From NCBI GenBank assembly GCA_903919975.1, contig CAIXKE010000094.1, positions 62,001 through 126,000 of the forward strand: a DNA stretch of 64,000 nucleotides, read 5' to 3'. The position numbers and the translations under genes were made by a program. This document shows positions 1-64,000 of this stretch, piece after piece (the stretch's first letter is position 1; each line of letters begins with the position of its first letter). The DNA is from Akkermansiaceae bacterium (GTDB lineage: Bacteria > Verrucomicrobiota > Verrucomicrobiia > Verrucomicrobiales > Akkermansiaceae). The notes beneath the pieces are model-generated. The model made no database searches, was not told where the DNA came from, and was given only the letters and a program-made list of their open reading frames with translations.

Positions 1-1823
1 TATTCGATCCGGCGGTCGGAATCCGGATCGGTGGTGGAGCGGAGACCGGTGGGACGGACAATGACATGATGGGAAAATGGCCGGGCATGTGCCTGTTGCT
101 TGGCATCCACCCGGTGGCGGACGGGGCCACATTGCATGAAGATGATCGGATGGTGGCCATCCTTGCGCGCCACAGTAGCGGATAGACCGAGCACATAACG
201 AGCCTTGGTTCGGCGGGTCACCAACTCAAAACTGCTTGCTGATAGATGATGGCATTCATCGACAATCAAATGTCCATAGTCTGCCACCCGGTCATCCACC
301 ACACCTTTGCGAACAAGGCTTTGGATCAAGGCGACGTCGATTAAGCCATTGAGTTTCTTGTGACCTCCGCCGAGTCTTCCGATGGCCTTGGCAGGCAGAC
401 CGAGGAAGGACGAGAGTCGCTCTACCCATTGTTCCAGTAGTTGCTGGCGATGCACCAGAATCAGCGTATTCACGCCGCGCGCCGCTATGAGATGAGCGGC
501 AACCACGGTCTTTCCGAAAGCAGTGGTCGCGGAGAGCACACCGGAATCGTGCTCGAGCATTGCGGTGGCGGCTTGCTCCTGCTCCGGACGGAGGGTTCCG
601 GCAAAATGGAAATTCTGGGGTGTTCCAGCCACCCGCTCATCTCGGATGATCGGTTTGATTTTCAGTCCGGACAGCAGCGTGAGGACCTCCTCAAAACAAC
701 CACGCGGCAATCCCACATGCGCGGGCAGATCTTCCGCACAGGCGATGACCCGCGGTTTTCCATAGGTTGAAAGGCGCATGGCCTGGGCGCGGTAAAACTC
801 CAGATTTTGGAATGCGGCAAGGCGCAGCAGACTATTGCGGAGCGCAGGCGGCAACTCGCTTTTTGCTAGATAAATCTGATCTCCAAGAACTACTTCAATC
901 TCCTGAGGCAAAGGACCCGCGACGGGCGAAGCGCGATGCCTGCGGGAAGGCGGGCTGTTCCATGGCTCCACTTCGTCGTCGTCATGCATGAGCGCGTATC
1001 GCACGCCAACAACGCGGCCACGGCTCTCCGCATTTTGCACGAGAGCATCGATTCGATCCCGTGATAGGCGCTCGATTGACGAGATAAAGGCCCAAGGATC
1101 CGGATAAGGAGTGAGCTTATCATCCACAAACATGCTGTGCTTGTTTTGCCGCGGGCCTTTCTGCATCGGTAGGGCGATCAAATTGCCGAAGCCTCCCTTG
1201 GGCATCGTATCCTGATTCGGGAAAAGCCGGTCGTATGAGGCGAGACCGAGTTCCGGCCTTTGCTCCATCGTTTCCGTGAGAATGAATGATCCAAGCTTTC
1301 TCGCGAATACGGCGGGAACGGCGTCTTTGAAAAACAACCAAACATGCCCGCCATTGCCGGACCGTGAGCGCTCGAGCGCGGCGGGAATTGCCAAGCGTCG
1401 ACAAGTTTCCATCACCGCCAGCACGTCTTCCTGCCACGATTCCTTATCGAAATCCGTGGCGAGAAAATAACAGGTTTCATCCACGAGCATCGGATAGACG
1501 CCGGCGACAAAATCATTCCCGGCCTTGTCTTTTCCTGATAGATGACAGCGGATGATCTCATCGGTGACTGGCAAAAAGGCGCGATGTGGGCAAGCGCCGC
1601 ATTTGATCTTCGGTTTCTCACAAATACCGCGAACCCATTCATTGCCGCATACCGGAGCGTAGCCGGATTTGCCCGACTTCGGGTTGTCGTAGCGTCGGGG
1701 ATACACATCCTCGCGTCCCCGGAAAAGTGAACGAAAAAGCGCTATCTTTTCTCCGACTGGACTGCGTGCGTGCACTCCGATGGGATCAACCGCAGCGAGT
1801 TGGTTTTCTGGCTTACCTCTCAT
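1..1823 (-). CDS. TOTE-type AEP primase / SF2 helicase fusion, 3'-truncated by window edge
   Basis: An open minus-strand frame runs without a stop from an ATG at 1823 off the left edge (608 codons seen). The N-terminus reads EKIALFRSLFRGREDVYPRR, followed by a Cys cluster (about residues 57-82, CGNEW...CEKPKIKCGAC), an archaeo-eukaryotic primase DxD (ATDFDKE, about 124) and a GNGGH segment (about 158). The C-terminal part is a superfamily II helicase: AFGKT (about 437), DECHH (about 520) and a LSAT motif III. This matches the family I know as the TOTE conflict system primase-helicase, thought to act in defence against invading DNA. The downstream helicase lobe and any partner genes lie outside the window. 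An internal GTG (about 1775) is an alternative start. Family call confident; biological role inferred. Confidence 0.85.
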   Translation of the reverse strand, partial: MRGKPENQLAAVDPIGVHARSPVGEKIALFRSLFRGREDVYPRRYDNPKSGKSGYAPVCGNEWVRGICEKPKIKCGACPHRAFLPVTDEIIRCHLSGKDKAGNDFVAGVYPMLVDETCYFLATDFDKESWQEDVLAVMETCRRLAIPAALERSRSGNGGHVWLFFKDAVPAVFARKLGSFILTETMEQRPELGLASYDRLFPNQDTMPKGGFGNLIALPMQKGPRQNKHSMFVDDKLTPYPDPWAFISSIERLSRDRIDALVQNAESRGRVVGVRYALMHDDDEVEPWNSPPSRRHRASPVAGPLPQEIEVVLGDQIYLAKSELPPALRNSLLRLAAFQNLEFYRAQAMRLSTYGKPRVIACAEDLPAHVGLPRGCFEEVLTLLSGLKIKPIIRDERVAGTPQNFHFAGTLRPEQEQAATAMLEHDSGVLSATTAFGKTVVAAHLIAARGVNTLILVHRQQLLEQWVERLSSFLGLPAKAIGRLGGGHKKLNGLIDVALIQSLVRKGVVDDRVADYGHLIVDECHHLSASSFELVTRRTKARYVLGLSATVARKDGHHPIIFMQCGPVRHRVDAKQQAHARPFSHHVIVRPTGLRSTTDPDSDRRIE

Positions 1824-1850
1824 GTCACACGAGGATGTATAGAAAACCTA

Positions 1851-2465
1851 CTATTCAATCAACGCCTGGAGTTCGTGGGTTTGTTTCGAGCGTGGTATGA
1901 AGGGGCTGTTGTAGCCGAAAAGACGGAAGCCGGTGGCCTTGAGATTTTGTTTCGCAAGCTCAGCCTCAATCGCCGCGCGCGCTTTGGCGGTGGATTCCTT
2001 GTTTCGCGGACCCTGCCAGGCATAACTGAGAGTCTCCACTGCGGGCATGTCGCGCACTTCGACCAGTTCGCCATCGCCGCCGGTTTTGCCGACCTCCTGG
2101 GACTGATAGAGAAACGCCATTTCCTCCATGTCCATGGATTCGGATTTGGAGTCATCGAGTTTCATCTCGACGGGTGAGGTCATCGGGATCTTGTTTCGTG
2201 AAATATGTTTGAAAAGTCGTCGGAATCCGCTGTTAGGACTGGCGTCCGGAGTGAATGCCGCGCGATAGGCTGGGTATTTTTTTCTTGTAACCTGATTGTA
2301 TGGGCCGGGCGCGGGCCAGCCCTCGGGCAAGGGTGATTCCTCTTTGTAGGCGGGCGCGGCATCCGGAGCGGCGGGTTTTTTCGCTCCGCCTTTCGAAGGA
2401 GGCTCGGCCATGGTGGGTAGCAGGGTGACGAGCAGGCATGATAGAACGCGCAGTGGATTTCTCAT
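1851..2465 (-). CDS. SOUL-family haem-binding protein, exported
   Basis: From the ATG at 2465 the protein begins MRNPLRVLSCLLVTLLP, a signal-peptide-like segment, followed by a Pro/Ala/Lys-rich linker. The body carries SOUL/HBP hallmarks: KYPAYRAA near the start of the domain, RLFKHISRNKIPMTSPVEM in the middle (the SF..L..YI.G.N....I.MT.PV signature of the family) and a C-terminal GFRLFGYNSPFIP. A longer ORF opens at 2489, but it only adds residues ahead of the signal sequence. SOUL proteins bind tetrapyrroles; the exact role in bacteria is not settled. It lies only 27 bp downstream of the primase-helicase start, on the same strand. Confidence 0.85.
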   Translation of the reverse strand: MRNPLRVLSCLLVTLLPTMAEPPSKGGAKKPAAPDAAPAYKEESPLPEGWPAPGPYNQVTRKKYPAYRAAFTPDASPNSGFRRLFKHISRNKIPMTSPVEMKLDDSKSESMDMEEMAFLYQSQEVGKTGGDGELVEVRDMPAVETLSYAWQGPRNKESTAKARAAIEAELAKQNLKATGFRLFGYNSPFIPRSKQTHELQALIE

Positions 2466-2514
2466 GGCCGGAACATCCGCCATGGACACGCTTCCGCAAG
2501 CGAAAATCCGCAGG

Positions 2515-2592
2515 TTATAACAATTCCTTGAGCCACTCCAGAAACTCGGAGTCAGGCTCAGGCGGCGGGGCAGGTGCTTCCTTGGTTTTCAT
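2515..2592 (-). CDS. Very small ORF (25 aa), acidic and Pro-rich
   Basis: A 25-codon frame starts at the ATG at 2592 and ends in TAA at 2515. It is Pro/Glu rich (PAPPPEPDSE) and ends in an amphipathic EFLEWLKELL. It begins 3 bp after the stop of the preceding 56-aa frame, so the two could be co-translated. No family recognised. It may be a real micro-gene of a small operon or chance; the tight spacing is the only support. Confidence 0.3.
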   Translation of the reverse strand: MKTKEAPAPPPEPDSEFLEWLKELL

Positions 2593-2595
2593 GAG

Positions 2596-2766
2596 TCATT
2601 CGGTGTAGGGATTCCGACCGCCGTGGTTGCCGTCCGCAAGTCGGGCAACGAGGGCCTGTGGCCGCTGGAGCAAGGCTTCGAACAAGGATTTCAGGTCGAG
2701 TTTTTCCGGCAGCGGGCCTTCAAGCGGCGGCGGTTGGTGGGCGCTGGGCGTATCTTGTGGATTCAT
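2596..2766 (-). CDS. Small hypothetical protein (56 aa)
   Basis: The ATG at 2766 overlaps the stop of the upstream reading frame (ATGA), the usual sign of translational coupling. The product is hydrophilic with a Pro-rich N-terminus (HQPPPLEGPLPEKL) and a short helix (LKSLFEALLQRPQALVARL). No domain recognised. Coupling to the last frame of the broken membrane-protein gene suggests it was the next gene of one operon. Confidence 0.5.
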   Translation of the reverse strand: MNPQDTPSAHQPPPLEGPLPEKLDLKSLFEALLQRPQALVARLADGNHGGRNPYTE

Positions 2767-3438
2767 GGTTTTGGAGTGGTGCGGTGGTTGTTTTGGATGG
2801 CTCTTGCGATGGGAATGGCGAGGAGAAGGAGGATCAACATGAGTGCGGGGATTCCAAATCCGCCAGTGATGCGATCAATGGCATTCCAGACGGTCTGATA
2901 GAAATTTCCGCGCATGGGGTCGGGCGGAGGAATTGGACTTCCAGTGTTGGAGTGCCGAAGAATGGGCGGAGAATCCATGAAAACTGCGCTCCTAAAAATC
3001 CATTGCCACCGAGCCAAGCAAGCAAGGTGGCGGTGGCCACAGTCGGCGTGGGGGATTTCGCGGCGATCCTGGCGAAGCTGATGAGCAAGGTGTGCGAGAC
3101 CAGATAGGTGCCAGCGAGCCGAGGATCAGCCCGGCCAAGGCGAAGGCGCTGAGCAACGCGAGCAGGGATTGGCGGAAACCAAGCCCGGTGCCAAGCAGTA
3201 AACCTAACAGGCCATTGAGCAGCCCGTTGCAAATCAGCGTCAGCGCCACGAGCAGCGGAAGTTTCACCGCCACAAAAATGCCCATCAACGGGTCACGCCA
3301 ATAGCCGACGGTGAAGCCATAAACCACCAGCCCGGCGCAGGCGGCCAGCGCCACCCGCAACACCCGCCGGGGAGTGGGTGCGTCGAGCCAGTCGTCATCC
3401 GGTTGGATCAGTTGGCGCAGTGTCATCGCGCCGAGCAT
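2763..3438 (-). pseudogene. Multi-pass membrane protein gene with two apparent 1-nt deletions
   Basis: Three overlapping minus frames together make one plausible protein. Frame A (from 3438, MLGAMTLRQLIQPDDDW) gives several hydrophobic segments up to ILGSLAP. Near 3105-3115 the sense continues in a second frame (TYLVSHTLLISFARIAAKS ... GGNGFLGAQFSWILRPFFG), and near 2925 in a third (MRGNFYQTVWNAI, then a final membrane segment GIPALMLILLLLAIPIA). Each switch is explained by one missing base, the second inside a C-rich run. The GAQFSWILRPFFG...EVQFLRP...GNFY pattern matches a family of uncharacterised bacterial membrane proteins I have seen before. It may be a true pseudogene, or the bases may be assembly errors. 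Confidence 0.6.
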
Positions 3439-3555
3439 CACCGCGCATTGTGAGCGGATGATGCGATCCGTGTGAGGAATCCGTGAACCGGCCACCCACT
3501 TGGCTTTGTGGCTATGGAGTGCGGGCTGAAGCCCAATGCTTTTAAGGATTCGGCT

Positions 3556-3692
3556 TGTCGGAGCGCGTGCATTCTGCGCGCTGCTGGATGACGGACATAC
3601 TGTCCGGCGAGTCGCTGCGCAGAAGACGGGTGACAGAATGTCCCCCGTCCGACAGCCGACAGAATATCGGCGCTCCGTAGGATGTTGGAGCC
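3556..3692. repeat. Dispersed hairpin-rich repeat, copy 1
   Basis: This non-coding stretch between two minus-strand genes contains block A (about 3560-3613, GAGCGCGTGCATTCTGCGCG onward) and block B (about 3626-3675, around GACAGAATGTCCCCCGTCC), then the beginning of another A-like unit (GATGTTGGAGC). Both blocks recur in the opposite orientation at 60962-61086 but in the other order, as if both copies were cut from an alternating A-B array. GACAGAATGTC and its complement form small palindromes inside the unit. Confidence 0.65.
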
Positions 3693-3698
3693 TTCTTC

Positions 3699-4376
3699 TC
3701 AGGCGACGGGTTTTATGGCCGGGCCTTTGCGTATCCAGCCCATGGGTTTTCCGAGAGGCAACAGTGTGCGTCCGAAGTAACTGTTGAGGAAGACCGCACC
3801 CGCCGCATAGAAACCAAGCAACGAAATCAACAACTCTGACCAAGCCGCAAAATGATGGCTCGTTTCGCCGAGCGGCGTGCCTTTGTTCAGAATGCTGAGT
3901 GCGATCGATGGCAACAGGACGTTGATGAGCACCAGAATGGCGGCGAAAACTTTGTTGGCTTCAAATGCAGCGATCATGATGAACAACGAAAAGATGGTGT
4001 AGCCGATGCAGGCGAAGGCGAGTTGCCGAGGATCGGCGTTGGCATCGACTTTGCCGAACCATCCGAGGCTGATCGCCCAATGCATACCGACCGCCACCCA
4101 AAACAAACCATATGCACCCAGAACGATTGCGCCGAAATAATTGTTTTTTCGGAAATCAATCGTGGAGGCCCATATCTGCGCCAGCGATCCGAGGAAAAGC
4201 GCCCACGGGATGAGATAGGTCACACCGGTGGTCCAACCCATTTTCTGGGAGGCGGCGACGAAGGTGACCATCGAAAGCCCGAACACGCCGAGCGCGGTCG
4301 GGTCGGACATGACGATTTTGGTTTCAGTGACTTGGGCGGCGGGCGCTTGATGCATCTGCCGCGGGTATGCCGGCAC
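3699..4376 (-). CDS. satP: SatP / GPR1-FUN34-YaaH family acetate (succinate) transporter
   Basis: This 225-aa protein has six hydrophobic segments and the family N-terminal signature DPTALGVFGLSMVTFVAAS, followed by a QIWASTIDFRKNNYFGA segment and a repeated small-residue helix pattern. Family members move acetate or other small monocarboxylates across the inner membrane with protons. The ATG at 4376 gives a 29-residue hydrophilic lead; the internal Met (MSDPTALG) is an alternative start. The microcompartment locus 30 kb away would make propionate or acetate, so a metabolic link is possible but only inferred. Confidence 0.88.
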   Translation of the reverse strand: MPAYPRQMHQAPAAQVTETKIVMSDPTALGVFGLSMVTFVAASQKMGWTTGVTYLIPWALFLGSLAQIWASTIDFRKNNYFGAIVLGAYGLFWVAVGMHWAISLGWFGKVDANADPRQLAFACIGYTIFSLFIMIAAFEANKVFAAILVLINVLLPSIALSILNKGTPLGETSHHFAAWSELLISLLGFYAAGAVFLNSYFGRTLLPLGKPMGWIRKGPAIKPVA

Positions 4377-4493
4377 GCCGGGCTAAACAAGAATGAAGAA
4401 CCAAATCACAGTTGAGGCGCATGATTTCGGAGTTTTTCACTAGTCTGCTTGCGACTTCGATCGCACTCACTCGCACGGGCCGAAAATACGCCA

Positions 4494-4543
4494 AACAACG
4501 TGTTGTTATTAAGATTTAGCTTGAAAAACAACCTGTTGTTTTT
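4494..4543. promoter_or_regulatory. Pair of matching palindromes upstream of the AAA ATPase gene (candidate operators)
   Basis: Two perfect inverted repeats share the half-site AACAAC: AACAAC-GT-GTTGTT at 4494-4507, and a version extended by three A/T on each side at 4524-4543 (core AACAAC-CT-GTTGTT). Their centres are 33 bp apart, about three helical turns. The second ends 13 bp before the ATG of the downstream gene, so a bound repressor would cover the promoter or start region. Which protein binds them is unknown. Confidence 0.55.
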
Positions 4544-4556
4544 ATGATTTGCGCCG

Positions 4557-5933
4557 ATGAAACGATCGGCGTATCCAGAATTGCGGGCATGGCTGGCGGG
4601 CGAGCGGCGGAAGCCCTTGATCCTGCGGGGGGCGCGTCAAGTGGGTAAAACCTGGTTGGTCCGGGAGCTGGCGCGTGAGCGGAATCTGGCGTTGCTGGAG
4701 CTGAACTTCGAGCGCGATCCTGGATTAGCGAAGATTTTTGAAACAGCGGATCCCTCGCGGGTGTTCGACGATCTGGCTTTGTTGCGGGATCACCGGGCGG
4801 CTCCGGCGGATTCCCTGTTGTTCATCGATGAGATTCAAGTCGCGCCCGAGGTGCTGGCGCGCTTGCGCTGGTTTGCCGAGGAAATGCCGGAGCTGCCGGT
4901 GGTGGCGGCTGGCTCGCTGCTGGATTTCGCCTTGGCGGATTTCTCGCACAGCATGCCGGTAGGCCGGGTGAGTTATGCCTATGTGGAACCGCTTGGCTTT
5001 CCCGAATACCTGGAAGCCCATGGTCAGGAACTGTTGCTGGAGCGTCTGCGGGCATGGCAGCCGGGGAAGGAGCTTTCTTCAGCTGTTCATGAAAAGGCCA
5101 CGGAGTGGTTTGACCGCTACCAGATGGTGGGCGGCATGCCGGCGGTGGTGGCTGCGGACGCACAGGGCGCGGACGCCAAAGCCTGCCGGGATCTCCAACG
5201 CGATCTGCTGCACACCTATCAGGATGATTTTTCCAAATATGCCGGGCGCATCGACACCCGGGTGCTGCGCCATGTCTTGCTGGCAGTAGTGGCCAAGTTG
5301 GGCGAAAAGTTCGTCTATAGCGCCGTGGGCGACGGGGTGAAACTGGAGCTGGCGCGTCGCTCACTGGAAATGCTGGCGGCTGCCCGCCTCTGCAAACTCA
5401 TCCCGCACACGGCCGCCAATGGCCTGCCACTGGCGGCGGAGAAAAACGATCGCCTGCGCAAGGCCGCGCTCTTGGATGTGGGCTTGGCGCATGCCTTATG
5501 GAACACTCCCGCCCTCCGGCATTTTCCGCGCTGGGAATCCCTAGCCCCCGGCATCCGTGGCGGCATCGGAGAACAAATGGCAGCCCAACAACTCCATCTT
5601 CTCAGCGGTGGTTTCTCCCACGATGGGCAGTTGTTTCACTGGCGGCGCGAAGGCGGGCGCGCCGGGGAAATCGACTACCTGCTGGAACTCCACGCCGGGA
5701 TCCTACCCGTGGAGGTCAAAAGCGGAGCCTCAGGCTCGATGAAAAGCCTCCACCAGTTCATGCACGATAAAGCTCTGCCTCTCGCCCTTCGCCTCGACCG
5801 CAATCCGCCCAGCCTGCAAGCCATGGAAGTCTCCACCACCCAAGGCCAAAAGGTGGCTTACTCGCTACTCAACCTACCGCATTACCTGTGTGCGTTTCTG
5901 GGAGAAATCATGCTGCGGATTTCAAGAACGTGA
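4557..5933 (+). CDS. AAA-family ATPase with C-terminal DUF4143 (AAA_14 type)
   Basis: The 458-aa protein opens with an AAA_14 domain: Walker A GARQVGKT (about residues 25-32) and Walker B LLFIDEIQ (about 88). A central helical region (RYQMVGGMPAVV and Y..DFSKYA patterns) leads to a DUF4143 domain ending in a PD-(D/E)XK-like strand, GEIDYLLELHAGILPVEVKS. Proteins of this type are common single-gene accessory ATPases of unclear role, with some proposed links to toxin-antitoxin or DNA-related functions. It stands alone, preceded by two palindromes and converging with carB across a 15-bp gap. Confidence 0.88.
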   Translation: MKRSAYPELRAWLAGERRKPLILRGARQVGKTWLVRELARERNLALLELNFERDPGLAKIFETADPSRVFDDLALLRDHRAAPADSLLFIDEIQVAPEVLARLRWFAEEMPELPVVAAGSLLDFALADFSHSMPVGRVSYAYVEPLGFPEYLEAHGQELLLERLRAWQPGKELSSAVHEKATEWFDRYQMVGGMPAVVAADAQGADAKACRDLQRDLLHTYQDDFSKYAGRIDTRVLRHVLLAVVAKLGEKFVYSAVGDGVKLELARRSLEMLAAARLCKLIPHTAANGLPLAAEKNDRLRKAALLDVGLAHALWNTPALRHFPRWESLAPGIRGGIGEQMAAQQLHLLSGGFSHDGQLFHWRREGGRAGEIDYLLELHAGILPVEVKSGASGSMKSLHQFMHDKALPLALRLDRNPPSLQAMEVSTTQGQKVAYSLLNLPHYLCAFLGEIMLRISRT

Positions 5934-5948
5934 GAAGCTGATCATTTT

Positions 5949-8900
5949 TCAAGCGTGATACTCTTGGATGCTCTTCACGGTGAGTTCCTTTTCCTTGAGC
6001 GAGCGGATCGCTTTGACCGAGGCTTCGGCGGCGGAGAGGTTGGTGGCGTGGGAGATCTTCTGAGCGATAGCGGTCGAGCGGATCTGGACTTCGTCGGCGC
6101 GGGCTTCGTGGGTGCTGGGCGTGTTGACGACGAAGTGGATGTCCCGGTTTTTCATCATGTCGATGACGTTCGGGCGGGCTTGTTCGTGCAACTTGAACAA
6201 GCGCGTGCAGGGAATGCCTTCGTCGGTGAGGCGGGCGTGGGTGCCGCCGGTCGAGTAGATCTTGAATCCGAGATTGACGAGATCGCGGGCGACAGTGACC
6301 GCGCGGTCTTTATCTCTATCTGAAACGGAGAGGAATACGTTGCCACTGACGGGTAGGGGATTGAAGGCGGAGATTTGGGACTTCGCGTAGGCCATGCCCC
6401 AGTCGGCGTCGATTCCCATGACTTCGCCGGTGGATTTCATTTCCGGGCCGAGCACGATGTCGATGCCGGGGAAACGATTCCATGGGAACACGGCTTCCTT
6501 CACCGAGAAGTGAGTGGGGATGATGGTTTCGGTGTAGCCGAGATCGACCAGTTTGTGGCCGAGCATCACCTTGGCGGCGAGCTTGGCGAGGGAAACGCCG
6601 GTGGCTTTCGAAACGAAAGGCACGGTACGTGAGGCGCGCGGATTGACCTCGATGACATATAACTCTTCATCCTTCACAGCGAACTGGATGTTCATCAGGC
6701 CCTTGACTTGAAGTTCGCGGGCGAGGTCTTTGGCGGCGCGGATGATTTCCGCTTGGATCGATTCTGTTAGTGAAAACGATGGGATGACGCAGGCCGAGTC
6801 GCCGGAGTGAATGCCGGCTTGCTCGATGTGTTCCATGATGGATCCGACGACGGATGTTTCACCATCGCTGATGCAATCGACGTCGACTTCGGTGGCATTG
6901 TCGAGAAAGCGGTCGACGAGCACCGGGCGCTCGGGCGAGGCGGTGACGGCCTCGTTCATGTATTTCGAAAGTTCGGTATCGTTGTAAACGATCATCATCG
7001 CGCGGCCGCCGAGCACGAAGGATGGGCGGACGAGCACCGGGTAGCCGATGCGGTTGGCCTGCACGAGCGCTTCGGCTTCGTTGGTGGCAGTGCCGGCTTC
7101 AGCTTGCTTGAGTTTGAGTCTATCGAGCAGCGCGGAGAAGAATTTGCGGTCTTCGGCTTGTTCAATCGACTTGGGCGAGGTGCCGATGATCGGAACGCCG
7201 TGGCGTTCAAGATCGGCGGCGAGGTTGAGCGGGGTTTGGCCGCCGAACTGGACGATGACACCATACGGTTTTTCCTGATCGCAGATGTTGAGCACGTCTT
7301 CTAACGTGAGCGGCTCGAAGAAGAGTTTGTCGGACGTGTCGTAGTCGGTGGAAACGGTTTCCGGGTTCGAGTTCACCATGATGGCCTCGTAGCCGAGTTC
7401 CTTGACGGCGAAGGCTGCGTGCACGCAGCAATAGTCGAACTCAATGCCTTGGCCGATTCGGTTAGGTCCACCGCCGAGAATGATGATTTTCTTTTTATCT
7501 GACTCGCGGGCTTCGTTTTCGTCGCCATAGGTCGAGTAAAAATAGGGCGTGTAGGCTTCGAACTCCGCGGCGCAGGTATCGACGAGGCGGTAGGTGGGAA
7601 TGATGCCCTTGGCTTTGCGCTCGGCGCGGACGGTGTCTTCGTGAGTGCCCTTGGCCTTGGCGATCTGGCGGTCGGAGAAGCCGAGTTTCTTGGCGCGCTT
7701 GAGATCGAGTGAGGCGAGCTCTTTGCCTTCATCGGCGATTTGTTTGAGGTGGCCGAGGAACCAGTGATCGATCTGGGTGGCGGCGAACACTTCATCGATG
7801 GACCAGCCGTTGATGAAGGCGGTTTGCAGCCAGAAAATGCGCTCGGCATTCGGGATCTGGAGCTTGCGGGTGATTTCGTCTTTGGTTGGATTTTTCGGTT
7901 CTTTGGAATCGAATCCGAATCCCCAGCGGCCGGTTTCCAGCGAGCGCAGGCATTTTTGCATGCTTTCCTTGAACGTGCGGCCGATCGACATCGCCTCGCC
8001 GACGGATTTCATCGAGGTGGTTAGAACTGGGTTCGCAGTCGGGAATTTCTCGAAGGTGAAACGCGGGATTTTCGTGACCACGTAGTCGATGGTCGGTTCG
8101 AACGATGCTGGCGTTTCGCGGGTGATGTCGTTCGGGAGTTCGTCGAGGGTGAAGCCGACGGCGAGTTTGGCGGCGATTTTGGCGATCGGGAAACCGGTGG
8201 CTTTCGAGGCGAGCGCGGACGAGCGGGAGACGCGCGGGTTCATCTCGATGACGATCATGCGGCCGGTTTTCGGGCAGGTGGCGAATTGGATGTTAGAGCC
8301 GCCGGTTTCCACGCCAATCTCGCGGATCACGGCGAACGAGGCGTCGCGCATGATTTGGTATTCGCGGTCGGTTAGAGTTTGGATGGGCGCGACGGTGATC
8401 GAGTCGCCGGTGTGGACGCCGCAGGGATCGAGGTTTTCGATCGAGCAAATGACGACGCAGTTGTCGGCGCAATCGCGCATGACTTCCATTTCGAATTCTT
8501 TCCAGCCGAGCAACGATTCATCGATGAGCACTTCGGAAACCGGCGAGAGGTCGAGGCCGCGGTGGATGATTTCCTCAAACTCCTCGCGGTTGTAGGCGAT
8601 GCCGCCGCCTTGGCCGCCGAGCGTGAAGGCCGGGCGGATGATCAGCGGAAACGTGCCGATTTCCTCGGCCACTTTGCGGGCTTCCTCCATCGTGTGGGCG
8701 ATGCCGGAGCGCGGCATGTCGAGGCCGATTTTGGTCATGGCCTCTTTGAAAAGTTGGCGGTCTTCGCCCTTGTCGATGGCCTCGGCCTTGGCACCGATCA
8801 TTTTGACACCATATTTTTCGAGCACGCCGGATTTGAAGAGCGACATCGAGGTATTGAGCGCCGTCTGGCCGCCGAGCGTCGGGAGCAGCGCGTCTGGCTT

Positions 8901-9143
8901 CTCGCGGATGATGATTTTCTCCACCACTTCCGGTGTAATCGGCTCAATGTAAGTGCGATGCGCGAATTCCGGATCGGTCATGATGGTCGCCGGATTCGAG
9001 TTCACGAGGATGACTTCGTAGCCTTCCTCCTTGAGCGCTTTGCAGGCCTGGACGCCGGAATAATCGAATTCGCAACCTTGGCCGATGACGATGGGGCCGG
9101 AGCCGATGACGAGAATTTTGTGGATCGAGGTGTCTTTGGGCAT
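5949..9143 (-). CDS. carB: Carbamoyl-phosphate synthase large chain
   Basis: At 1064 aa this is full length for CarB. It shows the duplicated ATP-grasp architecture: first half starting [19 protein letters not shown], second half at about residue 550 with [19 protein letters not shown] motifs in both halves, and a C-terminal MGS-like allosteric domain ([14 protein letters not shown], about 980). It makes carbamoyl phosphate from bicarbonate, ATP and the ammonia released by the small chain, for pyrimidine and arginine synthesis. No carA lies in the window. Start ATG at 9143. Long opposite-strand ORFs across this gene are shadows. Confidence 0.98.
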
Positions 9144-9297
9144 GGTGAGAGGCAGGTTCGCGACGCGTCAGAGCGGCTAAATTGAACGGGGTTTGGCAGG
9201 GATTTTCCCGCTTGTAAAGGGTTGGCTTTAGAACAATGCCAAAGTGTCGCCATCAAAGTCGTGCGGACCACAGCCCGGTTGCTGAGAGGAGGCGATT

Positions 9298-9603
9298 TCA
9301 TCGCATTTCCGCCTGATTGCGCTCGTGCCGCCGCAACAGGCGATCCGCAAAAAATGGGCCGGCCGGGAGCAATGATGCCACGCCTACCGCACATGCGGTT
9401 TTAAAAGGCAACGCGGCCCGCAATATGGCCAGCAAAACGAGTGCGCCCAGCGCCATAAAAAGCACCCCGTGCGCCCAACCGACGTATTTCACAGCGAGAG
9501 GCCAGCCCCAAACATACTTCAGCGGCATCGCCACCAGCAGCAATAGCAAATAGGAAACGCCCTCGGTCAGGGAGCAGGCACGCAAAATTCGCATCAAGGT
9601 CAT
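9298..9603 (-). CDS. DUF3817 family inner-membrane protein
   Basis: This 101-aa, mostly hydrophobic protein has three predicted membrane segments and the DUF3817 features: RACSLTEGVSYLLLL near the N-terminus, PLKYVWGWPLAVKYVGWAHG in the middle and a Lys/Arg-rich tail. Function unknown. Similar domains occur alone and fused to other membrane proteins. It sits between carB and the transposase gene, and the 150-bp gaps on both sides suggest separate transcription. Confidence 0.85.
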   Translation of the reverse strand: MTLMRILRACSLTEGVSYLLLLLVAMPLKYVWGWPLAVKYVGWAHGVLFMALGALVLLAILRAALPFKTACAVGVASLLPAGPFFADRLLRRHERNQAEMR

Positions 9604-9752
9604 CGCGGCGGGACATTGCCCGCGAAGGCGCGATTTTCAAATGATTTCCCGATTTTCAACGCTGTACCTCCTCCGGAAACCTGGCGCACGAGCCTCAACC
9701 CCGAAGAAGTCGGATTCAGGGGCTTGTTGTTTTCTGTAAGCTATTCAATGCA

Positions 9753-10832
9753 TCAATTCACTCTCACCCGTAGATCCCGCATGCTCCACAACTGACCCTT
9801 CGCACCGCTGCCGCTCCCTCGCATCGCCCGCGCACCGTCCTTGCGCTTCGGGCCGAAGCGCTCCCGCGCATTCGCAAAGGCCTCGTTCACAAACTCCTTG
9901 CTGCCGATCACCGCGCCATCCGTGAAATACCGCACCCGACATCGCAACATCTTCGCCATTCCAAGATCTTTGAGCACCGTCCCGTTGTCCTTACTCTCCA
10001 ACATCTCCGCGGTGTTCATGGTGCTCTGACCCAGCCCGTTGTCTTTCCCCGCCACCACGGCGCGCCCCGGTTTCCGGCCTAACGCCAGCCCCATCAATCG
10101 CCGATACAAACGCGAAACCTCCTCCCATTTCTCGGAATCAAATCCCATCCCCTGATCGCAAAAATACGCCCGCACCAAGCCTTCCCGCGCTTTTTTCCCA
10201 TTCCCCTTCTTCCCGCCGCCCACCGCTTCGCCATAACTGCTCCAGCGATAGTCCGCCGGATCTTTGACCATCCCAGCCCTAACCGGATTTAAATCGATAT
10301 AAGCCGCCATCGTCCGCGCCGCGATCCCGCTTTCCACAATCACGCTCTTGAATCGTTCTTCCCACAGCGTTCCCGTCCGCCCATGCGTCCGGTTGAACCA
10401 GCGCGTAAAACGGATCAACAAGCCTTTCATGAACTGACTCAAACTGTGCATCCGGTAGGAAAAACGCGCATGCACCTCCGCCGTCCAGGCCTCATTCTTG
10501 GTCCTTCGCGCCTCCACCAATTCCTCCGCCACCTCTGCCACAAACGCCTCGGAATAAAGCGCGGATAGCCGATGCAGCAGTCCCTCGTCCGACAGCCCGC
10601 CCTCCACCATCGGCGGCACTTCCAAGAGCAGATGGAAGTGATTGGACATCAAGCAATAAGACAGCACCCGGCATCCCGAAAAGTTTTCATACATTCGCAT
10701 GTACATCCGGAACGCCTCACATTCCCGCTCCCCAAAAACAAAGCGCCGATCCACCACCCGCGAAATACAATGGTAAATCGCCGGCTTCGAAACCGAATCC
10801 CCCCACTCAGCCAGCCATCGTGCTCTTCTCAC
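9753..10832 (-). CDS. RAYT-like Y1 (IS200/IS605-type HUH) transposase
   Basis: The 359-aa product begins (GTG at 10832) with a short leader and YHCISRVVDRRFVFGERE. The HUH metal motif HFHLLLEVP is at about residue 66, and FKSVIVESGIAARTMAAYIDLNPVRAGMV, typical of REP-associated tyrosine transposases, follows at about 165-193. An extra C-terminal region of about 100 aa ends in a basic tail. Unlike IS200 copies, RAYTs are single and immobile but are thought to mobilise nearby hairpin REP elements. Several hairpin repeats occur in this window, so this gene is a candidate for having spread them. No flanking ends of an insertion sequence were seen. Confidence 0.88.
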   Translation of the reverse strand: MRRARWLAEWGDSVSKPAIYHCISRVVDRRFVFGERECEAFRMYMRMYENFSGCRVLSYCLMSNHFHLLLEVPPMVEGGLSDEGLLHRLSALYSEAFVAEVAEELVEARRTKNEAWTAEVHARFSYRMHSLSQFMKGLLIRFTRWFNRTHGRTGTLWEERFKSVIVESGIAARTMAAYIDLNPVRAGMVKDPADYRWSSYGEAVGGGKKGNGKKAREGLVRAYFCDQGMGFDSEKWEEVSRLYRRLMGLALGRKPGRAVVAGKDNGLGQSTMNTAEMLESKDNGTVLKDLGMAKMLRCRVRYFTDGAVIGSKEFVNEAFANARERFGPKRKDGARAMRGSGSGAKGQLWSMRDLRVRVN

Positions 10833-10897
10833 GAACCCACCCTATCGCCGAAGTTCGAACCCGCAAGAATCTTTTCTGTTTTTTTATCTGTCACTTC

Positions 10898-11236
10898 TTA
10901 ATGTGTCACCGTCGCGATATCGGCGTCCAAATATTCAAATTCCACCTGATCTTGCAGTTCCTTTAGTATAAATCTATCAGAACAACGTATCACAGTGGAG
11001 TTTATGATACCAGCAGGCAGCATGGATCGGTCATCATTCGAAAAAATCACGTATGCAGTCCATTCGCCGTCACTAAAATTGAAATCCCTTATAGGATTCA
11101 CAATTTGGCCAGGATGGAACGCGTAAACTCTCGCCGCCGCTTCTTGCCGACAAATCACAACCGAGTAACCCAGAAAACTAGCTATAACTCCCGCCGTTAA
11201 AATTATCAGCAATATTAAGTATCTAAATTTTTTCAT
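10898..11236 (-). CDS. Small membrane-anchored or secreted hypothetical protein
   Basis: The 112-aa product has an N-terminal membrane segment (RYLILLIILTAGVIASFLGY) followed by a mainly beta-looking exported part (GEWTAYVIFSNDDRSM, ILKELQDQVEFEYLDAD). No family recognised. It lies downstream of the small lipoprotein that follows the RHS gene and is on the same strand, separated from it by 46 bp. The base composition looks AT-richer than the flanking core genes, consistent with an acquired accessory block; this was not computed. It could be part of an RHS immunity cassette or an unrelated passenger. Confidence 0.6.
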   Translation of the reverse strand: MKKFRYLILLIILTAGVIASFLGYSVVICRQEAAARVYAFHPGQIVNPIRDFNFSDGEWTAYVIFSNDDRSMLPAGIINSTVIRCSDRFILKELQDQVEFEYLDADIATVTH

Positions 11237-11282
11237 CTTTACTTCAAGTGGCCAACTCGTTGAGGAAGAATATTTGCTCCGT

Positions 11283-11666
11283 TCACTTTTGGATTGGCGC
11301 GGAGGGCATTTCCGTGACGGTTATCCCTTCATTGCGGAGAAGCTGAATTCGCGGCTCGTTATCTTGAATCAAGAATTTCGCAAAATAGGTCTTATCAAGA
11401 TTGCTTTTAATTGTTAGATCGGGCTTCCCGTCGCTATTCAGATCATCGAATGACCACTTCAATCGATTTCCGGAAACCACAAAGCGAAGTGGTTCGCGCT
11501 GCCCACCAGGGACCAACAGCTCAAGATCATCGAATGAAGGTGAAGCGGTTGGCCCATACTCAATGATCACGCCCCGGACTTCGCTCTTCTTTTGGCAGCT
11601 CAAGCCAAGCACGGCCGATGCATAAAGAATGATTCTCAATGCGCTTCGCCAAAAATCATTTTTCAT
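11283..11666 (-). CDS. Small lipoprotein with EF-hand-like loop, overlapping the RHS gene end
   Basis: Starting at the ATG at 11666, the protein has a signal sequence ending in a lipobox (AVLGLSC). A beta-rich body follows, with a DLNSDGKPDLTI segment resembling the Ca-binding loops of FG-GAP and dockerin-like repeats. The start codon overlaps the last 11 bp of the 2697-aa RHS gene, so translation is probably coupled. Direct placement behind an RHS protein with a variable tail makes it a candidate immunity or accessory protein, but no immunity family is recognised. The reading frame extends further upstream (to 11750) without homology support. Confidence 0.65.
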   Translation of the reverse strand: MKNDFWRSALRIILYASAVLGLSCQKKSEVRGVIIEYGPTASPSFDDLELLVPGGQREPLRFVVSGNRLKWSFDDLNSDGKPDLTIKSNLDKTYFAKFLIQDNEPRIQLLRNEGITVTEMPSAPIQK

Positions 11667-14600
11667 CGATGACCTCCTCCACTTGTTTGTGTCGATCTTG
11701 GTCAATCTCACCTGGGTCAATTGGCTTCGGACGGTTGCCTTGAGAATCAACGAATGTTTGAGGGTTGGCTTTCCACGACGTTAGTTCGTCAGCACTCAAG
11801 TTGTTTTCCCTGCGAACCTTCGACCAAAATGCCTCCGGACCTCGACGAAGATAATTCACTGTAATTTGAGTCTGCTCCTGAATGTCACGGCTCGAAATCA
11901 AAGGGCTTAAATCTTTTACTGCGGCTTCTGCCAAGGCTTGGGTGATGTTGGCTGTTCCTTCCCAACTCCGCACTACCTTACCGGCCTGTGCGACATTGGC
12001 ATTGGTAATCTTGCTCAGATCATAACCCATCGCCTCCAGTGTTGTGCGCACCTTGAGATTTGCCGGGCCCATGTCACGCAAAGTGGGGTCGACGACATTG
12101 GCATACACTTTTTCGGCAAAGGATGAACCTGATTGAATGCTACTTTCGGGCAACAATTTGCCGTTTGAAGCATTGCCACAAATAGGAATGCTGCACGATG
12201 CGCGCTCTGCCCACGTTAATCCCGCCTGGACACCATCTTGCAATGCTTTAAAACTAGAGCGACCCACAATGTCGTGATTCTCTTCACCAAAGAAGAGCAA
12301 AGCACTCGCGCGAGCTAGCGGACTAGGGAGTGTGGTAGGATTGACCAACGGCTGGTTGCTCTGCGTCAAAAGACGATCAAACCGTTTCATGTTGCCATAG
12401 ACTTCCGAATTAAAAGCCTCGAGTCCGAGTGGGTCGAACATTGTCCACGGATTCTGTCTTACGTAGGTATAAACATTCGGTCCGTCCACGAAACCTGCGG
12501 GATCCCGTGTGATGAAGACGCCGAATTCCAGATCGCGGTAGCGCATGCCTTCGTTGAGCAGGCCGGTGGGGTCTTCGTCTTTGGTGTTGGCTTTCTGGCG
12601 GTCTGCGGTGGTTCCCTGCTCCTGGGTGCGGGTACCGAAGGCTTCATACGTGGCCTGCCAGGTAATCGCGGAGGTCTGGTCGGTTTTGCTGACGACGTCG
12701 CCTCGGCTGTTGTAGGCGTTGAAGCTGCGTGCACCGCTGCGGATGGTGTAGAGCACTCCGCCAATGCCGCCGCCGTAGTCACTGCCGCGTATAGTTTCCA
12801 CGGTGGGTGTGGCTGAACCGCTGGCATATTCCTGTACCGAGAGCCCACCGGAGAACGAGAGATCGGCGGATGCGGCCGGGACGCCCACGCCCCCTTGTTC
12901 ATTGCGGCCAACGCGGCGGGTGCGATGATCGTAGCTGTAGGCAAAGGTGCCTTTGGTGGAGTCGGTTAGCGTTGTGAGTCGGTTTTCAAAATCATAGCTG
13001 TAACTCTGGACATTGACACCGCCGACTAGCTTGGTGATTCGATTGCCATTCGCATTGTAGAGGAAACTCGTGACTACGCCGCTTTTGGTGACCGTCTTGA
13101 GCTGGTTGCTGTTGTAGCCGTCGGTTGTGGATCCATAGATCGAGCTCCACGTTCCGGGATTGCTGCCACCTGTGACTGCCTTTGATGTCCGGTTGTTGGA
13201 TTTGTCATGGCTGTAAGTGCTTGCAACCGTGGCTCCACCCGTTTCGACCACCGTTTCCGAGGTAAGGCGGTAGGCGCGGTCATAGACGTTGGTGACGGTG
13301 CGCGCCTTGACGTCCGCCCGGCCGTAGGATTCGGCGATCTGCAGCACATTACCAACTTTGTCATAGCCGCTGGGATTGCCTGCGGTGGGGATCGAGTAAC
13401 TGAAGGAGGAAACCAATGCCCCCGTGCCGCCACCGGCGCGGGTGGTTTCCAGCAACCTCCGGTTGAGAGCATCAAAGGTGCTGAACGTGGCGGTGCCATT
13501 GGGCAATGTTTTGCTGGTGACATTGCCGTTCAAATCATAGCCGTAACTGGTAGCGGCTGTGCCATTTTCCGTGACGCTCAGCAGGCGGTTGAGACTGTCG
13601 TAGGTACTAACCAAGGTGCGGGAAGTATTGCCATATCCTGTGGAACGACGATTTCCGGCTTTGTCGTAAGTGTGCGAATGCGTGGCCCCGGCGGAAGTCT
13701 CACCGATGATCCGGTTGAGCTTGTCATAGGTCTGGACCGAGCCGCGGAGGCGCTTGCGGGTGACTGTTTCGTTTGGATAAGTGACCTCCAACAAATTCCC
13801 GACAAGGTCGTAGACGTTGTGGCGATTGTCGACGACCACGCCGTTGTAGAGAACATTTGCCAGACGATGCAGGCCATCGTATTCAAAAGTCGTGAGCTGC
13901 CCCTTCGGATCGGTGCGGGTGAGCTGGACGAGGCCGTCATGCGTGGCCAACTCGGTGCGCGGGACCGTGCTGCCTTCATCCCAGAGGGTGCGGGTTCGAC
14001 GTGATAGGCCGTCATATCGGAAGCCGGTCATAAACCCTCTGCCATCGATGACTTTGACGAGGTTACCCGAATCGTCATATTCACTTTTCACAACGATGTC
14101 CGCAGTCTGAGGTGCGGCCGGTGGAACGCTCGGCTGGCCACTGGCTGCGTTAACAGCAGTGGCAACAAGGCGATTGAGCACATCGTAGGCATTTTGGGTC
14201 ATGTTGCCATTGCCGTCGGTTACGGTGAGCACATTGCCATTGGCATCAAACTGGCTGCGGGTCAAGATGTCATTCGCCCCGAGGCTCTGTGGATTCGTCG
14301 AAGGATTGCCGATCACAGGGTTGACGATCCCGTGAGTCACTCGATACGCGCGATCGTAAAAACTGCGGCTGATGTGGCCACGGGCATCAGTGAGCGTGAT
14401 GGCGTTGCCCACGCCATCGTATGAAGTGGTGATCACTGGCTGCTGGGAAGCATTCACCTGCGCAAGTCCGCCGACAATCACGGTTGCTGTGACAGCAGGC
14501 TGCCGCTCAATGACACGACGGTTGCGGGCGTCATATTCAAAATTCCAACGCTGCCCCAACGGATTGATGCTTGCCACCAAATTGCCGTTTTTGTCGTAGA

Positions 14601-17600
14601 TGCTTTGTGTCCTAGGCGAACCGACAGTTGGATTTTCTGGAGTGGCCCGATTGACCAAGCCGGAGACTGGATCGGGCTGCCAAACCGTGACGGCGCGTCC
14701 TGAACCATCGTATTCGGTTTCACTTGCGCGCCCCAATGGATCGATGGTTTTCCATGCCAGTCCAGTGATCGAATAGACACTCCGGGTGGTGGCGGCCAAC
14801 GGGCTGCCGAAAGCATCGGTAACAGCCACAGGGCGCTGCAAACCATCCATGAGCGTGAGGGTGATCTTACCGCGATCGTCAGTTGATCGGGTTTCCAAGG
14901 ATTGTTTGCCATTGACGATTTGGCCATACGAGGTGCTGGCAACAGCGAAGGTGCCCGGCTCATATTCGGTCTCAGAGCGCACCGGGCGGTAGAGTGCGTC
15001 ATAGGCTACATAAGTGCGCATCGTAGCAGTTCCGGTAGCAGTGCGAACCGCGTCGTGTCGGATGGCAACGGTGGCTTTAAATCCTGAGGAATCAAAAGCG
15101 GTTCCGCCAGGGTTGCCCTTGACCACACCACCCCTGGGCATCGAGAGCCCGGCATCGGTGTATTTGAATTCCGTGTGGGTAATTGTCGTGGATGCAGCAG
15201 CGAGGGTAGTGCATGCGGCGAGATCGCCTGCGGCTTGCGCCGTGGTCAAGCCGGTGAATACATGAATCGGACGTTGGATCGCATCATGGAAAGTCCGTGT
15301 GACCACGCCGCGCGGGTCGGTCTGACGGACAAGTGCTCCAGCAGCGCTGTAAACGTAAGTAGTTACGATATCGTTGCCGGTCACACTGCCTTTTGTCGCC
15401 GCAGTTACTAGGCCTTCGACGTTTCGTGAGGCCAGACCCAGACCATCCATGTCGCGGATGGTGGTGGTCAACCGATTGAGCGCATCATAATGATAGATTG
15501 TGTGATTGCCTTCCTCATCAACCTCTACCGCCTTGTTGCCGTTTGCATCATACCAAATTTGCTTTTGAGCAGCAGCAACTCCGTTTCGGGTTCCTGCACT
15601 CGGGTAGATGATCTCCACGAGTCGGTTGAGCTTATCGTATTTGAATCGGGTCCGGTTGCCGCGAGGATCCAGAGTGGAAATCCGGTTGTTGTTCAAATCA
15701 TAGCTATGCTCTGTGGTGAGGTTGAGTCCGCCAGGATCGATTGTTTCGCGCCAAAGCCGTCCATAGGCATCCGGAAGGCAGGCAGTGATTAGATTCTTTT
15801 CCCATGCTTGCCCGGAAACACTCGCGGCAGCCAGCTTCGTCGTCACGGTCTGGAATGCTTGGAACTTGCTGTTGCTGTAGTCGTATCGCTCCTGCGCCAG
15901 GAGGGTAGTGCCACCCTGCAAGACATTCTTGGAGGTTCGGCGCCCAAGAGCATCCACCGTAAACTCGGTTCTGGAGGCATAAGAATCATCAATGACCTCC
16001 ATCACACGGTAAGAATTACTGTAGGTGTATTGCTCACGACGGCCCAACGCATCAATTTTTGCGGTCGGATCGGCCCACTTGCTCATGGTCACCGAAGGTT
16101 GATTTTTTCCGAGTCCGGGGGGGCGAGAAGCAAGCATGTTTCCGAATTCCCATGTCGTGACATTGCCTGACATATCGGTGGCTTTCCAAAGTGATAAGCC
16201 GGATGACGGGTCGAACTGGTAGATTTCAGTGCCGATATGTCCCGGTGCTCCAACCAAGCCCCCATGATGGATTCTGGTGGTAAGGTAATAAACCATCCAT
16301 TCAGCGCTTACGGATTTATCAGTCGAGTCCACATCCACGATCTCGCCAGTCAGACCCTCGAATTGATAGACTGTGACCTTGCCATCGGCATCTGTGACAG
16401 TGGTCAACGGGGCCTGCGGGACGCTCACCGCTCGACCGAACCGCATCTGACCCTGCCAGGAAAAATTGGCAGTGCCAATACCGCCGGGGAGGACCACTGA
16501 GGCAATCTTGCGGGGCATGCCATACATGGTTTTCCAGGCACCATGGCCCTCATCATCCATGACTGCCAATTGCTGTTCGACATATTCTTTCACTTCAACC
16601 GGCAATCGATCGAGATCGACGGCCGCACGGGTGCCACTGATGCTTGAATCCCAGTATTGTTTCGACTGATCCAAGCCATAGTTGAAGGTGTGAGTGTTAC
16701 CCCGTTTATCGGTGATCGACTTGAGATTTGTGTGGTAATGGTAGGTATAACGCCATTTTTGCGGATCGGTCTTGTCGATTTCCTCTTCGACGGCCGTTTC
16801 ATAACTGTAGCCGGTGAAAGTCTTGTCGGGGTATGTCACGCCAGTCAGCTTCCAGGCAGCCAAATTCCCGCCAGAAATCATGTATTCGTTGGGGGCGTAA
16901 GCATAGTTGAACACGGTCGTATTGCCCAAGTTGTCAGTGATCGACTCCACACGGCGAGAATCCGCACTCCGTTTGATGACCAAGAACTGGCCCTCGCGGT
17001 CTGGAGAACTGATCTGCCGTGGGATGAGCGTCACATGATTGGGAACACCGGGCGCGCTGTCGTAATCGTATCGGAGACGGACGTTGTAGCGGTCACGTGC
17101 CTCCGCAAGACGCCAGTAGGTGTGGCGGCGAATTTTGGTGCTGCCTTCCACGCGATCTGTCGAGTACATGAACCATGTTTTTGCGCTTCCGTAAGTGAGG
17201 ATGCTTCCAAATTTTTTCTGAAGCGTGAATGTCTCACCGTTGCGGGTGAGTTTGTTCAGATAGGTTTTGTTATCCACGCGGGTCGATGGCCACGGGAAAA
17301 AGTTTTGCAGATCGTATGTCCCGAAGCGCTGAGGCCGGCCTGTCTCATCAACCACGTTGACAGCAATCGGATCACCGCTGTCGTCACCCATGGTCTCGAC
17401 GACCTCGACATAGGAGCAAAGATTCGATGACCAACCGACGCCGAATGGAAGGTCAAAGCGCTCGTGGGGACGCAGACCAGAACGGCTGTTAAACCCGGTT
17501 TCCGTAGAGCTGAGACTCGCCTGGAGCACCAAGTCGGAAGCACCCAGCTGCGTGTAGTGGAATGTAGTGTCATGAGTGAGGTTCAGATTGAACGCGTCGA

Positions 17601-19749
17601 TGAAGGTTTCCTCTTTGGCCAAATCCCGTTCCTCTTCCTGTTCGGGTTTCTCATCCGAAAGAGGGCGACCGTTGAGGGCGACTTTGCGATGGCGTGGACC
17701 CACCGCGTCCCCACCGCTGTAGCTGGTTGCCCAGGAAAAGCCGTTCAGAGGGATGAGGTAGGCGGTCTTATAGCTGATTAGCTGGGGATCGACATCGTTG
17801 GAAAAAGTTGCCAGCGGATCACTGAGAGGATCCATTAGCAATCCTTCAAGATCGCACAGCATGAACGGGGAGCCCGGCGCGGGCATGACCGCCGCCCAGT
17901 AATCATAATCCGCAGTTTCATCATCTGCATTACCCGGAATGTTGTCATTGCCGTTCAGCCAGTCCGGATTCGTAGCGACGTGCTCCAATTGGATTTCATG
18001 GTAATCAGAGGTGTCGAGCGGCAGCTCAAAAGGCTCGGAAACCACGCCAAAATCCGGAGCTACCACTTGTTTCTTGCCGATTCGCAGCCGCCAACGTTCG
18101 GAATGGCTTCCCGAGGAATCGCCAACACGAGGGATCACGATCGGCGACTTGTCTCCTCCCCCCTTCAGTATCGTACCAAGGTTGCCTATCGGAAAGTATG
18201 AGCCATAGCTTTCATCGCCATAAAAGTCCGCAGGGTCCAGTGGCGTGGAAGACTCATCGGTGGGACTGGTCCCATAATCGACTTCGCCCATGTCACTGAC
18301 ACCATCGCCATCTGTATCGGCGTTGTTTGGATCGGTGCCATGGATCATTTCCTCGAAGTTCGGAAGTCCGTCACCATCATAGTCGGATTCATTGATGGCT
18401 GGTGTCGCCGTATTGTCCACCATGGATGGAATGCTGGCGTTGTTGGGATCAACCCGCCCAGCCCAGAAGAATTTAGCCTCCCAGCAATCATCAAAAAGGT
18501 CAGCGTCGCTATCAAAGTAGTTGGGGTCTGTCGCACCGAAAACCTTGAGCGCGCCATCAAATATCGCCTGACCAGCCAGCTCCTCTGTATTTTTCAAGCC
18601 ATCGCGATCATTGTCCACATTACGAAACGACGGATTACTCCCACTGTTGAGTTCATCGCAGTCAGACATGCCATCTCCATCCGTGTCTGTGGTGGTGACG
18701 GCGGTCATCTCAGTCAAGCTGAGGTTACTTGCTATGCCAAGCCGATCGATTGAAACTCCAACCGCCGGAATGGAAATCACGCCGGTGCTTGACTTGGTTG
18801 CTCCTATTAGGATATAACCTACATTCGAATCGCCTCCAGGTACATTCCCAAAGTAGGTATAGCCATCCGTGGGAGCGATCAGCGACAACTGGACACCGTT
18901 GACCATACACCAACGTTGATCCGTGGATCTTGACCCATTGCTGTTGAACGCGAAATGATTCCACTTAGTAACATCAAATTGCGCAGGCAATAGCCATTCG
19001 GCATATAAATGTGGCCCAGTCCCGTATAAGCCACCCCATCCATGTAACCGCATGATCAGGCCACTAATGCTTGTATTCTTGATGGAAGTGCCTCTCACCA
19101 GTGACAACTGGATCTCAGGCGGCACATTGACCGATGCCAGAGTGTAGTTTGTGGCAAAGACGCTGAAGATCGGCACGACCGCACCCTGCGCTGGAAGCGC
19201 TGAAAACTTGGTGGCGAATGACAAATTCCAAATTTGGTGATTCTCCCAGAAGTTATCTGGATGAATCTCCAAATACCGGGCACCTCCACCAACGGATACC
19301 GACTTCCCAAGCATACCCGACGTCTGGTTCCATGAAGCAGCGCCCTGCGCGAGTGGCATCGCTGACGCCACGCGGCCGTTTTTCCTGCCTGTGTAGCGCT
19401 TGTTGGTAGCATCGAACGTTTCGAAATCCCAAAAATCACGAATCTTGGCCGTAACCGTTGTTGCCGCAAGCGGCCAATCCGGTTCCGTAATGAATTGGTT
19501 GACCAGAGGATTGGTTCCAGCGACCACCTCATCTTTATCACTTGCTCCATCCCCATCCGTATCACGATTTTGCGGATTAGTTCCATGAATAGCCTCCTCG
19601 GAATTGGATAGTCCGTCACCATCAGAGTCAACAATGACAGTGATCCCAGCCTCAATGCATGCATTCCCGGCGCGTCCTTCGATGGTTGCAGTTTGACCGT
19701 AAAGCGACTGCATCAATCCGATCAATAATAGAATTCGTGGTATGGTCAT
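11656..19749 (-). CDS. Giant secreted RHS/YD-repeat protein with TSP3 and LamG-like N-terminus
   Basis: The 2697-aa product starts with a signal peptide (PRILLLIGLMQSLYG). Thrombospondin-3-like Ca loops follow (VDSDGDGLSNSEE, DTDGDGASDKDE), then a LamG/concanavalin-like domain (about 100-345) and more DxDxDG loops (to about 500). A long YD-repeat shell runs from about 800 to 2400 (repeats such as YDANGNKAVEVDEEGNHTIY). It ends with the RHS core signature RDPAGFVDGPNVYTYVRQNP...DPLGLE at about 2444. The last 253 residues after the core are unlike the repeats and are the expected position of a polymorphic toxin tip; I do not recognise the domain. The gene is 8 bp downstream of the RCC1/TSP3 gene. 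Whether it acts as a toxin, adhesin or surface structural protein is open. Confidence 0.92.
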   Translation of the reverse strand: MTIPRILLLIGLMQSLYGQTATIEGRAGNACIEAGITVIVDSDGDGLSNSEEAIHGTNPQNRDTDGDGASDKDEVVAGTNPLVNQFITEPDWPLAATTVTAKIRDFWDFETFDATNKRYTGRKNGRVASAMPLAQGAASWNQTSGMLGKSVSVGGGARYLEIHPDNFWENHQIWNLSFATKFSALPAQGAVVPIFSVFATNYTLASVNVPPEIQLSLVRGTSIKNTSISGLIMRLHGWGGLYGTGPHLYAEWLLPAQFDVTKWNHFAFNSNGSRSTDQRWCMVNGVQLSLIAPTDGYTYFGNVPGGDSNVGYILIGATKSSTGVISIPAVGVSIDRLGIASNLSLTEMTAVTTTDTDGDGMSDCDELNSGSNPSFRNVDNDRDGLKNTEELAGQAIFDGALKVFGATDPNYFDSDADLFDDCWEAKFFWAGRVDPNNASIPSMVDNTATPAINESDYDGDGLPNFEEMIHGTDPNNADTDGDGVSDMGEVDYGTSPTDESSTPLDPADFYGDESYGSYFPIGNLGTILKGGGDKSPIVIPRVGDSSGSHSERWRLRIGKKQVVAPDFGVVSEPFELPLDTSDYHEIQLEHVATNPDWLNGNDNIPGNADDETADYDYWAAVMPAPGSPFMLCDLEGLLMDPLSDPLATFSNDVDPQLISYKTAYLIPLNGFSWATSYSGGDAVGPRHRKVALNGRPLSDEKPEQEEERDLAKEETFIDAFNLNLTHDTTFHYTQLGASDLVLQASLSSTETGFNSRSGLRPHERFDLPFGVGWSSNLCSYVEVVETMGDDSGDPIAVNVVDETGRPQRFGTYDLQNFFPWPSTRVDNKTYLNKLTRNGETFTLQKKFGSILTYGSAKTWFMYSTDRVEGSTKIRRHTYWRLAEARDRYNVRLRYDYDSAPGVPNHVTLIPRQISSPDREGQFLVIKRSADSRRVESITDNLGNTTVFNYAYAPNEYMISGGNLAAWKLTGVTYPDKTFTGYSYETAVEEEIDKTDPQKWRYTYHYHTNLKSITDKRGNTHTFNYGLDQSKQYWDSSISGTRAAVDLDRLPVEVKEYVEQQLAVMDDEGHGAWKTMYGMPRKIASVVLPGGIGTANFSWQGQMRFGRAVSVPQAPLTTVTDADGKVTVYQFEGLTGEIVDVDSTDKSVSAEWMVYYLTTRIHHGGLVGAPGHIGTEIYQFDPSSGLSLWKATDMSGNVTTWEFGNMLASRPPGLGKNQPSVTMSKWADPTAKIDALGRREQYTYSNSYRVMEVIDDSYASRTEFTVDALGRRTSKNVLQGGTTLLAQERYDYSNSKFQAFQTVTTKLAAASVSGQAWEKNLITACLPDAYGRLWRETIDPGGLNLTTEHSYDLNNNRISTLDPRGNRTRFKYDKLNRLVEIIYPSAGTRNGVAAAQKQIWYDANGNKAVEVDEEGNHTIYHYDALNRLTTTIRDMDGLGLASRNVEGLVTAATKGSVTGNDIVTTYVYSAAGALVRQTDPRGVVTRTFHDAIQRPIHVFTGLTTAQAAGDLAACTTLAAASTTITHTEFKYTDAGLSMPRGGVVKGNPGGTAFDSSGFKATVAIRHDAVRTATGTATMRTYVAYDALYRPVRSETEYEPGTFAVASTSYGQIVNGKQSLETRSTDDRGKITLTLMDGLQRPVAVTDAFGSPLAATTRSVYSITGLAWKTIDPLGRASETEYDGSGRAVTVWQPDPVSGLVNRATPENPTVGSPRTQSIYDKNGNLVASINPLGQRWNFEYDARNRRVIERQPAVTATVIVGGLAQVNASQQPVITTSYDGVGNAITLTDARGHISRSFYDRAYRVTHGIVNPVIGNPSTNPQSLGANDILTRSQFDANGNVLTVTDGNGNMTQNAYDVLNRLVATAVNAASGQPSVPPAAPQTADIVVKSEYDDSGNLVKVIDGRGFMTGFRYDGLSRRTRTLWDEGSTVPRTELATHDGLVQLTRTDPKGQLTTFEYDGLHRLANVLYNGVVVDNRHNVYDLVGNLLEVTYPNETVTRKRLRGSVQTYDKLNRIIGETSAGATHSHTYDKAGNRRSTGYGNTSRTLVSTYDSLNRLLSVTENGTAATSYGYDLNGNVTSKTLPNGTATFSTFDALNRRLLETTRAGGGTGALVSSFSYSIPTAGNPSGYDKVGNVLQIAESYGRADVKARTVTNVYDRAYRLTSETVVETGGATVASTYSHDKSNNRTSKAVTGGSNPGTWSSIYGSTTDGYNSNQLKTVTKSGVVTSFLYNANGNRITKLVGGVNVQSYSYDFENRLTTLTDSTKGTFAYSYDHRTRRVGRNEQGGVGVPAASADLSFSGGLSVQEYASGSATPTVETIRGSDYGGGIGGVLYTIRSGARSFNAYNSRGDVVSKTDQTSAITWQATYEAFGTRTQEQGTTADRQKANTKDEDPTGLLNEGMRYRDLEFGVFITRDPAGFVDGPNVYTYVRQNPWTMFDPLGLEAFNSEVYGNMKRFDRLLTQSNQPLVNPTTLPSPLARASALLFFGEENHDIVGRSSFKALQDGVQAGLTWAERASCSIPICGNASNGKLLPESSIQSGSSFAEKVYANVVDPTLRDMGPANLKVRTTLEAMGYDLSKITNANVAQAGKVVRSWEGTANITQALAEAAVKDLSPLISSRDIQEQTQITVNYLRRGPEAFWSKVRRENNLSADELTSWKANPQTFVDSQGNRPKPIDPGEIDQDRHKQVEEVIDEK

Positions 19750-19757
19750 GTGAGAAG

Positions 19758-22700
19758 TCAGTTGGCTTTGAAGTACACGGCAACCTTTCCTTCCGAATCG
19801 GTTCTAAGTGTCAAGGAGGGGTCCGGCGCGGCCCCAGAGGCGATTTTCAGGCCACCGATGATTGGCGCCAGATGATTCAAATTAACCGGAGCATTCACGC
19901 GGGGATTTGCCCCGACTGTGACTCGAAACACCAAAGGATCCAAAGTTTGCTGCCCCTTATGAATGATCTGATCCGCCCCGGAGACCAGTGTGATGACGGG
20001 CAGCTGACCATTGTAATAATCACGTGGGTCAGTCAAAGAGGCATACTCTTGATAGTCTGTCTGACCATCACCGTCCAAGTCACTAACACCCCCTTCAAGC
20101 GTGATCAGGTTTTGGAACATTGCAAATTCGAAGCCATCTGGAATTCCATCCTTGTCAAGGTCACCGGGGCTAGACAACTCTTGGATATCATGTGGATCCA
20201 AGACCTCGGAATAGATCCTAACTTCATCCAACATGCCAACGAACGCGTTTACTGGGTTAAAAGTAGTGAGAGATAGATGACGCTGCCCGATTGCGAGGGA
20301 ATCCACCACCAATGAGCCGCCGGGTGCGTTTTGTGGGACACCGCACGCCAATCCATCCACATATAGCGACACCTGGCCCGCCATGGAATCACGTGTGATT
20401 GCCAGATGATGCCATAATCCATCAACCAAGTTGCGTCCGTAGGTCCAAGTTCTTGATACTCCCCCTCCAGAATGAAAGCGGATGATGGAATTGTTCTCAA
20501 GACTGATTGCGATCTCAGACATCGCGCTGGATTTAGCCGCATTTAGCAATGTCTGACTGGCTCTGAGGGTTGAGGTTTTGAACCATATACTAATTGTAAG
20601 ATCCGATTTCGCATGGATCGTTGATGCTGGAGCCATGACCACGCCGGATCCGCCATCAAATTGGAGAGCTCCCCTTTCCACTCCACCAGCGGGAACCCAG
20701 CTGACGCCCCCTTGGACCTGAGTAGGCAAATTCTGTAAAAAACTGCTGTCTGCTGCAATAATCCCAGATCCATCGTCCAGCCTCAAATGCAGCCTCTGAT
20801 CTACTGATAGCCGATCACCGTATCCATCCGCATCTGAGTCAACTTGGTAGGCACACAAACCCAGTTGGGATTCAACCAAATTAGATACGCCGTCACCATC
20901 AAAGTCGTCCCAAGGATGGAGCAGTAGTTGTGTGATATTGCCGGATCCGTCACCGCTATCAATCAGCAATTGCTCCCATGAATCGGAAAGCCCGTCATCG
21001 TCACTATCTTCGTAGATATCCGGCACTCCGTCAGCGTCGCTGTCGATTAAGGGGGATGCCGGATTGCTGCCTTGCTGGAATTCAACCAGGTTGGTCACAG
21101 CGTCTGAATCTGCATCTCCCGATCCATGATTGCTTGTAAGATCGCCAAACCAGAAGCGCTCCCAATCATCAGGCAATCCGTCTTTGTCCGAATCTATCAA
21201 AACACTTGGATTGGTTCCCATCATCCATTCATGAAGATGGGTAATTTTGTCACCATCCGCATCACTCAGCCCTGAGTAATTTAAATAGCCAAACCATTGG
21301 TATTCCCATTCATCCGGAACACCATCGGCATCATCGTCTGTCACTCGGGTTGGATCCTTATCATAGAACCACTCAACCCGGTTCGAGACACGGTCCGCGT
21401 CATATCCACTATCTCCTGTCTGACTGGTGATGTTGCCGAACCAGAAAATCTCCCAGTCGTCGGGCAGACCATCGACATCCGTGTCTAAATTGCTCAATGG
21501 ATCGGTGTTTTTCCCCCACTCAGCACCATTGCGCACCCTGTCGCTATCAGGGTCCGAGATTGCCGAATAGTCGGCTGTGTTGCCGAAATGATGGCGTTCC
21601 CAATCATCAGGAAGAGTATCATTATCAGCATCCAAAGCGCTCATCGGATTGGATCCCATGAGCATCTCATCTCTGTTACTGACTTTATCGCCGTCCGCAT
21701 CGCCACCGGCCGCCTGATTTTCGATACTACCAAACCAGGTAATCTCCCATGAATCCACTAAACCATCTTGGTCTGCATCAGTTTGGATCAGGTATTCCAC
21801 GGGAGGTGACATACCGATCTGGTTCTGCATGTCAGTGACGATTGCATACACGTGGTGATTTCCGCCGACTCTGTTGGACACGGATACACTCCATGGCGGA
21901 GCACTGCGGGTCGCAACCAACAGCCCTTGGTCATAGAATTCCACTTTCTGGATGTTCGCGACGCCGTCCGCATCATTCACTGTTGCTGTCAAACTCACGA
22001 CTCCCGGAGAGAGTGACTGGGTTACACTTACAACAACCGTGATATCAGGCGGATTGGGAGTGACGTCAAAACCAGTAATGACAGCAACTGGCAGCTGTAC
22101 GGGAGTGGTGGATGCAATGCCGTTAGCCAGCTGGCCATTCGCGTTGTATCCCCACGTGTAAACCGTTCCGTCCGAAGCTATTGCCATGCTGTGGTTATTG
22201 AGGCCGGTGCCGCCCGCTGCAATGCGAACGATATTGGACAAGTCTCCGGTTCCGGATGGATTCATGACTTTGGCGGCATAACCACGGCTTGTGACTGAGT
22301 TGTCGCCAAGTGCCCCATTTCCATTGTAGCCCCAAGCCCACACGTTCCCATTGTTATCCAATCCAAGGGTGTGTGAAGAACCAGCCGCAACTGAGACGAT
22401 TCCCTCCAACGGCACTCCACCGGTTTTCACGACCTCCACCGGGTAGGTTTTGCTGGCGGATGCGGTCAAATTGTTACCAAGGCGGCCATATTGCTGCTGC
22501 CCTGAACAGAAAACCCTTCCTTGCATAGCCGCGTTGGTCACATTCCAACGCACAATGGCGGCATGGCTCTCGCCACACGAAACATCCCATGCGTCGGAAA
22601 TGTAGGTGGTTGAGTTCAGTTTCACCTGTAGCGCTCTAGATTTGGAGGTCGTAGAGCCCAAACCCAGTTGTCCACTGCTGTTTGCCCCCCATGCCCATAC

Positions 22701-23636
22701 ATTCCCTGTACCCGACGATATGGCCAGCGCGGAACCTCCATATGCCGCGATACGGGAGATCCCGGCCAGAGGGATGCTGCCACTGACACCCTGGAAAACT
22801 TTTCCTGCGTAGCGGCGGCTGCCAGATGTTAAGCCGTCTCCAAGACGCCCTGATGTTTTGCTGCCCCAAGCATAGACCTCTCCGGCCTCGGATAAAGCAA
22901 GCGAAAACCCATCACCTGCCGCCACTGCGATGCAGTCAGTTAAGTAATCGGTGAGAACTGTGCCTTTTATGACTTGCACTGCCGATAACCTGTTTGTGAT
23001 AGAATTATCACCTAGTTGCCCGGTAGAGTTCTGGCCGTAACACCAGACAGTTCCACCACTCTTCAAAAATACGCTATGGTTCAGGCCTGCCGCAACCATA
23101 CGTGCGTCACCTATCATTTCCAATGCATATCTTGATGCAATAGGGGATGTGATGTTTGCAGCGAGGCTTGAATCATTTCCAAGCCTGCCATTTGTCTGGA
23201 GTCCCCACGCCCATACTTCTCCCGGGGATTTCATCGCCAGCGAGTGAGCACCTCCTGCCGAAATATCACCCAGTAATGCGTATGATCCCGTCGCAGTCGC
23301 GCTTGTTTCTGTCCCAATCCAGGATTTGGCTTTAACCGTCACATTCCTGCCAATCGAGATTGCATCTCCCGAAGCGATCACAGGATCAAACTTCGTAGGC
23401 GTGAATCCGTTGAGTGTGTAGTGAATTTCCGCTCCAGGAGTGTTATTCGTGATGGTGAGCGGAAAAACTGCCAGTGAGTCCCCGTCAGCCGGACTCAAAT
23501 TCGGAGCCAAAACCTCAGCACCCAACATTGATGAGGAAATCACCAGCAAGTTCATGACTCGGCTGCATAGCGAATATTTAATGGGAATGTTCATGTTGGT
23601 ATTTTTTCCAGCAAACTTGATATGGAACTTTTTCAC
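19758..23636 (-). CDS. Giant secreted protein: chitobiase-like, RCC1 repeats, Ig-like, TSP3 repeats, LamG
   Basis: The frame opens with a GTG at 23636; the ATG at 23594 (MNIPIKYS, leading into LLVISSSMLG) may be the true start. Domain order: a chitobiase/hexosaminidase C-terminal-like segment (IHYTLNGFTPTKFDP, about 50-110), at least seven RCC1-type repeats (GAHSLAMKSPGEVWAWG, GQLGDNS... to about 500), an Ig-like domain (ATVNDADGVANIQKVEFYD), then TSP3-like repeats spaced by DDWE.FWFG (about 630-950). A LamG domain (DLTISIWFKTSTLRAS, about 985-1160) and a short beta tail complete it. It is presumably a surface or secreted calcium-binding glycan-interacting protein. Only 8 bp separate it from the RHS gene, so the two form an operon. 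Function is inferred only from domains. Confidence 0.9.
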   Translation of the reverse strand: MKKFHIKFAGKNTNMNIPIKYSLCSRVMNLLVISSSMLGAEVLAPNLSPADGDSLAVFPLTITNNTPGAEIHYTLNGFTPTKFDPVIASGDAISIGRNVTVKAKSWIGTETSATATGSYALLGDISAGGAHSLAMKSPGEVWAWGLQTNGRLGNDSSLAANITSPIASRYALEMIGDARMVAAGLNHSVFLKSGGTVWCYGQNSTGQLGDNSITNRLSAVQVIKGTVLTDYLTDCIAVAAGDGFSLALSEAGEVYAWGSKTSGRLGDGLTSGSRRYAGKVFQGVSGSIPLAGISRIAAYGGSALAISSGTGNVWAWGANSSGQLGLGSTTSKSRALQVKLNSTTYISDAWDVSCGESHAAIVRWNVTNAAMQGRVFCSGQQQYGRLGNNLTASASKTYPVEVVKTGGVPLEGIVSVAAGSSHTLGLDNNGNVWAWGYNGNGALGDNSVTSRGYAAKVMNPSGTGDLSNIVRIAAGGTGLNNHSMAIASDGTVYTWGYNANGQLANGIASTTPVQLPVAVITGFDVTPNPPDITVVVSVTQSLSPGVVSLTATVNDADGVANIQKVEFYDQGLLVATRSAPPWSVSVSNRVGGNHHVYAIVTDMQNQIGMSPPVEYLIQTDADQDGLVDSWEITWFGSIENQAAGGDADGDKVSNRDEMLMGSNPMSALDADNDTLPDDWERHHFGNTADYSAISDPDSDRVRNGAEWGKNTDPLSNLDTDVDGLPDDWEIFWFGNITSQTGDSGYDADRVSNRVEWFYDKDPTRVTDDDADGVPDEWEYQWFGYLNYSGLSDADGDKITHLHEWMMGTNPSVLIDSDKDGLPDDWERFWFGDLTSNHGSGDADSDAVTNLVEFQQGSNPASPLIDSDADGVPDIYEDSDDDGLSDSWEQLLIDSGDGSGNITQLLLHPWDDFDGDGVSNLVESQLGLCAYQVDSDADGYGDRLSVDQRLHLRLDDGSGIIAADSSFLQNLPTQVQGGVSWVPAGGVERGALQFDGGSGVVMAPASTIHAKSDLTISIWFKTSTLRASQTLLNAAKSSAMSEIAISLENNSIIRFHSGGGVSRTWTYGRNLVDGLWHHLAITRDSMAGQVSLYVDGLACGVPQNAPGGSLVVDSLAIGQRHLSLTTFNPVNAFVGMLDEVRIYSEVLDPHDIQELSSPGDLDKDGIPDGFEFAMFQNLITLEGGVSDLDGDGQTDYQEYASLTDPRDYYNGQLPVITLVSGADQIIHKGQQTLDPLVFRVTVGANPRVNAPVNLNHLAPIIGGLKIASGAAPDPSLTLRTDSEGKVAVYFKAN

Positions 23637-24035
23637 CGCGATAACGAATATTGGGGATTAACTTGGAGCAGAAGTGGAGCAACGGAAATAAAACGCATGG
23701 TTAGCTACGGGATCCTGAACCGAAAAAAATCTTGAGCAGGCGGGGTGAATCCTCTTGGAGCAGACGGGAAAGCGCCCTCACCTTCTCATCCGCCTGGAAA
23801 ATTCTGTGGTGATGCTCAGCTCTATCATTTTAGCAACATGCGGCGAGCGGCGGAAAGATTCATAAACGGCTTCTATCCAATAACAATTAACAAATTCAAT
23901 ATGAAAAATCATTTTTTAATGATTTTTCATGAGAGGCCTATCAAGATGGATTCCGCAGACTCCCCCGCCGCTTTGACTTCCACTAAATGGGTCAAATCAC
24001 ACAGATTAACATCGCCGGGCAGGCGTGGGTGGGGG
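23637..24035. other. Non-coding gap of about 400 bp ahead of the accessory block
   Basis: No convincing gene is seen between menH and the RCC1/TSP3 gene. The stretch is AT-richer than its surroundings and contains one perfect palindrome at 23901-23930. The promoter of the RCC1-RHS operon should lie at its low-coordinate end, but no clear -35/-10 pair could be defended. Confidence 0.5.
23901..23930. repeat. Perfect 13-bp-arm palindrome with TTTT loop
   Basis: ATGAAAAATCATT and its exact complement flank a 4-nt T loop. The position, about 105 bp downstream of menH and upstream of the RCC1/RHS operon, fits a terminator-like hairpin or an operator. No strong T tract follows on the minus strand, which argues against a classic intrinsic terminator. 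Confidence 0.5.
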
Positions 24036-24812
24036 TTACCCGATTTTCAGAAATTGTGAGACCTGTTGGGCGAGCCATTCTTCCGCATCCCATGGCACGC
24101 GGTGGCCGGAAGCTGGTGCGATCACAAGTCTGGCGTGTGGGATTTTTGCGACTGCGCGCTCGGCCACTTCGCGAAATTTCGTGTCGTTTTCCCCGACCAC
24201 CCAGAGGACGGGAATCGTGATTTCGTGGAGTTGATCCCAGAGTGGCGCTTGGGTTCCGAGCGACCAATCGACAAAGCTCCGGGCGATTTCCCGGCGGCGC
24301 ATGACGAGACTGCCGGAGGCCTGCGAATTGCGGATCGTTTGATCGTCGAGGATTGCTTGGGCGTTCCATGCATTCAGAAATTCCTGCCAATTCCCCATCA
24401 GTGCTTGGCTGGCCCAAGCGGCATCGGCAGCCCGGCGGTTTTCCCGCTCGGCCGCGGATTCCAGCCCCGGGTGGGTGGAAACAATGACCGCGGCTTGCCA
24501 TGGATGACCTTTTTCTAACAAAGAATGCAGCGCCAAGCGGCCACCCATCGAGTAGCCGAGCAGTGCCCGCCCCTTGCCTCGCCCCTCGCCGCCCGCGTCG
24601 GCGTTGAGGGCCGCGCCGAAGTCCTCAAGCGGCATCGGTTGGCATTCCAGAAATCGCCACAAATCTACGGCCCGCGTGCTGGTTTTCGCTTCAGCGAGTC
24701 GTTTTGCGAAGTTGCGGAAATCCGCTGCCATGCCGACGGCGCCGTGGAGGCACCAGCATTCCATCGGGCCCGCCTCGCGACGTTCGTCCGTCAGTTTCGA
24801 GCACTGGATCAC
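24036..24812 (-). CDS. menH: MenH-like alpha/beta hydrolase
   Basis: The 258-aa protein has the alpha/beta hydrolase layout: oxyanion-loop LHGAVGMAADFRNF, nucleophile elbow LGYSMGGRLAL (Ser about 87), a late Asp/His pair (GENDTKF, about 217, and SGHRVPW, about 240). The segment STHPGLESAAERENRRAADA is characteristic of MenH (2-succinyl-6-hydroxy-2,4-cyclohexadiene-1-carboxylate synthase) of menaquinone synthesis. No other men gene is nearby. Its start overlaps the stop of the GYF_2 membrane-protein gene by 4 bp, so the two are co-transcribed. A generic hydrolase is the alternative. Confidence 0.75.
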   Translation of the reverse strand: MIQCSKLTDERREAGPMECWCLHGAVGMAADFRNFAKRLAEAKTSTRAVDLWRFLECQPMPLEDFGAALNADAGGEGRGKGRALLGYSMGGRLALHSLLEKGHPWQAAVIVSTHPGLESAAERENRRAADAAWASQALMGNWQEFLNAWNAQAILDDQTIRNSQASGSLVMRRREIARSFVDWSLGTQAPLWDQLHEITIPVLWVVGENDTKFREVAERAVAKIPHARLVIAPASGHRVPWDAEEWLAQQVSQFLKIG

Positions 24813-25585
24813 GGGGTGGGGATTATCTCACGGAGTTCGGCGGGAAGTTTGTCCAACAACTCCGTCAGGACGGGGATATTCGCCTCGCCCAGCATGATGA
24901 AAATCAACGCCGCAATCGAGAGCTGCGTCAGCAAGAAGGACAGCCAATAGAGAATCGCCAGTGCGATGCCCGCACCATCGATTTTCTTGTGATAGGCGTA
25001 GCCCGGTGGGCAGGCGAAACACCGGTAGCCAATCCATAAATTGAGCGCTGGAACGAAAATCCCGAAAAACCACCAACGGCTCATTCCTAAATTCACCAGC
25101 CGCATCAGCATGAAATAAATGATGAAGATCACAGGCAACAAGGCGGCGGCAAGTTCGATGTATTGCATGATTTCCGGCCCCAATTGAGGCCCGAGGAACG
25201 ACGCGATGAGCTTGTAAAGCGCACCCCAGATGAGTGGGAAAATGCAAGTCATGAAGAGGATGCTCCGCCTGCGAGCGCCGGGCCAATCGCCTTCCTTGCT
25301 CATCACCTCGGCCACGGTGTCCTCATGCTCCAAGGTATCCGCAATACTCGCCCCGCCCGCTGCCGATGACAGCGTTTTCTGCGATTCCGGCGCATCTCCT
25401 TTGTCAAACAACCCGTTAATTTTTCCAGCAGCTTTCCACTCTTCCATTCCTTGCTTCCAGACCATGTCCAACCGCGGATTCAGCCCGGCCACCCGCGCCT
25501 TCGCCTGCAACTCGGAAAATGCCACCGGCCCGAGGCGTTCGCCCTCACGCGTGTAAAACCATTTATCCTGAGTATCTTCAGTCAT
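24809..25585 (-). CDS. GYF_2 (DUF4339) domain membrane protein
   Basis: The N-terminal 60 residues form a GYF_2 domain (WFYTREGERLGPVAFSELQ, ending MVWKQGMEEWKAAG). An acidic linker leads to about four hydrophobic segments (ALLPVIFIIYFMLMRLVNLG, FGIFVPALNLWIGYRCFAC and others) resembling DUF805/Yip-like membrane domains. GYF_2 domains are thought to mediate protein interactions at membranes; the actual role is unknown. It overlaps menH by 4 bp (ATGA). Start ATG at 25585. Confidence 0.85.
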   Translation of the reverse strand: MTEDTQDKWFYTREGERLGPVAFSELQAKARVAGLNPRLDMVWKQGMEEWKAAGKINGLFDKGDAPESQKTLSSAAGGASIADTLEHEDTVAEVMSKEGDWPGARRRSILFMTCIFPLIWGALYKLIASFLGPQLGPEIMQYIELAAALLPVIFIIYFMLMRLVNLGMSRWWFFGIFVPALNLWIGYRCFACPPGYAYHKKIDGAGIALAILYWLSFLLTQLSIAALIFIMLGEANIPVLTELLDKLPAELREIIPTP

Positions 25586-25678
25586 GCCTCCTGATTATGC
25601 AATCCTCCGAATGGTGTCAAACGCCGTCCATCATGGAACCCGTGATAGAATCCAGCCGCTCTGACGGTAGCGGGCGAA

Positions 25679-26686
25679 GTGAAAATTCTTCCGCTCGCCC
25701 TGTTCCTCGCCCTCCCGCTCGCCGCGGCGGATCTGCCGTCGCTCGATGCCATGAAATCCGCCGCCGACAATTTCCTCGGCACGCTTGATGACGCCAAGCG
25801 TGAAAAGTCGTCCTTTGCCTTCACTGACGAGTCGCGGGAGCATTTCCGCTTCACTCCGCAAAAACGGACCGGGCTCGCGTTCAAGGAAATGGACGCCGCC
25901 CAGCGTGCCGCCGCGGAAAAGCTGCTCAAGAGCGCCCTGAGCGAAACTGGCCAGCTCAAGGCCATGCAAATCATGACGCTTGAGGGTATTTTGGCGGATC
26001 TCGAAAAGCGCCCGGAGTATCGCGATCCCGGCAAATACCACATTTCCATTTTCGGCAAACCCGGCGATGCAAGCGGCTGGGGATGGAAAATCGAAGGACA
26101 CCATCTGTCGCTCAACTACACCATTCTCAACAACCGCCAAATTTCCGTCACCCCGTCATTTTTCGGGGCGAATCCCGCCGAAGTGCGTGAAGGTGCCCAC
26201 AAGAATCTCCGCGTCCTCCAAGCCGAAGACGATCTCGCCCACGCCTTGCTCCAAAGCCTTTTGCAACAAGGCAAGAAGGACGTCGTTTTTAGTGAAATGG
26301 CCCCGGCGGAAATCCTCACCGCCGAGAACCGCAAGGCCACGGCTCCCGAAATCGTCGGGCTTCCGGCTAGCAAGATGTCCGACGGTCAGAAAAAAGCGCT
26401 GCTCGAACTGATCTCCGCATACACCGGGCGCCACCGCGATGACCTCGCGGCTGCCGACATGAAAAAAATCGAGGCTGCGGGGATCGACCAGATCCGCTTC
26501 GGCTGGGCCGGCGGCACCCAGCGCGGCGAGGCCTGGTATTACCGCATCCAGGGCCCCACGTTTTTGATGGAAGCCGCCAACACCCAGAATCAGTCCAACC
26601 ACATCCACGCCACTTGGCGCGATTTTCAAGGCGACTTCGGCCGTGACATGCTTTCCGAACACTACCACCAGCACGAGCGCCACTAA
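25679..26686 (+). CDS. DUF3500 domain-containing exported protein
   Basis: The 335-aa protein starts with a GTG (25679) and a clear signal peptide (ILPLALFLALPLAAADLP). The body matches DUF3500: AANFLGTL-type N-terminal helix with W/F...R, SGWGWKIEGHHLSLNYTI in the middle, and a terminal QNQSNHIHATWRDFQGDFG with conserved His residues. The family is common in Planctomycetes, Verrucomicrobia and Bacteroidetes; its biochemical role is undetermined. Monocistronic, with an inverted-repeat element downstream. Confidence 0.88.
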   Translation: MKILPLALFLALPLAAADLPSLDAMKSAADNFLGTLDDAKREKSSFAFTDESREHFRFTPQKRTGLAFKEMDAAQRAAAEKLLKSALSETGQLKAMQIMTLEGILADLEKRPEYRDPGKYHISIFGKPGDASGWGWKIEGHHLSLNYTILNNRQISVTPSFFGANPAEVREGAHKNLRVLQAEDDLAHALLQSLLQQGKKDVVFSEMAPAEILTAENRKATAPEIVGLPASKMSDGQKKALLELISAYTGRHRDDLAAADMKKIEAAGIDQIRFGWAGGTQRGEAWYYRIQGPTFLMEAANTQNQSNHIHATWRDFQGDFGRDMLSEHYHQHERH

Positions 26687-26731
26687 AAGTCATTGAGCCT
26701 CGAGCCTCTTCTCTGATTGAGTCAACGCATC

Positions 26732-26902
26732 GGAATAAAGAATTTTCATCACCGCCAAGACGCCAAGTGCGCCAAGGAAACTTTAAAAATATGACCGAGG
26801 GGAGAGGTTGGCCGCGGGTTGAGAAAATTTCTAATCCCCAATTTCCTCTCTGAACCTTGGCGCACTTGGCGTCTTGGCGTTTCATCCAAAATTCTTTGAT
26901 CC
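26732..26902. repeat. Long inverted repeat carrying the CCAAGACGCCAAGTGCGCCAAGG motif type
   Basis: A 25-bp perfect inverted repeat pairs 26752-26777 (CGCCAAGACGCCAAGTGCGC...) with 26855-26879, with partly matching outer arms containing AAAGAATTTT on both sides. The central loop is about 77 bp. The GCCAAGACGCCAAG string is a dispersed non-coding motif known from many bacterial genomes. It sits between the DUF3500 gene and dapL and could fold as a transcript hairpin or be a small non-autonomous element. Confidence 0.65.
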
Positions 26903-26962
26903 AACGGCTGTGATTTCTCCGTCCTTGCGTGATTCCAAGCCGCACGCTAAATCCGCGCCGCC

Positions 26963-28195
26963 ATGGCCGCCATCAACTCCAATTTCCTCAAGCTCAAAGC
27001 CGGATACCTGTTCCCTGAAATCGCCCGCCGGGTGCGCGTTTACACCGAACAGAACCCCGATAAAGCCGCTCGCATCATCCGTTGCGGCATCGGCGACGTG
27101 ACCGAACCGCTGCCGCCCGCGGTGGTCAAGGCGATGCATGAAGGCGTGGATGAAATGGCCGACCGCGCCACGTTCAAAGGCTATGGCCCGGAGCAAGGTT
27201 ACGAGTTTCTCCGCCAAGCGATCGTGGACAACCAATTTGCCAATCTCGGCATTTCCGCCGATGAGGTTTTCATCTCGGATGGATCGAAGTGCGACACCGG
27301 CAACATCCTCGACATCTTCGGCAAGGGCAACGTCATCGCCATCACCGATCCTGTCTATCCGGTTTACGTCGATACCAACGTGATGGCTGGCAACACCGGC
27401 GACGCTGATGAAAAAGGCGCTTACGCTGGCCTGCTCTATCTGCCGTGCAATGCCGCGAACCAATTCGTCGCGGATGTGCCCAAAGAGCACGCCGATCTCA
27501 TCTACCTCTGCTTTCCGAACAACCCGACCGGTGCTGTGGCCACCCGCGCGCAGCTCGAAGCCTGGGTGAAATACGCCAAGGCCAACGACGCCATCATCCT
27601 CTTCGATGCCGCCTACGAAGCCTTCATCCAAGACCCGGAAATCCCGCGTTCCATCTTCGAAATCGAAGGCGCGCGTGATTGCGCCATCGAGTTCCGCAGC
27701 TTCTCGAAAAACGGTGGCTTCACCGGCGTCCGTTGCGCATACATCGTCATCCCGAAAACCGTTAGTGGCAAAGCCGACGACGGCAGCCGCATCCCGCTCC
27801 ACCAACTTTGGAGCCGCCGCCACAGCACCAAGTTCAACGGTGCTTCCTATCCCGTTCAAAAAGCCGCCGCCGCTGTGTTTTCACCTGAAGGAAAACAACA
27901 AGTCTCCGCGCTCATCGAGCACTACATGGGCAACGCCAAACTCCTCCGCGAAGCCGCCGCCGCTGCCGGACTGCCCGTCTTCGGCGGTGAAAACGCGCCT
28001 TACGTCTGGGTCGGTTGCCCGGCCGGTCTTAGCTCGTGGGACATGTTCGATAAAATGTTAGGCGAGGCCCAAGTTGTCATCACCCCCGGCTCCGGTTTCG
28101 GCTCCGCCGGCGAAGGCTACTTCCGCATCTCCGCCTTCAACTCGCGGGCGAATGTCGAGGAAGTCTGCCGGAGATTGAAGGCGCTGGTGGCGTGA
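26963..28195 (+). CDS. dapL: LL-diaminopimelate aminotransferase
   Basis: The 410-aa fold-type I PLP aminotransferase has [18 protein letters not shown] at the N-terminus and [14 protein letters not shown], diagnostic for DapL. The [15 protein letters not shown] and FDAAYEAF motifs and the PLP-lysine region [13 protein letters not shown] (about 242-255) follow. DapL converts tetrahydrodipicolinate directly to LL-diaminopimelate, bypassing the succinylase route; it is typical of plants, Chlamydiae, Verrucomicrobia and relatives. It supplies peptidoglycan and lysine, consistent with asd elsewhere in the window. Start ATG at 26963. Confidence 0.96.
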
Positions 28196-28198
28196 TGC

Positions 28199-28380
28199 AC
28201 TGGAGCGCGGAATTCATTCCGCGTGAAATATTTCAACGCAGTGTTGCGATTGTTATGCGTCTCTTTAACGCAAGGAGTGGCGAAACGTGTTCGCCGATGC
28301 CCATGAGGTGCCAATGGAACGCGCTTCGCTCAAATCATTGGCTTCTCATGGGCCTCGCGGAATGAATTCTGCGCTCCAGT
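28199..28380. mobile_element. MITE-like element with 25-bp terminal inverted repeats
   Basis: The 182-bp segment is bounded by ACTGGAGCGCGGAATTCATT... (28199-28223) and its complement at 28356-28380, 24 of 25 positions matching. Inside is a second hairpin: GCCCATGAG...CCAATGG pairs with CATTGG...CTCATGGGC (about 28299-28353). A third, smaller palindrome, GGCGAAACGTGTTCGCC, lies near 28279. No ORF is present. It begins 3 bp after the dapL stop, so the outer hairpin may also act as a terminator. A related inner core occurs at 55023-55100. Confidence 0.6.
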
Positions 28381-28408
28381 TCGTGGAAGGTGGCTTGATG
28401 TAAAAAAA

Positions 28409-28468
28409 GTAGTCCAGGACTTCAGTCCGTTCTTCGCGCAGCAGAAACGGACTGAAGTCCATTACTAC
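28409..28468. repeat. Intergenic hairpin with GGACTTCAGTCC arms
   Basis: GTAGT..(3)..GGACTTCAGTCCGTT at 28409-28431 pairs with AACGGACTGAAGTCC...ACTAC ending at 28468. The stem is over 20 bp with one small mismatch patch and an interior GC-rich loop. It lies between convergent genes (dapL and the Gfo/Idh gene, both ending here), so a bidirectional terminator or REP-type element is plausible. Confidence 0.55.
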
Positions 28469-28476
28469 AATATCGC

Positions 28477-29526
28477 TCAGCGGAGCGCCACCGGCTTGCC
28501 TGTGGCGATGGATTTTTCCTCGGCCTCGCAGATGCGGACGGCGTTGAGGGCGTCTTCGGGGGTGACGATGGTGGGAGCTTTGCCTGCGCGGATGCTTTCG
28601 ATCATGTGGCGCAGTTCGCCTACGTATCCATCGTCGCCCTTGATCTTGAGGGTCTTCGGATTTTTGCCCTCTTCAAACACGCGCAGCGCCTCGGTTCCGC
28701 GGGATGAATCGAAGTCCACCGTGGCTTTCTCAAAGTTGATCGTGTAGGACATGCCGAACCCGTGGCCTTTGGTCATCAACCAGGTGCCTTCGGCGGAAAC
28801 CACCGCACCGCAGTCGACATCGTATTGCGCCACCACGTGGTCGATCGCGCCGCTGAAGCGCGTGATGCCACGGGCGAAAACACTTTTCGGCAGGCCAAAG
28901 ACAAACTGGATGAAATCGCTGTCGTGAATGTGCAAATCTAGCAAAGCGCCGCCAGAGTTCTTGCCGTCGAAGTAGCTCGCCGTGTTCCAACCCGGGCTTT
29001 CGGAAACCCGGCGGAATCGTGCGGCGAGCACTTTGCCGTAGCGTTTGTCGGCCACCGCGTCCTTGAGCCACGACCAACCGGGCCAGAAGCGCATGCACAT
29101 CGCCGGCATCAGGAAACCTTTCGCGCTCTTGGCCGCCTGCACGATTTTGCGGCATGCCACCGCATCTCGAGCCATCGGTTTTTCACACACGACATGTTTG
29201 CCCGCCTTGAGCGCGGCCACCGCCATCGGCACGTGCAGTGGCGTCGGCACGCACAGGTCGATGAGATCCACATCGGGATCGGCCAGCAGGAGTTCGTAAT
29301 CTTGATAGGCGCGCAGTTTCGGCCCGAGGACCAAGGCGTCCGCGCCGTGGATGTTGCCACCCACACCGGGGATGATGCCATTGACCGGCTGGCGGACGGC
29401 ATCGCACACGGCGAACACCTTCGCCCCGCGGATTTTTTGATAGGAGCGCAAGTGCGTCACACCCATGAATCCAAGGCCGACGACGGCGACGTTCACGGGG
29501 CGGGAGGATGAGGGCTTTGTTTTCAT
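28477..29526 (-). CDS. Gfo/Idh/MocA family sugar oxidoreductase
   Basis: The 349-aa protein starts, after a short leader, with the Rossmann motif VNVAVVGLGFMGVTHLRSY, then DLIDLCVPTPLHVPMAV and CEKPMARD (the conserved EKP Lys, about 117), and a C-terminal dimerisation domain with GGALLDLHIHDSDF. Members use NAD(P) to oxidise or reduce sugars and inositols at the pyranose ring. It is 12 bp downstream of the TIM-barrel gene and on the same strand as the microcompartment operon, so it may act on the same sugars; substrate unknown. Confidence 0.9.
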   Translation of the reverse strand: MKTKPSSSRPVNVAVVGLGFMGVTHLRSYQKIRGAKVFAVCDAVRQPVNGIIPGVGGNIHGADALVLGPKLRAYQDYELLLADPDVDLIDLCVPTPLHVPMAVAALKAGKHVVCEKPMARDAVACRKIVQAAKSAKGFLMPAMCMRFWPGWSWLKDAVADKRYGKVLAARFRRVSESPGWNTASYFDGKNSGGALLDLHIHDSDFIQFVFGLPKSVFARGITRFSGAIDHVVAQYDVDCGAVVSAEGTWLMTKGHGFGMSYTINFEKATVDFDSSRGTEALRVFEEGKNPKTLKIKGDDGYVGELRHMIESIRAGKAPTIVTPEDALNAVRICEAEEKSIATGKPVALR

Positions 29527-29538
29527 AAGAAAAATCAG

Positions 29539-30366
29539 TTAGGGAAGTGAGTTGACATATTTCACCGCAGTGCGGATGTCTTCCACGCGCTGCGTACCCG
29601 CTTCGCGCTCGATGCAGGCGTCTCCATGGAATCCGAGTTCCTCCAGCGTGGCGAATAACGCCTTCCAATCTACTTCTCCGGTGCCGACCACCACTTCCTC
29701 GCCCCACGTGCCGGGCACTTTCGTTGCATTCGCGTCCTTGATGTGCACTTGGCGGATCCATGGACCCAGTTCGCGCATCGCGGCGATCGGGTCGCCCTTG
29801 CCATAGAGCAGCATGTTGGCGGGATCGAAATTCACGCCGACGTTATCGCAAGCGAGGCGCTCCAGAAACTCCCGCAGTGTGTCCGCGCTTTCTTGGCCGG
29901 TTTCCGTTGCCAGTGCGATACCGCGTTCCGCGAACCATCCGGCGATTTCGCGGATGCGTCCGGTGAGTTTCACGGTGTCCGGATCGGCGGGATTGTGAGG
30001 TAGGAATCCGGCGTGGAAGGTGACGAGTTTGAGGCCCATTGCTTGCGCGATATCGGCGCAGGCGAGGATGTGATTTTGGTTCGCCTCCCACGTTGCATCC
30101 GGCACCACGCCGCCGGTTTCGCGGATGGTTTCCAGCGTCGAGTAGTCTTCGCCGATGGTTCCGAACATGCCGGAAACGATCTCCACGCCGCGCGAGGCGG
30201 CTGCTTGGGCGAAATCGCCCCACACTTCCGGCGACTCGCGCAAGGGATCGAGATTCAGCTGCAACCGGGAAATTCCGGTTTGCTCTAACTTAATGAACAA
30301 CTCCTCCGGAGAGGAAGGCTGCATGGACCAACTGCAAACGGCAAGGCGGGCGGAAATGGCGGACAT
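29539..30366 (-). CDS. Sugar phosphate isomerase/epimerase-like TIM barrel (AP endonuclease 2 fold)
   Basis: At 275 aa it fits the xylose-isomerase-like TIM barrel family: LAVCSWSMQPSSPEELF at the start, KLVTFHAGFLP, ALATETGQESADTL, VGVNFDPANMLLYGKGDP, IRQVHIKDAN and a final EREAG metal-site strand. Glu, Asp, His and Glu at the expected positions bind the divalent metal. Such genes commonly pair with Gfo/Idh oxidoreductases, as here, in sugar or inositol catabolism. It lies 109 bp downstream of the aldolase gene of the microcompartment locus and may belong to its extended operon. Confidence 0.88.
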   Translation of the reverse strand: MSAISARLAVCSWSMQPSSPEELFIKLEQTGISRLQLNLDPLRESPEVWGDFAQAAASRGVEIVSGMFGTIGEDYSTLETIRETGGVVPDATWEANQNHILACADIAQAMGLKLVTFHAGFLPHNPADPDTVKLTGRIREIAGWFAERGIALATETGQESADTLREFLERLACDNVGVNFDPANMLLYGKGDPIAAMRELGPWIRQVHIKDANATKVPGTWGEEVVVGTGEVDWKALFATLEELGFHGDACIEREAGTQRVEDIRTAVKYVNSLP

Positions 30367-30475
30367 GGATGAAAAGGAACTGGATCGGCCAAAACCATGC
30401 GTCGCCTAGGCCGTCCCGCGCAACCCCTTTGTCGCAATCCTCTCAAGTCGCATGGATTGGGAAACCGCCGTGTGA

Positions 30476-31561
30476 TCACTTCATGGAAGCGATGATCTGG
30501 TCGGTGAGGACTTGGACGAGCTTTTCGGCTTCGGGATCGAGCTTGGTTGAGGAGCTTGGTGCTGCGGATTGGTCGGGAACGCGGCAGACGGTGCCAGGTT
30601 GGAACTCGGCGTTGTCGCAGAGTTGGCATTCGGTCCAGTTGGCGCGTTTGTCGTCCATGCCGAGGGTTTTGCGCAGTCCGATGAGTTCTTTGGCTTGGCC
30701 GCCGGTGATGGTGAGGAGTTGGCCGCCTTTGAGTTGGGAAGCGACCCAGACGGTCTTGCAGTAAGACTCGACGTTTTCCATTTTCCAATAGGCGTCTTCG
30801 ATGTCTTTGCCCCAAGTGATGACGCCGTGATTGACCATGAGCACAGCCATGTGATCAACGGCGGCATTGCCGACGACTTCAGCGTTGGCGGGCGAGCCGG
30901 GAGTTTGGTATTCCGCCATGCCGATCTGGCCGAGGAAAACTTCCGCCTCGGGGATCATGCAGGTCGGCGGTTGGACACCGGCGACGGCGAAGGCGGTGCC
31001 GTGCGGTGGGTGCGCGTGGCAGCAAGCCTTGGCTTTGGGCTGTCGCTTCATGATGGCAAGGTGAGTCATGCACTCGGAGGTGCGCTTGTATTTGCCTGCG
31101 AGTTGGGTGCCTTCCATGTCCACGAGGCACATTTGCTCAAGTGTCATGAACCCTTTACTAACCAGGGTGGGGGTGCAGAGCACGAGGTTGTCACCGACGC
31201 GGATGGTGAGGTTGCCGCCATTGCCATCGGTGTATTCGCGGGCCCACATGCGCTTGCCGATGTCGACCATGCGTTGCTTGATCTCGACGATCGCGGGCGA
31301 GTTGAAGAACGCGGCGATTTCAGCAGGAGTTTTCGGGTCTTTGCCTGGAGTCCAGTGGTATTCGTAGTTAGGAAGAATGGGTTCGGCGAAAGCGGCGGCA
31401 GCGGGGGCCGCAGAACCGGCACCAAACACCGAGCCCAGACCATCGCGCAGCACGTCTTTGGCGGAAGGGGTGAGGATCGCTCCGGCTGGGATGTCAGCGG
31501 CGGATTTTCCGGATTTGAGGAGGTTTTCGATATCGGCGGCGGTGAAGACTTTCTTGCTCAT
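30476..31561 (-). CDS. Microcompartment class II aldolase (fuculose/rhamnulose-1-phosphate type)
   Basis: The 361-aa protein contains a class II aldolase/adducin domain (about 90-290): TDGNGGNLTIRVGDN, SECMTHLAIMKRQP, the zinc site HAHPPHGTAF and a third ligand in VNHGVITWGKDIEDAY. Unlike the ordinary aldolase of about 215 aa, it has an N-terminal helix plus Ala-rich linker (residues 1-60, FTAADIENLLKSGKSAADIP) and a C-terminal helix (LDPEAEKLVQVLTDQIIASM). Both look like encapsulation peptides. The family in PV-type compartments cleaves fuculose-1-P and rhamnulose-1-P to lactaldehyde and DHAP. It ends the core BMC gene run. Confidence 0.92.
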   Translation of the reverse strand: MSKKVFTAADIENLLKSGKSAADIPAGAILTPSAKDVLRDGLGSVFGAGSAAPAAAAFAEPILPNYEYHWTPGKDPKTPAEIAAFFNSPAIVEIKQRMVDIGKRMWAREYTDGNGGNLTIRVGDNLVLCTPTLVSKGFMTLEQMCLVDMEGTQLAGKYKRTSECMTHLAIMKRQPKAKACCHAHPPHGTAFAVAGVQPPTCMIPEAEVFLGQIGMAEYQTPGSPANAEVVGNAAVDHMAVLMVNHGVITWGKDIEDAYWKMENVESYCKTVWVASQLKGGQLLTITGGQAKELIGLRKTLGMDDKRANWTECQLCDNAEFQPGTVCRVPDQSAAPSSSTKLDPEAEKLVQVLTDQIIASMK

Positions 31562-31566
31562 GGGAT

Positions 31567-31887
31567 TCAGTGCTTGGATGAGGTGGAAATGACGGGTTCG
31601 TAATTTAAAGATTCAAAAATAGCGACGGTGATGGCGTCGATGGGAATGTCGTAATCAAAAGGGGCGGTGGCCTCGGTACCTTCCACGACGCCGACAATGT
31701 CACCCTCACCTGCGCCGAGGTCATCATAGGCGACGAGGGAGGACTGGTTGGAAAGCGGCGGTGGCGTCTGGCAGGCGGTGTTGAAGTTCTCGGCATCGAG
31801 GGGATTGCACATCAGCCACCGGCCACCTTTGAAGGAGGGGTCTTGAATGCTGAGGGTGACTCGGCCGATGACTTGGCAGACGCGCAT
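31567..31887 (-). CDS. BMC pentamer vertex protein (EutN/CcmL family, BMV), copy 1
   Basis: The 106-aa protein begins MRVCQVIGRVTLSIQDPSFKGG, the typical first strand of EutN/CcmL proteins, and has the family patterns LVAYDDLGAGEGDIVGVVEG and IDAITVAIFESL. Pentamers cap the vertices of the shell. It is 5 bp upstream of the aldolase gene. The acidic insert of about ten residues between the first strands (NPLDAENFNTACQTPPPLS) distinguishes it from the two other copies. Confidence 0.92.
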   Translation of the reverse strand: MRVCQVIGRVTLSIQDPSFKGGRWLMCNPLDAENFNTACQTPPPLSNQSSLVAYDDLGAGEGDIVGVVEGTEATAPFDYDIPIDAITVAIFESLNYEPVISTSSKH

Positions 31888-31902
31888 GGTTAGAAGGTAG
31901 AT

Positions 31903-31933
31903 GCTGAAAAGCTGAAAAGCTGAAAAGCTGAAA
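31903..31933. repeat. GCTGAAAA octamer tandem repeat
   Basis: Almost four direct copies of GCTGAAAA lie just upstream of the BMV gene starting at 31887. Similar CTGAAA strings occur at 32003-32030 (opposite orientation), 32283-32313 and about 36293 in other gaps of the same locus. Confidence 0.7.
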
Positions 31934-32021
31934 TTGGAGGGTGTAAGCTCTGTGGGTGGTTTCCAGAGAATGGTCGAAAATGAGGTGTCATGATGTCTTA
32001 TTTCAGTGTTTCAGCTTTTAT

Positions 32022-32276
32022 TCAATCAATGACTCCTTGGATGAAGTTGCGGATGGGAGATTTCTTATCGTGGACGAGGTGGCGTGCGCCGACGCCGTCG
32101 GTGGAGACGAAAACTTTCGAGTGTAGGCCAGCGCCGAAAAGGTCGATGGCGACCATGGGAGCGCCCCCAGGATTTCCTGCGGCATCAAGGGCCTGGCAGA
32201 GCAGCATTTTGAAACCCTTGAGTGACGGGTGTCCATGGCTGCTAACGGCGTGGCCGACGACTTGGGCGGGGATCAT
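32022..32276 (-). CDS. BMC pentamer vertex protein (EutN/CcmL family, BMV), copy 2
   Basis: At 84 aa it is short but complete: MIPAQVVGHAVSSHGHPSLK, then LLCQALDAAG, MVAIDLFGAGLHSKVFVSTDG and a last strand ending FIQGVID. It has the EutN fold pattern of a first-strand QV.G followed by the LKG.K.LL segment. The locus has three such genes, as in other PV compartments, where they form vertices. The gap of 134 bp to copy 1 is filled with CTGAAA repeats. Confidence 0.9.
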   Translation of the reverse strand: MIPAQVVGHAVSSHGHPSLKGFKMLLCQALDAAGNPGGAPMVAIDLFGAGLHSKVFVSTDGVGARHLVHDKKSPIRNFIQGVID

Positions 32277-32313
32277 GTGGGTAAAAGCTGAAATGCTGAA
32301 ATACTGAAAAGCT

Positions 32314-32361
32314 GAAATGAAGATCAGATGAAATGAAGATCAGATGAAATGAAGATCAGAT
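32314..32361. repeat. Three exact 16-bp tandem repeats at the end of the aldehyde dehydrogenase gene
   Basis: GAAATGAAGATCAGAT occurs three times in a row without spacer. The third copy contains the stop codon of the aldehyde dehydrogenase gene (TGA at 32358-32356). The array continues a CTGAAAT octamer tract that starts at about 32283. Strand slippage in this array could change the 3' end length. Confidence 0.8.
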
Positions 32362-33828
32362 GATTCGGAGGTTTTCGACTAGGACGCAGCGGCGGATGCG
32401 GGTGAAGGTTTTGGGAGTGGTGATGCCTTCGCCGGTGGTGGTGGCGATGGAGTAGGAAAGATAACCTTCACCACCGAGGCCGAGGCCGGCGACGGATGGG
32501 CCGTTTTTGACGAAGATGGTGGTATCCATTTCCTTGGCCATGTAAGTCATGTGATTGACGTCGCGGGTGTGGATGATGGCGGAGTGGCGGTAGTTGTGTT
32601 CGGCGCGTTTGGCTTCGCGGACGGCAGTCTCGAAGTCCGGGCAGGAAACGATGGGCATCATCGGCATCATTTGCTCTTCTTGAACGAATGGATGGTCGGC
32701 ATCGGTCTCGGCAAAGAGCATTTGGGTGCCGGCGGGAATGGTGGCTCCTGCGTGCTGTGCGAGCACGGCGGGATCGGCACCGACGAGGGCGCGATTCACG
32801 GAGGCGTGTGAGCAGCCACCACCTTCGCCGGGCTTGAAGGTGAATGCGGCGGCCGTGAGTTTCTCCAGCTGTTGCGCATTGATGCGGGCGGCACCGGCTT
32901 TGGTGAGTTCCTCACAGAATTTGTTGAAGACCGGGGCGACGACGAAGACGACTTTTTCGCCGATGCAGAGCAGGTTGTTGTCAAACGCGCCGCCTTCGAT
33001 CACGTTGCGGGCGGCACGGGCGAGATCGGCGGTTTCATCGACGACGACGACCGGGTTTCCAGGGCCGGCGCAGATCGCGCGCTTGCCGGATTTCATGGCA
33101 GCGCCGACGACGGCCGGGCCACCGGTGATGGCGAGCAATGGGATGAGCGGGTTCTTGCAGATGGCGTCGAACGATTCGAGGGTGGGTTGCTCGATGGTGG
33201 TGATGATGTTATCGACACCGAGTTCGCGGAAGATCGCCTCGTTGTAGGCGCGCACGGCCATGGCGGCACTGCGGGCGCCGCCGGGGTGTGGATTGAAAAC
33301 GATCGAGTTTCCGGCGGCGACCATGTTGATCACGTTGCCGGTTAGAGTGGGAACCGAATGGGTGACGGGCAGGATGGCGCCGACCACGCCAAAGGGCGCG
33401 TATTCTTCAAGCGTGATGCCGCCATCGCCGCTCATGGCATAGGGCTGGAGCCACTCGGTGCCGGGAACATTCTTGGTGATGAGGAGCTTGCCGATCTTGT
33501 GATCGAGGCGGCCGATCTTGGTTTCCTCCATCTCGAACTTGCCCCATGCCTCAGCATTGCCAACGGCCATCGCTTTGACGATTTCGATGACCTTGGCACG
33601 GCCGGCGACTCCGAGTTTCTTCAACTTGAGGTGGGAGTCGTTGGCGGCTTGCGCGGCCTTTTCGACACAATTGAAAACTCCGCGTTCGCCGCCGGAGGAG
33701 GAGCCGCAACCGCAGGAGGTTTTAGCGGCGGATGCCGGGGCGGCGGAGGCTTGTGGCTGGCCGGTCGCCAAGCGGGCGACGACGGATTCAACAACGGAGC
33801 GGAGAAGTTCTGGATCGATGGTTTTCAT
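32356..33828 (-). CDS. Microcompartment CoA-acylating aldehyde dehydrogenase (PduP-like)
   Basis: The 490-aa enzyme has an N-terminal amphipathic helix (residues 4-22, IDPELLRSVVESVVARL), a Pro/Ala linker with TSCGCGSS and then the aldehyde dehydrogenase body from about residue 50. It shows the PduP/EutE-type features GVVGAILPVTHSVPTLTGN, TGGPAVVGAAMKSGKRAI, the catalytic Cys in FDNNLLCIGEK and RRCVLV near the end. It oxidises the lactaldehyde-derived aldehyde to an acyl-CoA with NAD. The N-terminal helix fits an encapsulation peptide. The Cys-rich linker is unusual and could bind metal. Confidence 0.93.
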   Translation of the reverse strand: MKTIDPELLRSVVESVVARLATGQPQASAAPASAAKTSCGCGSSSGGERGVFNCVEKAAQAANDSHLKLKKLGVAGRAKVIEIVKAMAVGNAEAWGKFEMEETKIGRLDHKIGKLLITKNVPGTEWLQPYAMSGDGGITLEEYAPFGVVGAILPVTHSVPTLTGNVINMVAAGNSIVFNPHPGGARSAAMAVRAYNEAIFRELGVDNIITTIEQPTLESFDAICKNPLIPLLAITGGPAVVGAAMKSGKRAICAGPGNPVVVVDETADLARAARNVIEGGAFDNNLLCIGEKVVFVVAPVFNKFCEELTKAGAARINAQQLEKLTAAAFTFKPGEGGGCSHASVNRALVGADPAVLAQHAGATIPAGTQMLFAETDADHPFVQEEQMMPMMPIVSCPDFETAVREAKRAEHNYRHSAIIHTRDVNHMTYMAKEMDTTIFVKNGPSVAGLGLGGEGYLSYSIATTTGEGITTPKTFTRIRRCVLVENLRII

Positions 33829-33893
33829 TCGAAATTACGAAAGGGGAGTTTGGAAGATCGTTGGTAAATCGGAGTTTGAGGGCGGTGGCTGAC

Positions 33894-34334
33894 TTGAACC
33901 ACAGATTGCTCAGATTACTCAGATTGATTAGATGGTGATTCTTTTGATTTTGAGGGAGGCGTGTTTGAAATTCAGGAGAAGACCGACGCTTAGTCCTGTG
34001 ATTTTGAGGTAACCGATCATCTGCGAAATATGGGCGTCATTGAATGCTTTCACTACCTTCGTGTCCACAATGACTGCATTTTCAATGATGAGGTCCGGAA
34101 TTAGATTTCCAATCGAGCGCTCTTTATAAAACACTGTATGCCGTTTCTGTTGGTCGAAGAAAATACTTTGATCGGCAAACTCGATGCACAACGCGTTTTC
34201 ATACAGCTTTTCATCAAGACCGTTGCGGAGTTCACGATGAACCTCCATCGCTGCGCCAATAATGCGCTGCGTAAGTTCAACATGAAATCCGTCTTTATTC
34301 ATAATCTGAGAAATCTGCGTAATCTGTGGTTAAA
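33894..34334. mobile_element. Inverted-repeat-bounded unit carrying a GxxExxY gene
   Basis: The left repeat 33894-33925 (TTGAACCACAGATTGCTCAG onward) and right repeat 34303-34334 are inverted copies, matching at 28 of 32 positions by eye. Each is built from CAGATT units spaced 9 bp. The gene between them starts 1 bp inside the right repeat and stops 2 bp inside the left. The unit lies between the aldehyde dehydrogenase and pentamer genes of the microcompartment locus. No target-site duplication could be recognised. Confidence 0.65.
33928..34302 (-). CDS. GxxExxY protein (PDDEXK_3 family)
   Basis: The 124-aa protein carries the family features: GAAMEVHRELRNGLDEKLYENAL contains G..E..Y, followed by IPDLIIENAVIVDTKVVKAF, where D, E/D and K are placed like a PD-(D/E)XK nuclease core, and QMIGYLKITGLSVGLLLNF near the end. 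The family is placed in the PD-(D/E)XK nuclease superfamily, but no activity has been shown that I know of. It has no obvious link to microcompartments; its flanking inverted repeats suggest it arrived as a unit. Start ATG at 34302. Confidence 0.9.
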   Translation of the reverse strand: MNKDGFHVELTQRIIGAAMEVHRELRNGLDEKLYENALCIEFADQSIFFDQQKRHTVFYKERSIGNLIPDLIIENAVIVDTKVVKAFNDAHISQMIGYLKITGLSVGLLLNFKHASLKIKRITI

Positions 34335-34356
34335 TGCATGGTCCGCTACCGCAGGA

Positions 34357-34665
34357 TCAACCACCTTTATAGAGGGTTTTGCCTTGGACTTCGACGCGGT
34401 CGATGATAGCGATGATGGCGGCGTCCACAGGGATGAGTTTGAGGCCTTGGGCGGCACGGGCGGAGCCGCCCTGGCAGAACATGACAAGCTCGCCCTCCCC
34501 GGCACCGACGGTATCGATGGCGACGATGGTATTGGCTCCGTCTTTGAATTTGGACGGGTCCTTGTCATCGACCAACTTGGGACGGAGCAGTAGGAGTTTT
34601 CTTCCCACCATGAGCTCGTCCTTCTTGGTCGAGACAACTTGTCCAATGACTTCGGCGAGGAACAT
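34357..34665 (-). CDS. BMC pentamer vertex protein (EutN/CcmL family, BMV), copy 3
   Basis: The 102-aa protein begins MFLAEVIGQVVSTKKDELM and has the strongest EutN/CcmL resemblance of the three copies: GRKLLLLRPKLVDD, IVAIDTVGAGEGELVMFCQG and a late strand VDAAIIAIIDRVEV. The reading frame continues upstream to 34920, but that part overlaps the BMC-H gene and looks like shadow sequence; the ATG at 34665 matches the family start. It is separated from the aldehyde dehydrogenase gene by the GxxExxY unit. Confidence 0.93.
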   Translation of the reverse strand: MFLAEVIGQVVSTKKDELMVGRKLLLLRPKLVDDKDPSKFKDGANTIVAIDTVGAGEGELVMFCQGGSARAAQGLKLIPVDAAIIAIIDRVEVQGKTLYKGG

Positions 34666-34762
34666 GGGATTTATCAGTTGAAAGTGATCAGTGAGCAGTG
34701 AGCAGTGGAGCGGGATAGACCGAAACCGGCCTTTCCCGCACCATGGCCTGATCACCTCGGGT

Positions 34763-35068
34763 TTACTTGCGCGGGGCGCGGGCGGCGGCGTCTTTCGGAA
34801 GCACGCTATCAATGGCGTCGTCCGGACGGGCGATGACATGGGCGCTGATGACCTCACCGCCAGCTTGTGCGACGGCGGATGCGCCGGCATCAATGGCGGC
34901 TTTGACTGCGGCGACGTCACCGGTGACGGCGGCGTTGCACATTGCGTTACCGATTTGTTTCATCGGTCCGACGAGTTCGACGTTTGCGGATTTGAGCATC
35001 GCATCAACGCCGACGACGAGGCATGCGAGGCCGCGGGTTTCGAGGAGTCCTACTGCTTGTTTGGCCAT
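34763..35068 (-). CDS. BMC-H hexameric shell protein, copy 3
   Basis: This 101-aa single-BMC-domain protein has the classic MAKQAVGLLETRGL start, a VTGDVAAVKAAIDAG pore/helix region and EVISAHVIARPDD as the last core strand. Its C-terminal extension after the core is longer and more basic (LPKDAAARAPRK) than in the other two copies. The residues around the pore (QIGNAMCNAAVTG) differ from copies 1 and 2, so it may tune transport through the shell. It lies between ackA and the third pentamer gene. Confidence 0.96.
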   Translation of the reverse strand: MAKQAVGLLETRGLACLVVGVDAMLKSANVELVGPMKQIGNAMCNAAVTGDVAAVKAAIDAGASAVAQAGGEVISAHVIARPDDAIDSVLPKDAAARAPRK

Positions 35069-35108
35069 TTTAGTGTTTGGTTAGTGATTGGAGGTTGTTG
35101 GAGAATAG

Positions 35109-36284
35109 TCAGGAGAGTTTGCGGAAAACTTCGCGGGCGAGGACAAGTTCCTCGTTGGCGGGGATGACGAAGATGCGGGCGGGGGAATCCGCCGTGCTGA
35201 TATCGGTCTCGGTGGCGCGGCAGCTTGCGTTTTTCGAGGGATCGAGACGGATGCCGAAGGCTTCGAGATTCGCGCAAACGTGGGCGCGGATGTCGGTGTT
35301 GTTCTCGCCAATGCCGGCGGTGAAGACGAGGGCATCGATGCCGCCGAGTTCGAGGATGAAAGCGCCGATCCAGTGGCGGATCGAGTAGGTGAGGGAGTCG
35401 AGGGCGAGTTGAGCGTCCGTGTTGCCGGAGTCGGCCGCTTCGCGGATATCGCGGATGTCATTGGAGACACCGGAGAGTCCTAACAATCCTGATTCCTTGG
35501 TGAGTTGGCGTTCGGCTTCATCGAGTGAGAGGCCGAGGGTGCGCATGGCGTATGGAATGGCACCGGAGTCGAGCTCGCCGACGCGGTTGTTTTGCGGTAG
35601 GCCGCTTTGTGGGGAAAACCCCATGCTGGTGCCGATGGCCACGCCATTGAGAATGCCAGTGACGGAGCTGGAGCCACCGAGGTGGCATGAGACGACGCGG
35701 AATGGCTTGCCGGAAATGTCAGCCGGGCCGTCGAGATAGAGGCGGCGGGCGATTTGCGCGGCGTCTTCGCGTTGGCAGAGTTCGGCGGAACGCTCGGCGA
35801 TGAACTTGTGGCTGGCACCATGGAATCCGTAGCGCCGGATGCCGATGTCACGCCATGTTTTCGGAATCGCGTAATTCGCCGAGGCGGAGCTGATCCACTG
35901 ATAGAAGGCAGTCTCGAAAAGCGCGACCAGTTTTGCTTTGGGCAACGCCTGGCTAAACTGGCGGATGCCGTTCGCATAGGGCGGATTGTGGGCGGGAGCG
36001 ACGGCGGCGAAGCCATCGAGCGCATCAATGACCGCCTGATCGGCGATGACGCACCCGCTGAGATCCTTGCCGAGAACCGTCTTGAAACCGACGGCGTCGA
36101 TTTCATCCGGGCTAGTGATGATGCCATCGCGCTGCAATGTGGCGAGAGCGTCATCAATCACACCGGCGTGATCGGTCACCCGTTCGTAGCCGCCCTTGGC
36201 GACAACCTTTTCACCGCTCTCATCCATGTGGAAGAGGCGGTATTTGAAGGAGGTCGATCCGAGGTTGGCGACGAGAACGAGCAT
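35109..36284 (-). CDS. ackA: Acetate/propionate kinase
   Basis: The 391-aa ASKHA-fold kinase begins MLVLVANLGSTSFKYRLF (phosphate-1 motif). It continues with YGFHGASHKFIAERSAEL, CHLGGSSSVTGILNG and GTSMGFSPQSGLPQNNR, and has a C-terminal VFTAGIGENNTDIR. It converts acyl-phosphate plus ADP to acid plus ATP. In this locus it would use the acyl-phosphate made by PduL and give the pathway its substrate-level ATP. No encapsulation helix is evident, so it may be cytosolic or lumenal. The gap to the following BMC-H gene is 40 bp. Confidence 0.95.
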   Translation of the reverse strand: MLVLVANLGSTSFKYRLFHMDESGEKVVAKGGYERVTDHAGVIDDALATLQRDGIITSPDEIDAVGFKTVLGKDLSGCVIADQAVIDALDGFAAVAPAHNPPYANGIRQFSQALPKAKLVALFETAFYQWISSASANYAIPKTWRDIGIRRYGFHGASHKFIAERSAELCQREDAAQIARRLYLDGPADISGKPFRVVSCHLGGSSSVTGILNGVAIGTSMGFSPQSGLPQNNRVGELDSGAIPYAMRTLGLSLDEAERQLTKESGLLGLSGVSNDIRDIREAADSGNTDAQLALDSLTYSIRHWIGAFILELGGIDALVFTAGIGENNTDIRAHVCANLEAFGIRLDPSKNASCRATETDISTADSPARIFVIPANEELVLAREVFRKLS

Positions 36285-36308
36285 CGGGGTAGAAGCTGAA
36301 ATTTCAGA

Positions 36309-36587
36309 TCAACCAAACCACGTGCCGAACTTCGCGAGGTCGTCGTGTGGGCGTGGGATGACTTGGACTGCGGTGACGGTGCCGAATTTCGAGGCGGCGG
36401 AGGCGGCGGCGTCGAGGCCGGCTTTCACTGCGGCGACGTCGCCGGTGAAGAATCCGGTGACAAGGCCGGAGCCGATTTTGTCCCAGCCGGTCATTTTGAT
36501 GTCAGCGGCTTTGAGAGCTGCGTCAGAGGCTTCAAGGAGGGAGATGAGGCCCTTGGTTTCGAGAATGCCGATTGCTTGTTTGGCCAT
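36309..36587 (-). CDS. BMC-H hexameric shell protein, copy 2
   Basis: The 92-aa protein opens MAKQAIGILETKGLISLLEA and has KMTGWDKIGSGLVTGFFTGD in the pore region, then VKAGLDAAASAASKFG and VTAVQVIPRPHDDL. It is a clear single-domain BMC shell protein. It is 24 bp upstream of ackA and 45 bp downstream of copy 1. The bulky GWDKIGSGLVTG pore-loop sequence differs from the other two copies. Confidence 0.96.
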   Translation of the reverse strand: MAKQAIGILETKGLISLLEASDAALKAADIKMTGWDKIGSGLVTGFFTGDVAAVKAGLDAAASAASKFGTVTAVQVIPRPHDDLAKFGTWFG

Positions 36588-36632
36588 GGTGGTGAGGAGT
36601 TGGAGGTTGTTGGTTAGAAGTTATTGGGAAAC

Positions 36633-36902
36633 TCAGGCGATGCCGAATTGGCTGAGGAGTTCCGCATGTGGGCGGGCGATGACGTGGGCGGAAATGAGTT
36701 CGCCAACGCGTCCGGCGGCTTCGGCTCCGGCATCGACGGCGGCTTTCACGCTGCCGACGTCGCCTTTGACGAGCACGGTGAGCATGCCCGCACCGATTTG
36801 GATTTGGTTGATAATCTGAACGTTGGCGGCTTTGGCCATCGCGTCTGTGGCTTCGACGCTGCCGACGTAGCCCCTGGTTTCAATCATGCCGAGTGCACTC
36901 AT
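36633..36902 (-). CDS. BMC-H hexameric shell protein, copy 1
   Basis: At 89 aa this is the most canonical of the three: MSALGMIETRGYVGSVEATD, NQIQIGAGMLTVLVKGDVG (pore loop region), VKAAVDAGAEAAGRVG and ISAHVIARPHAELL. BMC-H proteins form the flat facets of the shell as hexamers with small central pores. As the first shell gene after pduL it is likely the major facet protein; that abundance claim is inference. Confidence 0.97.
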   Translation of the reverse strand: MSALGMIETRGYVGSVEATDAMAKAANVQIINQIQIGAGMLTVLVKGDVGSVKAAVDAGAEAAGRVGELISAHVIARPHAELLSQFGIA

Positions 36903-36943
36903 AATATTATTTGGTGATGTGGTTGGAGATGGTGGATTGGAGA

Positions 36944-37624
36944 TTATTTGATCAGTTCACAGAAAGTATCGGGCTTGAGGCCGCAGGCGTTGCCTTCGTC
37001 GGTATCGATGTGGACTTCAAGTTTGAACGAGGGGTCTACGCGGACTACGAGTTTGTCGAAGGTCATGCCGAGTGGGCCGTGGACCTTGAGTTTCATGACA
37101 TCGAGGTGTTTCACGCCGTAGTATCCGGCGTCATCCGCATTCATGTGGACGTGCGGTTGGGCGCGGATCACGCCTTCGTCGAGTTTGAAATAACCGTTAG
37201 GGCCCATCAGCATGCAGCCGGGAGTGCCTTTGATATCGCCGGACATGCGAACCGGGATATCGAACCCGAGTGAGATGGCGTCGGTGTAAGCGAGCTCGAT
37301 TTGGTTGAGTGAGCGGCAAGGGCCGAGAATCCGGAGGTTGGAAATCACGCGGCTGCGGGGACCGATCAAGGTGATGGATTCCTTGGCGGCGTATTGGCCA
37401 TCCTGATAGAGTCCTTTCATCGGGGTCAGCTTGTGGCCCGGGCCGAAAAGCGCTTCGACGGCTTCCTGCGTGAGGTGGCAGTGGCGGGCGGAAATATTAA
37501 CGAGCAGCGCGTTCGGAGCCTTGGCGGCGGTTGGAAGAGCGAACCCGAGACGGGCATACACTTGCTCGCGCACCAAATGTTCAACGACGGCACGCGGAGT
37601 GGATTGTTTGAGCGTTTCGGCCAT
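36944..37624 (-). CDS. pduL: PduL-type phosphate propanoyl/acetyltransferase
   Basis: The 226-aa protein has an N-terminal helix (about 9-27, PRAVVEHLVREQVYARLG) typical of an encapsulation peptide. Two PduL beta-barrel domains follow, with zinc-ligand motifs VNISARHCHLT (about 43-53) and RAQPHVHMNADDA (about 157), and GPRSRVISNLRILGPCR between. PduL transfers the acyl group from CoA to phosphate, recycling CoA inside the lumen. It is the first gene of the leftward microcompartment operon, divergent from the DeoR regulator. Confidence 0.95.
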   Translation of the reverse strand: MAETLKQSTPRAVVEHLVREQVYARLGFALPTAAKAPNALLVNISARHCHLTQEAVEALFGPGHKLTPMKGLYQDGQYAAKESITLIGPRSRVISNLRILGPCRSLNQIELAYTDAISLGFDIPVRMSGDIKGTPGCMLMGPNGYFKLDEGVIRAQPHVHMNADDAGYYGVKHLDVMKLKVHGPLGMTFDKLVVRVDPSFKLEVHIDTDEGNACGLKPDTFCELIK

Positions 37625-37652
37625 GGCTTGGCTTTGTTTTTGTGGGATTCGG

Positions 37653-37664
37653 TTGACAAGTCAA
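37653..37664. promoter_or_regulatory. Palindrome in the divergent promoter region (candidate DeoR operator)
   Basis: TTGACAAGTCAA is a near-perfect inverted repeat in the 87-bp region between pduL and the DeoR gene. TTGACA could itself be a -35 hexamer for the rightward gene, and TTGACT on the other strand for the leftward operon. A short direct repeat, TTCCCAAA, occurs twice just to the right (37671 and 37681). A good -10 was not found. Confidence 0.4.
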
Positions 37665-37711
37665 TCTAAATTCCCAAAAATTCCCAAAGAAACACAGAAA
37701 TACACAAAGCT

Positions 37712-38473
37712 ATGCTCGCCATTGAACGCCAACGCCGGATTCTCGATCTTTTGACAGGGGCGGGATCGCTGCGGACGACTGAGACGGCGGAGGCGCTGGG
37801 GGTGACGGACGAGACGGTGCGGAAGGATTTTGAGATGCTGGAAAAACGTGGCGAGTTGATTCGCATCCACGGCGGGGCGAGTCGGCCGGAGAAAATCCGG
37901 GGGGATTTACCATTCACGCAGCGCCAAACCGTCCGGCGGGAGGAAAAACAGGCGATCGCGCGTTTGGCGGCGAGCCGGATTCAGGCGAACGAAACGATTT
38001 TCCTGGATGCGAGCTCGACGGTCCTGACGCTCACCGAGTTTCTGCCGGACCTTCCGCTGACGGTTCTGACGAATGCGCTGAATGTGCTGACGGCGTTGTC
38101 TGACCGGCCGAATCTGGATTTGATGTGCACGGGCGGGCTTTTCGATGCGAAATCGCAATCGTTTATCGGCCTGACGGCGGAAAAATCCCTGCAACGATAT
38201 AATATCCACCGGATGTTTTTATCCGGGAGCGGGCTGCATCCCGAGCGCGGGGTGAGCGAAAGCAACGCCCGCCAAGCGGCCTTCAAGGAACGAGTGGTCG
38301 CGAACGCGGAGGACGTGGTGTTCATGGCGGATCACTCGAAACTCGGGCGCAAGGCCTCGTTTTTCTTTGCAGGGGTAACGGATTTAAGCTGCTTGATCAC
38401 GGATAAGGGCGCAGATCCGGAATTTGTCGCAGGACTTCAGGACCAAGGCGTCGAGGTGTTGATCGGGGAATAG
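37712..38473 (+). CDS. DeoR/GlpR-family transcriptional regulator of the microcompartment locus
   Basis: The 253-aa protein has an N-terminal winged helix-turn-helix (RQRRILDLLTGAGSLRTTE, ALGVTDETVRKDFEMLEKRG, IHGGA) and a DeoR sensor domain with FLDASSTVLTLTEFLP, TVLTNALNVLTAL, MCTGGLFDAKSQSFIG and FMADHSKLGRKASF. DeoR proteins usually repress sugar operons and are released by a phosphorylated sugar intermediate. The divergent arrangement with pduL strongly suggests it controls the compartment genes; a fuculose- or rhamnulose-phosphate inducer is inference. Confidence 0.93.
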   Translation: MLAIERQRRILDLLTGAGSLRTTETAEALGVTDETVRKDFEMLEKRGELIRIHGGASRPEKIRGDLPFTQRQTVRREEKQAIARLAASRIQANETIFLDASSTVLTLTEFLPDLPLTVLTNALNVLTALSDRPNLDLMCTGGLFDAKSQSFIGLTAEKSLQRYNIHRMFLSGSGLHPERGVSESNARQAAFKERVVANAEDVVFMADHSKLGRKASFFFAGVTDLSCLITDKGADPEFVAGLQDQGVEVLIGE

Positions 38474-38506
38474 CGAAGCATCTTCAAAACAGGGTGGACT
38501 GTAACG

Positions 38507-38962
38507 TTATGCCCAATCCTCCACACTCAGATTAGGCACGCGGCGAAACTCGCGCGTGTTGTGGGTGATCAGGGTCGCGTCCAGGGCGAGGGCGTGTGCG
38601 GCGATGAGCAAATCAAGTGGCCCGATGGTTTTTCCGGATTTTTCCAAAATAGCACGGATGTTGCCATAGTGGTGCACGCAGTCCACTGGATCGAAGGCAA
38701 AGCGCTCGAACGGCAGCAGCACCTGCTGCAAGGCAGGGAGCTTTTTTTTGTAACGATTATTCGCGTGCAGACCGTATTCCAATTCGGCCAGACTGATGGC
38801 GGAGAGGCCGACGCGCCGTCCGTCGCTGGTTTCTTTGCGACAGCGTTCCCGGATTCGCCTTGCGGAGGCGGCCACGTTCTTTTCCGGCGGGGTGCGGGGA
38901 TGAATCAAGGCCGTGCCGCGCAGCAGGAGGATGAAGGTGTCCGTGTCCAGTAGTCGGATCAT
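38507..38962 (-). CDS. PIN-domain toxin (VapC-like)
   Basis: The 151-aa protein has the PIN ribonuclease pattern: IRLLDTDTFILLLRG (first acidic residues), a central LSAISLAELEYGLHANN (conserved E) and a C-terminal GPLDLLIAAHALALDATLITHNTREF (D and N/T). VapC toxins cleave tRNA or rRNA. A segment of about 30 residues between the first strand and the LAELE helix (PRTPPEKNVAASARRIRERC) is longer than usual. Its start overlaps the stop of the AbrB-like antitoxin by 4 bp, the normal TA order. Confidence 0.9.
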   Translation of the reverse strand: MIRLLDTDTFILLLRGTALIHPRTPPEKNVAASARRIRERCRKETSDGRRVGLSAISLAELEYGLHANNRYKKKLPALQQVLLPFERFAFDPVDCVHHYGNIRAILEKSGKTIGPLDLLIAAHALALDATLITHNTREFRRVPNLSVEDWA

Positions 38963-39207
38963 GGCAGGTCGGCGTTGAAATCCCTGACCTGCGTCGCCTT
39001 GCGCTCGCGACCTTCCACGGCCTCGAAGAAATCAGCACCCAGACTTCGGCAGCCCTCGTCGAATGCCTCCCACGGGTCGCCCTCACTGATCAGGATTCCT
39101 CCGGGCACGCGGGTGAGCCGGACCTCCTTGCCGGAAACCCGAAACTCCTTCGGCAGCCGAATCGCTTGGCTGCGGCCGCTGGCAAAAACTTTAGCGGTGG
39201 TAGTCAT
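38959..39207 (-). CDS. AbrB/SpoVT-type antitoxin (VapB-like)
   Basis: From the ATG at 39207, MTTTAKVFASGRSQAIRLPK has the swapped-hairpin AbrB signature of VapB antitoxins, followed by EFRVSGKEVRLTRVPGGILIS and a C-terminal tail that would bind the toxin. Upstream in-frame codons to 39312 lack homology. It precedes the PIN toxin with a 4-bp overlap. TA pairs of this type usually repress their own promoter. Confidence 0.9.
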   Translation of the reverse strand: MTTTAKVFASGRSQAIRLPKEFRVSGKEVRLTRVPGGILISEGDPWEAFDEGCRSLGADFFEAVEGRERKATQVRDFNADLP

Positions 39208-39263
39208 CAAAAGGTAGTTACCATTGAGGGATGTCGGTGTCAAGTGACGGGACCGTGCGTAGA

Positions 39264-39620
39264 TCAAAGACTCTGTAAAACTCGTCGTGCGTGATAAGTC
39301 CCGTGTTTCCATGAATCGCCGGATCGAATCAGGTCAAAAGCTTCAGAGCGTCCGACTCGATCGCCCGGGTTATAGGCGCAACACACCAGGACTGTTTTCT
39401 GATCGATCGCGGTGATCGCGAAAATCCTTCGGCGTGGATTCACTTGCCAAACAAAATCATGGATACGCACGATGTTATCCTTGCTCAACAGATGCTTTGG
39501 ATCTTTGGGGCATATCTCAGGGTCATAGGTGCGCACGGGCCACCTGCCACTTGAAATATCCATCGTAGAGCACGATGCGAGCATGATTGCAAAAGCCAAT
39601 AGAGAGAGTAGAATCTTCAT
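39264..39620 (-). CDS. Small hypothetical lipoprotein
   Basis: From the ATG at 39620, the protein has a signal peptide with lipobox (LLSLLAFAIMLASC). The mature part of about 100 aa contains DPEICPKDPKHLLSKDNIV, VNPRRRIFAITAIDQKTVLVC and a Gly/Trp-rich end. No family recognised. It is on the same strand as the TA pair but 57 bp upstream of the antitoxin start, probably an independent gene. Confidence 0.65.
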   Translation of the reverse strand: MKILLSLLAFAIMLASCSTMDISSGRWPVRTYDPEICPKDPKHLLSKDNIVRIHDFVWQVNPRRRIFAITAIDQKTVLVCCAYNPGDRVGRSEAFDLIRSGDSWKHGTYHARRVLQSL

Positions 39621-39813
39621 GGTATTAGCTAGCGAAACTTGATGCGCAAGCACCCACTACCTGGTTAGCACGGCGTCGGAACGTGAGTGATAACGGTTGC
39701 TAGAAATTTCTAGCGTTTTTGGTTAGTAAAATCACTTGGTTTGAACTCAAGTGAATTTGATGTGAAAAAATTACCTTCTTCGAACGGAAATGAAACACAG
39801 ATAAAATTAGTTC

Positions 39814-39948
39814 CTAGATTGAACACGCCCCCGCTTGTTTGGCCACCGGAGTGAGGGTCTGAGCGTTGGTCTCCTGGATGGAAACGAGCAAAAATCCGCC
39901 AAGGAGTGAGAGGGTAAACGCGAAGCGGGCAATGAGACAGGGTTTCAT
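39814..39948 (-). CDS. Putative 44-aa secreted peptide
   Basis: A short frame from the ATG at 39948 to TAG at 39814 encodes a basic start (MKPCLIARF), a hydrophobic stretch (TLSLLGGFLLVS) and a signal-peptidase-like site (TNAQ), leaving only about 16 mature residues. No homologue recognised. The signal-like composition is the only support. Confidence 0.3.
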   Translation of the reverse strand: MKPCLIARFAFTLSLLGGFLLVSIQETNAQTLTPVAKQAGACSI

Positions 39949-39970
39949 CACCCGGTTCGTCAGCAGGTGA

Positions 39971-40002
39971 CGGATTATTTGTGCGGCTGCACGAATAATC
40001 CG
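39971..40002. promoter_or_regulatory. Strong palindrome between divergent genes upstream of ribF
   Basis: CGGATTATTTGTGC and its near-perfect complement (one mismatched pair) flank GGCT, giving a 14-bp-arm hairpin just before ribF and behind the putative small peptide gene's start. It could be an operator or a 5'-UTR hairpin. It does not resemble the FMN riboswitch, which is much longer. Confidence 0.45.
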
Positions 40003-40037
40003 TTGTGGCGGTCGGGGGATGTGGACTTTTGACTAAA

Positions 40038-41021
40038 ATGAAGGGAAGTGCGCCGGGGCTTGAAGAGGGGAGTGGGGTTTGTTATCAGGTGCGGGTGTTG
40101 ATTCGGAACCGCCTTGAAGAACTCTCCGCCTTGGGAGAACCGCTGCATTTGGCGATGGGGGTATTTGATGGGGTGCATGTTGGCCACCAAGCGGTGATTG
40201 CGCGAGCGGTGGCGGCGGCTGAGCGCGAGGGTGGGTTGGCCGGCTTGCTGACTTTTGATCCGCATCCGATCCGGGTGATCGCTCCAGGTAAGGCTCCTGC
40301 CGCTCTGTTGGCGACGCTCGATCACAAGGCGGAAATCGTTGCGGATTTGGGAGTTCGGTTGTTTTTGCCGCTGCATTTTGATGCGGATTTTGCGGCGATG
40401 GAGGCGGGGGAGTTTATTGCGCGACTGACGGCGGCCCCGGTTCGGACGCTTGCGGTGGGCGAGGATTGGCGTTTTGGGCGCAATCGCAGTGGTGATGTTT
40501 CGTTGCTTGCGAAGGAGGCCGGGAAACGCGGATTTCGGTTGGAAGCGGTGCCGCCGGTTATGATCGACGGCGACCGGGTCAGCAGCACGCGGATCCGGCA
40601 AGCCATCGGCGACGGCAATTTGAAGGCGGCGGCGCGGATGTTGGGTCGGCCTTATTCGGTGAGTGGTACGGTCGTCCCCGGGGATCAACTTGGCCGGACT
40701 TTGGGTTTTCCCACGGCGAATCTCCCCACTGGCGACATCCAACTTCCGCCGGCAGGCGTCTGGGCGGTGCTGGTCCGGGATCAGGATGGCCGGCTTTGGA
40801 AGGGCGTGGCGAATCTCGGCACGCGCCCGACGGTGGGTGGCGCTGAAAAACGGTTGGAGGTGCATGTGTTCGATTTTTCCGGAGATCTCTATGGCAAGAA
40901 TCTGGATGTCCAATTTGTGAAACATCTGCGGCCGGAGGAAAAATTCGCCTCGCTTGAGGCGCTTCGTTTGCAGATCGAGCAGGACGCCCGCGCCGCCAGG
41001 GAAACGCTCTCCGACTCTTAA
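40038..41021 (+). CDS. ribF: Bifunctional riboflavin kinase / FAD synthetase
   Basis: The N-terminal nucleotidyltransferase domain shows MGVFDGVHVGHQAVI and GLLTFDPHPIRVI, and the adenylyltransferase SSTRIRQAIGDGN (about 190-200 from the ATG). The C-terminal flavokinase domain has GRTLGFPTANL and GVANLGTRPTVGG, ending LRPEEKFASLEAL. It converts riboflavin to FMN and then FAD. Start choice is uncertain: GTG at 40005, ATG at 40038 and GTG at 40089 are in frame. Homologues begin close to VLIRNRLEEL, which favours 40089 or 40038. Confidence 0.93.
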   Translation: MKGSAPGLEEGSGVCYQVRVLIRNRLEELSALGEPLHLAMGVFDGVHVGHQAVIARAVAAAEREGGLAGLLTFDPHPIRVIAPGKAPAALLATLDHKAEIVADLGVRLFLPLHFDADFAAMEAGEFIARLTAAPVRTLAVGEDWRFGRNRSGDVSLLAKEAGKRGFRLEAVPPVMIDGDRVSSTRIRQAIGDGNLKAAARMLGRPYSVSGTVVPGDQLGRTLGFPTANLPTGDIQLPPAGVWAVLVRDQDGRLWKGVANLGTRPTVGGAEKRLEVHVFDFSGDLYGKNLDVQFVKHLRPEEKFASLEALRLQIEQDARAARETLSDS

Positions 41022-41048
41022 CCCATCACCCTTTAGCTACTTTTAAAT

Positions 41049-41489
41049 ATGGAACTCAACGACACATGGGCCGCTCGTCTGGGCGAAATTCTCGCCGAAT
41101 TCAACTGCCAGACAGGCACTTTGCACCGGACTCTGCCCGACGGGCAAACGCTCGAACTCGTCTGCCAACTCGGCGTGCCGGATTTCCTCTTGGAAAAAAT
41201 TTCCGTCATCCCATTCGGAAAAGGCATCGCCGGGGCCGCCGCTGAGCGCCAGGAACCCGTGGAACTCTGCAATCTCCAGCAAGATCTTGGTGGCGTTGCG
41301 AAACCGGATGCCCGTAAAACCGGGGTTTCAGGATCGCTGGCCGTGCCGGTTTTCGCCCCGGAATCGGACTCGGTGATCGGCACTCTCGGCATCGGCATGG
41401 TCGCGCCGCATGAGTTCACGGACCTGGAAAAGCGCCGCCTTGAAGAAATTGCGCGGGAGATCGCGCTGATTTTCCAAAACAAACGCTAG
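41049..41489 (+). CDS. GAF-domain protein
   Basis: The 146-aa protein is a single GAF domain: CQTGTLHRTLPDGQTLELVC, VIPFGKGIAGAAAERQEPVE, GSLAVPVFAPESDSVIGTLG and a final helix LEEIAREIALIF. Standalone GAF proteins bind small ligands or act as sensors; some are free-Met-R-sulfoxide reductases, but the Cys pattern of those is not evident here. It lies 27 bp after ribF and 42 bp before the R3H gene, so it may be co-transcribed with both. Confidence 0.85.
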   Translation: MELNDTWAARLGEILAEFNCQTGTLHRTLPDGQTLELVCQLGVPDFLLEKISVIPFGKGIAGAAAERQEPVELCNLQQDLGGVAKPDARKTGVSGSLAVPVFAPESDSVIGTLGIGMVAPHEFTDLEKRRLEEIAREIALIFQNKR

Positions 41490-41531
41490 TGCCGTGATTG
41501 ACCCGGCGCGGGATGTGATTAAACTCCGGCC

Positions 41532-41999
41532 ATGACTCCCGCAGAATCAGCGACCAAAATTCTCGATACGATGCTCGGGCATCTCGGACTTGCGGCGACT
41601 ATCGAAGTGCAGGAAACCGACGACGGGCCCTGCCTGCAGATTCACTCGACCGACAGCCAGACGATCATTGGCCGGGATGGCGACCGCTTGGACGACCTGC
41701 AATACCTCGTCAACCGCATCCTGCGCCGCCAAATCCCGCAAGCAGACCGCATCAAGGTGGATTGCGAGCATTTCCGGACCATGCGCGAAGATCAGATGGC
41801 GCAGGAAATCAAGGAGATCGCGAGTCGGGTGAGAGCCACCGGGAGTTCTCACGAATTGCGCCCGCTCAATGCCTATTACCGCCGGATGGTGCACCATATC
41901 CTCGTCGGGGAGGAGGGCATTGAAGCCCATTCGCCTGCTGGCGATGATCGCCTCAAGCGGATCACCATCTCCGCCAAACCACCGTCCACCACCGCCTGA
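41532..41999 (+). CDS. KH/R3H nucleic-acid-binding protein (Jag/KhpB-like)
   Basis: The 155-aa protein contains a KH-type segment (DSQTIIGRDGDRLDDLQYLV, about 38-57) and an R3H domain (RPLNAYYRRMVHHILVGEEG, about 113-132, with the R...H pair). It lacks the N-terminal Jag domain. Such proteins bind single-stranded RNA, and Jag homologues influence cell division and sporulation. It has ATGA-like overlap (TGATG) with the DoxX gene. Confidence 0.9.
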   Translation: MTPAESATKILDTMLGHLGLAATIEVQETDDGPCLQIHSTDSQTIIGRDGDRLDDLQYLVNRILRRQIPQADRIKVDCEHFRTMREDQMAQEIKEIASRVRATGSSHELRPLNAYYRRMVHHILVGEEGIEAHSPAGDDRLKRITISAKPPSTTA

Positions 42000-42469
42000 T
42001 GAAAAAATTTCTCTTCGATTGCGGCACCCGTGACGCCACTGCTTCTATCGGCATTCTCGCGCTGCGCGTGATGATTGGATTGATGATGTTGGTGGGGCAT
42101 GGCATTCCGAAAATTCAGGCTTTCGCCGTGATGAAGGACAAGTTTTACGTGCCGGATTTTTTCCCGCTGAAATACATGTCGCCGCCGGTGAGTTTGATGA
42201 CATGCATTGGCGCGGAGGTCGGCGCATCCATTCTGATTATTTTTGGCTTGGCCACACGGCCGGCGGCATTTTTGCTAGGTTTTAACATGGTGGTGGCGGC
42301 CTTTGCGGTGCATGGCAGCGCGGTTTGGTTCATGGGACCGGGCGTGATGGTTTCTAAAGAGCCCGCATTGCTCTATCTCGTTCCGATGGTCGCGATCATT
42401 CTGGCGGGGGCCGGGGCGTTCTCGCTGGATGCCGGGATTCATCAAGAAAGCAAACGCCGCCGCTGGTAG
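41999..42469 (+). CDS. DoxX-family membrane protein
   Basis: The 156-aa protein has four hydrophobic segments and the DoxX pattern ALRVMIGLMMLVGHGIPKI in the first helix. A loop with FFPLKYMSPPVSLMTCIGAE and the helix GASILIIFGLATRPAAFLLG follow. DoxX proteins are small inner-membrane proteins linked in other organisms to thiosulfate or redox functions, mostly uncharacterised. Start codon overlaps the preceding stop by one base. Confidence 0.9.
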   Translation: MKKFLFDCGTRDATASIGILALRVMIGLMMLVGHGIPKIQAFAVMKDKFYVPDFFPLKYMSPPVSLMTCIGAEVGASILIIFGLATRPAAFLLGFNMVVAAFAVHGSAVWFMGPGVMVSKEPALLYLVPMVAIILAGAGAFSLDAGIHQESKRRRW

Positions 42470-42473
42470 AATC

Positions 42474-42821
42474 ATGGAAACCCACCGCCTCGTCCTGCCG
42501 GGTGATCTCAATCATTACGGATTTTTATTCGGTGGGCGTTTGCTCGCATGGATCGACGAAGCTTCGTGGATAGCCGCCAGCTTGGAGTATCCGCATTGCC
42601 AGTTCGTCACCGTGGCCATGGAGGCTGTGGAGTTTCATCACAGCGTGCGCGAGGGCACGATCCTGCGGATCACTTGCACCCGCGAACGCGAGGGAAATAC
42701 CAGCGTTTCCTATGCCGTGAAAGTGAGTGACGAAAGGGCCGGCCCGCATCCGATTTTTTCCAACCGTGTCACCTTCGTGAGCGTGGATGATGCGGGAAAC
42801 AAACGCCCGATCCGCGCCTGA
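42474..42821 (+). CDS. Hotdog-fold acyl-CoA thioesterase
   Basis: Starting at the ATG at 42474, the 115-aa protein has METHRLVLPGDLNHYGFLFG, then GRLLAWIDEASWIAA (D of the active site), and AVEFHHSVREGTILRI, the classic YciA/BACH pattern. It would hydrolyse acyl-CoA to free acid and CoA. The gene is 4 bp after the DoxX stop and overlaps or abuts the following FAD oxidoreductase, consistent with one operon. The longer ORF from 42429 runs into DoxX and is rejected. Confidence 0.88.
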   Translation: METHRLVLPGDLNHYGFLFGGRLLAWIDEASWIAASLEYPHCQFVTVAMEAVEFHHSVREGTILRITCTREREGNTSVSYAVKVSDERAGPHPIFSNRVTFVSVDDAGNKRPIRA

Positions 42822-42834
42822 TTCGCTTTCCGCC

Positions 42835-44421
42835 GTGCAACAACCGCTCATCGAAACTGTCGATATCGTTCTGCCTCTCGAAACCTCGGAGGATGACAAC
42901 GCGCGCCGCGAGGCCGCCGCCGCTAAGCTCGGCATCCCGGTCGCACGCATCGGCGGACTTCATCTGCGCAAGCATTCGATCGACGCGCGCCACCGCGCCA
43001 TCAAGGTGCAACTCCGTCTCGAAGTCGCGCTCGATGGACCGGCGGCTCCTGATGTGACTCCGCATTGGTCCGCTCCGGCACTTCCTGCGAATGCGCGCCG
43101 GGCGGTCATCGTTGGCTGCGGCCCGGCCGGCATGTTTGCCGCGCTGCGTTGCCTCGAAAACGGCGTGAAACCCATCCTTTTGGAGCGAGGCAAGGACGCC
43201 AGCGCCCGCCGCTTCGATCTGGCTCCGCTTCTGCGCGAGGGCCGCGTGATCGAGGAGTCCAACTATTGTTTCGGCGAAGGCGGCGCAGGCACGTTTTCCG
43301 ATGGCAAGCTCTACACCCGCGCGACCAAACGCGGACCGGTCGCCCGGATCTACGAGATTTTCGTGGCCCACGGCGCGCCCGCTGAGATTCTAACCGACGC
43401 TCACCCGCATATTGGCTCCAATCTGCTGCCCAATGTGGTCAAGGCCATCCGCGCCTCGATTTTGAATGCGGGCGGCGAGGTTCATTTTCAAACCAAGGTC
43501 GTCGATCTAGGCATCGTGGGAAACCGGCTCCGCAGCGTCATCACCGCGGACGGTCAGGAAATCCCCGCCGATTCCGTGATCCTCGCCACCGGCCATTCCG
43601 CCCGCGATATTTACCGTCTGCTCGCCGCGAAAAACATCCTGCTGGAGTCCAAAGCGTTTGCCGTCGGCTTTCGGATTGAGCATTCGCAGCCGTTCATCGA
43701 CCGCACTCAATACCACCTCGCTCCTGGCCAAGAGCGACCGCGCCTGCTGCCGGCTGCGAGTTACCGCCTGGCCACCAAGATCCGCGATCGCGGCGTGCAT
43801 TCATTCTGCATGTGCCCGGGCGGTTGGATCGTGCCCGCCTCCACCGAGAACGATGAAGTGGTCGTCAATGGCATGAGTCTCTCGCGCCGCGACTCGCCCT
43901 TTGCGAACTCCGGAATGGTTTCCACCGTCGAACCGGAAGACCTCAAGCCCTTGATCAAGGAACACGGAATTCTCGCGGGCCTCGCTTTTCAAAAGAGCCT
44001 CGAACGCGCCGCTAAAATCGCCGGCGGTGGCGGACAGGTTGCGCCCGGCCAACGCGTCACCGATTTCCTCGCCGGCAAAATCTCCGCGGATCTCCCGGAA
44101 ACGAGCTACTTCCCCGGCGTGAATCCCGCGCCGCTGCATGAATTGCTGCCGCCTTGGATCACCAACCGGATGCGCGAAGGATTGCGCCTCTTCGATCGCC
44201 AAATGCGCGGCTATGTTTCCAGCGAGGTTTTATTGTTAGGGTTTGAAACCCGCACCAGCTCTCCGGTTCGAATTCCCCGCCGGAATGATACGCTCGAGCA
44301 TCCGGAAATCTCCGGTCTCTACCCATGCGGTGAGGGTGCGGGCTATGCCGGCGGCATCGTCAGCGCCGCGCTCGACGGCATGCGCGTGGCGGACGCCGCC
44401 TGCGCCTGCTCATCAACCTAG
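42835..44421 (+). CDS. FAD-dependent oxidoreductase (COG2509-type)
   Basis: The protein has an N-terminal basic alpha/beta region of about 75 aa (LHLRKHSIDARHRAIKVQLR, typical of this family), then the FAD Rossmann motif AVIVGCGPAGMFAAL. FGEGGAGTFSDGKLYTRAT, ILATGHSARDIYRLL and a C-terminal GEGAGYAGGIVSAALDG follow. Family members are large NAD(P)/FAD-dependent dehydrogenases of unknown substrate. The GTG at 42835 is chosen because homologues begin close to IETVDIVLPL; the ATG at 42787 would overlap the thioesterase gene by 35 bp. Confidence 0.88.
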   Translation: MQQPLIETVDIVLPLETSEDDNARREAAAAKLGIPVARIGGLHLRKHSIDARHRAIKVQLRLEVALDGPAAPDVTPHWSAPALPANARRAVIVGCGPAGMFAALRCLENGVKPILLERGKDASARRFDLAPLLREGRVIEESNYCFGEGGAGTFSDGKLYTRATKRGPVARIYEIFVAHGAPAEILTDAHPHIGSNLLPNVVKAIRASILNAGGEVHFQTKVVDLGIVGNRLRSVITADGQEIPADSVILATGHSARDIYRLLAAKNILLESKAFAVGFRIEHSQPFIDRTQYHLAPGQERPRLLPAASYRLATKIRDRGVHSFCMCPGGWIVPASTENDEVVVNGMSLSRRDSPFANSGMVSTVEPEDLKPLIKEHGILAGLAFQKSLERAAKIAGGGGQVAPGQRVTDFLAGKISADLPETSYFPGVNPAPLHELLPPWITNRMREGLRLFDRQMRGYVSSEVLLLGFETRTSSPVRIPRRNDTLEHPEISGLYPCGEGAGYAGGIVSAALDGMRVADAACACSST

Positions 44422-44497
44422 AAAGGGTTGGGAGTGTTTTCATGCAGGCAGGAGACGTCTTAAATCGATATAGAAACGCTCCGTGCGTTGCCCATAA

Positions 44498-44530
44498 AAA
44501 ACCGGCGCACCGCGAACGGTGGCCGGTTTG
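44498..44530. terminator. Hairpin between convergent genes
   Basis: AAACCGGC at 44499-44506 pairs with GCCGGTTT ending near 44529, and ACCG with CGGT inside. It lies between the FAD oxidoreductase stop and the bamA stop, so it can serve both. An A run precedes it, giving a T run for transcripts from the bamA side. Confidence 0.7.
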
Positions 44531-44553
44531 GGAGGGCTTCCTGCGAGCAGGAG

Positions 44554-46926
44554 TTAGAATTGCGATTGCAACGAGAAGTTGAACTGGCCTCCCTTGTCCG
44601 CTTCTTCGTCGGGTGAGGAAATCGGGAACGCATAATCGAGTGCCAGCGGCAACGGGCTGATCGGCAATTTCAAGCGGATGCCGATACCGACGTCGGTGTA
44701 GAGATCGCCGGGACTTGGATCCCAGCTGCCTTCATTGACGAAGCCGGAGTCCATGAACACTGCGGCGCGAACGGTTTCAATGATCGGCACGGTGTATTCT
44801 GCAGAGATGTATCCGAGCGAATTTCCGCCGTAAACCTCATCGGTGTATCCTGTGTCACGCGGACCGATATCGCGGAATTCGAAACCACGCAGCGTGCGGC
44901 CACCACCGAGGAACATACGCTCGAAGATCGGGACTTCGTCGTTAAAGCTGTCCACAAACGCCAGTTCGCCGGTCAGCGAGAGAATCGAATCCCACTTCAG
45001 GTTCCAGTATTTTTGTCCTTGGGCCGAGAAGGTGAGCGTATTGACGTCGCCACCTACACCGGCGTAGGTCAGACCAAGATCAATCTTGTGGCCGTTGCGT
45101 GGCAGGACGTTGCTGTCGCGATTGTCAAAAACATAGTTCAGGCCGAGCGCGCTGCGGAGGAAATCACCGCCAATGTTTTCTTCTGAAAGTTCGGAATTGC
45201 TGACTCCGTCATTATCGGGATCATATTCCCCATCTCGCACCTCGGAATCGATCTTCACGTTTTCCAGACGGTATTCGCCCTTGATCCAGCTTTTAGCGGT
45301 AAGCGGCTTGCGGAGATAGACGGAAGCGCCGGCATTTGTTTGCTCGTAGTAATCGCTGAAATAGGTCGATTGTTTGTAGAATAATTCGGTGCCGAGGGAG
45401 AGTTGGCGATCCAAGAACCAGGGCTCGACGAGTGAGACGCTGAACTCCGAACGTTCGGAGCCGAGGCGCAGATTCATGGCGAAACGTTGTCCGCCACCGG
45501 TGAAATTCCACGGGTTGAACAAGTCGAAATTGGATTGTTCGAGGGTGAGGAATCCGACGATGCTGTCAATCGAGCTGAAACCGAGACCAACGCCGATCGT
45601 GCCGGTCGATCGTTCATCGACGAGCACGTTCACATCGCGGTAGCCTTGGCTGCCTGGAGTTCCGCTGGCTTGGACTTCGTTGAAATATTGCAATCCTTCG
45701 AGGCGCGCCTTGGTGGCTTCGAGTTCCACCGTGTTGAACATGTCGCCCGGTTGCAGCGGGATTTCACGGCGGATGACCTTATCCTTGGTCTTGGTGTTGC
45801 CGGCGATGTTCACGCGGCCCACTTTGTAGCGCGATCCCTCGCTGACGCGGTAGATGATGGTCACCCGGTTTGGTCCGGCATCTTGGATGTCAGGGCTTAC
45901 TGAGGCGTCGGCATAACCACGGGAGCCGTAGTAGCTGCGGATCATGGTGATGTCCGCGCGCATCTTTTTCGAGGAATACGCATCATTGGTGTTGAGGGTC
46001 AGACCCGGGTAGAGTTCTTCGGATTTGAAAACCGTCATCTTGCTGAAGCCGATACCGGCGACCGTGTATTTATCGCCCTCGTTGATGGGGATGATCAGGT
46101 CCACGCGGCCATCCTTGACGGGCTCGCGTCGGAATCCCGGGCTGCTGGCGCGGAGGTAGCCTTTGCTGCGGTAGTAATCGAGGATCGCATCCAAATCAGT
46201 GTCCAATTGGTCGGACTCGAAGCGGCCGGATTTGGTGAGCCACGAGAGCCAGCCCTTTTCCTTAGTCTTCATTTCCTTAAGCAATTCGGGCTTGGTGAAG
46301 GCAGTGACTCCCTCGAAGCTGATCTTGCGGATCTCGTTTTTGGTGCCTTCGTCGATGACGAAAATCAGATCCGAGAGGCCTTCGCGGCTGGTCGCTTGGA
46401 TGCGGTGGCTGATGGTGACATCCGGGTAGCCGTGGCCTTGGTAGTATTTCTCAAGGTTGCGGCGGGCTTCGAGAATCTCGGCGTCGCTCATCACCCCGCT
46501 GGATTTGAGCTTGGTTTCCTTAGCCAGTTTCTGATCGGAAAAGATGGTGTTGCCGATGAAGCCAACGCCGCCACGTAGCGGGCGGGTTGTCACTTCCGCG
46601 ACGAGTTTCACGCCTTTGTCGCCCGCGGGCTCCGCCAAAAACCGCACATCGTCTACAAGACCGGATTCGTAAAGAGCCGTGATATCCTTATCCAAGTCCT
46701 CGGCGCGATAAGCGGTGCCGGCCTTGGTGGTCATTTGATTGCGCAGCACCTCTTCATTGACGGTCTTGGCACCACGGTAGCGGATTTCCACGTTGGTGAT
46801 GGTTTTTCCCTCGAAATCCTGCGCGTGCAGGCTGCCGGCGAGTGAAAGGACCGTGATGAAAATGAGGGCGGCAAGATGGCTCATGCCGCGCGGCATGAGG
46901 GGTTGAAGAGCAGTGAGGATGCGCAT
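44554..46926 (-). CDS. bamA: Outer-membrane assembly factor BamA
   Basis: From the ATG at 46926 the 790-aa protein has a signal sequence (LAALIFITVLSLAGSLHAQ). Five POTRA-type repeats follow (FEGKTITNVEIRYRGAKTV, VRFLAEPAGDKGVKL and others to about residue 420), then a C-terminal 16-strand barrel of the Bac_surface_Ag family (GVGIRLKLPISPLPLALDYA) ending in the aromatic FNFSLQSQF. BamA inserts beta-barrel proteins into the outer membrane, so this organism has a Gram-negative envelope. The extra in-frame N-terminal codons to 46998 have no support. Confidence 0.95.
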   Translation of the reverse strand: MRILTALQPLMPRGMSHLAALIFITVLSLAGSLHAQDFEGKTITNVEIRYRGAKTVNEEVLRNQMTTKAGTAYRAEDLDKDITALYESGLVDDVRFLAEPAGDKGVKLVAEVTTRPLRGGVGFIGNTIFSDQKLAKETKLKSSGVMSDAEILEARRNLEKYYQGHGYPDVTISHRIQATSREGLSDLIFVIDEGTKNEIRKISFEGVTAFTKPELLKEMKTKEKGWLSWLTKSGRFESDQLDTDLDAILDYYRSKGYLRASSPGFRREPVKDGRVDLIIPINEGDKYTVAGIGFSKMTVFKSEELYPGLTLNTNDAYSSKKMRADITMIRSYYGSRGYADASVSPDIQDAGPNRVTIIYRVSEGSRYKVGRVNIAGNTKTKDKVIRREIPLQPGDMFNTVELEATKARLEGLQYFNEVQASGTPGSQGYRDVNVLVDERSTGTIGVGLGFSSIDSIVGFLTLEQSNFDLFNPWNFTGGGQRFAMNLRLGSERSEFSVSLVEPWFLDRQLSLGTELFYKQSTYFSDYYEQTNAGASVYLRKPLTAKSWIKGEYRLENVKIDSEVRDGEYDPDNDGVSNSELSEENIGGDFLRSALGLNYVFDNRDSNVLPRNGHKIDLGLTYAGVGGDVNTLTFSAQGQKYWNLKWDSILSLTGELAFVDSFNDEVPIFERMFLGGGRTLRGFEFRDIGPRDTGYTDEVYGGNSLGYISAEYTVPIIETVRAAVFMDSGFVNEGSWDPSPGDLYTDVGIGIRLKLPISPLPLALDYAFPISSPDEEADKGGQFNFSLQSQF

Positions 46927-46997
46927 GCGGGTGGCGAAGTTGGGCCTATAAACCTGTGAGGCACCCGCTTCGTCAAGGTGAATAGCAGCCAAATCCA

Positions 46998-47384
46998 TCA
47001 GGAATCCTTTTTCCGCCTGGATGCGACCAGCGCATGGACGAGAAAACCGAGTAGGACTCCCGCGCCCAGCGCCGTCCAGAATCCGGGGTTTCGCCAGACG
47101 GTATCCGGCGGATTCATGCCGAAGTCCGCGACCAGCGTGGCCAAGGGGAAGAAAAATGCGGCGAGCCGATTGAGGCGCCGTGCCTCATGATTCGCGGCAT
47201 CCGTGGCGGTGACAAGCGATGCGGTGACGAATCCGATCGCCGTCCGCTTCGGTTGGGCCAACGTGCCGGAAACCAATTTTTTCAACAAGAATGACTTGCC
47301 AGCGACTCCGTTCCGCACAAACGAACCATGACGGAGGTGATTTAAAGTAGGGAGAGCCGGCTCTGGGCACTGAGTTGCCCCCAC
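46998..47384 (-). CDS. Short CorA-like membrane protein (C-terminal region only)
   Basis: The last 70 residues read like the C-terminus of CorA-type Mg channels: HEARRLNRLAAFFFPLATLV and a GMN motif in VADFGMNPP, then a second membrane helix (FWTALGAGVLLGFLVHALVA) and a basic end. At 128 codons (GTG start) it lacks the large CorA N-terminal domain. It may be a decayed remnant or a naturally short relative; the true start is uncertain. It follows bamA in the same direction upstream by 70 bp. Confidence 0.55.
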   Translation of the reverse strand: MGATQCPEPALPTLNHLRHGSFVRNGVAGKSFLLKKLVSGTLAQPKRTAIGFVTASLVTATDAANHEARRLNRLAAFFFPLATLVADFGMNPPDTVWRNPGFWTALGAGVLLGFLVHALVASRRKKDS

Positions 47385-47419
47385 GCTGTGAGAGCGAGGG
47401 GGCTCATTTGGTCAGGCGT

Positions 47420-47686
47420 TCACCGATAATACCGGTGCGGTGGACGGCGGTAGTAGTGGTTGTAGTGATTGTGATGGTGATTGTCGTCATTGTCATTGGC
47501 GATGGCATAACCAATCAGTCCGGCGGCGGCGGCACCTGCTACGGCCATTCCGGGATCGACCGACTGCACAGGACGGCCTGCGGAATCATAGGTGGTCATG
47601 CAACTGGTGCTGGCAGCGATCACCGCGACCAGCGCGGAGAGCATGGGAGCGCGAAATAGAACGATCGATTTAAGTAGGTTCTTCAC
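47420..47686 (-). CDS. Small glycine-zipper lipoprotein with His/Tyr-rich tail
   Basis: The 88-aa protein has a signal peptide with lipobox (VIAASTSC), a short mature linker DPGMAVAGAAAAGLIGYAIA (glycine-zipper-like) and a tail of alternating Asp/Asn, His and Tyr (DNDDNHHHNHYNHYYRRPP). This type of His-rich tail may bind metal or mucin-like polymers, but no function is established. Monocistronic between the CorA-like gene and the polyprenyl synthase. Confidence 0.75.
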   Translation of the reverse strand: MKNLLKSIVLFRAPMLSALVAVIAASTSCMTTYDSAGRPVQSVDPGMAVAGAAAAGLIGYAIANDNDDNHHHNHYNHYYRRPPHRYYR

Positions 47687-47738
47687 ATCTATACAGACGT
47701 CTGAAAACCGTGATTATTCAAGTGGCTTTTGAGGTATT

Positions 47739-48620
47739 TCAATAATCCCGCTGCAGTAAGTAGGCGGCGATTTCTTCGAGCCGCACGGCTTTTTTGCCCA
47801 GCGGCTTGAGCGCGGTCATCGCGGCTTTGGTGAAGCGTGCGGCTTCTTTGCGGGAGGCGTCGAGGCCGATGATCGATGGATAAGTGGCTTTGCCGACGGA
47901 CTGATCCTTGCCGGCGGTTTTACCTAGGATTTCGGTGCTTTGGGTGACGTCCAGGATGTCGTCGATGACTTGGAACGCGAGGCCTAGGTTATAACCGAAT
48001 TTTGTGACGGCATCGAGTTTCGCGGGTGTGGCATTGGCAGCCATGGCACCGAGGCGCAACGAGGTGGTGAGCAATGCGGCGGTTTTGGCTTCGTGAATGC
48101 GGATCAGTTCGCGTTTGCTGAGTTGCGAACCCTCGCCTTCGAGATCCATGACCTGGCCGCCGATGAGTTTTCGGCTGCCCCCGGTTTCAGCGAGTTCGGC
48201 GACGATTTCGCGGATGCCGTAGCGTGAGGTGATGGGGGCTTTCGCCAGCACGATGAAGGCTTCGGTGAGAAGCGCGTCGCCGCAAAGCACCGCCATGCCT
48301 TCGCCATAGACCTTGTGGCAGGTTGGTCGACCCCGCCGCAAATCGTCATCATCCATGGCGGGGAGATCGTCATGGACGAGCGAGTAGGTGTGCATCAACT
48401 CGACGGCGCAGGCGGCAGCGAGGGCGTTTGAGGTTTCGCCGCCGCAGGCTTCCGTGGCGGCGACGCAGAGCACGGGGCGAAGACGTTTGCCGCCGGCGAA
48501 GATCGCATAGCGCATGGCCGCATGGATGGTCGCCGGGCGTTCTTTCGCCTTGGGTAGAAATGCGTCCATCGCCGCATCCACGAGTGCCGAGCGGTTGGCG
48601 AGGTATGCTTTCAGGTCCAT
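47739..48620 (-). CDS. ispA: Polyprenyl (farnesyl/geranylgeranyl) diphosphate synthase
   Basis: Starting at 48620 the 293-aa protein shows both Asp-rich motifs: first DDLPAMDDDDLRRGRP (FARM) and second FQVIDDILDVTQS (SARM), plus GGKRLRPVLC. A small residue set before the FARM (YSLVHD) fits C15 or C20 product length. It makes the isoprenoid precursor for quinone, carotenoid and undecaprenyl lipids. The longer frame to 48947 overlaps asd and is rejected. Confidence 0.93.
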   Translation of the reverse strand: MDLKAYLANRSALVDAAMDAFLPKAKERPATIHAAMRYAIFAGGKRLRPVLCVAATEACGGETSNALAAACAVELMHTYSLVHDDLPAMDDDDLRRGRPTCHKVYGEGMAVLCGDALLTEAFIVLAKAPITSRYGIREIVAELAETGGSRKLIGGQVMDLEGEGSQLSKRELIRIHEAKTAALLTTSLRLGAMAANATPAKLDAVTKFGYNLGLAFQVIDDILDVTQSTEILGKTAGKDQSVGKATYPSIIGLDASRKEAARFTKAAMTALKPLGKKAVRLEEIAAYLLQRDY

Positions 48621-48699
48621 GATTTTTGGAGGGGGAAATTGTGGATGGTAGATCGAGGATCGAGGATCTTCTATCTCCGATTTTCTATCCACAATCTCT

Positions 48700-49698
48700 T
48701 CAAAGAATTTCCGCGATTTGCACGGCGTTGAGAGCCGCGCCCTTGCGGACTTGATCGCCGACGACCCAGAGATCGAGGGCATTATTGAAGACAAGGTTTT
48801 TGCGGATTCGGCCGACCAGGCAATCGTCCTTGCCAGTGGTATCGAGCGGCACGGGGAAGAGTTTGTTAGCAGGATCATCGACCACTTGGATGCCGGGTTT
48901 GCCAGCGTATGCGGCGCGGGCGGCGGCGACATCGACCGGTTGATCAAACTGCGCGGTGATGGAAACCGAGTGTGAGCGATAAACCGGCACGCGTACGCAG
49001 GTGCAGGAAACCCGGAGCTCAGGCAGGCTCATGATTTTGCGGCCCTCGTGGAGCATTTTGAGTTCCTCCTTGGTGTAGCCATTGTCAGTGAATGCGTCCA
49101 CTTGCGGAATCACGTTAAAGGCGATCTGGCGCGGATAGACTTTCGGGGTGAATGGCTGACCGTTGGCGATCGCCATCATTTGTTCTTCCAGCTCGATGAT
49201 GCCTTGCGCGCCTGAGCCGGAGACGGCCTGATAGGTCGAGGCGATGATTGAGCGCAGGCCGAAGGCTTGGTGCAGCGGGGCGAGCGCCATGAGTGAGATG
49301 ATGGTGGTGCAATTCGGGTTGGCGATGATGTTGCGCGGATGGTTTTTCGCGGCATCAGGGTTGATTTCCGGGACGACGAGCGGCACGTCTTCATCCATCC
49401 GGAAAGCGGATGAGTTATCAATCACCACCGCGCCAGCGGCGGCGGCCGAGGGGGCGAACTCCTTGGAAATCCCGCCGCCCGCACTGAAAAGGGCGATATC
49501 CACGCCTGCGAACGAATCATGCGTGAGTTCCTCAACCACGACGTCCTCGCCACGGAATTTCATGCGTTTGCCAGCTGAGCGTGCCGAAGCTAGAAGCTTC
49601 AGCTTGCCGAGCGGAAAATTCCGCTGTTCCAGGCAAAGGAGCATTTCCACGCCGACGGCACCCGTCGCGCCAACAATAGCCACATGTGGTTGATTCAT
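48700..49698 (-). CDS. asd: Aspartate-semialdehyde dehydrogenase
   Basis: The 332-aa protein has the NADP-binding start VAIVGATGAVGVEMLLCLEQ, FSAGGGISKEFAPSAAAAG and the catalytic Cys in NPNCTTIISLMALAPLHQ (about 131). QAVSGSGAQGIIELEEQ and a final HTHSVS-like region follow. It converts aspartyl phosphate to aspartate semialdehyde, feeding lysine/DAP, threonine and methionine; together with dapL it covers part of the DAP pathway. It is upstream of ispA by 79 bp in the same direction. Confidence 0.96.
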   Translation of the reverse strand: MNQPHVAIVGATGAVGVEMLLCLEQRNFPLGKLKLLASARSAGKRMKFRGEDVVVEELTHDSFAGVDIALFSAGGGISKEFAPSAAAAGAVVIDNSSAFRMDEDVPLVVPEINPDAAKNHPRNIIANPNCTTIISLMALAPLHQAFGLRSIIASTYQAVSGSGAQGIIELEEQMMAIANGQPFTPKVYPRQIAFNVIPQVDAFTDNGYTKEELKMLHEGRKIMSLPELRVSCTCVRVPVYRSHSVSITAQFDQPVDVAAARAAYAGKPGIQVVDDPANKLFPVPLDTTGKDDCLVGRIRKNLVFNNALDLWVVGDQVRKGAALNAVQIAEIL

Positions 49699-49805
49699 TT
49701 TTTAAGGCCGGTTTTTCGGTGACCGGGCGCGCAACATAGCGTCTTCCGGCCCGCTGGCAATCGATTCGTTTGGGTTTGCCTGCGGGTTTTTCCGGCGGCT
49801 GCGGC

Positions 49806-50867
49806 TCACCAGTCCATCATGTCGTGAAAGACATCGATTTTCGCGGCCTCGAACTGGCGCAGTGCGGCGCGGTATTCGGTAGCGGCTTGGCGGCGTTTGA
49901 CGGCTTCCAGCGCGGCGAGGACTTCGGGTTTTGCCTGCTCGAAGGAGCGAGGCTCGGCGGGTTTGCGGGCGGTGACTTCGACCAAGTGCCAGCCGAGGCG
50001 GGTCTGGATGAGTGAGGGCTGGTTGACGGGCAGCGCGAAAACCGGCTTGGAAAAATCCGCAGGTAGGCGCTGGCGGGTCATCCAGCCGAGCGATCCGCCT
50101 TGGTCTTTGGTGGCGGGATCTTCGCTGAGTTCTTTGGCCAAGGTGGCGAAGTCTTTGGTGTTAGATGTTAGCGCGGCGAGTGCGGCTTCGAGTTTTATTT
50201 TCGCATCTTCCGGCGGGAGGGTGAGTGTGGGGATGAAAACATGCCGGGCCTCAATGCGCTCGGGAATGGCGAGATCCTTTTGGTTTTTATCGAACCACTC
50301 ACGGGCGTCCTCATCGGTGACCCGGGCCAGCGGTGCTATTTTTGATTCCACGTATTTTTCCTGCTGCATGCGGCCGGCGAGGCGGTCGCGGAGGTCTTGT
50401 GTGCTGGCGATGCCTTGGGATTTCATGCTGGAAACCATGGCATCCGTCGATTCGAAGCGGGCTTGAAACCGTTGCAGGCGTTCGTCGATTTCCTCGTCGC
50501 TTACCCGGAGTTGCGGGGCGTTGACCTTGGCTTTGATCCGCAACAACTCGTGATCGATCAACTCATCAAGCGCCGCGTAACGGACGATTTTCAGGGCTTC
50601 CGGCGTGAGTGGATCGATGGACTGGCCGATCCGCCAGAGGCGTTCATTGGCGGCTCGATCCAGCTGGCCACGGGTGATTTGCAGATTGAAAACGCGGGCG
50701 ACGACGCCGTTGGCCTTGGCGGCGGCGATGGACTCAGCGCTGCCTGGGTCCGCGCGTTCGATCTTGCGGCTCAGTGGGCCGTGAAAGACGAATAGATCAC
50801 CCGCAATGTAGGCAAGAACCACGCCGTAAAGGGCGAGACGCAGGGTGAATTTTTTAAGCGGTGACAT
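49806..50867 (-). CDS. Periplasmic parvulin-type peptidyl-prolyl isomerase (SurA/PrsA-like)
   Basis: The 353-aa protein has an N-terminal membrane anchor (LALYGVVLAYIAGDLFVF), a SurA_N-like helical region (about 50-190) and a PpiC parvulin domain (about 200-310: EARHVFIPTLTLPPED, LAKELSEDPATKDQGGSLGW, VFALPVNQPSLIQTRLGWHL). Such proteins chaperone or isomerise exported proteins, including outer-membrane proteins, consistent with bamA nearby. It is 25 bp downstream of the L,D-transpeptidase gene. Confidence 0.9.
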   Translation of the reverse strand: MSPLKKFTLRLALYGVVLAYIAGDLFVFHGPLSRKIERADPGSAESIAAAKANGVVARVFNLQITRGQLDRAANERLWRIGQSIDPLTPEALKIVRYAALDELIDHELLRIKAKVNAPQLRVSDEEIDERLQRFQARFESTDAMVSSMKSQGIASTQDLRDRLAGRMQQEKYVESKIAPLARVTDEDAREWFDKNQKDLAIPERIEARHVFIPTLTLPPEDAKIKLEAALAALTSNTKDFATLAKELSEDPATKDQGGSLGWMTRQRLPADFSKPVFALPVNQPSLIQTRLGWHLVEVTARKPAEPRSFEQAKPEVLAALEAVKRRQAATEYRAALRQFEAAKIDVFHDMMDW

Positions 50868-50892
50868 GCTGAAGAGGCGATGCTCGGGCGGC

Positions 50893-52065
50893 CTAACGGA
50901 TTTCCACGGTGGTTCCGGGGCGGATCAGCCGGGGTAGGCGGATGGCATCCCAGTTGGCAAGACGGATGCAGCCGGAACTGCGGGCGCGGCCGATGGTTTC
51001 GGGCTCGGCGGTGCCATGCATGCCGATGCCGGATTTGCTGGTGCCATTCCAGATGATGCCGACCGGGCTGTTAGGTCCGGGCGGAATATTAAGCGCGTTG
51101 TCGCTGCGTTTTCCGGTATCGAGCAATTGTTGGTCGTAGCGCCACCATGGGAGTTCCACCATGTTGCGGAGCTCCCATGTGCCGAATTTGATGAATTTCG
51201 GTTGGCCCGGTGTGATGGGAAACGAGGCGACGAGTCCACGGTTTGCGCGGGTGACCGGTGCGATTTCGACAGCCTCGGGCTCGGCGATCACCAATGCGGC
51301 GGGTGCGGCCTCGAAAATCCGAACTTGGTTGATTTTTGTGTCCACCACCACATGGCGTTGGCTGAGTGCTCCGTCCGCCTCATGCCGGGCGCCGGTCAGT
51401 TTTTCGATGAAAAACGGGGTGACGTTGGGCACGATCAGCGAGTCGTGAGACTTGAGATTGTTGATTTTTGCAGTGCCATTCAAGACGGTGAGGTAGGCCT
51501 GATCGCAATGATAGCGTTCGGCCATGAACTCGGCGGCGCTGCGGTAGCTCATGCGGTTTTTCTTCGCCTGAAGTGATTTTTTCGTCGGCAGCCCGGCATC
51601 CACCCACTCGGTGACGACATCGGGCACCAAGGCGACTGCCAACGGGGTTGGGACGGCCTTGCGGGCGGCGGTGTTGACGGCGATCCAGTCCTCGATCGGC
51701 TTGCCGTTGACTTCGTTCCATGAATAAACCGCGAGTTCGGTGAATCGTCCGGGTTTGCCGTCGATCACCCCGGGCCCGAAGAGTGCCTCATCGAGAAAAA
51801 TCTGCAATCGCACGGCATCATCGCCGGTGGGTTTTGCATCCAGCGGAGAGGGAGGGGTGGGGGATTGCAGGGGATTCGTCGGAGCGGCTGCGGGGTCAGG
51901 CACCGCAATGGCGGGGAGCGGGCGTGAGGCGGGATCCTGATTACCGCCGAGTGGCAGCGCCTTGAGAACCGGGCGATTGATCAATTCTGGCTGGGATGGC
52001 TGGGATGGCTGGCTGAATGCGGGCAGGGCTGCGATGATGAGCAGGGTGATGGGTATTCGGAACAT
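50893..52065 (-). CDS. L,D-transpeptidase (YkuD/ErfK type)
   Basis: From the ATG at 52065 the 390-aa protein has a signal peptide (ITLLIIAALPAFSQ), a Pro-rich linker, a peptidoglycan-binding-like and LysM-like middle region, and a C-terminal YkuD domain. The catalytic signature is HGTAEPETIGRARSSGCIRL (His, then Ser-Ser-Gly-Cys, about 350-370). These enzymes make 3-3 cross-links or attach proteins to peptidoglycan. Upstream in-frame codons to 52167 are not supported. It probably forms an operon with the downstream parvulin. Confidence 0.92.
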   Translation of the reverse strand: MFRIPITLLIIAALPAFSQPSQPSQPELINRPVLKALPLGGNQDPASRPLPAIAVPDPAAAPTNPLQSPTPPSPLDAKPTGDDAVRLQIFLDEALFGPGVIDGKPGRFTELAVYSWNEVNGKPIEDWIAVNTAARKAVPTPLAVALVPDVVTEWVDAGLPTKKSLQAKKNRMSYRSAAEFMAERYHCDQAYLTVLNGTAKINNLKSHDSLIVPNVTPFFIEKLTGARHEADGALSQRHVVVDTKINQVRIFEAAPAALVIAEPEAVEIAPVTRANRGLVASFPITPGQPKFIKFGTWELRNMVELPWWRYDQQLLDTGKRSDNALNIPPGPNSPVGIIWNGTSKSGIGMHGTAEPETIGRARSSGCIRLANWDAIRLPRLIRPGTTVEIR

Positions 52066-52487
52066 GGGATAAACTGGGATAGAATCACGCGGTGGCGTGA
52101 GCGAAGGCTTCGAGCCGTTCCGCGCCGGTGGTTGGAACCACCGTGCGGACGTGGCGGACAATATCACGGCATCTCAATCCGTCGAGAGTGCCTTTTTTCG
52201 AAAATCCACTCTCCTCAATGCTTGGAATTTGCTTTTGGCAGAGGGTCTTGAAGCAGCGATTGGACCGGGCCGAGGGGCGAAGAAAAAGGGATTGATCACA
52301 CCATTCCGATTCACATCGCGCAGCAACTCTTAGCCAGATTCTAAGGCCTCGCGGCCATTTCCGACCGCGACAACGAAGCCAAGGGCGAGCCAAAAACGAA
52401 GACAATGCATGCTTCCATCCACGGCAACCCAATTTATGGGATTTTAGAAATCGGAGCATGCTCACTTTCAATCTTATAGAGAGAAAG
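52066..52487. other. Gap of about 420 bp with no recognised feature
   Basis: Only low-quality short frames cross this stretch; a 128-codon minus-strand ORF has a composition and Arg/Cys content like random reading and no domain pattern. No repeat family seen elsewhere in the window is present. It contains the leader of the transpeptidase gene. Confidence 0.5.
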
Positions 52488-52560
52488 TACGAGGACTGGG
52501 ACTCGAACCCAGGACCAATTGGTTAAAAGCCAACTGCTCTACCAACTGAGCTATCCTCGC
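52488..52560 (-). tRNA. tRNA-Lys (anticodon TTT)
   Basis: The minus strand gives GCGAGGATAGCTCAGTTGGT with a standard D-arm, an anticodon loop CTTTTAA (anticodon TTT), a variable loop and GGTTCGAGTCCC as T-arm. The acceptor stem closes with TCCTCGT (one G-T pair at the end) and discriminator A. CCA is not encoded. All arms pair correctly. Confidence 0.95.
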
Positions 52561-52707
52561 GTTGATGCTCCGGCAAGCCGGGCGGGACGAATAGGCGGCT
52601 GGCGAAACCGATGCAAGCGGATATTTGGATTTTTTGGAGTTCCATCCGGAACTTGCCGCAGATTCGAGGGATTTCGCAACGTATGTGCGGAATCCCTCGT
52701 TGGCCAA

Positions 52708-53568
52708 TCAGGCTTGGGCCAGATTGGCACCCAATGGCTTGGGAGTTGGCTTTTCCTTCTTGCTGAGGGCACGGCGCATCTTGGTGAGCGCTGAATTTTG
52801 AAGCTGACGGATGCGTTCACGGGTCACTCCGAATTCGCGGCCGACTTCCTCCAGTGTCAGGGCCTTGCGTCCACCGAGGCCGAAGCGTTCGTCGATGATC
52901 TTGCGCTCGCGCTCGTCGAGAACGGCAAGCAAACCATCGAGTTCGCCGTGAAGATTCTTATCCGAGAGCATATCCAGCGGATTTTCCGCGCGTTCGTCGC
53001 TGATGACTTCGCCGTATTCGGTGGCTTCGCCTTCATTGATGGGGGCGTCCAGAGAGGTTGGCCGATGCGAGGCTTGGCGCAACATCGCGAGTTTGCGGCG
53101 CGGAACGCCGATTTCATCGGCGAGTTCTTCGTCGGTGGGTTCGCGGCCCATCACCTCGGTGAGCATAGCGGCAATCCGGCGCATTTTGGCGATTTTGTCC
53201 ACCATGTGGACGGGCAGGCGGATGGTCTTTGATTGGTTGGCCAGCGCGCGCTTGATGGATTGCTTGATCCACCAAGCGGCGTAGGTGGAAAGTTTGCCAC
53301 CTTTTTCGGGATCGAAGCGCTCGACCGCTTTCATCAGGCCGATGTTGCCTTCGGAAATCAGGTCGGTAACGGGCATGCCGTAATTCGAATAGTCTTGGGC
53401 GATTTTCACGACCAGGCGTAGATTCGCGCGAATCATGTGTGAGCGTGCCTCCGGGTCGCCATTCTTGATGCGCTCCGCGAGAGTCACTTCCTCCGCCGCC
53501 GTGAGCAGGGGAGTCTTTGAGATCTCTCTTAAGTAGAGCTTCAAACTGCCTTCTGATTCGTATGCCAT
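52708..53568 (-). CDS. RNA polymerase sigma-70 family factor (RpoD/SigA-like)
   Basis: The 286-aa factor (ATG at 53568) contains region 1.2 (SLKLYLREISKTPLLTAAEE), region 2 (NLRLVVKIAQDYSNYG, DLISEGNIGLMKAVERFDP, STYAAWWIKQSIKRAL), region 3 and region 4 (ALTLEEVGREFGVTRERIRQ). Region 1.1 is missing, so it is a short primary-like or group 2 sigma. The longer ORF to 53637 adds a Lys/Asn-rich leader; homology starts near MAYESEGSLK. A hairpin lies about 45 bp upstream. Confidence 0.93.
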   Translation of the reverse strand: MAYESEGSLKLYLREISKTPLLTAAEEVTLAERIKNGDPEARSHMIRANLRLVVKIAQDYSNYGMPVTDLISEGNIGLMKAVERFDPEKGGKLSTYAAWWIKQSIKRALANQSKTIRLPVHMVDKIAKMRRIAAMLTEVMGREPTDEELADEIGVPRRKLAMLRQASHRPTSLDAPINEGEATEYGEVISDERAENPLDMLSDKNLHGELDGLLAVLDERERKIIDERFGLGGRKALTLEEVGREFGVTRERIRQLQNSALTKMRRALSKKEKPTPKPLGANLAQA

Positions 53569-53610
53569 GGTCGTATTGAGTTGTAGGTTAAACGCAGCCG
53601 GGTGAGTTTT

Positions 53611-53630
53611 ATTCCTATTTTTATAGGAAT
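53611..53630. promoter_or_regulatory. Perfect palindrome upstream of the sigma factor gene
   Basis: ATTCCTAT-TTTT-ATAGGAAT is an 8-bp-arm perfect inverted repeat about 43 bp before the sigma gene's ATG, in the leader region. It could be an operator, a 5'-UTR hairpin, or part of a transcription start region. No regulator is assignable. Confidence 0.4.
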
Positions 53631-53930
53631 ATGCCATTTTTGTATGTCGTTTGTAAACACCTTAATCGTCACGGTGGTAACGAAACGGATTCCATGAGTC
53701 ATTAAGCATGCCGCATGCCCTCTATGAATTTTTTCATAACTCATTCATTATGAACGCTCTATATTTTTTGTGCCTGCGCCAAAATTGGTCAGTTTGCCAA
53801 TCTGGCCCGCTGGTATGGGACAAATTGGCGCGCCTGCCCTTTGCTTCCGCTTGTGATGTCATTACGGACCACTTGAATTTCTATAAACCCGCATTCGACA
53901 AAAACCGCTGGGTGTTTCAATTTTTGATCC

Positions 53931-54956
53931 GTGTTCGACGCGCTGTATCCAATCTTCCGCACCGGTTTATTCCGCCTTGACCCGGAAACCGCCCACCATC
54001 TCAGCATGGGAGCCCTGAAAGCCGCGGAAAAATGCGGGCTTCTCGGATTGATTTACTCGCCCGATGAGTTGGTTTCACCGATCGAGGTGATGGGTTTGAA
54101 ATTTCCCAATCGCATTGGACTGGCGGCGGGCTTGGACAAAGATGGTGACGTGATTGACGCGCTCGGGCGGCTTGGATTCGGCTGCGTGGAAATCGGCACC
54201 ATCACTCCGCGCCCGCAAGCTGGGAACCCGAAGCCGCGGCTGTTTCGCTTGATCCCGCACGAGGCGATCATCAACCGCATGGGCTTCAACAATCCGGGTA
54301 TCGATATCGGCGTGGAGAATGTCCGGAAATCGACGACATTTCAGGGCGTAATCGGCTTCAACATCGGAAAGAACAAGGATACGCCAAATGAAAATGCGGC
54401 GGACGATTACCTCGCCTGTCTGCGCAAGGCGTATCCGGTGGCCGGTTACATCGCGGTGAATTTGTCATCGCCGAACACTCCGGGGCTGCGGGATTTGCAA
54501 GGAGCGGAGGCCAGCGCCCGCTTGCTGGAAACCTTGAAAAACGAGCAGCAAAAACTCGCCGCCGAGCATGGCAAACACGTCCCCTTGCTTTTCAAAGTGG
54601 CACCCGATCTTGAAGACGCCCAGATTCGTGATCTATCGCAGGTTTTTCTCAATGGCGGGTTGGACGGATTGATCGCCACCAACACCACGCTCGACCGCCA
54701 AGCGGTGGCGGAGCATCCGCGTGCGGGGGAAGCCGGCGGCCTCTCCGGACGGCCGGTGTTTGAAAAAAGCACCGAGGTTTTGCGGGCGTTTTCCAGTCAT
54801 CTTGGTGGGAAAATCCCAATCATCGGCGTGGGCGGGATTTCCTCGCTGGAGGACGCGCGCGAGAAAATCCGGGCTGGGGCGGCATTGGTGCAAATTTACA
54901 CTTCGTTTATCTATCAGGGGCCGAAACTGGTGCGGGAAATCGCCCGCAATCTCTGA
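53931..54956 (+). CDS. pyrD: Dihydroorotate dehydrogenase (quinone), class 2
   Basis: The 341-aa protein starts with GTG (53931). It has the membrane-associated N-terminal helices of class 2 (FDALYPIFRTGLFRLDPETA), FMN site IGLAAGLDKDGDVIDAL and GTITPRPQAGNPKPRLFRL. NRMGFNNPG, VNLSSPNTPGLRDLQ (catalytic Ser region) and GVGGISSLEDA follow. It oxidises dihydroorotate to orotate using the quinone pool. With carB it represents pyrimidine synthesis in the window. The preceding gap of about 360 bp holds the sigma-factor promoter side and one palindrome. Confidence 0.96.
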   Translation: MFDALYPIFRTGLFRLDPETAHHLSMGALKAAEKCGLLGLIYSPDELVSPIEVMGLKFPNRIGLAAGLDKDGDVIDALGRLGFGCVEIGTITPRPQAGNPKPRLFRLIPHEAIINRMGFNNPGIDIGVENVRKSTTFQGVIGFNIGKNKDTPNENAADDYLACLRKAYPVAGYIAVNLSSPNTPGLRDLQGAEASARLLETLKNEQQKLAAEHGKHVPLLFKVAPDLEDAQIRDLSQVFLNGGLDGLIATNTTLDRQAVAEHPRAGEAGGLSGRPVFEKSTEVLRAFSSHLGGKIPIIGVGGISSLEDAREKIRAGAALVQIYTSFIYQGPKLVREIARNL

Positions 54957-55022
54957 GCGGGGAAGTCGCCAATTCATTCTTTGCGCATTCACGGAGGGGC
55001 GGAACGTATCCGCCCTGACCAT

Positions 55023-55100
55023 GATGAGACAATGGAAAGCGCTTCGCTCACCTCGTTGACTTTTCATGGACATCGGCGAACGCGTTTCGCCGTTCCTTGC
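55023..55100. repeat. Hairpin repeat related to the 28.2-kb element
   Basis: AATGGAAAGCGCTTCGCTCA matches AATGGAACGCGCTTCGCTCA inside the MITE-like unit at 28199-28380. The neighbouring GGCGAACGCGTTTCGCC palindrome is the complement of the unit's GGCGAAACGTGTTCGCC. The copy lacks the 25-bp terminal repeats. Together these show a recurring hairpin family. Confidence 0.55.
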
Positions 55101-55169
55101 TTTTTTTGTTCTGCGTCGGGGAAATTCTCGACGGGGATGAAGTCTCGCGCTCAACTCGCATCTTAATCC

Positions 55170-56105
55170 ATGAGTATTGCCACCACCGCCAGCCGTTTGG
55201 AATCCGCCGTTTGTTCCGTTGTCCGCGGCCAGCCTGAGGTGGTGCGGCGGGTGCTGGCGTGCATGATTTCAGGAGGACATGTTTTGTTAGAAGATTTTCC
55301 GGGCACCGGAAAAACCACGCTCGCCAAAGCGCTTGCCAAAGCCATCGGCGGTGCGGTTTTCAAGCGTGTGCAGTTCACTCCGGATCTACTGCCCTCGGAT
55401 ATCCTGGGGATTTCCGTGTTTGATCCGAGCAGCCAGGAGTTCCGCTTTCATCCCGGGCCGGTATTCACCGATATCCTGCTGGCGGATGAAATTAACCGCG
55501 CCTCGCCAAGGACTCAGAGCGCGCTGCTAGAAGCGATGGGCGAACGCCAAGCGACCATCGACGGCGTGCAACACAATTTTGACGGCATCTTTTTTGTCAT
55601 CGCCACCCAGAACCCGGTTGAATTCCGCGGCACCTATCCGCTGCCGGAAGCCCAGATGGACCGATTCACGCTCCAATGCGCGCTTGGTTATGTGAGCGCC
55701 GCGGAAGAAGCTGCGATTCTCTCGGATCAGGCGGAAGTGCATCCGGTCGATGCGCTGGAATCGGTCGCCACGCGCGATGAAATTCTTGAATTGATGGCGG
55801 CCGCGCGCCGCGTGCGATTCAGCGAGGAGCTTCGGCATTATGTCGTCCGTTTGGTTGGTGCGACCCGAGCCCATCCCAAAATCCAGTTGGCCGCCAGTCC
55901 GCGGGCGTCGCTGGCGTTGATGAAAATTTCACAAGCCTTGGCGGTTTTTCAGGGCCACGATTTCGTATCACCCGAGTTGATTCAATCGGTCGCGGTGGAT
56001 GTCATCGCCCACCGCTTGGTGCTTTCGCCCGAGGCGAAATATTCCGGTTCCAGTGCGCGGCAAATCGTTGTCGATCTGATTGAAAGCACGCCGGTCCCCG
56101 CTTAA
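55170..56105 (+). CDS. MoxR-family AAA+ ATPase
   Basis: The 311-aa protein has the MoxR features: Walker A in LLEDFPGTGKTTLAKALAKA (about 35-54), PDLLPSDILGISVFDP, Walker B ILLADEINRASPRTQSALLEAM, and GTYPLPEAQMDRF. These ATPases chaperone or activate proteins, often with partners carrying VWA or DUF58 domains. It begins a five-gene rightward cluster with DUF58 next. The start ATG (55170) is 213 bp after pyrD, across the repeat described above. Confidence 0.95.
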   Translation: MSIATTASRLESAVCSVVRGQPEVVRRVLACMISGGHVLLEDFPGTGKTTLAKALAKAIGGAVFKRVQFTPDLLPSDILGISVFDPSSQEFRFHPGPVFTDILLADEINRASPRTQSALLEAMGERQATIDGVQHNFDGIFFVIATQNPVEFRGTYPLPEAQMDRFTLQCALGYVSAAEEAAILSDQAEVHPVDALESVATRDEILELMAAARRVRFSEELRHYVVRLVGATRAHPKIQLAASPRASLALMKISQALAVFQGHDFVSPELIQSVAVDVIAHRLVLSPEAKYSGSSARQIVVDLIESTPVPA

Positions 56106-56116
56106 CATCACCGGTC

Positions 56117-57523
56117 ATGCTTGCGGATCCGCCATTGCCGACATCGATTGAAATTTCCGAAAAACGGGATCGATTCAATCGCTGGCTGCATCGCTCCTAC
56201 TATCAGACCACCGGACTTCACCACTTCATCTCGCGTCGTCTGCGGCCCGCGGGAATCGCGCTCTCTCTGGTGTTTGTGCTCGCTACCTGCCTTGGTCTCG
56301 GCCACCAACGCAACTCGGTCTATCAACTTTTTTCGCTCAGCTTTGCGATGATGCTGATAGGCTTGCCGGCGGCGATGATCCGCCGGGCGAAATTGGAAGC
56401 CCGGCGTGATGTGCCGCGCTACGGGACCGTCGGCGAGCGGTTCCGCTACGGGGTGCAAATCCAAAACACCGGGAAACGCATGCTCCGCCGCGCTTGGCTC
56501 AGCGAATCGCCGCCTGATCCACGGCCCGCCTTGGTGGATTTTTGCGTAATCAAGGAACCTGGAGAAGAGGAACGAAACCACTTCGACCGCAACTTCGTAT
56601 ACTTTCGCTGGCAGTGGTTGCTGTTGAGAAAACGGCTTTTCACCGAGATTCCCTCGCAGAGTGAGATCTGCCTGAAGCCCGGCCATCAAACCCGCGTTTT
56701 CTTGGAAATCATGCCGCTGCGCCGCGGAGTGATCCGCATGCACGACCTGCGTGTGATGTTGCCGGACCCCTTTGGCTTGTTTCAAAAGTGCCCGAAAGTT
56801 AAAGCCCCGGCGTCCACCCTGATCGTCTTGCCGCGCCGTTTTCCGCTCCCGCCCATCGAACTCCCCGGTGGTGCCGCCTTTAAAATTACCGGGGAAACCA
56901 ACACCAATACCATTGGCAACTCCGGCGAGTTTGTCGGCTTGCGCGATTACCGGCCGGGCGATCCTCTGCGCCAAATCCATTGGAAAAGCTGGGCGCGCAC
57001 CGGCCGTCCGATCGTCAAGGAACTCGAAGACACCCACTATCCGCGCTTCGGCCTGATTCTCGACACACTCTCCACCGACCGCAGCGATGTGACCTTCGAG
57101 GAAGCCGTCTCGGTGGCCGCCTCCTTCGCTGCTTCCCTCGATACCAATGAATCGCTGCTCGATCTGATGTTTGTCAAAAACGAAGCACACATCGTCACCG
57201 TCGGACGCGGCGTGGAGCGCGCCGAAAAATTGTTAGAAGTTCTGGCCGGCGTCAGTCCCGAGAGAATCGCGGATTTCAAACCACTGGCCCGCCTTGTCCT
57301 CCGCCACCGTGATGATCTCACCTCGTGCCTCGTGATTTTCAATGGCTGGGATGAGGGCCGCGCCGAGTTTCTCCGCGATCTCACACAAGGCGGAGTTCTT
57401 TGCGTTCCGATCATCATCGGCAAAGGATCAAAGCCTGCCGGGGTGCCCGGTCATTGGTTGGAATCCGGACAGATCGCCCGCGATCTCAAGCGCCTGCCCA
57501 GCCGCCTTTCGGCGGATTTCTAA
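56117..57523 (+). CDS. DUF58 domain protein (MoxR partner)
   Basis: At 468 aa, the protein has two N-terminal membrane segments (GIALSLVFVLATCLGLG and LSFAMMLIGLPAAM, about 45-90). A beta-rich region (PRYGTVGERFRYGVQIQNTG, MPLRRGVIRMHDLRVMLPDP) follows, then the DUF58 signature GEFVGLRDYRPGDPLRQIHW KSWARTGRPIVKE (about 275-310). It is 11 bp downstream of moxR, the standard pairing. The paired system is thought to assist envelope-protein maturation or metal insertion in some bacteria; the target here is unknown. Confidence 0.92.
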   Translation: MLADPPLPTSIEISEKRDRFNRWLHRSYYQTTGLHHFISRRLRPAGIALSLVFVLATCLGLGHQRNSVYQLFSLSFAMMLIGLPAAMIRRAKLEARRDVPRYGTVGERFRYGVQIQNTGKRMLRRAWLSESPPDPRPALVDFCVIKEPGEEERNHFDRNFVYFRWQWLLLRKRLFTEIPSQSEICLKPGHQTRVFLEIMPLRRGVIRMHDLRVMLPDPFGLFQKCPKVKAPASTLIVLPRRFPLPPIELPGGAAFKITGETNTNTIGNSGEFVGLRDYRPGDPLRQIHWKSWARTGRPIVKELEDTHYPRFGLILDTLSTDRSDVTFEEAVSVAASFAASLDTNESLLDLMFVKNEAHIVTVGRGVERAEKLLEVLAGVSPERIADFKPLARLVLRHRDDLTSCLVIFNGWDEGRAEFLRDLTQGGVLCVPIIIGKGSKPAGVPGHWLESGQIARDLKRLPSRLSADF

Positions 57524-57582
57524 ACACATCATCTCACAATCTTTAATTTTCCATCGACCAGATCCATCCACCTCCGCGTTTA

Positions 57583-59589
57583 TTGTTAGGAACTTCGCTC
57601 CTGTTCTGGGGGGCGATGACCGATCGGCCCTTCATTGGTCTGCTCATCGCGTTGGTGGTGGAGGCCCGGCATTGGACGCGCATACGCTGGGAATTCGACG
57701 ATGCGGCCTATCTCCGCGCGTGGCAGTTTAGTACGATCTCCACCGCCATGGTCGCTGTTTTGATCTGGTTGGATGGAGACCATAGTATGGCGTTGCTTAA
57801 CTTGCTCTCCTGGCTGGCGCTGCTGCTTTTTCCACTGCAGTTTGTTCAAAACTACGGCATGCGGGACTCGATGCCGTTGGAAACTTTTTCCTTTCTCGCC
57901 AAGCGCCGCCGGATGCGCAACGAAAGGCTCGGCCTCATCGGAGACTCGGTCTATTTCAACTACGGAAACATTTTTTTCCTCGCTACGATGATCTCCGCGG
58001 CCGCCGGCAGTAAAGCGGACTCATGGATATTCCTGCCAGGGCTCGTGCTGCTGACCGGTTGGATGCTGCTAGGCTCCGGGAGTAGTAAAATTCGCTCACT
58101 AGCCCCGGTTCTAATCATGGCCGGAGGACTTGCTCTGGCGGGTCAGATCGGCTTGAAAAAACTAGCCGATTGGATCGGCCGCGGCGGCGGCGATGGTGAA
58201 GAACAATTCAATCCCAACTTCAACTACACCCAAATCGGCAGCAAAGGCACTATTCAACAATCTTCGGACATCGTGTGGCGGATCCGTCCCGAGGCGCTTT
58301 CACCATCCCCGCTTCTGCTCCGCACCGCGACTTTCAACTTTTTCTTCGGTTCTACTTGGCAGAATCAGCGCATGTCCGCCACCGGCTTCAACGAGCTCTC
58401 GTCCACGCTCATCGGCGAGGATAGCTACTATCTTCTTCGCGAAGGGACTGCGGTGGAATCCTTGGCTGGCCTGGCGGCTTTCAATCTCCGTGGAGCCGTC
58501 TCCGATAAAAGCCCGTTGCCGCTTCCCGGCGACGCGGTCGGCATGCGCAACATCGAGGCGGACGGAATCGAAAGCAATTCCCTTGGCACCGTTCGAATCC
58601 GGCCGAAATTTCCGATCATTGACGGCGCCGTGTTTTGGAATGGTGGGACCAATCCCGAATCCGCGCCGCAGCCTACCGATGACCTGCAAATTCCGCCCTC
58701 CGAGCGCGACGTGATCCGCAGCTCGGTGGACCGACTCCGGCTCCGGGATGAGATGGACCTGCAGCTGAAACTCGCCCGCCTCCGCTCATGGTTCCACAAC
58801 GAGTTCCGCTACACCCGCGATCTAACCATACAAAAGCCCCCGATCCAACAGCAGAAGGACGGGCACAAGGCACCGACTGCGCTGGCGCAATTTCTGACTG
58901 ACGTCCAAGCCGGGCATTGCGAATATTTCGCCACAGCCACCACTCTGATGTTGCGCGAGATCGGTATTCAGGCTCGCTACACCGTCGGATACGCCGTGAT
59001 GGAAAACGATCTAAAGCGCGGCGGTTTCGTCATCCGCGGTACCCACGCCCATGCCTGGTGCCGACTCTGGGATGAGACCACTGGCCGTTGGATTGATTTC
59101 GATCCCACACCGCCAGACTGGTTAGCCACGGTTTCCCAGCAGCCATCCGCGATGCAAAGTTTCTATGATTTCGTGAAGCGCCTGCGTGAGGATTCCTTCA
59201 TTTGGAGAAACGATCCATCTAACCAGCTCGCCGTTTCGATCATCATCGGCAGTGTCGGTATTATCTTCTCCTTTTTTATCATTCGACGTCTGTGGCTTTC
59301 AAAACGCCAGATTCACAGCACCATTTCATCCGGTGATTACCATGGTGCCGTCGTCCGGACGCCGCTGCACACCTTGGAAATTCCCGCTCGGAAACACCTT
59401 GGTCCGCGTCCGCCCGGTCAACCGTTCGCCGTCTGGCTGGCCCGCCTCCGTCCAAGCCTTCCGGATGCGCAATTGCTAGACGAAGCCATCGCCCTTCATC
59501 AACAGCTCCGCTTCGACCCCGTGCCCCCACCGCATGACCACCGCGAACGCCTCGAAACACTCGCCCGCCAACTGGAGGCGGGGCTCTAA
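57583..59589 (+). CDS. Transglutaminase-like membrane protein (DUF3488 + TGc)
   Basis: Five or more hydrophobic segments in the first 200 residues form the DUF3488-type part. A periplasmic transglutaminase domain follows at about 420-530: DVQAGHCEYFATATTLMLRE (catalytic Cys), GTHAHAWCRLWDE (His) and RWIDFDPTPPDWL (Asp). A late membrane helix (IIGSVGIIFSFFIIRRLWL) and a cytoplasmic tail complete it. This is the usual third member after MoxR and DUF58. The start is doubtful: the track start TTG at 57583 lies inside a sequence (HPPPRLLLG) that looks like an internal N-terminal motif of the family. Confidence 0.88.
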   Translation: MLGTSLLFWGAMTDRPFIGLLIALVVEARHWTRIRWEFDDAAYLRAWQFSTISTAMVAVLIWLDGDHSMALLNLLSWLALLLFPLQFVQNYGMRDSMPLETFSFLAKRRRMRNERLGLIGDSVYFNYGNIFFLATMISAAAGSKADSWIFLPGLVLLTGWMLLGSGSSKIRSLAPVLIMAGGLALAGQIGLKKLADWIGRGGGDGEEQFNPNFNYTQIGSKGTIQQSSDIVWRIRPEALSPSPLLLRTATFNFFFGSTWQNQRMSATGFNELSSTLIGEDSYYLLREGTAVESLAGLAAFNLRGAVSDKSPLPLPGDAVGMRNIEADGIESNSLGTVRIRPKFPIIDGAVFWNGGTNPESAPQPTDDLQIPPSERDVIRSSVDRLRLRDEMDLQLKLARLRSWFHNEFRYTRDLTIQKPPIQQQKDGHKAPTALAQFLTDVQAGHCEYFATATTLMLREIGIQARYTVGYAVMENDLKRGGFVIRGTHAHAWCRLWDETTGRWIDFDPTPPDWLATVSQQPSAMQSFYDFVKRLREDSFIWRNDPSNQLAVSIIIGSVGIIFSFFIIRRLWLSKRQIHSTISSGDYHGAVVRTPLHTLEIPARKHLGPRPPGQPFAVWLARLRPSLPDAQLLDEAIALHQQLRFDPVPPPHDHRERLETLARQLEAGL

Positions 59590-59646
59590 TCGACCGCGAT
59601 GAAACGAGGCGGATTCTCGACTTGCCGGGCGCGATCCTCTTGATGC

Positions 59647-60153
59647 ATGATGACCGCAATGAGTGAGGAAATCAGTTTGTGGAAAGGCAACCCATCGCAG
59701 TGGCTGAATCTCGGGCCATTCACCGCCGCGTTCGTGCTAACGGCGGGAATCATCGTTGGCGGCGTGTTTTTTCCACCCGCTTTTGCCGGGCTCATCCTGC
59801 CGCTCGTGTATGTAGTTTGGAAATATCTGGTGGTAAGGATGGAAGTTTTCGAACTCACCAACGAGCGACTTCGCATCACCCGCGGCGTGATCAATCAGAA
59901 GATCGATGAAATCGAACTCTATCGCGTGAAGGACTCGGTGATGATCCGCGTCTGGTGGATGCGGATCACGGGTCTGGCCTCCATCCAGCTGGAAACCTCG
60001 GACCGCAATATGCCGAAGCTCGTGATTCCCGCGATCCGCGGCGGTGCCGAAATGCGCGAACTCCTCCGCAAACAAGTGGAGCTCCAACGCGACAAAAAAC
60101 GCGTCCGCGAATTGGACTTCGATGATGCCGGCGAGGATGTAATTGAGGGATGA
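59647..60153 (+). CDS. Bacterial PH-domain (bPH2) membrane protein, YdbS-like
   Basis: The 168-aa protein has MSEEISLWKGNPSQWLNLGP (start possibly the internal Met at 59659), two membrane helices (FTAAFVLTAGIIVGGVFFPP, GLILPLVYVVWKYLVV) and the bPH2 pattern FELTNERLRITRGVINQKID, EIELYRVKDSVMIRVWWMRI. Bacterial PH domains of this type assemble at the membrane; function unknown. It overlaps the next gene by 4 bp. Confidence 0.9.
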   Translation: MMTAMSEEISLWKGNPSQWLNLGPFTAAFVLTAGIIVGGVFFPPAFAGLILPLVYVVWKYLVVRMEVFELTNERLRITRGVINQKIDEIELYRVKDSVMIRVWWMRITGLASIQLETSDRNMPKLVIPAIRGGAEMRELLRKQVELQRDKKRVRELDFDDAGEDVIEG

Positions 60154-60923
60154 AACGGTGGGTCTGGCTGCTGATCGTTTTGCTCGCTGTGGGCATCGGC
60201 GCGGGCTGGTGGTTCCGGGAGCCGTTGTGGAATCACTACCAACAGCTGACGAGCGGCGTGAAATCGGCGGATAACAAGCAGCCCAAGCCGGATCCCGAAC
60301 GCTATGCCGTGTTGATTTCAGAACTCGCACGTTGGCGCGGCGATTTAGCCGCACGCTATAGGAAAGCGCCCAACGCAGCGGAACGCAGCGCCGTGGAGCA
60401 TGATGCCCGCGTGATCCTGGAACACACGCTGCCCGCCATGATGCGCTGCTGGCTCGGCACGCCGTGGGATTTCAACGGCACCACAGCGACGCCAGGTGGC
60501 GGGCGCATCGCCTGCGGGTATTTCGTCGCAACGGTACTTCAGGATGCCGGATTCCAAGTGAACCGATACCAACTCGCCCAGCAACCGTCGGGAAATATCA
60601 TGCGCTCGTTTCTCGATAAAAACGCCTGCGTTCTCAGCGTCGGCCAGCCTTACGACCAATTCGCCGCCGCCCTGCAAAGCGCCCATCCGGGCATCTATCT
60701 AGTCGGGTTGGACACCCACGTGGGGTTTCTAGTGAAAAACAGCGATGGCTTCCGTTTCATCCACTCGTCCGGCTCGCAGCCATGGTGCGTCGTGGACGAG
60801 AGCCGCGATGAAGCAGGCGTCCTGCAACGCTCAAGCTGGCGGATGCTCGGCAACCTCACCGCCGACCCCAATGTCATGCAAACCTGGCTGAAAGCGGGAA
60901 AAATCACCGTGCACGGCCGATGA
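60150..60923 (+). CDS. Membrane-anchored NlpC/P60-like cysteine hydrolase candidate
   Basis: The 257-aa protein has an N-terminal membrane anchor (RWVWLLIVLLAVGIGAGWWF) and an extracellular domain of about 200 aa. It includes LGTPWDFNGTTATPGGGRIA CGYFVATVLQ, where the Cys sits at the start of a helix, and LDTHVGFLVKNSDGF, where His is on the following strands. This Cys...His layout resembles NlpC/P60 or related papain-like amidases, though similarity is weak. Its start overlaps the bPH2 gene by 4 bp, so it closes the five-gene cluster. Without the third catalytic residue confirmed, activity is uncertain. Confidence 0.65.
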   Translation: MKRWVWLLIVLLAVGIGAGWWFREPLWNHYQQLTSGVKSADNKQPKPDPERYAVLISELARWRGDLAARYRKAPNAAERSAVEHDARVILEHTLPAMMRCWLGTPWDFNGTTATPGGGRIACGYFVATVLQDAGFQVNRYQLAQQPSGNIMRSFLDKNACVLSVGQPYDQFAAALQSAHPGIYLVGLDTHVGFLVKNSDGFRFIHSSGSQPWCVVDESRDEAGVLQRSSWRMLGNLTADPNVMQTWLKAGKITVHGR

Positions 60924-60961
60924 GGGGCTGCCTCAGTCGCAATGAGCGTGCCATGGGAATA

Positions 60962-61086
60962 CACTCGCCGGACAGAATGTCCAACATCCCGCAGCGCGCA
61001 AAATGCACGCGCTCCAACATGTAGCGCCGACATGCAGGAGCGCCGACATTCTGTCGGCTGTCGGACGGGGGACATTCTGTCACCCG
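60962..61086. repeat. Dispersed hairpin-rich repeat, copy 2
   Basis: Read on the minus strand it starts ACGGGTGACAGAATGTCCCC (block B), continues with a short GCATGTCGGCGCTACATGTT spacer and then block A (GAGCGCGTGCATTTTGCGCG). The order is reversed relative to the copy at 3556-3692 (A then B). The palindrome GACATTCTGTC occurs twice. It separates two convergently transcribed genes. Confidence 0.65.
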
Positions 61087-61089
61087 TTA

Positions 61090-62049
61090 TTAGTTCTTAA
61101 CTCGTTCGCTGGCCCGGCTGCCTTGAATGACGCCGCAGCGCTCGATTTCGCGGTCTAAAAACGTTTGGACAGCGGACTTTGGCAGATTCCACTTGGGTCC
61201 GATCAGCAACGCTTGATCGGCCACCCCGAACAAGCGCTGGATGATGAGATCCGGTCGCAGCAGTGGCAAAAAATCGCAGAGAAAATCGGCGTATTCTTCG
61301 AGGCTGAACAGCGGGAATGGCTGCTTGCGATAGCGTGCGGCGAGGATCGAGCCTTCGACGATGTGCAGGTGGTGGAGCTTAACGAAATGGATTTGTGGGA
61401 AGCGATTGATCTCGTCCGCCTGCGCCAACATCATTTCCCGCGTTTCCCAGGGAAAACCGAAGATCGTGTGAACGCATAGATTGAGCGGGGTGTGTGCGAG
61501 CGAATCCAATAATGAGGTGAGCTCACCGTGGGTGCAGGCACGATTGATTTCTCGTAGGGTGTTATCGTGGATCGACTCCATTCCAAGCTCAAGATCCACT
61601 GCCAGTCGCTCGCTATAACTTTCCAACAACGCGATTTTTTCCGCATCAAGGCAATCCGGACGGGTGCCGACCGCCAGCCCGACCACATCCTCCGGGCAAA
61701 TGGCGAGGGCTTCATCATAAAGCTCCCGCAATGTTTCGACGGGAGCATAGGTGTTGGTGTTCGGTTGAAAATAAACGATGAATTTTTCCGCGCCGTAATG
61801 TTTCCGCGCGCGGGCGATCCCCTGCGCAAACTGCTCGCGGATGTCAGGCAGCGAACGCGGCAGGACCGGCGTGTAGGAATCAACATTGCAATAGGCACAG
61901 CCCCCGTGGCCCTTGCTGCCATCGCGGTTCGGGCAGGTAAACCCGGCGTCCACGATCACCTTGAACACCTTCATGCCGCCGAATTTCGCGCGCAGCCATG
62001 CGCCATAGCCATTGTAACCTTTTTTGCCGTGATCGAGCGGGGTGACCAT
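61090..62049 (-). CDS. TIGR01212-family radical SAM protein (YhcC-like)
   Basis: Starting at 62049 the 319-aa protein has GAWLRAKFGGMKVFKVIVDA, then the cluster motif with three Cys in FTCPNRDGSKGHGGCAYCN (about 38-56), the family-specific YFQPNTNTYAPVETLRELYD and GTRPDCLDAEKIALLE. ELGMESIHDNTLREINR and FGFPWETREMM follow, and it ends with a C-terminal helical extension. The family is widespread and is thought to modify an unknown substrate, possibly tRNA or a protein. Upstream in-frame codons to 62241 overlap the next gene region and lack family similarity. Confidence 0.93.
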   Translation of the reverse strand: MVTPLDHGKKGYNGYGAWLRAKFGGMKVFKVIVDAGFTCPNRDGSKGHGGCAYCNVDSYTPVLPRSLPDIREQFAQGIARARKHYGAEKFIVYFQPNTNTYAPVETLRELYDEALAICPEDVVGLAVGTRPDCLDAEKIALLESYSERLAVDLELGMESIHDNTLREINRACTHGELTSLLDSLAHTPLNLCVHTIFGFPWETREMMLAQADEINRFPQIHFVKLHHLHIVEGSILAARYRKQPFPLFSLEEYADFLCDFLPLLRPDLIIQRLFGVADQALLIGPKWNLPKSAVQTFLDREIERCGVIQGSRASERVKN

Positions 62050-62269
62050 GATGAATCGCGGTGCCTGAAAGCCGCTTTCTCCGGAAAGCTTGGCGGTTTC
62101 AGGCCCGTCGAGCAACACAATCACTGCCACCTCAGCGCTTTTCTCTGCGAACTTTGCCCCTGCGCGTTTCGCTGAAATCTTTTGATGCGTCAGCCCTAAG
62201 CAAAAACCCGGAAAACCCGTGATTTCCTTGCCATTAAGCACGACCCACGCTCATCTTTTCTCCAGCGCC

Positions 62270-63091
62270 ATGAAACAATCCGTCATCATCAGCACCTACA
62301 ACCAGCCCGAATGGCTAAACAAGGTGTTGCATGGCTATCTCTATCAGACGTTCACGGATTTCGAGGTGCTCATCGCCGACGACGGCTCTGACGATCGCAC
62401 CAAGGAGGTGATCGAAAGTTTCCGTCAAATCGCCACGTTTCCGATCAAACGTGTCTGGCATGCCGATGAGGGCTACCGCCGCCAAACGATTCTCAACATC
62501 GCTCTGCTGGAAGCCAAACATGAATACATCCTCATGACGGATGGCGACTGCATCCCGCGCCCGGATTTTCTCGCGGTGCATGCCCGCCACGCCCGGCCCG
62601 GACGCTTTCTATCAGGTGGATATTGCAAGCTGCCGATGGATCTCAGCCGGCATCTATCTCTCGACGATATAGCGAGTGGTCGCGCATTCGAGGTTTCCTA
62701 CCTGCGCCAGCAGGGACTCAGCGATTTTTCGCCGATCTTCAAACTCGGCTTGCCGGTTCCACTGGGTCCGCTGATGGATAAAATCACGCCCACTAAGGCC
62801 ACTTGGAACAATTGCAATGCGTCCGGCTGGACCTCCGACCTGATCGCCGTGAATGGTTTCAACGAGGATATGCAATACGGCGGTGCCGATCGCGAGCTCG
62901 GCGAGCGTCTGGCAAATCGCGGCATCAACGGTGTGCAAATCCGCCACCAGGCGATCGTCCTGCACCTCGACCATAAGCGCGGCTACAAAACCCCGGAGAC
63001 CATGAAAAAAAACCAAGCTATCCGCGACCAAGTCATCGCAAGCAAAAGCATCTGGTGCGCTAACGGAATCAAGAAAGATTTTCAATCATGA
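62270..63091 (+). CDS. Family 2 glycosyltransferase (GT-A fold)
   Basis: Beginning at the ATG at 62270, the 273-aa protein has SVIISTYNQPEWLNKVLHG, the DxD-type site LMTDGDCIPRPDFLAVH (about 83) and a late NNCNASGWTSDLIAVNGFNE with YGGADRELGERL. The profile is typical of GT2 sugar transferases of polysaccharide or lipooligosaccharide synthesis. Its stop overlaps the start of the next gene (ATGA). The divergent radical SAM gene starts 220 bp upstream. Confidence 0.9.
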   Translation: MKQSVIISTYNQPEWLNKVLHGYLYQTFTDFEVLIADDGSDDRTKEVIESFRQIATFPIKRVWHADEGYRRQTILNIALLEAKHEYILMTDGDCIPRPDFLAVHARHARPGRFLSGGYCKLPMDLSRHLSLDDIASGRAFEVSYLRQQGLSDFSPIFKLGLPVPLGPLMDKITPTKATWNNCNASGWTSDLIAVNGFNEDMQYGGADRELGERLANRGINGVQIRHQAIVLHLDHKRGYKTPETMKKNQAIRDQVIASKSIWCANGIKKDFQS

Positions 63092-64000
63092 TCAAACGCG
63101 CAGGGAAATCGATTGAAGAGTTCTTCCGGCGGATCCGTCCGCATTTCACGCCCTCTCACCGCCGCGCTCAAGGCAAGATGCTTGAGCGTGGGCTTTCCGA
63201 ACACCGTGATGGAGAGCCGATTGTGGTGTGTGACCTCGCCAATGCGGCGATCGATGCGGTGGGTGGCCGCTATTACGCCGGAATGGTTAGGGATATTATC
63301 GATGCCGGATTCTTTCCGGTTTTTGTGGCCCACTTGACCACCGTCTCGAGTTTCGTCACGAAAGGGAAGAAATCCCTGTTGCTGGAAAATAGGTTCGGAG
63401 TTATCCGCTCACTCAAGGAACTTCAGAAACCGTATTTTTTAGTTACGGATCGAGAGGCGTCGGTGCCGGAATTCGCCATGAAAGTGGTGAACATGGTTTA
63501 CGACCATCGCTTGCGCGAGACATCCGAAGATATGGAAATGCCGTTTTTCGTGCATCCTTTTGTCGGATCCCGAATTAAGCTGCCTCATCCCTATCGAGTC
63601 GAAGACCCGAGAATGGCCAGGATCTTTTTCGGCGGAAACACCACTGAATCCCGCTATAGCAAGGACTCGATCGGCAAGACTTATCGCATCCTCACCCGCC
63701 GCGAGGTGCTCAGCGTGGCCATCGAAACCGCCGGAAACGGAATTCACCGACCGACCAATGCCATCGAGTGGCTCGCGTCCAAGGAATCGTATCCATTCGT
63801 TATGTTTGAGACCCAGAAAGGCGGCATTCCCCGGGAGCGCTGGATCGATGCTCTAGCGAATTCCGATTTTTTCCTCGCCTGTCCCGGCGTGGACATGCCG
63901 CTCTGCCATAACCTCATCGAGGCGATGGCCGCCGGTGCCATTCCCATCTTGCAGTATGCCGCCTATCTGCCAACTCCGCTGGAAAACCGCGTCAACGCGC
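63088..64000 (+). CDS. GT-B-like glycosyltransferase / exostosin-like protein, C-terminus beyond window
   Basis: An open frame runs from the ATG at 63088 (overlapping the preceding stop) to the right edge, 304 codons without a stop. A Lys/Arg-rich N-terminus leads to DGEPIVVCDLANAAIDAVGG, VFFAHLTTV-like strands, and near the edge SDFFLACPGVDMPLCHNLIE AMAAGAIPIL, where the E in a loop followed by a helix resembles the donor-binding site of GT-B/exostosin transferases. It forms an operon with the GT2 gene, so it likely works on the same glycan. Product and completeness cannot be judged. Confidence 0.7.
   Translation, partial: MIKRAGKSIEEFFRRIRPHFTPSHRRAQGKMLERGLSEHRDGEPIVVCDLANAAIDAVGGRYYAGMVRDIIDAGFFPVFVAHLTTVSSFVTKGKKSLLLENRFGVIRSLKELQKPYFLVTDREASVPEFAMKVVNMVYDHRLRETSEDMEMPFFVHPFVGSRIKLPHPYRVEDPRMARIFFGGNTTESRYSKDSIGKTYRILTRREVLSVAIETAGNGIHRPTNAIEWLASKESYPFVMFETQKGGIPRERWIDALANSDFFLACPGVDMPLCHNLIEAMAAGAIPILQYAAYLPTPLENRVNA

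Follow-up and report, generated by a model that had tools for sequence, protein, structure and literature searches.

The GxxExxY locus

The window, that is, the whole 64,000-nucleotide stretch of DNA that was analysed, contains a microcompartment (BMC) operon in which a small gene of the GxxExxY family lies between an EutN-like gene and an aldehyde dehydrogenase gene. The features referred to below are as follows.

33928..34302, minus strand: GxxExxY gene, encoding a stand-alone protein of the PD-(D/E)XK nuclease fold (124 aa; TIGR04256, PF13366, AF2 model and conservation over 123 homologues); motif residues G28, E31, Y34, D70, D80-T-K82, Q94 and Y98
34303..34334, minus strand: upstream arm TTTAACCACAGATTACGCAGATTTCTCAGATT, three CAGATT units, abutting the ATG
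33894..33925, plus strand: downstream arm TTGAACCACAGATTGCTCAGATTACTCAGATT, again three CAGATT units, in inverted orientation to the upstream arm and with 2 nt between it and the stop codon
34357..34665, minus strand: upstream neighbour, BMC vertex (EutN/CcmL-like) gene (best matches under curated cut-offs)
32356..33828, minus strand: downstream neighbour, BMC-type aldehyde dehydrogenase gene (PRK15398, 565.7 bits, cut-off 403)
26753..26879, no strand assigned: gene-free inverted pair of the CGCCAAG word CGCCAAGACGCCAAGTGCGCCAAGG, REPIN-like (arms 25/25, 77 nt apart)

By its profile score the protein belongs to the GxxExxY family (TIGR04256, 134.7 bits against a cut-off of 35), and it also matches PF13366 (PDDEXK_3) with a profile score of 121.9 bits (cut-off 22). 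The two arms, 32 nt each and separated by 377 nt, are complementary at 28 of 32 positions (88%); the upstream arm touches the start codon (0 nt). Each arm consists of AACCA followed by three CAGATT words with 3-nt spacers, and the whole unit, ends included, measures 441 bp. The preliminary description of a 375-bp gene set in 32-bp inverted repeats was borne out, and the gene has terminal inverted repeats, a trait of insertion sequences.

Predicted fold and active site of the protein

An AlphaFold2 model of the protein (pLDDT 95.9, pTM 0.87) was compared with solved structures by two methods. The best Foldseek matches were Cas4 SSO0001 (E 5.5e-4), LHK-Exo, a Cas4-family protein and lambda exonuclease. 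The second comparison also gave Cas4 SSO0001 (Z 10.3, 98 aligned residues, rmsd 3.1 Å), with restriction enzymes, Holliday junction resolvases and LHK-Exo next at Z 6–8, values that may reflect only the common fold. By sequence, no solved structure was matched at E 0.01. G28 and E31 are invariant over 123 proteins, and the conservation of the other motif positions is 122/122 for D70, 120/122 for D/E80, 120/122 for K82, 119/123 for Q94 and 120/123 for Y98. The median pN/pS was 0.21 for 145 same-site pairs, from which pairs with a pS of 0 (at least one) were left out. As judged from these alignments, the predicted active site is maintained and under purifying selection. The proposed membership of the PD-(D/E)XK superfamily thus agrees with the confident model, with the Z score of 10.3 to Cas4 and with the conserved D...(D/E)xK residues, which are predicted to be catalytic.

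The nearest solved folds are those of the Cas4 and lambda-exonuclease types, families in which the motif order is D...(D/E)xK...Qx3Y; GxxExxY has the same order. It differs from Cas4 in its length (124 residues against 202 in the SSO0001 chain) and in having its own inverted arrays around it. Cas4 carries an iron-sulphur cluster, for which GxxExxY has no place because it contains a single cysteine.

Framing of GxxExxY genes by inverted word arrays

Six GxxExxY genes, the sixth of them truncated, are present in the source genome; each has an inverted repeat at or next to it, and the word differs from gene to gene (CAGATT, CGCGAAT, an ACGGAGG-type word, CGCAAAA, CACAGATGG and CGCGAAGG). In the case of the truncated gene the pair is adjacent to it and the flank score was 18, so this gene was not counted as framed, framing being defined as a flank-to-flank inverted score of at least 24. 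In our reading, the words of this genome and its relatives appear to share a style, with a C-N-C-R-R-A-like core behind AACC.

The GxxExxY family was found in 80 of 145 same-family genomes and in 63 of 73 same-genus genomes. In a first set 69 of 80 GxxExxY genes were framed; of 509 control placements at other points of these loci 8 reached the threshold, and of 2000 cross-paired flanks 192 did so. One of 81 rows had been dropped from this set for short flanks, and one locus (L054/L094) is counted twice in it. With duplicates removed and more loci added, the set comprised 118 distinct same-family genes whose flanks were complete, and 105 of these were framed; 5 of 123 genes were left out for incomplete flanks. 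A third set was drawn from many phyla and comprised 80 of 578 relatives in named genome records, of which 2 were dropped for short flanks. It spans Bacteroidota, Acidobacteriota, Proteobacteria, Chloroflexota, Cyanobacteria, Planctomycetota and Gemmatimonadota and includes one archaeal record, a Methanosarcinales MAG. Here 57 of the 78 usable genes were framed, against 10 of 563 placements elsewhere and 357 of 2000 cross-paired flanks; we think that the latter number is high because the words of this clade are alike. In the remaining 21 of 78 homologues arms were absent at the threshold of 24. Repeats around other GxxExxY genes, for which the preliminary description had proposed to look, are therefore found both in the same family and across phyla, and the framing is confirmed and extends far beyond a single locus. 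A chance inverted repeat is ruled out by the 28/32 match of the arms together with the excess of framed genes over the control placements.

GxxExxY had no match in the phage collection, none in PHROGs at E 0.01 and none to any of the PADLOC anti-phage defence models (0 families at E 0.01); the plasmid collection gave seven matches, all below 60% identity. Rfam had no match at gathering scores between 33500 and 34800 of the window, and Pfam found only PDDEXK_3 in the protein, neither a known transposase domain nor RAYT. As to the literature, the available text of one report places a GxxExxY gene next to a reverse transcriptase (PMC8934634), and the accessible part of another lists a viral GxxExxY gene (PMC12085832). 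The family is named in PMC9756366 as well. A search for the GxxExxY name, typical word strings and related topics, in a literature that covers subscription journals only to a small extent, returned nothing on framing by repeats.

Empty, filled and scarred sites in the BMC operon

The dehydrogenase is present in 40 of 73 same-genus genomes. Thirty loci were examined, 29 of which have the EutN neighbour, the window's own locus among them. In these 29, the gap between the dehydrogenase and the pentamer gene was empty in 16 (5–92 bp), held a GxxExxY gene in 10, a gene-free inverted pair in two (L115 and L121) and a half-arm scar in one (L122). The empty site that had been proposed as a check is thus the most frequent state of the gap, and its shortness agrees with the earlier statement that the gene interrupts an otherwise tight operon. 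Conserved presence in all relatives is ruled out, the gene being found in 10 of 29 loci. Among the ten gene-bearing gaps the CAGATT word occurs in three and the CACTGA or CGCTGA word in seven; one of the three CAGATT copies is without half of the gene and without the second arm.

Occupancy of the metH gap and splitting of metH

The 123 GxxExxY genes fall into 28 site clusters, the largest of which comprises 45 genes at metH. As distinct loci, 44 metH gaps are filled and 21 lack the gene. On visual inspection about 15 of these 21 appear clean; in the others there are scars, the remnant of a deletion or a gene-free pair built from another word. The metH gap of the source genome is empty (L162).

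Close species can differ in the content of this gap. Two loci with 95.3% identical flanks (L028/L139) carry different genes and words, and the contents also differ at 94.0% (L032/L042), 90.8% (L140/L179) and 88.8% (L141/L147) flank identity; at 93.2% (L062/L171) a gene stands against a gene-free pair. The first codons of the gene that follows tend to change with the element, and the swaps could for this reason be allelic replacements by homologous recombination. The closest pair of a filled and a clean empty gap (L132/L182) has 89.2% identical flanks, with AAATTT on both sides, a string that also belongs to the inverted arms. A target duplication was looked for at the metH filled/empty junctions and none was resolved at this flank identity.

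The gap falls in the linker that joins the homocysteine and pterin modules of methionine synthase: the part before it covers profile positions 193–312 and the part after it positions 323–769 (in L139). metH is a single open frame, with a 10-codon linker, in two of 65 distinct loci (L175 and L178), and its frame is stopped at the gap in the other 63, of which 44 have the element and 19 do not. Insertion of the element may have split metH, with the split left behind after loss of the element; judged without a species tree, a split that preceded the arrival of the element is equally possible.

As a side observation, the gene-free inverted pair at L171 (G144) is built of yet another word, ACATCGAAC.

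Co-divergence of arm words and protein

Clades of the protein tree carry their own words, among them CGCCAAG, CACTGA, CGGATT, CAGGATT/CAGAATT and CGC-RR-AG. Arm similarity was correlated with protein identity for the 4921 pairs of elements at different site clusters (r = 0.55, permutation maximum 0.09) and remained so for the different-site pairs below 60% identity (r = 0.35, permutation maximum 0.09). Over all 5778 pairs, same-site pairs included, r was 0.72. When arms with a score of at least 24 were called alike, the number of alike pairs at different site clusters was 139 of 3482 below 40% protein identity, 116 of 948 at 40–50%, 99 of 347 at 50–60%, 101 of 114 at 60–70% and 30 of 30 at 70% or more. 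These last 30 pairs are formed by 18 elements, 17 of them with CGCCAAG arms, at three site clusters and essentially from one clade; evidence for recent movement therefore rests on one lineage. An enzyme-lineage-specific flavour of the repeat, a trait of REPIN–RAYT systems, is thus found here between different site clusters as well. Words can change together in place: the BMC-site element L117 has CGCTGA in most units of both arms and its relatives have CACTGA. That gene and repeats behave as one unit is well supported by these comparisons. The co-divergence would also follow if arms and gene travelled together without any recognition.

Word conservation and the predicted transcript stem

The arms of an element were compared with each other and with those of other species at the same site. 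Within elements (49 arm pairs), 31 of 912 word positions (3.4%) and 108 of 393 spacer positions (27.5%) were mismatched. Between species the numbers were 58 of 1794 (3.2%) and 158 of 668 (23.7%), counted over 98 arm comparisons from 41 elements. What is kept is the words and not the whole stem. Conserved words with free spacers are what recognition by a protein would leave, and we infer such recognition from this pattern.

In the predicted fold of the transcript, 28 of the 32 bases of the upstream arm pair with the other arm (z −3.1), with the start codon unpaired just beyond the stem; any inverted repeat would fold into such a stem. All copies at two sites are co-oriented with the operon, 44 of 44 distinct filled gaps at metH and 10 of 10 at the BMC site, so that host read-through would transcribe the unit. 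A cruder count from neighbour orientation, an unreliable method, called 46 of 47 copies co-oriented where the neighbours at other sites are co-directional, yet only 21 of 34 at metH and 4 of 10 at the BMC site, where the exact counts are those above. Co-orientation and the predicted stem would fit read-through with damped expression, or a role at the transcript level.

A second gene family is framed in the same manner. Genes for the S23 four-helix bundle (PF05635) are present in 39 of 41 same-genus genomes, with at least two copies in 37. In a sample of 30 (L281–L310; an example in the source genome is G000:C94:29972-30292), 27 were framed by inverted arms of tandem words, against 161 of 1000 cross-paired flanks, the only control used for this family. 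The arm styles (CAGTGATCAG, AGACGCAAG, GTTGATGG and AGGGGTCAGG) differ from that of GxxExxY.

S23 is also the protein of intervening sequences in 23S rRNA; the available part of one account (PMC4990558) gives, for a well-studied case, a length of 428 nt and a terminal stem of 28 bp, and describes these sequences as long suspected of being mobile or selfish. The resemblance to the 441-bp unit extends, as far as that account goes, to the single small gene, the sporadic presence and the terminal inverted repeats of 28–32 bp that pair in RNA (for GxxExxY, as predicted here). The differences are the protein family, the gene-lineage-specific word arrays of the GxxExxY arms, and the location, which here is between the EutN-like and aldehyde dehydrogenase genes of an operon and not in a 23S rRNA helix. 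This resemblance raises the possibility that GxxExxY units are insertion elements at the RNA level, with arms that form an mRNA stem trimmed by host RNase III, which would make the presence of the unit in an operon harmless, a secondary role for the enzymology of the protein and spread by horizontal exchange of flanking DNA. The predicted pairing of the arms speaks for this, though any inverted repeat would show it, as do the constant co-orientation and the like framing of the S23/IVP family. The spacers, however, differ between arms at 27.5% of positions and the words at 3.4%, a pattern that points to the single words being recognized and less to pairing of the bases. The counts within elements and between species rule out that a pure RNA stem is what is conserved, and we consider the explanation as a whole unlikely.

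Gene-free arrays

The CAGATT triplet, with at most one mismatch, occurs 18 times in the 3.81-Mb source genome, against 0 for the reversed control. Two of these occurrences are the arms described here and seven overlap in one long array on contig C36. A repeat unique to the GxxExxY locus is ruled out by this number. Gene-free CAGATT pairs lie at several loci and share interiors in two families, A (L015, L019 and L023) and B (L018, L020, L022 and L024); family B has extra outer inverted ends, and another transposase may for this reason have spread it. A separate observation is that on one side of the gene-free pair L007 (G000:C36:1068-1245) the CAGATT array runs to about nine units, which suggests expansion at the level of the unit.

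For the CGCCAAG word, the 73 genomes together contain 402 double units; the reversed control gave 16. The pair of this word in the window is intergenic and has perfect 25-nt arms (26753-26777 and 26855-26879); arms with the same word frame GxxExxY genes of other genomes. After removal of the elements' own arms, the median number of CGCCAAG units was 5 in the 15 genomes known to have a CGCCAAG-armed gene and 1 in the other 58, some of which may carry such a gene as well. This link between array and nuclease is modest (one-sided p 0.0095), with at least five units in 16 of the other 58 genomes. The source genome itself has 21 CGCCAAG units, and none of its six GxxExxY genes carries that word. 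Dispersed gene-free inverted doublets, a further trait of REPIN–RAYT systems, are thus found for both CAGATT and CGCCAAG.

These arrays could be independent dispersed intergenic repeats, with the GxxExxY genes as passengers or domesticated genes that came to lie in pairs already present and were spread by recombination between repeats. In line with this, gene-free CGCCAAG arrays outnumber the gene-bearing ones and are present where no cognate gene was found, the window holds other arrays (including GCTGAAA-type arms around an EutN-like ORF), and most of the sampled genes occupy few sites. Purely passive insertion would allow genes to swap words, however, and the word instead goes with the protein lineage across sites and across genomes, so that we hold this explanation to be improbable. 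The preliminary description had itself allowed that the repeats might be a common, unlinked intergenic sequence: repeats of this and other words are indeed dispersed in the genome as gene-free pairs, which bears that condition out in part.

Mobility and proposed mechanism

Same-site pairs at 70% identity or more number 158, in a sample biased towards some clades, since most loci were picked for their top profile scores. The small number of sites, the origin of the close different-site copies in one clade, the lack of a resolved target duplication and the presence of gene-free pairs where no cognate nuclease was found argue against fast transposition. Mobility appears plausible but slow.

Among relatives, occupied and empty states recur at the same sites, as would be expected if a homing-endonuclease-like gene cut element-free allelic gaps and repair copied the element in, the arms being by-products. 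PD-(D/E)XK homing endonucleases do exist: those of the I-Ssp6803I type, as presented in the available text of PMC3943268, resemble the GxxExxY unit in being a small nuclease gene that acts as a selfish unit. They differ in that GxxExxY is framed by inverted word arrays, has gene-free counterparts and shows no sign of an intron or intein. Homing has no need of inverted word arrays, does not predict words that track the protein between unrelated sites and leaves the gene-free pairs unexplained; it is a very unlikely account of the data. Of the earlier view of an uncharacterised mobile or homing-type element, the behaviour of gene and repeats as one unit and the empty, filled and scarred gaps stand; movement itself does not follow from the data in the same way, the arms being word arrays and the sites few.

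The reading that we prefer, and to which we give about even chances, is that the 441 bp are a slowly moving selfish unit of a nuclease and its recognition arrays. A nuclease gene and two inverted arrays of the short word recognized by its lineage would together make a self-contained element. The nuclease would bind both three-unit arrays, one at each end, and bridge them into a pair, and would nick or cut at or beside the array; the ends, or a copied strand, would then be joined again or be copied to an intergenic site that is new to the unit. Gene-free pairs that carry the same word could be mobilized in trans, and the arm stem that ends at the start codon may hold expression low. The unit would persist mostly vertically; now and then it would move, be replaced at its site by another lineage, suffer an internal deletion or be lost. 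Of the several mechanisms considered, this one is the most likely.

More tentatively, and with rather less confidence, the GxxExxY unit could belong to a general class of elements of about 440 bp, in which a small protein lies within inverted arrays of 3–4 tandem words with which it co-evolves, so that every lineage would write and read a word of its own and the units of an array would change in concert. This would be a new kind of mobile element with a transposition chemistry of its own. At least two protein families, GxxExxY and the S23 bundle, would use the design, with the gene-free arrays as non-autonomous populations; insertion into linkers could divide host genes such as metH into two cistrons, and the class would span bacteria and at least one archaeal record. 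If this is true, GxxExxY units would, to our knowledge, be among the smallest autonomous DNA elements.

Relation to known repeat systems

In behaviour, REPIN–RAYT systems come closest to GxxExxY units. The consulted part of the source (PMC3116915) describes inverted doublets with flavours tied to enzymes and an enzyme tree largely congruent with the species, and proposes co-evolution. On that account the likeness lies in the inverted doublets of short repeats, the gene-free copies of about 70–200 bp and the flavour specific to each enzyme gene. RAYT is a tyrosine transposase, whereas GxxExxY is a PD-(D/E)XK nuclease; a REP palindrome stands against a tandem word triplet in the arms; and the GxxExxY gene lies inside its own pair, a design that recurs in many phyla. 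Because its enzyme is of another class and its repeats are arrays of tandem words, the GxxExxY unit is not a member of REPIN–RAYT. Insertion sequences and MITEs likewise have terminal inverted repeats around one gene and shorter gene-free relatives; the GxxExxY unit differs from them in having no known transposase domain, no established target duplication and a length of 441 bp including its ends.

GxxExxY is a common and uncharacterised annotation. If the preferred reading is right, it would account for some of the short-word arrays between genes of these genomes, and a nuclease with naturally diversified DNA specificity would be at hand, with word–protein pairs that can be read off. It would also bear on a long-standing question, namely by what means REP-like repeats and the intervening sequences of 23S rRNA spread.

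Other arrays in the window

Further arrays were observed near the locus. Between the EutN-like and EutM-like genes, at 34683-34707, lies a lone half array in the S23-type style, GTGATCAGTGAGCAGTGAGCAG, for which 0 were expected by shuffles; it is possibly the remnant scar of an S23-type unit. GCTGAAA-type arrays at 31903-32020 and 32282-32363 frame a second ORF (32022-32276) that is EutN-like as judged by eye, and after them comes a perfect tandem array with a 16-bp unit, TGAAATGAAGATCAGA, repeated 3.2 times.
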